From contig CANROO010000006.1 in assembly GCA_947632235.1 (NCBI GenBank), forward strand, positions 1 through 34,378: DNA of 34,378 nucleotides. The letters run 5' to 3'. The translations under genes were made by a program, and so were the position numbers. A model generated the notes under the pieces. It saw only the letters and a list, made by a program, of their open reading frames with translations. It was not told the origin of the DNA and did not search any database. This document shows, piece after piece, positions 1 through 34,378 of the stretch. This stretch comes from an uncultured Clostridia bacterium. GTDB lineage: Bacteria > Bacillota > Clostridia > Lachnospirales > CAG-274. Each line of letters begins with the position of its first letter. The first letter of the stretch is position 1.

Positions 1-565
1 TTGCATTAAAATTGCTTTGGAAATATAAAAAATGGTATTTTACGAAATTGAAAATACCATTTTTTCGACAGTCTGAAACCGCCCGAAGGCGGTTATGAAA
101 AAAATTTGAAATTTTATAATATATATCAATTTTTCTGCTGTCATTATCCCAAATCAAATCACAGTTGTTTCTCTGTGCCACAGTCCTTAATGGAATATAT
201 ATTTCATCATCATGTGTATAAGCAATGCCCATTGAAGCTCCGTGAATAAGTAAATTTAATTCGGACATTTCATCAAAACTGCTTACATCAATATTGTCTC
301 GTTCGTAGGCATAATCCAGATCAACAGCAGAATTTTGAGTGTCCAAGCTATAGTTATAGCCAAAAATGCTTCGTATATCTCTTATTGACATATATATTTT
401 ATCATCTATGACTATCAATGACTTTATTCTTATATAATAGTCGTCGTTAATAGTTACTGTAATATTATCCTGCATGCTTGTTCCTGCATATGAAGCTTTA
501 CAATTCATACAAAACAGCATAACAACCATATTTATGACAAATAATGATCTTAAATATTTTTTCAT
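1..565 (-). CDS. secreted protein with copper-amine-oxidase-N-like (stalk) repeats, partial at left edge
   Basis: Hand translation from ATG at 565: MKKYLRSLFVINMVVMLFCMNCKASYAG... signal peptide, then KIYMSIRDIRSIFGYN... and EIYIPLRTVAQRNNCDLIWDNDSRKIDI, typical of Cu_amine_oxidN1-like domains. No in-frame stop before the window edge. Confidence 0.6.
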   Translation of the reverse strand, partial: MKKYLRSLFVINMVVMLFCMNCKASYAGTSMQDNITVTINDDYYIRIKSLIVIDDKIYMSIRDIRSIFGYNYSLDTQNSAVDLDYAYERDNIDVSSFDEMSELNLLIHGASMGIAYTHDDEIYIPLRTVAQRNNCDLIWDNDSRKIDIYYKISNFFHNRLRAVSDCRKNGIFNFVKYHFLYFQSNFNA

Positions 566-591
566 AGCAACACCTCAACTATTTTAGTCAT

Positions 592-1680
592 TTATTTTTC
601 GTCTATCCAATTATTAGCCAATAAAAGTGCATTATCAATTCTTCTAATCATAATCATAGCATAACTATTATCAATCTTTTCAGCATTCTCATATTCTTTA
701 TTATAGATGATATATGCGTCTAAGTCTTTATCATATCTAACTTTAATGTCCGCGCCCTCAAAGTCATCAGCATAATATGCTTTTAACATATTTTTGTAAA
801 ACTCTATATCACCGTCTGCGGGAACATTATAATTGAAATCGGGATCAATATAATCAAAATACTTAGCATATAAATTCATGGTAGATATAAACATCGCTTC
901 ATATATGTCTTCACACCTATATACCGAATTTTTGGCAAGGTGGGATGCATGATTATCATCTATTTCTCTTTGCGTTAATTTTACATATCCTTTATATTTT
1001 TCAGTATAAATATTATGCATTTCCAAGAATTTTGTATTGGGAAATTTTGCCTTAATGAGTTTGCTTTCATTTGTGTAATCATATTTTTTTACCCTGAATG
1101 TACCTGTTTCTTTACAGAATCCCCCTATATAACCCACTCTCGGGAAAATAGCATTTACAAATTGTATACCTACCAAAACATTATTGTTTACATACTTACC
1201 GCTTATACTCTTTGTCCAATTTCCCATGGGTATTTCAATATCTTTTCCGTTATAGCTCATATATATATCATATAACAAATATCTTTCCTTATCATCATAA
1301 GAATCAAATGACATATTTGAGAAATACTTAAATTTAGTGCCAAAAACAGTAAAACTTCCCAGATAATATGGTTCTTTTGCAGGAAAAGGCGCCCATTCCA
1401 TCCTTCCACCCATACCTTCCACAAGCTCTCTGAGTGAAATATAATTTCCTGAGTCATATTCATATACCTTCATTGTTTTTCCTACATAGTTTCCGTTAAT
1501 TTCAATTCTATATTCATCTATGTTTTTTGCAGTTCTTTCGGACACATTGCCTGCTTCCTGTTCTTCATTTGAGCTGTATTTATATATTGTTGTAAGCTTC
1601 GGAAGCGGTTTTCCGAAGCATGTTATTGTAATAGATAAAATAAAAATCATTGTTAATATTATTGTCGATATTTTTTTCAT
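592..1680 (-). CDS. secreted protein, N-terminal signal peptide, copper-amine-oxidase-N-like segment, unknown function
   Basis: 362-aa ORF, hydrophobic N-terminus, 'GNYISLRELVEGMGGRMEWAP' motif. Start overlaps the stop of the upstream RHS fragment (TAATG). Confidence 0.6.
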   Translation of the reverse strand: MKKISTIILTMIFILSITITCFGKPLPKLTTIYKYSSNEEQEAGNVSERTAKNIDEYRIEINGNYVGKTMKVYEYDSGNYISLRELVEGMGGRMEWAPFPAKEPYYLGSFTVFGTKFKYFSNMSFDSYDDKERYLLYDIYMSYNGKDIEIPMGNWTKSISGKYVNNNVLVGIQFVNAIFPRVGYIGGFCKETGTFRVKKYDYTNESKLIKAKFPNTKFLEMHNIYTEKYKGYVKLTQREIDDNHASHLAKNSVYRCEDIYEAMFISTMNLYAKYFDYIDPDFNYNVPADGDIEFYKNMLKAYYADDFEGADIKVRYDKDLDAYIIYNKEYENAEKIDNSYAMIMIRRIDNALLLANNWIDEK

Positions 1681-2040
1681 TAATAGTCAGTCCTTTCTTT
1701 AGGAGTTCTTACGCCATATGCTGCATAAAAATTAAGACCGGCGTCAGGTAATTGACTCTTCATTTCTTCAATTTTAGCCGTTTTTGTCCCATTTTCAGTT
1801 GAAGCAGGTTCATAGTAGCGGTTTCTAAGGTATATAGGTCCGCTTTCACTGTCGGTGTATTCTCCGCAGCAGCCGAAAGGTATATCATTTGTCCTTTTAT
1901 ATATTACTTCACCATAGGAATAATACTTGGCATTTCTTGTAAGAGTAAGTCCCTTTCTTTCTCTCACTATATTTCCGTTGTTAGCATATGTATATTTCTG
2001 TGAGCCATTGGCTTTTCCGATTTTGTGTTGAATATTCTGC
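1680..2040 (-). pseudogene. orphan C-terminal RHS-repeat fragment (RHS core end plus short tip)
   Basis: Frame reads ...QNIQHKIGKANGSQKYTYANNGNIVRERKGLTLTRNAKYYSYGEVIYKRTNDIPFGCCGEYTDSESGPIYLRNRYYEP, the RHS core-end motif. No upstream RHS repeats or signal region present. Confidence 0.7.
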
Positions 2041-2706
2041 TTATACTTGACTATACCATGAGTGGAAAAAATACCAATTAATAAAATCTTTTACTTTTTT
2101 CCATAAAAACCAATCTGCTTTATTAATATGAAAACCATTATCTAAAATAGTATAATAACTATCCTCATTTGGTTTAGGCAATATATAAAAATATATTTTA
2201 TCCTCTGCCCTGTCATACTCTTCCGACTGTACATCGGTATCGATTTCCAATGATATGTCAGAGCCTCTGTTTTTATTAAATAATTGCATTAAATCATCAC
2301 GATACGGAAAAACAACAATTCTTGAATAATATATACCCTTTACAGGGGCTCCCAAGGATATAAAAAGTGAATTATTATCAAAGTCTATTTCGGGTATTTC
2401 AACACCGATACTTGCTAAATTTTCTATATCCCAGCGATAGGGATTTGCATTATATCCTCTCTGTATGATAACACAGCCGGGATACCTGAATTTACTGTCG
2501 GGTATTATTTTTTCCGTATTGGCTTTGAGTTCAGTCATTGATATTTCTTGTGTGCCTGCTGACTTATAATTCAATTTAGGCTTTCTGACCTTTAAATATG
2601 AATAGAATAACAACAATAATAATATAACGCTTACGAGCAAAATCAATATTAATTTGCAAATACGCTTAGCCATTAAATAATGCACCTCTGTTTTTATATA
2701 TTTCAT
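2041..2706 (-). CDS. membrane-anchored hypothetical protein
   Basis: 221-aa ORF with one N-terminal TM helix (ICKLILILLVSVILLLLLFYSYL). Lies between two RHS fragments. Confidence 0.55.
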   Translation of the reverse strand: MKYIKTEVHYLMAKRICKLILILLVSVILLLLLFYSYLKVRKPKLNYKSAGTQEISMTELKANTEKIIPDSKFRYPGCVIIQRGYNANPYRWDIENLASIGVEIPEIDFDNNSLFISLGAPVKGIYYSRIVVFPYRDDLMQLFNKNRGSDISLEIDTDVQSEEYDRAEDKIYFYILPKPNEDSYYTILDNGFHINKADWFLWKKVKDFINWYFFHSWYSQV

Positions 2707-2807
2707 TCAATTGACTATCAAATTAAGTTTATTTACCTTGTTTTCTGCTCGCTTATATAATGTTCCGTTTTCTTTATCGGCATTTTTTGTACAAAATACA
2801 TACGCAA

Positions 2808-2893
2808 TATAAGTCCGCTTTCGCTGTCGGTATATTCTCCGCAGCAGCTAAATGTACATCATTCTTGCCCGCTTTGTATATCATTCACCAAAA
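2808..2893 (-). pseudogene. second, frameshifted RHS core-end fragment
   Basis: DNA homologous to 1834..1914 (aagtccgctttcgctgtcggtatattctccgcagcag versus ggtccgctttcactgtcggtgtattctccgcagcag). Reads CCGEYTDSESGLI but is broken by an indel. Confidence 0.6.
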
Positions 2894-2904
2894 GCATGGA
2901 ATTA

Positions 2905-4185
2905 TCAAGGATTCAAGATCACACAGGCGGTACAGATGCCCTCCTGAATTTTATAGTTGATGTCCCCCTGATACCTTATAGATGATGAAATGATACTGTC
3001 GATTCCTATACCTCGCGCAGTCGGCAGTCCGTTTTCAAGCTTCAGCTCCGCACCGCAGGGATTACTGACCGCAATCACCGTTTTATTGCCTACATTTCTG
3101 ATATGTACCTGAATGGGACCGGGGCTTTTTAGTGCAACGCAGGCGTTAAGAGCATTTTCCAGAAGGTTGGCAAGTATCGCCACAAAATCCACATCGGCGA
3201 CCTTCGACTTTGCCGGTGTATCCGCCTTGGCAGTATATTCCACGCCCGCTTTTTTTGCCTTCTCCGCATAGGAGCTCAGTATGCCGTTGACTGTGACGTT
3301 CGGACACCACGCAGGAAAGCTCTCCGAGGCTTCCTCGTTATGCCCTAAATAAGCCAATATACCCTCTGTGTTACCCTCACGCGCCATAGCCGCTATTCGC
3401 TCGGCATGATGGCGTATGTTGTGACGGAACTGACGGATCTCCTGCTCGTTTTTTCTCGCATTTTCCACATAGGTCATAAGGTACTCAACATTTTGCCTTA
3501 CCAATTTGTCCCTTGCTTCCTTTCGCATCTGATGTATGTTGCTTATTATCAATATGTTAGCTACGGCAAAGGAGCATACAAACAGTGAAAAAAAGATTAA
3601 GGTGTTTGAATTGATGCAGTTATCCGCAGTGATCTTTGACAGGAGTATCACAAAGGTGAAAAAATATATTATGGAAACGATATTCAGCGATATCCAGTTT
3701 TTCGTGCGAAATCCGCTGACATCGCGTATGAGCGGTCTGCCATATTTATAATACATAAATAAGATCACAAAACAAATAATGCCGAAGAGCACACCTCGAA
3801 TAAAATACACAAAAGTATCCGAACCGTTCGGCAAAAGCAAATAGCATAAATAAAACGAGACAGACAGCGAAACGCCGATAACACAGCCATATGTGATCCA
3901 AAGATAGCATTTCTTCCAAAAACCGTCTGCGGATGCGTATATAAAAATCCCCCAAAAGTATATATATGAAAGCATAAAAGCAACAGGCATCCTCCATGGC
4001 TTTGACAGAAAAACAAAGCAGAAGCACAGCTCCAGAAAAAGGAATATACCCGCCGAGCCCCAAAGCAGAGCCGTCTTTTTTACCGAGTATTTTCTCTCCT
4101 GAAGCAAAAGTCCTGCCGTCAAATGTATTGCAAAAAACAACAAGCTTACAAAAAAGGCAATTATTATTCTTTGGCTCGTCGGCAT
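2905..4185 (-). CDS. GHKL-domain sensor histidine kinase (AgrC-like)
   Basis: Multi-TM N-terminus; 'RQFRHNIRHHAERIAAM' H-box; 'ILANLLENALNAC' N-box; overlaps the LytTR regulator gene. Confidence 0.85.
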   Translation of the reverse strand: MPTSQRIIIAFFVSLLFFAIHLTAGLLLQERKYSVKKTALLWGSAGIFLFLELCFCFVFLSKPWRMPVAFMLSYIYFWGIFIYASADGFWKKCYLWITYGCVIGVSLSVSFYLCYLLLPNGSDTFVYFIRGVLFGIICFVILFMYYKYGRPLIRDVSGFRTKNWISLNIVSIIYFFTFVILLSKITADNCINSNTLIFFSLFVCSFAVANILIISNIHQMRKEARDKLVRQNVEYLMTYVENARKNEQEIRQFRHNIRHHAERIAAMAREGNTEGILAYLGHNEEASESFPAWCPNVTVNGILSSYAEKAKKAGVEYTAKADTPAKSKVADVDFVAILANLLENALNACVALKSPGPIQVHIRNVGNKTVIAVSNPCGAELKLENGLPTARGIGIDSIISSSIRYQGDINYKIQEGICTACVILNP

Positions 4186-4910
4186 CAGCTTTCTGCCTCC
4201 TTTAAGTAAAAATCAAAATACGCCTGCTTTATCTCGGAACGGCACCTCCTTGGAACGGGTATGACGGTATCATCATCCATAAGCAGATCCGTACCGGAAA
4301 AGCAGCGGACATGACTCAGGTTGACAATATAGGAGCTCCCGCATTTTGTCATGCCTTTTTTGCCCATGATACATTCCTGAAGCTGTATCGGCGATAACCA
4401 CACGGAAAGCTTTTTACCCGAAACAAGAGAAAACACACGCCGTTTATCTCTTGTTTCTATGTAAAGAATATCCTCCAGAGCTATGCGGTGCAATTCTCCG
4501 TCACAGCGGAGAAGGACCCATGTTTTTTGCTCACGCATGGCAATGACACGCTCTAAGGCAGTGTCAAACTGTTCCTGCGTGTAAGGCTTGCATATATAGT
4601 CCGCGGCATGTATGGAAAAGGCATCGACAGCATAATCCGAACTGGTCGTCAAAAATACGATGTCGGTATTTTCACTGAAACGGAGAATAGCCCGTGCCAA
4701 TTCTGTTCCCAGCATATCGGGCATACAGATATCCAAAAGCGCAATATCCGGACCGCCTGACCTGTCAAACGCTTCCAGCATTTCAAATGCAGACGAATAC
4801 ACATCAAATTCAATGCCATACTCACAGTGTTCCGCTGTGTAGACCCGGAGATTATCTGCAATCCTTTTTCTCTCTTCGGCCTCATCATCGCAAATAGATA
4901 TTTTAAGCAT
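4185..4910 (-). CDS. LytTR-family response regulator (AgrA-like)
   Basis: MLKISICDDEAEERKR...DIALLDICMPDMLG...LTTSSDYAVDAFSIHAADYICKPY, then a LytTR domain (LLRCDGELHRIALEDILYIETRDK). ATG at 4910 is more plausible than the tracked start at 5057. Confidence 0.88.
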   Translation of the reverse strand: MLKISICDDEAEERKRIADNLRVYTAEHCEYGIEFDVYSSAFEMLEAFDRSGGPDIALLDICMPDMLGTELARAILRFSENTDIVFLTTSSDYAVDAFSIHAADYICKPYTQEQFDTALERVIAMREQKTWVLLRCDGELHRIALEDILYIETRDKRRVFSLVSGKKLSVWLSPIQLQECIMGKKGMTKCGSSYIVNLSHVRCFSGTDLLMDDDTVIPVPRRCRSEIKQAYFDFYLKEAES

Positions 4911-5181
4911 TGTTCCGTTTCCTTTCCTTAAAACGCCGAGGGTAAGCAAACCCTTCGGCAGTATACGATGCTGCCAATAAACGGCAAGCGCATACCAAAA
5001 ATACAGCAATCTCTTCTGCATACTTCTATATAATACATTATATACCAATATTCGCATCTTTGCAATAGGACTTTTATGCCAAGCTCATCTTCGGTCATAT
5101 TTATAAAAAATATAATGCTAGGTGAAATACCTGTTTCGGCTTGCCAAAAAAACGCAGAAGCCGAGCCTTTTCGTTGCATAA

Positions 5182-5245
5182 AAAAAGCCTAGATTTTTCT
5201 AGGCTTTTTCGACAGTCTGAAACGCCATTTTTACATGGCGTTTTT
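5182..5245 (-). terminator. tandem hairpin terminator with the shared 18-nt motif between hairpins
   Basis: Stems aaaaaagcctaga/tctaggcttttt and acgccat/atggcgt flanking ttttt-cgacagtctgaaa. Confidence 0.8.
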
Positions 5246-5261
5246 TTACTGTCAAAAATAT

Positions 5262-6545
5262 TTAAAACCCTTCCATGCCCTGTTTTTGGGCTTGTGTTAC
5301 TCTGTATTCATCCATAAGTCTGACGCACTCGTTTACGCTTATCTCTTTATTGAAAAGGCTGTTTAGGGCGCTCACCATATCCTCGGCGCTGTAGCCGGTC
5401 ACTCTGGAGGCCGCAGTGGAAACACGCTCGTTTTTGGATATGGAATCGGCTGCGTCCGTGACCATTCCGGACTGTATATTTGTAGTCTGAGCCTTAAAGC
5501 AGTTTACGGTCGAAATGCCGTCAAAGGCTATATTATAATTTTTACTGTCGGCGCAGAATGAAAGGAATTCAAGGACCTTGTCAAGGTGTCCGCTGTTTTT
5601 ATTCGCCATCATCATATTGAGGTTTCCGCCTTCATATGTGCCGTTCTCGGCGGTATTGAGGAAAACGGGCATAAGCGCAAAGTCATCCACGGAATATTTG
5701 CCGTCCTCGGCAAAGTCCGTATAGAACCATGTGTCCCATATGAATGTCATAACAGCCTCTCCCGAGCTCATTTTATCGCTTATATCAGACCAACCCGTCT
5801 GAAGAAAATCTTCGCCGAACCAGCCCTTTTCGGCGGCATCGTTAAGCCAGCGGACCATATTTGTGACCTCGGGGATATCGGCGTAGCCTATTTCATTTTT
5901 ATTTATTTTTTCGAGCGTTTCGGGAGAATCCGCAAAAACGGGGTCAAGTCCGAGCTGAGGCATCCACGAGCAGCCGTCGGCAGGCCAGCATATGGGCGTA
6001 TAGTCCGCATCGGCAAGCGCCTGACAGAGCATATCAAATTCCGCCTGATTTTCTGCAGGCTTAAGTCCAAGGCTGTCAAGTATTGTCTTGTTGTAATAAC
6101 ATCCCGAAACGGAGTTTTCCCAGAAAGGCAGACCCAAAAGCTTTCCGCCCGCATTTGTGCAGTAATCCCTCGCGCCGTCCGTGAGGTCGCTCACCCATTT
6201 TTCATTGTTGAGGTAATAAAAATTGTTTTCTGCATCAAAGCGGTTGAGGTCTTCATTGTTGAAATGCATGAATATATCGGGAGCATTGCCTGCATCGAAT
6301 TCGGCGGCTGCCGCTGTTTCAAACTCGGAATCCTCGAAGGATATTATATCGAGCTTATTGCCCGTTGCTGTTTCATATTGGCTGAAAATGCTCTGCATAT
6401 AGCTTTTGGCAATATCGCTTTCCTTGCCCATGAGGGTAAGGGTGACGGGAGTATCCTCATTTTCCTGCCTGTTCGCATTACATGCAGTAAGGATAAGCGA
6501 CAAAACAAGAACCGCTGTAAGAAACAGTTTTTTATTCTTCATCAA
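5262..6545 (-). CDS. extracellular solute-binding lipoprotein (sugar ABC type, family 1-like)
   Basis: Lipobox LILTACNAN; 'APDIFMHFNNEDLNRFDAENNFYYLN', 'LLGLPFWENSVSGCYYNKTILDSLGLKPAE'. Confidence 0.88.
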   Translation of the reverse strand: MMKNKKLFLTAVLVLSLILTACNANRQENEDTPVTLTLMGKESDIAKSYMQSIFSQYETATGNKLDIISFEDSEFETAAAAEFDAGNAPDIFMHFNNEDLNRFDAENNFYYLNNEKWVSDLTDGARDYCTNAGGKLLGLPFWENSVSGCYYNKTILDSLGLKPAENQAEFDMLCQALADADYTPICWPADGCSWMPQLGLDPVFADSPETLEKINKNEIGYADIPEVTNMVRWLNDAAEKGWFGEDFLQTGWSDISDKMSSGEAVMTFIWDTWFYTDFAEDGKYSVDDFALMPVFLNTAENGTYEGGNLNMMMANKNSGHLDKVLEFLSFCADSKNYNIAFDGISTVNCFKAQTTNIQSGMVTDAADSISKNERVSTAASRVTGYSAEDMVSALNSLFNKEISVNECVRLMDEYRVTQAQKQGMEGF

Positions 6546-6580
6546 ATATATCCTCCTAAGCTTCGTTTTGAGCCCCCTAT

Positions 6581-9499
6581 TTATTTTCCGCCCAGGAGCT
6601 TGCCCACAAGCTCTCTCACGGCGTTCATATCTATGGGCTTTGCAAGGTGACCGTCCATTCCGGCCTCCATGGCATTTTGAACATCCTCGGCAAATGTATT
6701 GGCCGTCATGGCGGCAATGGGTATTGTCTTAGCCTCGGGGTGAGCCGAAGAACGTATCTTTCTTGTAGCCTCGTAGCCGTTCATAACGGGCATCTGCACA
6801 TCCATGAGTATCATATCATAATATCCGGGTTCGGAGCGTTCAAGCATTTCAACGGCTTCAAGACCGTTCACCGCAAGCTCACAGTTGACGCCCTCTATGC
6901 TAAGTATTTCCATGAGTATTTCGGCATTTAGCTCGTTGTCCTCGGCAATAAGGAAGCGCTTGCCCTGCATAATGTTTTCTGCCGCAGAGGGCTCGGGCGC
7001 ACTCTGAGCTTCTTCCTCTTCAAACAAGGGCGCAATAGTCTGTATAAACGACGAAACAAAGAACGGCTTTGACATAAAGGCATTTATGCCCGCCCTTCTT
7101 GCTTCCTCCTCTATATCCTCCCAGTCGTGAGAGGTGAGCACAAGTATAGGCACATCCTTGCCTATTGCACCGCGTATTTTCCTTGCTGTCTGAACACCGT
7201 CCATGCCGGGCATCTTCCAGTCGAGCAGTATAACGCCGAAGTCATTGCCATCGTCATGGGCACGCACGGCCGAATCCACAGCGGACTGTCCGTCGGTAAC
7301 AAAGGAGACATCCACACCGGTATCGCGCATAAGCTCCTTGATATTAAGGCATATATCAAGCTCGTCATCCGCAACAAGCATACGGCTTACCTTGCGGGCA
7401 AACCATTCGGCGGAATGGGTCTGATCGGGAAGCACGAACGAAAGCTCAACGGTGAATGTACTGCCCTCGCCCTGCTTGCTTTCAACGGTTATTATACCGC
7501 CCATGAGGTCTACAAGGTTCTTTGTGATAGCCATGCCAAGACCCGTGCCCTGCACCTTATTTGTGACGGAGCTTATCTCCCTGCTGAAGGGATTGAATAC
7601 CTTCTTTCGGAATTCCTCACTCATGCCTATGCCGTTGTCCTGCACATCAAAGCGCAGAGTGACATACTGCGGAGCGGGACTCGGTATCTCTCTGACATTG
7701 AAATCTATCTTTCCGCCCTCGGGTGTATATTTTATAGCGTTTGCCATAAGATTTATAAGTATCTGATTGAGCCTGAGCTTATCGCCTACAAGCTGTTCGG
7801 GCGGAGCGCCCTGTACATTTATCCTGAACTGCTGTTTTTTAGCCTTTGCCTGGGGCATAATTATTATATTGAGCTCGTCCAAAAGCTCGGGCAGGCTGAA
7901 TATATCTACATTGAGCGATGTTTTTCCGCTCTCTATCTTGCTCATATCCAGCACATCGTTTATAAGGCTCAAAAGGTGATGGCTGGAAGCCGTTATTTTG
8001 CGAGTGTATTCCCTCACCTTGTCGGGATTGTCGGCTTCCTTTTCAAGGAGCATTGAAAATCCCACTATGGCATTCATTGGCGTTCTTATGTCGTGAGACA
8101 TATTTGAAAGGAAGTTGCTCTTTGCCTCGTTTGCGCTCTGCGCTGCATTAAGCGCCTCACGGAGCTTCTGATTCATCTGAAGATCCAATGTGCGGTCGGA
8201 CATTACAAGTATATATTTTCTGACATCCTGTATGCTCATGTGATACATTGTCATTCTGTACCACCTGCGCTCGCCCGTGCCCTGATGCATATATTCATAT
8301 TCCCACGACCTGCTGCCCTGAAGGGGTATATTTTCAAGCTCGTCCTTGGGTATGACAATATCGTCATCAGCTACGGCACATTTTTCAAGCACTCTTATAT
8401 CCTTGAGAGCATCCTCCACGGGAATGCCCAGAAGCCTCTCTATATTGGGGCTTATATAATCCACGCTCCATTTTTCGGCATCCAGCATTACAAAGAAATC
8501 GTCTACGCTGTTTGAAAGCACATCAAACATACGCTCGCGGTACTGGAGCTCGAGCTTGCTTTTGCGCGTAAGGCTATGACCTCTCATGAGAAGCAGAGCA
8601 ATGACAACGGAGCCCAAAAGAAGGAATATTGCTCCAAGAACATCCACGGTTATTTTCTGAACGGAAAGGAAGCCTGCGCTCACGGCATTCTGAGGCACAG
8701 AGCTCAGAAGTATATAATCTCTGTAGCTCACGGGCTGATACAGTATGCAGTGGTCTTCATCGCCTATCCTGCACCTTACTATGCCCGTGCTTCCCTTTGC
8801 CCATTCGTCTTGGAGAGCTGAAAGCTCTTCATCGGAAAGGTCAGAGGCGCCCTTGAGATAGACAAGATAGTTGCTGTATATATTGCCTCCGGTCTGTGTT
8901 GAAAGAATTATACTGCCGTCCGTGTGTATAATAAAACACTTTGCCTTGCCCGAAAATGCGTCCACATCAAGAGAGCTTGCCATGTCGGCATTTGTATAGC
9001 TTACGGCTATGGCGTCATATTCAAAGCCTTTATAAGCACCGTGCTCCGCAGGAACGGCAAACACAGTCACATCCTTGCCCTCGGGAGAGGCCTCGCTCAT
9101 AACGGGCTCCTTATTTTGTGTGAGCTCGCCCCATTCCTCGCCCATGTCAATGCTTCCCTCGGCACCGTCTACAGACATAAATCGGCCGTCGGAAGAAATG
9201 AAATAGAAGTCAGAAAAACCCCAGTATTCTTTTTCCTTTGCCACGAAACCGGGGAGCTTGCCTTCGTTTTCATCCGAGAGCGCAGAGCTGTTGTCCCAGC
9301 TTTCCAGAAGACCCCAGTTTCTTTCCACGAACATACCGAAGGAACGGTTCACCTGACTGTATATTTCCTCCAGATTGTCCGTGCTGTCCTTATAAATACG
9401 CTCGGATATGAATCTGAAATACACAACGCCTATGCTGACGGCTGAAATACACAATATACATATAAAAAATATTAAAAATGATTTTCCGAATTTTTTCAT
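6581..9499 (-). CDS. hybrid sensor histidine kinase with extracellular sensor, PAS, HisKA, HATPase_c and two REC domains
   Basis: 'NFLSNMSHDIRTPMNAIVGFSMLL', 'DNGIGMSEEFRKKVFNPFSRE', 'VILLDWKMPGMDGVQT', 'MILMDVQMPVMNGYEATRKIR'. Confidence 0.93.
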   Translation of the reverse strand: MKKFGKSFLIFFICILCISAVSIGVVYFRFISERIYKDSTDNLEEIYSQVNRSFGMFVERNWGLLESWDNSSALSDENEGKLPGFVAKEKEYWGFSDFYFISSDGRFMSVDGAEGSIDMGEEWGELTQNKEPVMSEASPEGKDVTVFAVPAEHGAYKGFEYDAIAVSYTNADMASSLDVDAFSGKAKCFIIHTDGSIILSTQTGGNIYSNYLVYLKGASDLSDEELSALQDEWAKGSTGIVRCRIGDEDHCILYQPVSYRDYILLSSVPQNAVSAGFLSVQKITVDVLGAIFLLLGSVVIALLLMRGHSLTRKSKLELQYRERMFDVLSNSVDDFFVMLDAEKWSVDYISPNIERLLGIPVEDALKDIRVLEKCAVADDDIVIPKDELENIPLQGSRSWEYEYMHQGTGERRWYRMTMYHMSIQDVRKYILVMSDRTLDLQMNQKLREALNAAQSANEAKSNFLSNMSHDIRTPMNAIVGFSMLLEKEADNPDKVREYTRKITASSHHLLSLINDVLDMSKIESGKTSLNVDIFSLPELLDELNIIIMPQAKAKKQQFRINVQGAPPEQLVGDKLRLNQILINLMANAIKYTPEGGKIDFNVREIPSPAPQYVTLRFDVQDNGIGMSEEFRKKVFNPFSREISSVTNKVQGTGLGMAITKNLVDLMGGIITVESKQGEGSTFTVELSFVLPDQTHSAEWFARKVSRMLVADDELDICLNIKELMRDTGVDVSFVTDGQSAVDSAVRAHDDGNDFGVILLDWKMPGMDGVQTARKIRGAIGKDVPILVLTSHDWEDIEEEARRAGINAFMSKPFFVSSFIQTIAPLFEEEEAQSAPEPSAAENIMQGKRFLIAEDNELNAEILMEILSIEGVNCELAVNGLEAVEMLERSEPGYYDMILMDVQMPVMNGYEATRKIRSSAHPEAKTIPIAAMTANTFAEDVQNAMEAGMDGHLAKPIDMNAVRELVGKLLGGK

Positions 9500-9812
9500 A
9501 AATATGCCCTACTCCTCTATGTGATAATACCCATACATAGTATAACTATTATATTTTATCATATTAACAATAAAATGTCAACAAACGACAAAACATGAAT
9601 AATCAAAATCATACAGAAATTAATTGACAAAATGCGTCAGAATAAGGTGCAGACGGCGTGGAAAAGATGATTTATAAAATATAGTCTTTATGATATGAGG
9701 CGCAAGCGGTTTTTGTATTTTGAGTTTTGAATTGAAATGAATTGTTTTATTTGTTATAATAGAATAAAAAAAGAGAAAACAAGCGCAAAAGAGACGGACG
9801 GGGTATTTCATT

Positions 9813-10574
9813 ATGTTGGGTATATATTTAAGCGGAACGGGAAACACAAAACACTGCATTGAAAAATTGATACATTTGCTTGACGAAAACGCGAAGGCGA
9901 TCCCTATTGAAAGAGAGGATGCCGTTGATGAATTGTCAAAGCACGATTTTATTATATTGGCATATCCTATTCAATTTTCAAATGCTCCTGTTATGGTAAG
10001 AGATTTTATAAAAAAACATTCGGAGCTTTGGAAGGACAAAAAGGTGCTTTGTATGGCAACAATGGGATTGTTCAGCGGTGACGGCGCAGGCTGCTGTGCG
10101 AGGTTATTGAAAAAATACGGCGCAGAGGTTATCGGCGGTTTGCATATAAAAATGCCCGACTCCGTTTGTGATGTTGGGCTTTTGAAAAAGTCAATTGAGG
10201 AAAATCGCGGGATAATAAAGGCTGCGGACAGTAAAATCGAAAAATGGGCAGACAATATAAAGCAAGGCAGGTTCCCGAAGGACGGATTGTTTTTCTGCGA
10301 CAGACTTGCAGGGCTTTTCGGTCAGAGGCTTTGGTTTAGTAAAAAGACAAAATATTATTCCGATAAAATAAAAATCAACGGCAGCTGTACGGGGTGCGGT
10401 CTGTGTGTGCGCCTATGCCCCATGAAAAACCTTATGGTAGAAAACAATAAGGCTTCCGCAAAAGGACGGTGTACCATGTGTTACCGCTGTATAAGCTTGT
10501 GTCCGCATAAGGCAATTACTTTATTGGGAGATAGGGTCGTTGAACAATGCCGTTACGAACGGTATGTTAAATAA
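9813..10574 (+). CDS. EFR1-type flavodoxin/2x[4Fe-4S] ferredoxin protein
   Basis: 'GIYLSGTGNTKHCIEKL' flavodoxin start; CTGCGLCVRLCP and CTMCYRCISLCP clusters. Confidence 0.88.
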   Translation: MLGIYLSGTGNTKHCIEKLIHLLDENAKAIPIEREDAVDELSKHDFIILAYPIQFSNAPVMVRDFIKKHSELWKDKKVLCMATMGLFSGDGAGCCARLLKKYGAEVIGGLHIKMPDSVCDVGLLKKSIEENRGIIKAADSKIEKWADNIKQGRFPKDGLFFCDRLAGLFGQRLWFSKKTKYYSDKIKINGSCTGCGLCVRLCPMKNLMVENNKASAKGRCTMCYRCISLCPHKAITLLGDRVVEQCRYERYVK

Positions 10575-10600
10575 TGACTATTAGGATTTGAGGTGAAATT

Positions 10601-10921
10601 ATGGCATCGAGTAAAGAATATTTAGAATTTATTTTAGGGCAGTTATCCGAATTGGATGAAATTACATATCGGGCTATGATGGGAGAATTTATAATATATT
10701 ACCGTGGTAAGATCGTAGGCGGTATATATGATGACAGACTGCTTGTAAAGCCGATAAAGGCGGCAATAAACTATATGCCGACAGCTAAATATGAATTGCC
10801 CTACGAGGGAGCAAAGGAAATGCTGTTGGTGGACGAGGTCGACAATAAAGAGTTTTTGACGGGTCTGTTCAACGCTATGTATGAGGAGCTGCCGGCGCCA
10901 AAGCCGAAAAAGAAGAAATAG
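10601..10921 (+). CDS. TfoX N-terminal domain protein
   Basis: 'EYLEFILGQLSELDEITYRAMMGEFIIYYRGKIVGGIYDDRLLVKP', lysine-rich C-terminus. Confidence 0.82.
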   Translation: MASSKEYLEFILGQLSELDEITYRAMMGEFIIYYRGKIVGGIYDDRLLVKPIKAAINYMPTAKYELPYEGAKEMLLVDEVDNKEFLTGLFNAMYEELPAPKPKKKK

Positions 10922-10960
10922 GTGAATAGACAAAGATAAATCGGGATTTAGCGAAATGAG

Positions 10961-11608
10961 TTGAGAAGCAAAATGTATTATTATCATATGACATCATTAG
11001 ATAATTTACGCTCAATTAGCAAAACAGGATTGATCCCCCAAAGTGGAGTCAATAGCAAACTCATTGGAGATGAAAAAATTAAGGTTTTCTTCTCAGAGGG
11101 ATTTGAAGGTGCGATTGCTCTATTTGTGGATTTTCAATTTGTGTATGACAAGGTTAAAGCAGGACAAATGGTGATAACCGATGATTCTGCGATGAAAAAG
11201 ATAATGGCTTCAAAAAGTCTTTCGGATTATTTAGGCGAAGGAGTATATCTGCGATTCGATGGTACAAGCATTAAGAATGAGCGAAATTTCGAGAACGGGT
11301 GTACCGATATGAACATATCTCCGAAAGATTTGACGGTATGTGTTCTCCGAAAGAAAAACGATAGTTCTGTTATATTTTCACGATTTGAAATTATCAAATA
11401 CATGATGGCTACCGTGCAACCGGATCAGATAGAATATTACGGGGTATGTTATGAGGGAGCACCGGACTTCAAGGAAGCCACAAAGCGCATACAGGAGAAA
11501 GTTAAAAGGTATTACCTACAGCATCAAGCTGATGTTGGCGAATATGACAGTCAGGAATATATATTGGATTTTTGTGTACTCAGTGATTTTGTTAATGAGT
11601 TTTTATAA
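10961..11608 (+). CDS. hypothetical protein, possible ADP-ribosyltransferase/2'-phosphotransferase-fold member
   Basis: 'YYYHMTSLDNLRSISKTGLIPQSG' resembles the H-x-T entry motif of ART-like folds. ATG at 10973 is an alternative start. Confidence 0.45.
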   Translation: MRSKMYYYHMTSLDNLRSISKTGLIPQSGVNSKLIGDEKIKVFFSEGFEGAIALFVDFQFVYDKVKAGQMVITDDSAMKKIMASKSLSDYLGEGVYLRFDGTSIKNERNFENGCTDMNISPKDLTVCVLRKKNDSSVIFSRFEIIKYMMATVQPDQIEYYGVCYEGAPDFKEATKRIQEKVKRYYLQHQADVGEYDSQEYILDFCVLSDFVNEFL

Positions 11609-11619
11609 ATCATAAAATT

Positions 11620-11721
11620 ATGTTACTTACCGGCTCAAAGGAGGAAGCAACGCTTAATTTTTACAGCAATGCAGGATATGACAGCACGGATAAAACAGCA
11701 TTTATACAATGGCTTGAATAA
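11620..11721 (+). pseudogene. C-terminal remnant of a GNAT acetyltransferase
   Basis: MLLTGSKEEATLNFYSNAGYDSTDKTAFIQWLE*: motif B-like end of GNAT domains without the N-terminal part. Confidence 0.6.
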
Positions 11722-11780
11722 TTTTACATATTTTCAGTTATCAATGACAGCAAAAACAAAAGGTTTAACGGAGGGCTATA

Positions 11781-12098
11781 ATGGACGGAAGGATAACTGT
11801 TAAATATTTGCAGAATTATATAAAGCAAAAGGACTATGACCCCAATTTATTAAAGGACTACTTTTTTAAATTATCCGAAGAGGTAGGAGAGCTTGCGCGC
11901 GCAATGCGTAAAGGGTCAAAGGCAGAGAATTACGAAAATATCAAAGGAACAATAGATGAAGAATTGTGGGATGTGATATATTATGCAATAGCTATTGCCA
12001 ACCTATATGATATTGATCCGGAACAGACAATTAAAGCTAAGGAGAAATTAAATCAGGTCAAATATCCGACATCCGTTGTGTTTGAAGAAAACAGATGA
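11781..12098 (+). CDS. MazG-like nucleotide pyrophosphohydrolase
   Basis: 'FFKLSEEVGELARAMRKG...IKGTIDEELWDVIYYAIAIANLYDID' EExxE/ExxD metal motif. Confidence 0.85.
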   Translation: MDGRITVKYLQNYIKQKDYDPNLLKDYFFKLSEEVGELARAMRKGSKAENYENIKGTIDEELWDVIYYAIAIANLYDIDPEQTIKAKEKLNQVKYPTSVVFEENR

Positions 12099-12274
12099 TC
12101 TAAGGATGCTTATACGGGCTGACAATACCGTTAAATTTTACGGCGGAGAGGAATTAAAATTATAAATTGGCGCAAACTGTTAAAATGCAAGCATAAACAA
12201 CATACACTTTTCCACAAAACTGTGGTAAAATAATATAATAAAGAATAGTATCTGCAATGAAAGGAGTAATTTTT

Positions 12275-15200
12275 ATGTCAATATATTATATGTATGAATT
12301 TGCCGCAGGCGATGATATTGATGCGGATCTGAACTTAGATTTTATGTCGGATATAATGGGCACGAAATTTGAGACTGCCGAGGAAGCAGAGGCGGCGCTT
12401 GCAGATATATACATAAACGGTCAGAGCCTTGCCGGCAAGAGCATGAAAGAAGGCGTGAATATGTTAAGAGAAAGTCTTGATGTTTCAAGCCTGAATACCG
12501 CTATGCGCATTGACAGGAGAGGTTATTTTGTACCCATAAGCACCGACAAATACATAAGCCTTCGCTATGCCCACAACTCTCAGGCAGAAATAGAATTGAC
12601 GGATGAGCTTAAAGCGGAAAAGGCTCAGAGGGACAATGAGCTTATAGAATATATAAACAATGTGCGTGTTCCTTCGGACAACAGCATTATAAAGGTGAGT
12701 GAAAACGAAGATGCGCGTGAATACATAAAAAATGTGACGGGCGTTGAAAGCCTTGACGATGAAAATCTGCAGTCGGCTCTTGACAGTATTTATATAGACG
12801 GACACAACCTTACAGAAACATTGGGTGAGGACGCCGATATAGATACTTACGCACAGGCTGTGAGAAAGGCTCTTGATGTTAAGAGCAATTCGTTTGTTAC
12901 TGTGATGAAGAAAAACAATCTTTTTTCGGAGCCTACAGCCGTACTGCCCGTGCTTGACAATTATTATCTCGTGGAATCAAAAAAGAAAATAGGCAGTACT
13001 ATGGGATATGTAAAGAATTACAGAAATTCCATGCATAATGAAGCCCAAGTCGCAGAAGAAGATTTCTGGAGAAAACGCTGTCTGGACGAAAAAATATTTT
13101 TTGAATCGCTTTTTAATGATAAGTCCGACCCCACTATTCTTGCTGATACAGACCTTTGGAGGACACGCGCGGATATTGTAAATATGCCTGCCGACAAGGT
13201 CGCGGCCATAGACCCATGGAGAATGAACGGCAGTAATTTCTGTGAAGCCGTTAAAAGACTTTTTGACAACATAATGGTCAACTTTGTAACAGACAGGACG
13301 CCCGAAAACCTCTGTTATGCCTATATGCTGACAAGGATAAACCCCAAGACGGGCAAAAACTTCACCTTTGATGAAATATTGGAGGACACCTCCGCCGATA
13401 TGTACAGACAAAAGGCTTTGGCAGGCAAGGATTTCTGTGAAATTTTCTCAAAGGTGCCTTCGTCCGAAAATGATGCGCAGGCAAATATAGACCACTTCAA
13501 CAATGTTACTTATCCCACATTGCTTAATATGACAAAAAAACTTTTTGAGGTAAAGCCTACCCTCGGGGACATAAGCGACAGGGATTCTATACGCAGGGAT
13601 ACTCTTTCTCTCGAGAAATATAGGATATTCCACGACTGTTTACAGCAGACGGAAAAGAATTCAAACCTTAAAAACTTTATAAACAACGGCGCGGGCATGG
13701 CTACAGCAGGCACTTTTGCCACATCGTTCAGGCTTAACTATCTGGCGAGCGATAACTACAAGGACAATGTCATACCTAACGGACCAAATATGCAGGTGGG
13801 TCATGCTGCCATCATGCAGGATCTCATTGACAACATGGGCTTTGACGCCATAAGCGGAGTACCTTTAGGCGCTGTTAACGGAGAGGCGAACGATGCTATC
13901 AATACATATATGGCATCGCTTGATGTAATGGCATCGTATCTTAAAAAGGACGATATAGTCAACTGCATAAACGGAATGCCGAATGCTTTGGACGAACAGC
14001 TGAACGAGGAAGACAAAAAGAAGGATATGGAAGTGATAATAAACGGTTTCAAGGAGGCAAAGACAATACCTGCCGAGGATATCGTTACAAGCGCCATACT
14101 CAATTATTCTCCTGCCGAAGCAAGCATAAACGCAAAAGGCGTGCCGAACATACAGCTTAAAAAACTGCAGAACTTCTATATGGACATTCCGGCCGCAAAG
14201 GGCAACCTGCCGGGAGTGCCCGATGCAGTAAAAAACTGTGATGGACTTCGCATGAGTATTATAAACGAGCTTACGAGCTGTCCCGTTACAAAGGACACGG
14301 ACAAAAGTATGTTCAACGCCGCCTTCGAAAAGGTGTATATCAACACAATGCCGTTGAAGGAATACTACAACATTCAGGGAGATGTGGACTACGACACCGT
14401 AAAGAAAATTGAAAAGGACCTTACGGAAAAGGTGCTTAAAAGCGTTGAAAACAACGGCCCCGAATTTGTGTCCATAAAGTACGGCAAAAACGACTTCAGG
14501 GCTGTAAATGTAATGCCCGATTCATTTTTAAGAGAGCGTGAACCGCAGAAGGATAAATTCAAGAGCGCAGAGGAATACAACAACGCCTTGAAAAGATATC
14601 AGCTCAACACATACGAATTCGACAGGAACGAGAAAAGGAACGCGGTATTAAAAAGCGGAAACGAAACAGCTGCGGCATATGCCAAGCTCATAAGCGCAAC
14701 GGCAAACTACAACGAGCTTAAGGAGTGCTCAGAGCTTCTGGCTTCAAGAGGCGTGAAGGCTCCGGGAGCATATATTGACGCACTTTCCGTGCAGTCCCTT
14801 GCCTCAGAAAATAATTATGAGGGGCTTATAAAAACATTTATGGGTACGGAAAATGTTTCAGATGCGCTCAATATGGCAGACAGGCTTATCATAAACGGAA
14901 AAGCGATCTCGGAAAATCCCGCCTTCATAAATGCTTCGGATGAGCACAAAAAAATCGAGGCTATGGGCAGTTTAATAAAAAAGGCGTTTGAGGATAATTT
15001 ATCGCCCGACGGCTGGGTAAAGCCCATTATGATGGTAAACAACAAGGGTGATAAGGAGCCCGTGAAGTTTACAATGACAGATCCGCAGAAGCCTCAGCCT
15101 GTTGAACAGCTTAAAGGCGTTTCGAGAATGTTCTCCCTGCCCTCTACGAGGACTGCTGCCGATAAAGCATATGACGATTATTTAAAGGCTATGGACAGCT

Positions 15201-15433
15201 ATAAAAGCGCCGAAGCATTTATGGACAGGATAAAAGCATACAATGTGGAAGCCGACCTTATGAGAACGGATTATGTGAGGAGGAGCAGAGGCACGGAGCC
15301 TGCCGCAAAGGTAATGAACATAAACGAGATAGAGCAGGAGGCACACCATGTAAAAAATCATGTGCTTACAGAGTTCAGCCATGAAAATACTATGCAATCT
15401 CCCGAGCTTCATTCGGATATGGGTATGAAATAA
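12275..15433 (+). CDS. large uncharacterised repeat-containing protein (~1052 aa)
   Basis: Single long ORF; RBS aaggag before ATG 12275; no signal peptide or TM; degenerate repeats around 'ALxxIYINGxxL'. Confidence 0.8.
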   Translation: MSIYYMYEFAAGDDIDADLNLDFMSDIMGTKFETAEEAEAALADIYINGQSLAGKSMKEGVNMLRESLDVSSLNTAMRIDRRGYFVPISTDKYISLRYAHNSQAEIELTDELKAEKAQRDNELIEYINNVRVPSDNSIIKVSENEDAREYIKNVTGVESLDDENLQSALDSIYIDGHNLTETLGEDADIDTYAQAVRKALDVKSNSFVTVMKKNNLFSEPTAVLPVLDNYYLVESKKKIGSTMGYVKNYRNSMHNEAQVAEEDFWRKRCLDEKIFFESLFNDKSDPTILADTDLWRTRADIVNMPADKVAAIDPWRMNGSNFCEAVKRLFDNIMVNFVTDRTPENLCYAYMLTRINPKTGKNFTFDEILEDTSADMYRQKALAGKDFCEIFSKVPSSENDAQANIDHFNNVTYPTLLNMTKKLFEVKPTLGDISDRDSIRRDTLSLEKYRIFHDCLQQTEKNSNLKNFINNGAGMATAGTFATSFRLNYLASDNYKDNVIPNGPNMQVGHAAIMQDLIDNMGFDAISGVPLGAVNGEANDAINTYMASLDVMASYLKKDDIVNCINGMPNALDEQLNEEDKKKDMEVIINGFKEAKTIPAEDIVTSAILNYSPAEASINAKGVPNIQLKKLQNFYMDIPAAKGNLPGVPDAVKNCDGLRMSIINELTSCPVTKDTDKSMFNAAFEKVYINTMPLKEYYNIQGDVDYDTVKKIEKDLTEKVLKSVENNGPEFVSIKYGKNDFRAVNVMPDSFLREREPQKDKFKSAEEYNNALKRYQLNTYEFDRNEKRNAVLKSGNETAAAYAKLISATANYNELKECSELLASRGVKAPGAYIDALSVQSLASENNYEGLIKTFMGTENVSDALNMADRLIINGKAISENPAFINASDEHKKIEAMGSLIKKAFEDNLSPDGWVKPIMMVNNKGDKEPVKFTMTDPQKPQPVEQLKGVSRMFSLPSTRTAADKAYDDYLKAMDSYKSAEAFMDRIKAYNVEADLMRTDYVRRSRGTEPAAKVMNINEIEQEAHHVKNHVLTEFSHENTMQSPELHSDMGMK

Positions 15434-15477
15434 GAACTGCAATAAAGCAATAAAGCTAAAATTAAGGAGAAAATAAT

Positions 15478-15639
15478 ATGGCGTTTCAATTGAACAATGT
15501 TGTACCATGGGGAAGAAATCTTGCGGAATACAGGCTTATGTTTGAACTCAGCGATGAGGATATGAAAAAGAGCAATGCATTGAAGGTAATGCAAAGTATA
15601 GCATTTGCTGTCCCCGAATTGATAAAAAACTTTCTGTAA
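15478..15639 (+). pseudogene. N-terminal remnant of a methyltransferase-like family
   Basis: MAFQLNNVVPWGRNLAEYRLMFELSDEDMKKSNALKVMQSIAFAVPELIKNFL*. 'VVPWGRxxxEYxxMFxLxxxD' matches the remembered start of small SAM-dependent methyltransferases; the catalytic part is missing. Confidence 0.55.
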
Positions 15640-15675
15640 CTGTCCCCTTGGCTTTAGTGGAATGAAAAACGACAT

Positions 15676-15922
15676 GAAAGGCTCCCTCCTGGAGGGAGCT
15701 GTCGTCCGCAGGGCGACTGAGGGAGAATGCGTAACTAACAATATTATACTCCTTCCACCGCCTTCGTATCAGCGCTTTGCCTTCAGCAAAGTCAGTTCTA
15801 AAGGACTGACCGACTTCTTTCGGCGCAAAGGTCCCCCTCCCTCATTGCAGCGAAAAGACTTATTCGCCAAGGCGCAGCCTTGCTTTTGCGAAGCAAAAGT
15901 GCTGAGTAGAGGGAGGCTTGCC
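15676..15922. mobile_element. MITE-like element
   Basis: Starts aaaggctccctcctggagggagctgtcgtccgcagggcgactgagggag and ends with the imperfect inverted counterpart gagggaggcttgcct; several internal hairpins; no long supported ORF. Confidence 0.65.
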
Positions 15923-15975
15923 TAGCACCCACAAAACAACTAAAGGGTCAAAATATATTTTATCGATACACAAAA

Positions 15976-15997
15976 CGGCAGCCAAATACGGCTGCCG
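15976..15997. terminator. hairpin terminator between the MITE-like element and kdgK-like gene
   Basis: cggcagcc-aaatac-ggctgccg, flanked by A4 and T5. Confidence 0.75.
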
Positions 15998-16033
15998 CTT
16001 TTTATGATAAAATATTAAATAAACAAGCTTGAA

Positions 16034-17065
16034 TTATCTGCTCATTTCTTCCTGTGGGCCTTCTGCGGTGTGCGACTTTATAACGCTCTGTATTTCCTCG
16101 AGGGAAGCCGCAGGCATATCGCCGTTTGTGGTACATTTAACGGCTGACATAGCGTTGCCGTATCTTACAGCCTCCATGGGGTCATCCGTTGTCAGAAGAG
16201 CATAGAGAGCACCTGCAACATAGGCATCGCCCGAGCCTATTCTGTCTATGACCTCGATATTCTCATAAGCGGGCTCCTCATAGAAATTGCCGTTGTAGTA
16301 GAGCTTGGAGCCGAAGTTATGCCTTGTGGGGCTTACGACCTCTCTCTTTGTGGTTGCCACTACCTTACAGCCGTATTCATCGCTGTAGCTCTTCATTATG
16401 TCCTCAAGAGTGCCTGTTTTCTGCATCATTCTTCTGGATGTTTCCTCGGAAACAAAGAGTATATCTACATAGGGGAGCACCTGAAGTATGGCTGCCTTTG
16501 CCTCTTCCTCGCTCCAAAGCTTTGCTCTGTAATTAACATCAAAGCTTACTGCCGCGCCTGCTACCTTGAACTTCTTTACGGTGTCTATAACTATGTCCTT
16601 GAGGTTTTCATTTAATGCCATTGTGATACCGCTGACATGGAAAAGCCTTGTGTTGTCAAAAACCTTGGGGTTTATCTCGTCTGCGCTCATGGTGCAGATA
16701 GAGGAATTGGCTCTGTCGTAAACTACGGACGACTTTCTGGGATATGCGCCTGCCTCATAGTAATAGATACCGAGCCTTGCATTCTTTGATGTGTCGTATA
16801 TAAGATAGTCATCGGAAACATTGCCGTATCTTATCTTATACTTTGCAAATCTTCCCACCTTGTTGTCGGGAAGTCTTGTGATGATGGCAGAACGCACGCC
16901 CAAAAACGCTGCGCCCGATGCCACATTGAGCTCCGAACCGCCTGCCTGCTTTTCAAAGCTTTCACTTCTTGAAATTTTTTCCTTGTTGCCGGGTGAAAGC
17001 CTGAGCATGACCTCACCGAAGCCGACCATGTCAAATTTCTTTTCCTTCATTGGTATGATACTCAT
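16034..17065 (-). CDS. kdgK: PfkB-family sugar kinase, probable 2-keto-3-deoxygluconate kinase
   Basis: 'FDMVGFGEVMLRLSPGNKEKISRSESFEKQAGGSELNVA' and 'DRIGSGDAYVAGALYAL'. Confidence 0.85.
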   Translation of the reverse strand: MSIIPMKEKKFDMVGFGEVMLRLSPGNKEKISRSESFEKQAGGSELNVASGAAFLGVRSAIITRLPDNKVGRFAKYKIRYGNVSDDYLIYDTSKNARLGIYYYEAGAYPRKSSVVYDRANSSICTMSADEINPKVFDNTRLFHVSGITMALNENLKDIVIDTVKKFKVAGAAVSFDVNYRAKLWSEEEAKAAILQVLPYVDILFVSEETSRRMMQKTGTLEDIMKSYSDEYGCKVVATTKREVVSPTRHNFGSKLYYNGNFYEEPAYENIEVIDRIGSGDAYVAGALYALLTTDDPMEAVRYGNAMSAVKCTTNGDMPAASLEEIQSVIKSHTAEGPQEEMSR

Positions 17066-17097
17066 AAAAATACCTCCTCCTTCTTTTAGGTTATTTT

Positions 17098-18105
17098 TTA
17101 TTTATAGGTTGGATAGCCAACCTTTTTCTTGACCTTGTTAAGTGTTTTATTGGCGATATATGACGCCTTTTCCGCTCCGTTTTTCATTACGCCTTCAACA
17201 TAGGCTCTGTCAGAGGAATATTCCTTGAATCTCTCCTGTATGGGGCGCATGTGCTCCACAACCGCATCGCCTACGCTCTTTTTGAACTCGCCGTAGCCGC
17301 AGCCTTTGAAGTCGTTTACAGCCTCATCGGGTGTTTTGTCCGTAACGGAGCAGTATATATTCAAGAGATTGCTTATGCCCGGCTTATCCTCGCCGTATCT
17401 TATCTCGGTGTCGGAATCCGTAACGGCTCTTTTTATCTTATTGGCTATTACATTGGGCTCATCCAGAATATATACCACATTGTTGAGGTTGTCGCTTTCG
17501 GACTTGCTCATCTTTCTTTCGGGGTTCTGAAGTCCCATTATCCTTGCGCCCACCTTGGGAATATAAGGCTCGGGCACCTTGAATACATCGCCGTATATGC
17601 TGTTGAATCTGCCTGCTATATCCCTGCATATTTCAAGGTGCTGTTTCTGGTCTGCGCCTACGGGAACAAGGTCGCTCTGGTAGAGAAGTATATCGCCTGC
17701 CATGAGCACGGGATAGGTGTAAAGTCCTGCGTTTATGTTATCAGAATGCTTTGCCGACTTATCCTTGAACTGCGTCATCCTGTTGAGCTCGCCCATGTAG
17801 GTGAAGCAATTCAATATCCACGCTATCTCTGCGTGAGCCCTTACATCGGACTGCACATATATTATATGCTCCTCGGGGTCAAGACCTATGGCGAGGAAAA
17901 GCGAAACCAGATCCCTTGTTCTCTGCCTCAGCTCCGTGGGGTCCTGTCTTACCGTTATGGCGTGCATATTTGCCACGCCGAAAAGGCAATTATATTCATC
18001 CTGAAGATTTTTCCAGTTTTTAAGCGCTCCCAGATAGTTGCCCAGAGAGGGGACTCCCGAGGGCTGCATGGCGCTGTATATGACTTTCTTTTTTTCACTG
18101 CTCAT
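17098..18105 (-). CDS. trpS: tryptophan--tRNA ligase
   Basis: 'SAMQPSGVPSLGNYLGALKNW', 'VPVGADQKQHLEICRDIAGRFN', 'RKMSKSESD'. Confidence 0.96.
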   Translation of the reverse strand: MSSEKKKVIYSAMQPSGVPSLGNYLGALKNWKNLQDEYNCLFGVANMHAITVRQDPTELRQRTRDLVSLFLAIGLDPEEHIIYVQSDVRAHAEIAWILNCFTYMGELNRMTQFKDKSAKHSDNINAGLYTYPVLMAGDILLYQSDLVPVGADQKQHLEICRDIAGRFNSIYGDVFKVPEPYIPKVGARIMGLQNPERKMSKSESDNLNNVVYILDEPNVIANKIKRAVTDSDTEIRYGEDKPGISNLLNIYCSVTDKTPDEAVNDFKGCGYGEFKKSVGDAVVEHMRPIQERFKEYSSDRAYVEGVMKNGAEKASYIANKTLNKVKKKVGYPTYK

Positions 18106-18147
18106 TTTTGATCACTCCGAACTATAGTTTATGTAAAGCCGTATGCC

Positions 18148-19137
18148 CTATAATGTGGCGTACATAACGGCTTTTATGGTGTGCATCCTGTTTTCCGCCT
18201 CATCGAATACCACGGAGCGGGAGCTTTCAAACACCTCGTCCGTGACCTCCATTTCGTTTATGCCGAATTTACGGCTTATATCCCTGCCAATGGTGGTATT
18301 GAGGTCGTGGAAGGCAGGAAGACAGTGCATGAACACAGCGTTTTCACCTGCCATGGACATGACCTTATTATTGACCTGATAGGGAGAAAGCTCCTTTATT
18401 CTCTCTGCCCATACCTCATCGGGCTCGCCCATGGATACCCACACATCGGTATATATGACATCGGCATTTTTGACACCCTTTTCAACATCCTCGGTAAGAG
18501 TTATGACGGAGCCCGTTTTTTCGGCTATAGCCCTGCATTTATCAACAAGCTTTTCATCGGGGAAATATTTCTTGGGCGCACAGGCGGTAAAGTTCATACC
18601 GAGCTTTGCGCAGCCAACCATGAGCGAATTGCCCATATTAAAGCGTGCATCGCCCATGTATACGAAATTGATGCCCTTAAGTCTGCCGAAGCGTTCCCTT
18701 ACGGTGAGGAAATCCGCAAGTATCTGAGTGGGGTGCGACTCATTCGTGAGTCCGTTCCACACGGGAACGCCCGCATACTTAGCTATGGTCTCCACTATTT
18801 CCTGACCGAAGCCTCTGTATTCTATGCCGTCATACATCCTGCCGAGCACTCTTGCGGTATCGGCAATGCTTTCCTTCTTGCCTATCTGAGAGCCCGAGGG
18901 GTCGAGATAAGTGCAGTTCATGCCCAGATCGTAAGCGGCAACCTCAAAGGCGCATCTTGTCCTTGTGCTTGTCTTTTCAAATATAAGCGCAACGGTCTTG
19001 CCCTTGAATACCTCGGTAGAAACTCCCGCTTTTTTCTTAGCCTTCAAATCTGCGGCAAGGTCAAGAAGATATTCAAGCTCCTCCGCGCTGAAATCCATTA
19101 TTTTAAGAAAATTCTTACCTTTTAAATCAACACTCAT
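18148..19137 (-). CDS. argF: ornithine carbamoyltransferase
   Basis: '[37 protein letters not shown]', 'HCLPAFHD'. Confidence 0.95.
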
Positions 19138-19280
19138 TATTCCTTATCCTCCTTGTATGTTTTAATTATACAACAAAATTTGTAAATTGTACATAACAAA
19201 AAATAATTTTGCTAAAATTTTATTTGCTTTTGGTATAAATATGACTTCTCAAGTCAATAATACGCTCAGGAGGTGTAACA

Positions 19281-20018
19281 ATGGACAACAACGAATACAA
19301 CAAGAAAAACTTTTATACCGTACTCTATACTCTGGCGGCGGTATTTATAATACTTGCCTTCGGCATATCTATACTCAACAGCGGAAACAAAGCCGACAAC
19401 GAGCAAGTAAACCTTGAGGAGGACATCGCGCCCGTTGATAAATCAAATGTGACTCCGCTCACCGCGACAACGGAAACGGAAACTCAGAGCGAAACCGAAG
19501 AAGAAAGAGAGACCGAAAGCATAACATCCATGCAGAGGACAGACACGGCAGAGGCAGAGGATATGATACCCGACAACGGCGAGCTGAGCCTTTTTGACGA
19601 CAGTCAGGTAATGGAATGGCCCGTATCGGGTCCCATAGTTATGGACTACAGCATGGACACGGGAATTTACGACAGGACGCTTGAACAGTACAGGACAAAC
19701 GACTCCATATGTATCTCGGCAGATATTGGTGAGGATGTATTTGCGGCGTTTGACGGAATTGTTACGGCTGTGACAAATGACAAGGAATCGGGTGTAAGCG
19801 TATGTATCGACCACGGCAACGGCTGGAGCTCTACATACAGTCAGCTTGATGAAAATCTGGCTGTATCGGAGGGTGAGAGCGTTCTCAAGGGCGACAGGAT
19901 AGGAAGCGTGGCTGCGCCTACAAACTACGGCACGGCGCTCGGCGCTCACCTTGAATTCTCGGTATACAACAACGATGAGCCTACTGATCCCAAGCTTGTG
20001 CTTGCGCAGGCGGAGTAA
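19281..20018 (+). CDS. membrane-anchored LytM/M23-like protein with degenerate metal site (SpoIIQ-like)
   Basis: N-terminal TM; 'WPVSGPIVMDYSMDTGIYDRTLEQYRTNDSICISADIGEDVFAAFDG', 'GAHLEFSVYNN' in place of HxH. Confidence 0.82.
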   Translation: MDNNEYNKKNFYTVLYTLAAVFIILAFGISILNSGNKADNEQVNLEEDIAPVDKSNVTPLTATTETETQSETEEERETESITSMQRTDTAEAEDMIPDNGELSLFDDSQVMEWPVSGPIVMDYSMDTGIYDRTLEQYRTNDSICISADIGEDVFAAFDGIVTAVTNDKESGVSVCIDHGNGWSSTYSQLDENLAVSEGESVLKGDRIGSVAAPTNYGTALGAHLEFSVYNNDEPTDPKLVLAQAE

Positions 20019-20020
20019 AT

Positions 20021-20048
20021 AAAAAAGGAGCAATCAAGCTCCTTTTTT
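20021..20048. terminator. terminator, copy 1 of a 28-nt direct repeat
   Basis: aaaaaaggagc-aatcaa-gctcctttttt directly after the stop at 20018. Confidence 0.85.
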
Positions 20049-20070
20049 CAGACTGTCGAAAAAGTATAAA

Positions 20071-20275
20071 TTGACACAAAAAATGAAAGACTGAATAGTT
20101 TGTACGACCAAAAAAGCGTCGCAGACTAAAATCCGCAGGAGGAATTCACTTCCTCCGAGGACAGGAACTTCACTTGATTTTTATTAAAATCAAGTGAACA
20201 CGGCTGGTTCCTACCTTGATCTATCTGAAAGAAATGCAAGCATTTCTTTCAAGCGTGTCGATTTTATCGACACGC
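20071..20275 (+). ncRNA. candidate structured RNA / multi-hairpin element
   Basis: ttgaca at 20071 with weak -10 aatagt (17-bp gap), then hairpins at 20138-20156, 20163-20212, 20227-20250 and 20253-20275, then an intrinsic terminator. Confidence 0.4.
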
Positions 20276-20277
20276 AG

Positions 20278-20305
20278 AAAAAAGGAGCAATCAAGCTCCT
20301 TTTTT
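20278..20305. terminator. terminator, copy 2 of the 28-nt direct repeat
   Basis: Identical aaaaaaggagcaatcaagctcctttttt; also serves the converging minus-strand SpoIIE gene. Confidence 0.85.
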
Positions 20306-20308
20306 TAT

Positions 20309-21481
20309 TTAGAAATAGCTTACCTTGATATGCTTGCCCATCTGTCTGAGGCATTCGGAAAGCTCCTGTACAAGATTCATTTTTATATTGAAGTTTATGG
20401 GAAGCTCGGGGTTCTGATGCGCGGGATTTATTGCCCTGCCCACGAAAAAATTAATATCCGTGGCTTCCTCAAAGAGAAGCTTTGAAATGAGAGAAGCTCC
20501 GTCACGGCTGAAGCCCCAGTTCTCATATTCCTTATTTTCGGACAGGAAATCCTTGGCATATTCAAGCACTCTGTTTACGGTTATAACGCCCTCTGTTACA
20601 AGGTCTACGCCGTCTATCACGGATATGGGCGGAACACCGTTGCTCTCGAAGCTGAGCGTTGCCTTGACCTCCTTGCCCAGGAATTTTGCGGCAATGGAGG
20701 CTGTTGTGCCTCCGCAGATTATATGCTTGCCTGCCTTTGAGAAGAAAAGCGACATCATCTTTCCGCAGTCGTTTCTGTCGGAGGGCGGGCCGAAGAGTAT
20801 ATTCATGGGGTTTCTTTTTCTTACCCTTATGACGCAGGCAGAAGCATCATCTCCGGGCTTTCCGCCGTAAAGCCTTTCGCACTCGTTTATAAGTATGGTG
20901 GCAAGCGTCTTGGCATTATAGCCCGCAGGCTCTATGGTCTCCATAAAGTCTATTATATCGTTGAGCTTCCAGCCGAAATTATAAGAAAGACCTATGCCCG
21001 CATGCGGACAGCCGTCACTCATGGCGACAAACAAGTCGCCCTCTTGGAGCTTTATTTTGGCCTTATATATCTTTTTATCGTCAATATTCAGCTCCTCACG
21101 GGGATAGCTGTAATTTTTGCCGTCACGCAGTATAAATACCTGCGGATTGTCATACTGTATTATCTCGGCATATTCGTTATCCACAAGATGTATTATTGTG
21201 AATGTGGAATAAGCCACGCCTCTCTGTGAGCAGACGGGAAGAGTTGCCGCAACCGTGGAAACGCAGTCCTCTATAGAAAGCCCCGCAGCCATGAGAGTAG
21301 ATATTATTTTTGATGTGAGCGTTGAGAGTATGCTCGCCTTTACACCGCTTCCGAGCCCGTCGGCAAGCACTATGACGGAAGAATTGTCGTCATTGTTCAC
21401 AACATCTATATGGTCTCCGCAGAGCTGTTCTTCATAGTGATTTATGCTTTTATAACCTATATCGGCGCAAAGATCATTCAT
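20309..21481 (-). CDS. SpoIIE-family PP2C-type phosphatase
   Basis: 'SSVIVLADGLGSGVKASILSTLTSKIISTLM', 'EGDLFVAMSDGCPHAG', 'GDDASACVIRVRK'. Confidence 0.9.
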   Translation of the reverse strand: MNDLCADIGYKSINHYEEQLCGDHIDVVNNDDNSSVIVLADGLGSGVKASILSTLTSKIISTLMAAGLSIEDCVSTVAATLPVCSQRGVAYSTFTIIHLVDNEYAEIIQYDNPQVFILRDGKNYSYPREELNIDDKKIYKAKIKLQEGDLFVAMSDGCPHAGIGLSYNFGWKLNDIIDFMETIEPAGYNAKTLATILINECERLYGGKPGDDASACVIRVRKRNPMNILFGPPSDRNDCGKMMSLFFSKAGKHIICGGTTASIAAKFLGKEVKATLSFESNGVPPISVIDGVDLVTEGVITVNRVLEYAKDFLSENKEYENWGFSRDGASLISKLLFEEATDINFFVGRAINPAHQNPELPINFNIKMNLVQELSECLRQMGKHIKVSYF

Positions 21482-23150
21482 TTGAGATCATCTCCTTAAG
21501 CTTAGTGAGAGCGATCTTGGTCTCCGCCGCCGTTTCGCCCAGAAGCGAGGCTATCTCCTGAACTATACGCATCTGCTTGTCGACCACCTTGTCGGTGACC
21601 TCTATAGTCTGAACGCTTATCTTTTCCTTCTGCTTGTTGCTCTTTTCCTCGTCCGTGACATCTCTCAATATGCAGAGCATGATGTGATATTCCTTGTCGG
21701 CTATTATAGTCTCCTCTACATATCTGTCGTACTCGGCAAGATATATCCTTTTGTTTTCAATGCGCTGTCCCGTATTCTGTACATTTATAAAGTCTATGGG
21801 ATCCATTATCCTTATAATAGGCTCGCCGAGGACATCCGAAACGGAGCTGACATTGAATATCTTCTTTGCGGACTTATTTATGAGCTGTACTTCAAACTGC
21901 TCATTGACTACAATAATGCCGTTCGGCGTGTTGTTGACTATGTTATCGGAGAAGCTCTCCGCCTTTTCCTTTAAGAAGGGCAGACACATGGATATTTCCG
22001 CCTTGCCCTGATATATGGCAACGGCCTTTTCACGGCAGGTGTCATAACCGCAGGAACCGCAGTTGAGTTCGTCCTCGGGCTTTGTCTTGCCCATATTCTT
22101 GAGTACGGCGCGTATCTCCTCCTCAGTGGGCATAGTGAGCTTTTTGTCAATGGGTTCAAAATTCTTGACTATGTCGGCATAGCCGGGCTGTTCAACTTCA
22201 AAGTCGTCCTCGCCCGCATAGCTTGACACAGCCTTATATTCCCTCACGGGAGAGAGGTTGAATTTCTCCATAACGGGGCCCGAAATACAGCTGCCGCTGC
22301 AGGCTGACATCTCAATGAAGCACTTATGTATACTGCCCTTTTCTATGTCTTTAAGAGCCGAAATGCAGTTCTGAGTGCCGTCTATTGCCATATATGTATA
22401 GCCCTCGACCTCCTCGCGCATGGTCTTTAAAATACCGCCCGTTGTGGGGAAAAGCCTTGCCCTGCTCTTTTCGGTGTCGTCCATATTTTTTTCAAGCTCA
22501 ATATCCTTGCTTTCAAGCCACCTTGTAAGTTCCTCGAATGTGAGCACGGCATCCACTATATCGCCGTAGTGGTCCGCCTCATCCTTCTTGGAAAGGCAGG
22601 GCCCTATAAATACCGTCTTGGCATCGGGCATACGCTTTTTTATGTCCGTGCAGTGCGCCTGCATGGGCGAAAATGTGTTTGCAAGATAAGGAAGCACAGA
22701 GGGGAAATGCTTCTGTATAAGCAGATTGACGGAATGACAGCAGGAGGAAATGAGTATATCCCTGTTGTCCTCTCTCAGCATCCTGAGATATTCATTCTTG
22801 ACAACGGTGGCGCCGAGAGCCGTCTCCTCCGCATCATAAAAGCCGAGCTTTTTGAGAGCGGAGCGCATGCCCTCTATGCCTACGCCCTCGTAATTGGCAA
22901 TGAATGAGGGCGCAATACTTGCGACTACCTTGTCACCGCTTTCTATCATCACCCTTACCTTCTCGGTCTCGTCCGTTATCTCCTTTGCATTCTGGGGACA
23001 CACAACGAAGCACTGACCGCAGAGTATGCACTCGTTGCCCACGATATGTGCCTGTCCTGCCGAAAAGCGTATTGACTTAACGGGACAGTGACGTATGCAC
23101 TTATAGCAATTTTTACAGTTTGATTTTTTAAGCTTGAGCCATTCTGCCAT
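21474..23150 (-). CDS. [Fe-Fe] hydrogenase-like protein with 4Fe-4S domains and PAS domain (putative sensory hydrogenase)
   Basis: CKNCYKCIRHCP and CILCGQCFVVCP; SSCCHSVN, IGPCLSKKDE and EMSACSGSCISGP correspond to H-cluster motifs L1/L2/L3; CGSCGYDTC; C-terminal PAS. Confidence 0.87.
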   Translation of the reverse strand: MAEWLKLKKSNCKNCYKCIRHCPVKSIRFSAGQAHIVGNECILCGQCFVVCPQNAKEITDETEKVRVMIESGDKVVASIAPSFIANYEGVGIEGMRSALKKLGFYDAEETALGATVVKNEYLRMLREDNRDILISSCCHSVNLLIQKHFPSVLPYLANTFSPMQAHCTDIKKRMPDAKTVFIGPCLSKKDEADHYGDIVDAVLTFEELTRWLESKDIELEKNMDDTEKSRARLFPTTGGILKTMREEVEGYTYMAIDGTQNCISALKDIEKGSIHKCFIEMSACSGSCISGPVMEKFNLSPVREYKAVSSYAGEDDFEVEQPGYADIVKNFEPIDKKLTMPTEEEIRAVLKNMGKTKPEDELNCGSCGYDTCREKAVAIYQGKAEISMCLPFLKEKAESFSDNIVNNTPNGIIVVNEQFEVQLINKSAKKIFNVSSVSDVLGEPIIRIMDPIDFINVQNTGQRIENKRIYLAEYDRYVEETIIADKEYHIMLCILRDVTDEEKSNKQKEKISVQTIEVTDKVVDKQMRIVQEIASLLGETAAETKIALTKLKEMISNE

Positions 23151-23161
23151 ATCCCTATCTC

Positions 23162-23413
23162 CTACCTTACAACGGAAAGTACATTTTCTTCAAAAAAGCT
23201 GTCAAAATTTTCGGGCTTTATCTTTGTGAAAACCTTGTCGTCAATATGTATGGTGACGCCCTCGCGGTTACAGCTGCCGGTGCAGAAGCTTCCCGAAAGC
23301 ACTACCTTGTCTTCAAGCTTATGATCCTTCACAGCCTTTTCAAATTTTTCGACTATCTCCTGCGAGCCCTTAAGATAACAGGAGCTTCCTACGCATATCT
23401 GTACGATCAACAT
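23162..23413 (-). CDS. thioredoxin-like [2Fe-2S] ferredoxin
   Basis: 'VQICVGSSCYLKGSQEIVEKFEKAV...LSGSFCTGSCNREGVTIHI'. MLIVQIC at 23413 preferred over the tracked start at 23482. Confidence 0.87.
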   Translation of the reverse strand: MLIVQICVGSSCYLKGSQEIVEKFEKAVKDHKLEDKVVLSGSFCTGSCNREGVTIHIDDKVFTKIKPENFDSFFEENVLSVVR

Positions 23414-23605
23414 AAATATTACCTCACAGTCCATAACAATAATTATGCCGAAAAATATACGCTTTTTTATATTTTTCGGCATTACATTCTCTTTGTAATT
23501 TAAACATATTTTATTGTTTTTGTCAAGTAAGCTGACGCAATTTACAACATATTTACAGTAATATGATAAAAGGAGCCTGTCAGAAATATTTTGTGACGAA
23601 CATGC

Positions 23606-24493
23606 TTATCCGATATATAAGCTCCGGGACAGCATTGCGAGCACATCACCTATGTCCTTATTTATGCACACGGCTCTGTCGGAAATATCGTGCGGGCAGT
23701 CGCAGCCGTCAATATTTATGCATACATACAGGGCATTTTTGTTTTCTGCCGTCATGCGCATGAAAGGAAACTTTATTATAACGGGAGTGTTATAGCCCAC
23801 TCCAAGCTCAAGGAATACTATATTTTTATTCTTATTCTCTTTTATAAAATCGAAATAGCGTCCGCAGGCTCTGTGCCAGCCCTCATCCTCCGCAAAACGG
23901 TCATCTGCTCGCAGATTCATAGCCATGGGCGCTCCGCATACGGGGCATTTCGGAATAAGATCGTGCGGTATCTTCATATTGCTCTGTTCCTTGAGCATAA
24001 GACTTATTGTTTCCTCGTTGTCATATGTTTTGTTACAGCAGGGTACGGAGCACTGAAAAAGTCCGTAATCGCCTTGTGTATAAAAAAGTCTGTCCTTGTC
24101 AAAGCCCGCCTTTTGAAAGCAATGGTCTACATTTGTGGTTATAACAAAATAGTTCTTATGCTTCACAAGTTCAAAAAGTTCTTCATAAACAGGTTTGGGA
24201 GCGTCCATATATCTGTTTATGTATATATATCTGCTCCAGTATGCCCAATATTCCTCCGCCGACGAAAAGGGATAAAATCCGCCGGAATACATATCCTCAA
24301 AGCCGTATTTTTCTATAAAATCTCTGAAATACGCATAGAAGCGCTCTCCGCCGTATGTAAAGCCCGCAGATGTTGAAAGTCCTGCGCCTGCGCCTATCAA
24401 AACGGCATCGGAAGAATCAATAGCCTTTTTTATTCTATCTATATTTTCCGATAAGCTCTGCATATATTCTGTAGTCGATGTCCTTGAAAACAT
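23606..24493 (-). CDS. SirTM-like (macrodomain-linked) sirtuin
   Basis: 'VLIGAGAGLSTSAGFTYGGERF', 'YFVITTNVDHCFQKAGFDKDRLFYTQGDYGLFQCSVPC', CPVCGAPM. Start may be the ATG at 24463. Confidence 0.85.
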   Translation of the reverse strand: MFSRTSTTEYMQSLSENIDRIKKAIDSSDAVLIGAGAGLSTSAGFTYGGERFYAYFRDFIEKYGFEDMYSGGFYPFSSAEEYWAYWSRYIYINRYMDAPKPVYEELFELVKHKNYFVITTNVDHCFQKAGFDKDRLFYTQGDYGLFQCSVPCCNKTYDNEETISLMLKEQSNMKIPHDLIPKCPVCGAPMAMNLRADDRFAEDEGWHRACGRYFDFIKENKNKNIVFLELGVGYNTPVIIKFPFMRMTAENKNALYVCINIDGCDCPHDISDRAVCINKDIGDVLAMLSRSLYIG

Positions 24494-25211
24494 TGAATAT
24501 CACCTCAATTTTACTGTTATTGCGCCTTTTGAAATCTAATACGGTGTTCACGGCAATATACGCGGCCTCGTCATTGGGGAAATGAAATTCACCCGTGGAT
24601 ATACAACAGAAGGCAAGACTATTTACATTGTTTTCTTCCGCAGCAATAAGACATGATCTATAGCAAGAAGCCAAAAGCTCTCTGTCGTGCTCGGTAATAC
24701 TACCCGTTATCATAGGTCCTACGGTGTGGATAACATATTTACACGGCAGGTTGAAGGCAGGCGTTATTTTTGCTCTGCCCACAGGCTCGTCAAAACCCTG
24801 TTTTTGCATAAGCTCTGCACAGTATATCCTGAGCTGTATGCCCGAAAAAGAATGTATGCAGTTGTCTATACAGCCGTGCAGAGGATAATAACAGCCCGTC
24901 ATACCGCTGTTTGCGGCATTCACTACAGCTCCGCACTTAAGCGATGTTATATCGCCCTGCCAAAGATATATACCCTCTCTCAGCGGCTTAAGAGTGCTGT
25001 AATCCGTAACAGCTCTGTGCCTTAATTCCTCCCGGAGATACTCGTCCTGTATTTTAAGAAAATCGGGACTTATGGGCTTTGGCATACGCACATTCATAAG
25101 CGAACGCAGAAGCCTTTTCTTATCCTCTGTTTTATTTGGCATATCGACGGAATATTTACCCTCGCCTATAAGATATTCAATTAAATAAACAAGTCTTTGC
25201 TCCTGTGTCAT
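24435..25211 (-). CDS. Zn-type macrodomain ADP-ribose hydrolase
   Basis: 'GDITSLKCGAVVNAANSGMTGCYYPLHGCIDNCIHSFSGIQLRIYCAELMQKQG', 'VIHTVGP'. Confidence 0.9.
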   Translation of the reverse strand: MTQEQRLVYLIEYLIGEGKYSVDMPNKTEDKKRLLRSLMNVRMPKPISPDFLKIQDEYLREELRHRAVTDYSTLKPLREGIYLWQGDITSLKCGAVVNAANSGMTGCYYPLHGCIDNCIHSFSGIQLRIYCAELMQKQGFDEPVGRAKITPAFNLPCKYVIHTVGPMITGSITEHDRELLASCYRSCLIAAEENNVNSLAFCCISTGEFHFPNDEAAYIAVNTVLDFKRRNNSKIEVIFNVFKDIDYRIYAELIGKYR

Positions 25212-25215
25212 TTCA

Positions 25216-25830
25216 TTACCTCTTTTCCACTGCCCCGAACGGACATATATCCCTGCATATTCCGCAGTGCAGGCAGTGTGACTGTTCTATTTTATAGGGA
25301 CTGCCCTGTTCTATACACCTTTGAGGACATTTATCAGCGCAGGCTCCGCACCCATGGCATTTATCCGTTATGACATAGCCTCTGAAAACTACACTGCCCT
25401 TGCCTATGGTATAGCTTTCTCTGAAAATGGGATTAACACCCAGATTGAAATACTCTATCCTTGCATCGGCTATCTTGAACACAATGCCTGCCATAAGTCG
25501 GGTATCATCGGGATATAGATTATAAAGATAGGGATATTTTTCAAAAATTAGGTCGATATATTTTTGTTGATTTTCTTCCTCAACAGGTACAGCCTTTGAC
25601 GAAAGTCTTATCATTTCCTTATACTTAGTATAGCCCAGCACCTGAACACGCCCGTCCGAAAGAAGCTCTTCGCAGAAGGACTTACCCTTTGCCGTAAAAA
25701 AATACATTGCGTCGGGCTCGTAGTATACGGCGCTTATATTCCTTATCTGAGGATCACCGTATTTATCTGCGGTGGCAAAGGCGAGAACGCCCACATATTC
25801 CAGTTTTTTCAAGCATAATTCCGCATTCAT
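25216..25830 (-). CDS. PNPOx-like flavin-binding domain fused to 2x[4Fe-4S] ferredoxin
   Basis: N-terminal 'YVGVLAFATADKYGDPQIRNISAVYYEPDAMYFFTAKGKSF'; C-terminal CHGCGACADKCP and CLHCGICRDICP. Confidence 0.87.
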   Translation of the reverse strand: MNAELCLKKLEYVGVLAFATADKYGDPQIRNISAVYYEPDAMYFFTAKGKSFCEELLSDGRVQVLGYTKYKEMIRLSSKAVPVEEENQQKYIDLIFEKYPYLYNLYPDDTRLMAGIVFKIADARIEYFNLGVNPIFRESYTIGKGSVVFRGYVITDKCHGCGACADKCPQRCIEQGSPYKIEQSHCLHCGICRDICPFGAVEKR

Positions 25831-25833
25831 TTT

Positions 25834-26418
25834 TTACACCTCGTCTATAATGATACTCCTGTTTTCTCTCCTCGGCTTTACGGAGGGATATTCTCCGTCA
25901 CAGCAGCCGAGCGTTACAAAGCACCTTGCAATATAATCATCAGGAACGCCCCATTTTTTCATATATTCTCTGCCCTCGTCACAGTCAAAGGTCTCCTCCG
26001 CTCTTGACACTATGCACGAGGATATGCCGAGAGAATAAGCCTCCATAAGCATTGTTTCGGCACAGCAGAAGGCATCGGGAATGCCGAATATGAAATTTTT
26101 CTGCGCAAATATTATACAGACAGACGGCGCACCGTAAAAGCCGTTTTTTATTTCGGGCGAATCTATCACGCTGGGCTGTTCCTTTGAAACAAAGGAGCCT
26201 ATGAGATTTGACCTGTCAAAGCGAGCCATATTCATTATGCCCAGCTTTTTTGCAAGCCCGGCATTGTGTATGCCCACTATCATGCTCCTCTGACCTCCGC
26301 CCGCATTTGAAGCATATGTTCCCGCCTCTATTATTTTTTCGAGCTTTTCGCGCGGTATCTGCTCGTCTGTATATTTTCTTACAGAGCGCCTCATTTTTAT
26401 GTCTTCCAATAATTCCAT
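25834..26418 (-). CDS. nitroreductase-family protein
   Basis: 'MELLEDIKMRRSVRKYTDEQIPREKLEKIIEAGTYASNAGG'. ATG at 26418 overlaps the radical SAM stop. Confidence 0.88.
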   Translation of the reverse strand: MELLEDIKMRRSVRKYTDEQIPREKLEKIIEAGTYASNAGGGQRSMIVGIHNAGLAKKLGIMNMARFDRSNLIGSFVSKEQPSVIDSPEIKNGFYGAPSVCIIFAQKNFIFGIPDAFCCAETMLMEAYSLGISSCIVSRAEETFDCDEGREYMKKWGVPDDYIARCFVTLGCCDGEYPSVKPRRENRSIIIDEV

Positions 26419-27452
26419 TATTCTGTCTCCTTCCAGCACTGTGGGTCGGCGGAATAAAAATCGCCGTTCACTCCCGAGGCAACGGCAGGACAGCCCCTGC
26501 ACCATGCCTTGAGCTCACATTTTGAGCATTTTACAAATTTATCATATTGTCGGTATTTTTCCATTTCGCACACCCATACATCGGCAAGCCTGTCCTCAAA
26601 TACATTGGACACCCTGCTGTTCTGCACTCTTCTGCAGGCGTAGACATCGCCGTTCGGAAGTATGGTAAGGTGACAGTTTCCGCAGCTGCAGCCGCCGTAT
26701 ATAACGCCCTCTTCAGCATCCGAAGGTATTTTGAATTTGCCGTTTTCATAGTCGTACAGCGTCCAGAGGTGGTCCTTTTTGTTGAAATAGGTCTCACAGC
26801 CCATAGCCTCGTATTCGCTGAATTTTTTGTCGCATTTTTCAAGCAGTGCCCTGTATCTCAAGGGCTCTATGCCCTTTTCTCCGCTTCCGCTTGAAGGGCA
26901 GTATCTTGCAAAGGCAAATATATCCGCCTTATACTTTACAACGGTATCTATAATGTCCGGTACTTCGTCTATATTCACTTCGGACACGGTAGTCATTATA
27001 ACAGCTTTTATGTCCGCTTTTTTTATGCAGTCTATCTTTTCAAGCGTTATGTCAAATGAGCCCTTTTTTCTGAACCAGTCGTGAGTTTTTCGCATACCGT
27101 CAAGCGAAAGCTGATATTTTTCACATCCGCAGTCCTTAAGTCTTCGGCAAACCTCATAATTCAGATGAAAGGGATTGCCCAATACAGTAAAAGGTATATC
27201 CTTTGACTTCAGAAGCTCGGCAAGCCTCCAAAAATCGGGGTGAAGTATGGGGTCGCCTCCCGTTATGTAAAAATAGGGATATTTATTGTAAACAAGGCAG
27301 AAATCCTCACAGTTTGCTATGACCTCACGCATATTTTCAAGGCTCATCGTCTGCGTTTTTTTATGTTCATTTCCCGAAAAAATATAGCAGTGCTTACAGC
27401 GCTGATCACATTCGTCCGTAATGTGCCACTGAAAGGCAAAATAATCTCTCAT
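26418..27452 (-). CDS. radical SAM/SPASM maturase (ACGX-system type)
   Basis: CDQRCKHCYIF (CxxxCxxC); SPASM cysteines CGNCHLTILPNGDVYACRRV...CSKCELKAWCRGCP. ATG 27452 has a GAGG RBS; directly downstream of the ACG-repeat peptide. Confidence 0.92.
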   Translation of the reverse strand: MRDYFAFQWHITDECDQRCKHCYIFSGNEHKKTQTMSLENMREVIANCEDFCLVYNKYPYFYITGGDPILHPDFWRLAELLKSKDIPFTVLGNPFHLNYEVCRRLKDCGCEKYQLSLDGMRKTHDWFRKKGSFDITLEKIDCIKKADIKAVIMTTVSEVNIDEVPDIIDTVVKYKADIFAFARYCPSSGSGEKGIEPLRYRALLEKCDKKFSEYEAMGCETYFNKKDHLWTLYDYENGKFKIPSDAEEGVIYGGCSCGNCHLTILPNGDVYACRRVQNSRVSNVFEDRLADVWVCEMEKYRQYDKFVKCSKCELKAWCRGCPAVASGVNGDFYSADPQCWKETE

Positions 27453-27520
27453 AGTAATTACCTCGCAAAAAACAATATGACAATTTATGCTCCCGGCAAT
27501 AAAGCGGGAGCACAAAAACA

Positions 27521-27682
27521 TTATTTGCCTCCTGCTCCGCAGGCTGTAGGCTTGTCGCCCGAACCGCAGGCAGAACCGCAGGCTGTGGGCTTATCGCCCG
27601 AACCGCAGGCTGTACCGCATGCCGATGAAGGCTTGTCATCCTTGCCTGCCGTGCGCCATCCGTAAATATCCGTAAGTGCCAT
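27521..27682 (-). CDS. ACGX-repeat peptide, putative RiPP precursor
   Basis: MALTDIYGWRTAGKDDKPSSACGTACGSGDKPTACGSACGSGDKPTACGAGGK (53 aa), strong GGAGG RBS; two 13-aa repeats ACG[TS]ACGSGDKPT plus a terminal ACGAGGK. Confidence 0.9.
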   Translation of the reverse strand: MALTDIYGWRTAGKDDKPSSACGTACGSGDKPTACGSACGSGDKPTACGAGGK

Positions 27683-27801
27683 ATTGCTCCCTCCTTGTAT
27701 TATATTAAGAGGTAACGCCTCTTTAAATAAATGATAGAATATTTTTATAAGATATACAAGAAGGCACTTTTTTATTATATAGGCACAAAAAAGTAACTGT
27801 A

Positions 27802-27830
27802 TTGACACAGAGGATATAATGCATTATAAT
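27802..27830 (+). promoter_or_regulatory. sigma-A-type promoter for hxlR-type gene
   Basis: TTGACA (27802-27807), 17-bp spacer, TATAAT (27825-27830). Confidence 0.8.
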
Positions 27831-27878
27831 TTGATGTAACAGCAAAAACAAATGTAACACAAAATAATGGAGGTACAT

Positions 27879-28205
27879 ATGCTTAAAAAAGAAGAAATGC
27901 CCGACTGCCCCGTGGCGGTAACGGTACAGCTGATAGGGAGCAAATGGAAGCTTCTTATACTGAGAAATCTTATGGAGAGACCTTATAGGTTCAACGAGCT
28001 GCACAGGTCGCTCGAGGGTGTGAGCCAGAAGGTGCTTACAGACAGCCTGCGCTCGCTTGAAGCCGATGGCATAATTACAAGGACTGTATATCCCGAAGTC
28101 CCGCCGAAGGTGGTATACGCGCTTTCGGAGCTTGGAGAAAGCATAAAGCCCATATTGGACTCTATGAAGGCATGGGGAGAAAATTACAAAAAAATGAAGG
28201 CATAA
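27879..28205 (+). CDS. HxlR-family transcriptional regulator
   Basis: 'CPVAVTVQLIGSKWKLLILRNLMERPYRFNELHRSLEGVSQKVLTDSLRSLEADGIITR'; RBS ggagg before ATG 27879. Confidence 0.93.
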   Translation: MLKKEEMPDCPVAVTVQLIGSKWKLLILRNLMERPYRFNELHRSLEGVSQKVLTDSLRSLEADGIITRTVYPEVPPKVVYALSELGESIKPILDSMKAWGENYKKMKA

Positions 28206-28228
28206 AAAGAGCGGAAAGCCCGCTCTTT
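28204..28228. terminator. bidirectional hairpin terminator
   Basis: aaaagagcgg-aaagc-ccgctctttt between convergent genes. Confidence 0.8.
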
Positions 28229-29277
28229 TAATTTTTATATACGCTTTTATACCAGTCGGCGAAATATTTATCCGCCTTTTCTACTCCGCTGTGGTTGAGG
28301 TGGGCATCGTCCCTGAAATTTTCAGTCTCAAAAAGATCCTCGTTCTTATTTGCCATATTGAAATCCAGATATTCAAGTCCGTTGTCGTCTGCTATGCCCT
28401 GTATGAAGTCATGTATGCGGTCATAATTTTTGATATAGTCCATGGATACATTCGCTATGGGCGCAGTAACGAGGGTGAGGCGTATATTTTTTTCTCTGCA
28501 CATTTCTATGATCTCATCGAGATATTTAAGCTGTGCGGAGCTTGGCTCCCACTTCCTGCCGTCCATACCGCGGAACTGATTTGTCTTGTCAAATTCATCG
28601 GGAAGCATATTGTAATTGCAGTAGGTATAGCCTCTTGAACGATATTTTTCATAGCCCTCCTGCTTCTGCTTGGCAGGCGTATAAACGCCGAGACCGTTTT
28701 CAAGCCTTTCCTTGAGCTTGCTGTTTCTGTAGGCGAAATAGTCCGCCTGATAGCGGAATATATTTACACTGTACTTTATTTTTTCGCTGAGTGGGAAAAC
28801 ATCATCTATATATGCCTCCTCCAAGGGCTTATTCCTAAGCACCTGAAAGAGATAGCCCGCCTGCGTTATCTCAAAATCGTCGTCAAGCATATCCCAGTAT
28901 ACCTCAAGCACCACATCCTTGGGCGTGTGATAATTGAGCACCTCTTTTAATGTGTAGCAGGTGGAATCCATATGCTGAAGAGGCATACCCAGCTGATAAC
29001 TGCTTGTGCCGAGATATTGATCCACTATAAGAGGGTCAAAAGTACAATATGAATGCGATGAGCCTATGAACACCATATCAAGGCTGTTTTGGGGGAGTGA
29101 ATAAAATTCCTCCCAACGGCTCTTGTTGTAGTCGTTTATTTTGTTTTCGGTCGAGGCAACGGAATATTTATCGCCGACATATTTTACAAGAGGGAGCATA
29201 AGAGCCGTGAAAAGCAACACTTTAAGTATAAAAAGCAGTATTTCCTTAAAACTGGAAGTATATGAATTGTCCGCCAC
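28228..29277 (-). CDS. SGNH-hydrolase-like membrane-anchored protein, partner of MBOAT
   Basis: 'DMVFIGSSHSYCTFDPLIVDQ', C-terminal 'DDAHLNHSGVEKADKYF'. Confidence 0.78.
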   Translation of the reverse strand: MADNSYTSSFKEILLFILKVLLFTALMLPLVKYVGDKYSVASTENKINDYNKSRWEEFYSLPQNSLDMVFIGSSHSYCTFDPLIVDQYLGTSSYQLGMPLQHMDSTCYTLKEVLNYHTPKDVVLEVYWDMLDDDFEITQAGYLFQVLRNKPLEEAYIDDVFPLSEKIKYSVNIFRYQADYFAYRNSKLKERLENGLGVYTPAKQKQEGYEKYRSRGYTYCNYNMLPDEFDKTNQFRGMDGRKWEPSSAQLKYLDEIIEMCREKNIRLTLVTAPIANVSMDYIKNYDRIHDFIQGIADDNGLEYLDFNMANKNEDLFETENFRDDAHLNHSGVEKADKYFADWYKSVYKN

Positions 29278-30685
29278 CGCTGAACACCCCCATTGCTAAA
29301 ATTACAGCCGTAAGCGCATAGTAATACCCGAACCTCACAACAAAAGGACATCTGTCCATAAGACTGTGAATATCGGAGCCTAGGCTCACAAGCTCGCTTA
29401 AAAACAGTATGAGTATCGCGCCGAGCACGAGCACTATTTCAAAAAGCTGAAGTCCCATGCCGTTGAATACCTCATAGAGATACTGCGCATTGCCTATCAT
29501 ATTTATGTCGCTGAATATATTGCTGACTATATAAAAGCTGTCGGATATGGTATTTGCCCTGAAAAATATCCACGCAAAAACAACGAGTATAAGCGTTATT
29601 ATCCACCTGAAGAACGAAAAAACAAAGTTGTCCCATTTGGGGAGTATGCTGTTTTTTATATCGCCTATCACCTGATATAATCCGTGCAGACCGCCCCAGA
29701 GCACATAGGTCCAGTTTGCCCCGTGCCAAAGACCGCTGACAAGGAATGTGACCATGAGGTTGAAATATTTTCTGAGCCTTGAGCATCTGCTGCCGCCCAA
29801 AGGTATATACACATAGTCCCTGAACCATGTCGAAAGAGAAATGTGCCATCTGCGCCAGAATTCCTTTATGCTCCTTGAAAAATAAGGGCTGTCAAAGTTA
29901 TACATGAGGTCTATGCCGAGTATTTTTCCGCAGCCGCGCGCAATGTCGCTGTAACCGCTGAAATCGCCGTATATCTGCAATGTAAAGAAAAGCGCCGCCG
30001 TTATGAAGGCTATGCCCTTGAAATTGCGGCAGTCATTGAATACCGTATCCACGAGTACAGACGCTCTGTCGGCAATGACTATCTTCTTGAAATAACCCAT
30101 TATCATAAGCCTTATGCCGAGAGAGAAATTTTTGACATTTATTTTTTTGCGCGTGAAAAGCTGATTTAAAAGCCTGTCCGCCCTCTCTATGGGACCTGCC
30201 ACAAGCTGTGGGAAGAAGGTGACAAAGAGCGAGAACTTGAAGTAATTTTTCTCGGGCTTATAGCTTTTTTTGTATATATCTATGGTGTAGCTTGCCGCCT
30301 GGAAGGTATAGAAGGATATACCCATAGGCAGAATAATATCAAAGTCCTTTATGGGATACTGCCAACCGAAATGCTCATAAAGCGCCATGAAGCTGTGATT
30401 TACAAACATCATATATTTGAATATAAAGAGCATGCCGAAATTTATAATAAGGCTCAGTATAAGTATGAGCCTTGCTCTGTGCCTGTATTTATCTATAAGC
30501 AGGGCGGAACCCCAGTTGACAAGGGTAGAAATGACTATGAGCACTATGAGCTCGGCTCTCCAGCACATATAGAAAATACAGCTTGCTATAAGAAGCATTA
30601 TCCACCTGAGCTTATGAGGCAGAGTATAGTAAAGAAATACCACAACCGCAAAAAATATTATAAAGTCAAGAGAATTGAATAACAT
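29246..30685 (-). CDS. MBOAT-family O-acyltransferase (AlgI/DltB-like)
   Basis: 'MGISFYTFQAASYTIDIYKK', 'FWRRWHISLSTWFRDYVYIPLGGSR', 'FLVSGLWHGANWTYVLWGGLHGLYQ'. ATG at 30685. Confidence 0.93.
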   Translation of the reverse strand: MLFNSLDFIIFFAVVVFLYYTLPHKLRWIMLLIASCIFYMCWRAELIVLIVISTLVNWGSALLIDKYRHRARLILILSLIINFGMLFIFKYMMFVNHSFMALYEHFGWQYPIKDFDIILPMGISFYTFQAASYTIDIYKKSYKPEKNYFKFSLFVTFFPQLVAGPIERADRLLNQLFTRKKINVKNFSLGIRLMIMGYFKKIVIADRASVLVDTVFNDCRNFKGIAFITAALFFTLQIYGDFSGYSDIARGCGKILGIDLMYNFDSPYFSRSIKEFWRRWHISLSTWFRDYVYIPLGGSRCSRLRKYFNLMVTFLVSGLWHGANWTYVLWGGLHGLYQVIGDIKNSILPKWDNFVFSFFRWIITLILVVFAWIFFRANTISDSFYIVSNIFSDINMIGNAQYLYEVFNGMGLQLFEIVLVLGAILILFLSELVSLGSDIHSLMDRCPFVVRFGYYYALTAVILAMGVFSGGGQFIYFQF

Positions 30686-30816
30686 GGCTTTCTCCTTAAT
30701 TACACAATGATAATACAAGTATAAAACATTTTTGAGTATATTTCAACAAAAGACTTGAAAAGATAGATATTTTCATTTAAAATAATATAAGTATAACAAA
30801 AGAAAGGAAGACTGAA

Positions 30817-31071
30817 ATGAAGGGTAAATACAATATTATTTTTCTGCTTGTGCTTATATCGGGACTTATAATAGGCAGTTTTTTGGGCACGCTTGCCACA
30901 AAAATACCATATCTCTATTGGCTTGACTACGGAAAGACGATAGGCATAACACAGCCTCTTGTAGTAGATCTTAGCTTTGTATATCTGCAGTTCGGCTTTC
31001 ATGTATCGTTCACTATTGCAGGCATTATAGGCATGCTTATAGCCGGCATACTATATAAAAAGTTCTTCTAA
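30817..31071 (+). CDS. small membrane protein, DUF4321-like
   Basis: 84 aa, two TM helices, directly upstream of maf. Confidence 0.7.
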   Translation: MKGKYNIIFLLVLISGLIIGSFLGTLATKIPYLYWLDYGKTIGITQPLVVDLSFVYLQFGFHVSFTIAGIIGMLIAGILYKKFF

Positions 31072-31085
31072 GGAGGCAGAATGAT

Positions 31086-31664
31086 ATGAATATAATACTG
31101 GCTTCCGCCTCGCCGAGGCGCTCGGAGCTTATGAAGCAGGCAGGACTTGATTTCAGGGTGTCCGTTTGCGGCACGGATGAAAGCTATGACGAGGGACTTT
31201 CGCCCGAGGATATAGTTACACAGCTTTCTTTGAGAAAGGCCGACGCCGTATTTGACAAGGAGATGCCCGAAGGGGACAGCGTTGTTGTGGCGGCAGACAC
31301 AATAGTTGTGCTGGACGATGAAATACTGGGAAAGCCCAAGGACAGAGCGGACGCCGTGAGGATGCTCAGGGAGCTTTCGGGCAGGATGCACAGGGTATAC
31401 ACGGGCACAACGCTTTATTACTACGTGGGAGGCAAGGTAAGCGTTGAAAGCTTTGCCGAGTGTGCCGAGGTGTACTTCAGAGAGCTTGACGATGATATAA
31501 TAAACGAGTATGTAGACAGCTGGGAGCCCATGGACAAGGCAGGAGCCTACGGCATACAGGGAAAGGGCGCAGTGCTCATAGACAGGATATGCGGAGATTA
31601 CTATACCATAGTCGGGCTTCCCATTGCAAAGGTATATCATTCCATAAAAAAATATTCAAAATAA
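31086..31664 (+). CDS. maf: Maf-like nucleoside triphosphate pyrophosphatase
   Basis: 'IILASASPRRSELMKQAGLDF', 'VVAADTIVVLDDEILGKPKD', 'GAYGIQGKGAVLIDRICGDYYTIVGLPI'. Confidence 0.95.
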   Translation: MNIILASASPRRSELMKQAGLDFRVSVCGTDESYDEGLSPEDIVTQLSLRKADAVFDKEMPEGDSVVVAADTIVVLDDEILGKPKDRADAVRMLRELSGRMHRVYTGTTLYYYVGGKVSVESFAECAEVYFRELDDDIINEYVDSWEPMDKAGAYGIQGKGAVLIDRICGDYYTIVGLPIAKVYHSIKKYSK

Positions 31665-31679
31665 CGCTTAACAAAAAAA

Positions 31680-31712
31680 TCACCCCAAAGGCTTTTAAAA
31701 CCTTTGGGGTGA
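31680..31712. terminator. hairpin terminator between maf and pectate lyase
   Basis: tcaccccaaagg-cttttaaaa-cctttggggtga, followed by T-rich sequence. Confidence 0.85.
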
Positions 31713-31730
31713 AATTATTTTTGGGTTTTT

Positions 31731-34073
31731 TTATCTTTCAACGGGCATTTTATAACTGCTGTCAAGTATCTTCTGCAGTACCTGTGCAACATCTGCCGAA
31801 TCCAGCTTGCCGTTCATATCCACATCTATATATTTCATATAATCCGGCGTCTTGTCTTCAATAGGCATTTCCGTTCCTGTAAGGACCTTGCTCAGAATAT
31901 CGGCAGCATCGTTTATCTCAAGCTGTCTGTCGCCGTCGGCACTGCCGTAGACAGGCTCTGAAGGCTCGGGAGCGCTTGAAGGCTCGGCTGTGGTGGCTTC
32001 GGTGGAAGCCTCGGTCGATGTTTGCGATGCTGTGGTAGTCTGAGTTGAAGGCTCCGCAGTGGTAGTCTGAGTTGAAGGCTCTGCAGTGGTAGTTTCAGTC
32101 GAAGTTTCCGTTGTGCTCAGGGTCGTAACCGTAGTAGTTTCGGGAGCTATGCCGTTGTACTCCGCAACCTCAATATAGTATATATCCACATTTGTTGAAG
32201 GCTTGAATGTATATGTGCCTGCGTCCAGAAGGTCAATTGTAGTTATAACATCGTTGCCCTTATTGCCCGTCTGGAATATGCCGTGATATACATTGTCGGG
32301 AGCCTCTGGACACTTTACCTCTACCCTCTGGGGAGTATTTCCCGCAGTGGACGCTATGACCGTAAACTTGGCTGCGGAGGATGTTGTGAAGCTTATCTCT
32401 GAGCCTGTTGCAAAGCTTCCCTCGTAGCTGTAAGGCTCTGTGCCTCTGTAGCCCGAAGCCTTGTTTGCCTTGCAGGATGCAGCGGCGCCCTTGAAGAATG
32501 TGCCTGTGCCGTCAAGTCCGCCGAATTCCTTGCCCGTAGAGCCGGAGGTTTCGGGGTCATAGTAGTAAACAGCCGTAACATCGCCTATTACCTCGGGAGG
32601 AGTGATAGTATCTTCAACAACAATGGTCTTCGTAGGAGCACCGCTTTCCGAGACCGCTATATCCTTAGCCTCCTCGGGTGAATGGAGCACATAAGCCTTG
32701 CTTCCTATATATCCGTTTGCATCAAAGTTGTTGTATGTCCAGCCTCCCTTTTTGGCAGTGAAGTCGCTTGCCGTCATTCTGTATTCCCTTGAAGGCGCGT
32801 TGAAGTAGTCCACGCCCTCGGCGCTTTCTCTTGTGTTGACCATTACATTGTTGTACGCCTTTATAACACCGCCGTCATTATCGGAAAACTTTGAGGCATA
32901 TCCGCCCTGAGATGAGGTGAGGAAGGGTGAAGAAGCATCCTCAAAATAGTTATTCTCGGCAAATATACTGCAGTTGCAGGTAGCACCTACGCCATAGGCC
33001 GTGGTGCCGTAATAATAGTTATTGTATACATGTATGTTATGCCATCTTACTCTGGGCGTTCTCTGACCCGTGCCGTCAAAGAAATTGTGATGGAAGGTTA
33101 TGTTGCCCGTGCTCTCCCTGCTACTTGCACTTGAACCAATAAGAGAGGTCTTGTCCGTTCCCTTGAAGTGGTTGTAGGAAACGGTCACATTGTTACATTC
33201 TCTCAGATCGCAGGAGCCGTCGCCGTGGAGCTTATCTCTTTCCGAGGTGCTGTCCTTGGGATACCAGCCCGAATAGAAGGTATTGTTATGTACCCAGAGA
33301 TCCTCGGCATTTTCAAAGCCTATAGCGTCCTCTGTGTAGTCGGTGAATACCATATTTCTGAACTCGGTGTCCTTATTATCGCCGGAGCCTATTCCCCAGC
33401 CCGAGAAGCCGGAGCCCGGACCTACGCCTTCTATTGTGACACCGCAGGTGTTTTTCCACATACCGGGGCTTGTGGAAGAGCCTACGGGCGTTATCTTGCC
33501 TATAACTCTTATTATAATGGGCTTGCCTTTATTAAGGCTGTTAAGACCGCCCAGAAGAGAAGTAAGACTCTTATTGTTATATACCTTGCTCTTGTTCTTT
33601 TCTGTAGCGTATATTATAAGAGTACCATCGGCAACTGTTCCGTCGGCATTATATGCGCCGGGAGCGCTGTTATTGGCAAAAGCGAAGCCCGAACGGTCAT
33701 ACGCTTCGGGTGTTGCCGTGTATGTGACAACGGCATTTCCCTCCGCGCCGTCTGTTACGGGAACTACCTTTACATCATAGCTTGTACCGCCCTTTAAGCC
33801 CAATACGTCAACTCTGTACGCATTGCCTCCTTCATTTCTGACAAGCTCGCTGTCGACCCTTACATAGGCGCTGTCGGGCTGTGAGCTTTCCTTGCTGTAT
33901 ACATTGTAATCAGCGCCGTTTGCGCCTTCCCATTCAATGAAGATGCTTTCATTGCCTGCGCCCTCGAGAATTACGCTTTCTGCAGCGGCTGCGGTAAAGC
34001 ACGAAAGGCTTACTGCCGAAAGTGTCATAACTGCCGAAAGACCAAGCGCAGTGATAGATTTTTTGACATTCAT
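31731..34073 (-). CDS. secreted pectate lyase-like (PL1-type) protein with FN3-like domain, Thr-rich linker and C-terminal dockerin
   Basis: Signal peptide; 'KPIIIRVIGKITP', 'GVTIEGVGPGSGFSGWGIG', 'ITFHHNFFDGTGQRTPRVRWHNIHVYNNYYYG'; ETSTETTTAEPSTQTTTAEPSTQ linker; 'DGDRQLEINDAADILSKVL...DVDMNGKLDSADVAQVLQKIL'. Confidence 0.88.
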   Translation of the reverse strand: MNVKKSITALGLSAVMTLSAVSLSCFTAAAAESVILEGAGNESIFIEWEGANGADYNVYSKESSQPDSAYVRVDSELVRNEGGNAYRVDVLGLKGGTSYDVKVVPVTDGAEGNAVVTYTATPEAYDRSGFAFANNSAPGAYNADGTVADGTLIIYATEKNKSKVYNNKSLTSLLGGLNSLNKGKPIIIRVIGKITPVGSSTSPGMWKNTCGVTIEGVGPGSGFSGWGIGSGDNKDTEFRNMVFTDYTEDAIGFENAEDLWVHNNTFYSGWYPKDSTSERDKLHGDGSCDLRECNNVTVSYNHFKGTDKTSLIGSSASSRESTGNITFHHNFFDGTGQRTPRVRWHNIHVYNNYYYGTTAYGVGATCNCSIFAENNYFEDASSPFLTSSQGGYASKFSDNDGGVIKAYNNVMVNTRESAEGVDYFNAPSREYRMTASDFTAKKGGWTYNNFDANGYIGSKAYVLHSPEEAKDIAVSESGAPTKTIVVEDTITPPEVIGDVTAVYYYDPETSGSTGKEFGGLDGTGTFFKGAAASCKANKASGYRGTEPYSYEGSFATGSEISFTTSSAAKFTVIASTAGNTPQRVEVKCPEAPDNVYHGIFQTGNKGNDVITTIDLLDAGTYTFKPSTNVDIYYIEVAEYNGIAPETTTVTTLSTTETSTETTTAEPSTQTTTAEPSTQTTTASQTSTEASTEATTAEPSSAPEPSEPVYGSADGDRQLEINDAADILSKVLTGTEMPIEDKTPDYMKYIDVDMNGKLDSADVAQVLQKILDSSYKMPVER

Positions 34074-34127
34074 TTTTGTACACCTCATTTTTTTATTTTT
34101 TTATTATAAGCTTAAAAGCTATAGTTT

Positions 34128-34378
34128 TCAGATCTTATCGAGAGCCTGCTGTATGTCGGCTATTATATCCTCGGCATTTTCTATGCCTACGGACATTCTT
34201 ATAAGCTCGGGCTTTACTCCGCAGTCAACAAGCTGTTGATCGGTGAGCTGTCTGTGGGTGGATGAAGCAGGATGCAGAACTCCCGTCCTGGCATCTGCCA
34301 CATGGCAGACGATGTTGCAGAGCCTGAGGCTGTCCATAAGCTTTACGGAGGCTTCTCTTCCGCCCTTGGGACCGAAGG
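34128..34378 (-). CDS. O-acetylhomoserine sulfhydrylase-like PLP enzyme, C-terminal part (truncated at window edge)
   Basis: 'FGPKGGREASVKLMDSLRLCNIVCHVADARTGVLHPASSTHRQLTDQQLVDCGVKPELIRMSVGIENAEDIIADIQQAL'. Confidence 0.88.
   Translation of the reverse strand, partial: FGPKGGREASVKLMDSLRLCNIVCHVADARTGVLHPASSTHRQLTDQQLVDCGVKPELIRMSVGIENAEDIIADIQQALDKI

Follow-up and report, generated by a model that had tools for sequence, protein, structure and literature searches.

What does a short peptide built of Ala-Cys-Gly repeats do in gut Clostridia, and what does the radical SAM enzyme encoded next to it make of its cysteines? The question arises from a locus in a 34,378-nucleotide stretch of DNA (the window) from contig CANROO010000006.1 of an uncultured Clostridia bacterium. 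An earlier, sequence-only reading had taken the two genes for a RiPP precursor and its maturase, assigned them to an NCBIfam "ACGX system", and given thioether crosslinks as the natural prediction. Our preferred explanation, to which we give about an even chance of being right, is that this is an ACGX-type RiPP locus that works intracellularly within a thiol/redox-stress operon and not as an antibiotic.

Organization of the locus

The maturase gene is followed in the window by genes for a nitroreductase, a PNPOx-ferredoxin, a Zn-macrodomain and a SirTM, in that order, and an HxlR-type gene is divergent. The features are as follows.

27521 to 27682, minus strand: ACGX precursor peptide, 53 aa, tandem repeat, core under purifying selection; TIGR04341, 33.5 bits (cut-off 28)
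27484 to 27516, minus strand: strong hairpin within the 68-nt peptide-maturase spacer; -20.5 kcal/mol, z -3.66
26418 to 27452, minus strand: radical SAM/SPASM maturase, 344 aa, with conserved Cys; TIGR04340, 594.3 bits (cut-off 400)
25834 to 26418, minus strand: nitroreductase-family flavoprotein, whose start codon shares 1 nt with the maturase stop; PF00881, 66 bits
25216 to 25830, minus strand: PNPOx-like flavin domain with two 4Fe-4S motifs; PF01243 and PF00037, both over cut-off
24435 to 25211, minus strand: zinc macrodomain, protein-ADP-ribose hydrolase, with a Cx4HxC Zn-loop; NF003163, 344 bits (cut-off 272); PDB 8rsi
23606 to 24493, minus strand: SirTM (class M sirtuin, protein ADP-ribosyltransferase); S. 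pyogenes SirTM, 5a3a, 234 bits
27867 to 28205, plus strand: divergent HxlR/DUF24-type regulator with an N-terminal Cys (PDCPV); PF01638, 114 bits
27758 to 27769, minus strand: operator-like site AAGTGCCTTCTT, two mismatches to AAGTGCGTACTT; motif scan
27802 to 27830, plus strand: perfect sigma-70 consensus (TTGACA-17-TATAAT) for the HxlR gene; 12/12 match by consensus scan only

The SirTM and macrodomain genes overlap by 59 nt, and Rfam gave no match anywhere in the window. Just downstream of SirTM (21474-23482) are genes for an FeFe-hydrogenase-like protein with a PAS domain and a NuoE-like 2Fe-2S protein. Both were considered as operon members and rejected; among the best 80 of at least 562 related loci, the hydrogenase occurs in one and NuoE in none. 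On the other side, the window encodes a large secreted protein (31731-34088) that by eye is pectate lyase-like with a Thr-rich repeat linker and a dockerin-like C-terminal end; the linker contains a 27-bp tandem repeat at 32032-32104.

A conserved repeat peptide travels with its maturase

The peptide (MALTDIYGWRTAGKDDKPSSACGTACGSGDKPTACGSACGSGDKPTACGAGGK; ATG 27682, stop 27521, minus strand) has a leader that begins MALTDIYGW and a core with five ACG motifs. It is preceded by the Shine-Dalgarno sequence AAGGAGG about 8 nt ahead of the ATG and is separated by 68 nt from the maturase ATG at 27452, all as the sequence-only reading had described. Tandem Repeats Finder independently recovers the 39-bp repeat (27537-27619, 2.1 copies, 90% match), so that the 13-aa periodicity noticed earlier holds in the window; it is not general, however, since units in relatives range from 7 to about 17 aa, with 1 to 15 ACG motifs per peptide. 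The family named in that reading does exist, and the profile search that had been suggested placed both proteins over its cut-offs. For the peptide, the "ACGX-repeat peptide" match covers residues 1-50 with E = 4.8e-8, which indicates that the repeat peptide is more than a chance arrangement. The pair in the window is thus a member of a family already named in NCBIfam.

Relatives were collected in one scan of genome contigs, from which the best 80 of at least 562 confirmed relatives, the most similar ones, were taken. Nearly all are from Clostridia and many are MAGs, some of them probably mislabelled; two loci (L049 and L075) lie on contigs labelled Candidatus Brocadia and Bacteroides that are probably mis-binned or mislabelled MAG contigs. 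Cultured carriers include Coprococcus comes, Frisingicoccus caecimuris and Oscillibacter valericigenes. Repeat numbers may be affected by short-read assembly. Loss of the peptide from relatives that keep the maturase had been named as the outcome that would speak against a RiPP. We looked for such loci: of the 76 among these 80 with enough upstream sequence, 74 have peptide and maturase together; one exception (L041) has the leader alone, and the other (L060) lacks both peptide and neighbours. Among 23 ACGX genomes examined separately, every one shows a peptide match next to the maturase, in 21 of them over the TIGR04341 cut-off. A RiPP is the natural reading of the pair.

The 66 complete peptides share the leader pattern M-A/G-L-x-N/D-L/I-x-G-W, in which L3 and W9 are invariant. 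Their cores consist almost exclusively of A, G, C, S, K, P, E, D and T and have a conserved C-terminal unit, ACGAGDK or ACGASDK. One genome has two rSAM_ACGX copies on different contigs (G322:C26, locus L185, and G322:C6), and the peptide leader at L185 is non-canonical (MSEMLNNV...). Compared with a same-genus relative (L006), the core in the window shows 10 synonymous and no non-synonymous differences (pS 0.37, pN 0.00), and the leader 5.5 non-synonymous changes. Doublet repeat units within peptides likewise differ mostly by synonymous changes (pN/pS 0.09, 204 pairs), and ACG is spelled by 28 different codon triplets. These patterns point to purifying selection on the core, with amino acids kept while codons drift; because the differences are mostly synonymous and the ACG codons varied, the repeat does not look like a DNA artefact.

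The maturase carries the radical SAM motif CX3CX2C at C15/C19/C22 and SPASM cysteines at C257/C273/C309/C312/C318/C321/C339, which bears out the cysteine motifs of the sequence-only reading. Across 81 aligned homologues, all three radical SAM cysteines and six of the seven SPASM ones are invariant; C339 is kept in 80 and falls in a gap in the remaining one. The radical SAM motif begins as early as residue 15, which leaves no N-terminal extension of RRE-domain size. In an AlphaFold model of the enzyme (mean pLDDT 62.6, and under 50 from residue 270 onward), the radical SAM barrel was usable and the SPASM half was not resolved.

The spacer hairpin does not qualify as a canonical terminator. Spacer hairpins with unrelated stem sequences were found in 10 other loci tested, whereas a spacer of just 27 nt has none. 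It probably sets the ratio of peptide to enzyme, limiting read-through or protecting the upstream message, which would leave the peptide in excess.

Maturases of genus g133 (G170, G237 and G405; 35% identical) were considered as ACGX relatives and rejected; they have no peptide and adjoin AgrB-like genes. Three loci (L186, L187 and L188; about 6000-8700) encode radical SAM/SPASM enzymes ~35% identical to the ACGX maturase (TIGR04340, 285-307 bits), with no ACGX peptide and, as judged by eye, an AgrB-like protein directly after the enzyme. It is possible that these form a radical-SAM-linked agr-type signalling system.

The ACGX pair belongs to a redox and ADP-ribosylation operon

Neighbouring genes were counted in 63 of the best 80 of at least 562 loci, those with at least 4.3 kb downstream, and in 71 loci for the upstream side. 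Downstream of the ACGX pair, a nitroreductase and a PNPOx-ferredoxin each occur in 45/63 loci, SirTM in 42/63 and the Zn-macrodomain ADP-ribose hydrolase in 29/63; all four are found together in 20 and none in 4. A divergent HxlR-type gene lies upstream in 55/71. No transporter or exporter, protease or peptidase, or immunity gene is conserved across the best 80 of at least 562 neighbourhoods, and neither is an RRE protein. The conserved HxlR/nitroreductase/PNPOx-ferredoxin/Zn-macrodomain/SirTM operon changes the likely function of the ACGX pair.

An independent sample of 392 genomes drawn evenly from the class gave the same association. SirTM was found in 66 genomes and rSAM_ACGX over cut-off in 16, and all 16 have SirTM (hypergeometric p = 8e-14 by genome, with kinship handled only by the genus count). 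By genus, SirTM is present in 11/11 ACGX genera and in 45/223 overall (p = 8e-9). In 13 of the 16 genomes the SirTM and maturase genes share a contig, no more than 4 kb apart. Since it is not nearby in 21/63 loci and 3/16 genomes, SirTM is not obligatory for ACGX function. Conversely, 50 of the 66 SirTM genomes lack ACGX. Because all 16 ACGX genomes fall among the 66, SirTM is the more widespread of the two systems, with ACGX as a frequent accessory. Where SirTM operons lack ACGX, they often retain the HxlR gene and the operator-like motif, and some have a more distant PNPOx-ferredoxin. At one locus (G254; L164:9380-9860), the second unit of the peptide is joined to the start region of the nitroreductase gene and the maturase is gone; PNPOx-ferredoxin, macrodomain, SirTM, HxlR and operator-like site are retained. 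The junction may be an assembly error, and because one deletion truncates the peptide and removes the maturase together, it does not separate the two.

Both ADP-ribosylation enzymes look catalytically intact from their sequences. Residues 8-286 of the SirTM in the window align with the S. pyogenes enzyme, and the equivalents of N118, Q137 and R192, which are required for ADP-ribosylation (PMC4518038), are conserved. The best PDB match of the macrodomain, 8rsi, is full-length (269 bits, residues 4-259, including the N-terminal extension), and its CYYPLHGC loop is of the Cx4HxC type that defines Zn-macrodomain hydrolases (PMC11490716). No GcvH was found in the genome of the window, and GcvH is absent from 21/23 ACGX genomes. 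We considered this an argument that SirTM targets the peptide and dropped it: GcvH is lacking equally often from SirTM genomes that have no ACGX (46/50), so that the lack of GcvH does not single out the peptide. An LplA-like gene does not recur in the best 80 of at least 562 neighbourhoods.

The regulator resembles thiol-based redox sensors

A AAGTGCGTACTT-type site with at most two mismatches is present in all 56 HxlR-peptide intergenic regions checked, compared with about 0.7/56 in shuffled regions. With one mismatch allowed, 45 of the 59 matches in 1.07 Mb fall in the 15 kb that these HxlR-peptide intergenic regions make up, and the motif is ~225-fold denser in these intergenic regions than elsewhere. 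Similar sites also occur upstream of several SirTM operons without ACGX. The regulator in the window scores 114 bits with the RrpB and 89 bits with the RrpA redox transcription factor models, both below cut-off. The N-terminal Cys of the linked regulators lies in CP[VA] in 52/55 and in ECAV in 2 more. In B. subtilis, the DUF24 regulators HypR, YodB and CatR sense disulfide and quinone stress through an N-terminal Cys and control nitroreductase-type genes (PMC6943732). By analogy, the HxlR protein in the window may act like these redox sensors, and the operon would then be induced by stress.

Chemistry at the ACG cysteines

The sequence-only reading's choice of thioether crosslinks is not the best-backed prediction. 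The best-scoring family for the maturase apart from its own is SbtM, which converts Cys/Sec into thio(seleno)oxazole. The match to SbtM (TIGR04082; 172.3 bits, far below its cut-off of 350), the nearest model only, spans maturase residues 5-339 against model positions 199-515 and exceeds all heme, PapB and sactipeptide models, with PapB (NF047865) at 66.8 bits, below its cut-off of 340; two further ACGX maturases gave the same order of family scores. Among 449 core cysteines in the peptide family, Gly follows in 449 and Ala precedes in 431. Thioethers are not favoured because, among characterised families, SbtM scores highest and because Gly comes after every core Cys. Searching the whole phylum for SbtM genes gave no match, a result that does not show their absence.

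Judging from these profile scores and residue patterns, we place a thiooxazole first, at somewhat short of an even chance, and regard a thioether as possible but rather unlikely; some other chemistry is likewise a doubtful prospect. The first two readings differ sharply in what they predict: a thiooxazole would cost 4 Da per Cys and leave the thiols alkylatable, whereas a thioether would cost 2 Da and block them.

The alternative that survives best is a ranthipeptide-like one, in which a bond joins the unit-final Cys to the Asp at +4 (CX3D), like the links that PapB makes in freyrasin, while the first Cys of a doublet is free or otherwise linked; the function could be the same or different. 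PapB acts on CX3D/E motifs (PMC9413430), and of 248 unit-final cysteines, 217 are followed at +4 by Asp and 6 by Glu, with the peptides of L083 and L111 built almost entirely of ACGxxDKP units. Across all 449 core cysteines, +4 is Cys in 201, Asp in 217 and D or E in 223. Against the link, the first Cys of doublets has Cys, not Asp, at +4 in all 201 cases, and the remaining unit-final cysteines mostly have G or A (L040 mostly A). Together with the lower score of the PapB model, this makes the CX3D link a tentative, minority reading.

Proposed function and its alternatives

How might the locus work? In the explanation that we prefer, the HxlR-type regulator would use its N-terminal Cys to sense an oxidant or electrophile and would control the divergent operon from the AAGTGCGTACTT-type site. 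The spacer hairpin would let the Ala-Cys-Gly repeat peptide be produced in excess over the maturase. The maturase would recognise the short MALxNLxGW leader and act on the ACG cysteines; the likeliest outcome is a heterocycle formed from the Cys, with a reactive thiol retained, such as the 5-thiooxazole made by SbtM. Present in large amounts, the mature peptide may then buffer thiol redox state or metals, with the nitroreductase and the PNPOx-ferredoxin serving it, while SirTM would write and the Zn-macrodomain erase ADP-ribose within the same response. An intracellular stress role is suggested because the operon partners are redox and ADP-ribosylation enzymes and no exporter, peptidase or immunity gene is conserved; the peptide is presumably not exported.

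A secreted antimicrobial or signalling RiPP, such as a sactipeptide- or ranthipeptide-type bacteriocin, would fit the usual layout of such clusters, with a precursor beside a radical SAM/SPASM enzyme. It is nevertheless quite improbable given the partner genes, the lack of a conserved transporter, protease or immunity gene in the best 80 of at least 562 neighbourhoods, and a core under purifying rather than diversifying selection. A precursor of a small redox cofactor of the mycofactocin or PQQ kind could serve the flavin and ferredoxin partners downstream, and the mycofactocin rSAM model gives the maturase 83 bits; however, no RRE protein or peptidase is conserved, up to 15 equivalent repeats with a conserved C-terminal unit suggest that the whole chain is the product, and flavin partners also accompany SirTM without ACGX, so that this idea has a slim chance. 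That the peptide is an unmodified metallothionein-like chain or thiol buffer, with the maturase acting elsewhere, would suit a Cys-rich low-complexity sequence in a likely stress operon, but is very improbable with the peptide beside the maturase at 74/76 loci, no CXC or CC metallothionein pattern in the peptides, and a G254 deletion that leaves the two unseparated.

Within the intracellular redox-stress explanation, the peptide is the leading candidate for the SirTM substrate, in view of the Asp four residues past most unit-final cysteines and by analogy with lipoyl-GcvH-L in the S. aureus/S. pyogenes operon. A bolder version is that the matured peptide is a ribosomally encoded multi-thiol redox carrier that replaces lipoyl-GcvH-L, with SirTM ADP-ribosylating the Asp beside the modified Cys only after maturation and the Zn-macrodomain reversing this; it is improbable as a whole. 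We know of no RiPP under reversible ADP-ribosylation and no SirTM substrate beyond GcvH-L. If true, the ADP-ribosylated ACGX peptide would be the first of either kind. Our literature searches found nothing relevant on ACGX or its TIGR accessions, and no function or product for the family; nothing relevant that joins macrodomains or sirtuins to radical SAM enzymes or RiPPs; and nothing relevant on gut radical SAM Cys-rich peptides and oxidative stress. The tie to SirTM, the Zn-macrodomain and a likely thiol-sensing regulator offers a concrete proposal for the function of this gut Clostridia peptide family.

Comparison with known systems

The locus matches the NCBIfam ACGX system (TIGR04341 target_ACGX, TIGR04340 rSAM_ACGX) in cut-offs, adjacency and repeat type, although the peptide scores not far over its cut-off (33.5 and 28) and has short 13-aa units. 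SbtM acts at Cys/Sec and aligns with the ACGX maturase over the full catalytic part, but has about 200 extra N-terminal residues. Freyrasin, the PapA/PapB ranthipeptide, shares the CX3D spacing of most ACGX unit-final positions; in contrast, the ACGX maturase is not PapB-like and almost half of the ACGX cysteines are without an acidic partner.

The thiooxazole metallophores are made by another enzyme class from EGKCG repeats, lose 4 Da per Cys, are still alkylatable and bind copper (PMC12668002). These captophorins and bufferins resemble the ACGX peptides in Cys-Gly repeats, low-complexity chain and a link to oxidative or metal stress (PMC12668002, PMC12452194), and differ in having an MNIO enzyme with an RRE-type partner and a Sec signal peptide and in occurring in other phyla.

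The SirTM/Zn-macro/GcvH-L/LplA operon of S. aureus and S. pyogenes shares with the locus the SirTM and Zn-macrodomain pair with overlapping or adjacent genes, flavin oxidoreductases and a link to redox stress (PMC4518038, PMC11490716). It has GcvH-L and LplA where the locus has the ACGX peptide and a radical SAM enzyme, and OYE/LLM where the locus has the nitroreductase and PNPOx-ferredoxin. The targets of SirTM/Zn-macro pairs outside the extended GcvH-L operon were stated as unknown in 2024 (PMC11490716), and the ACGX peptide is a candidate for what such pairs modify.
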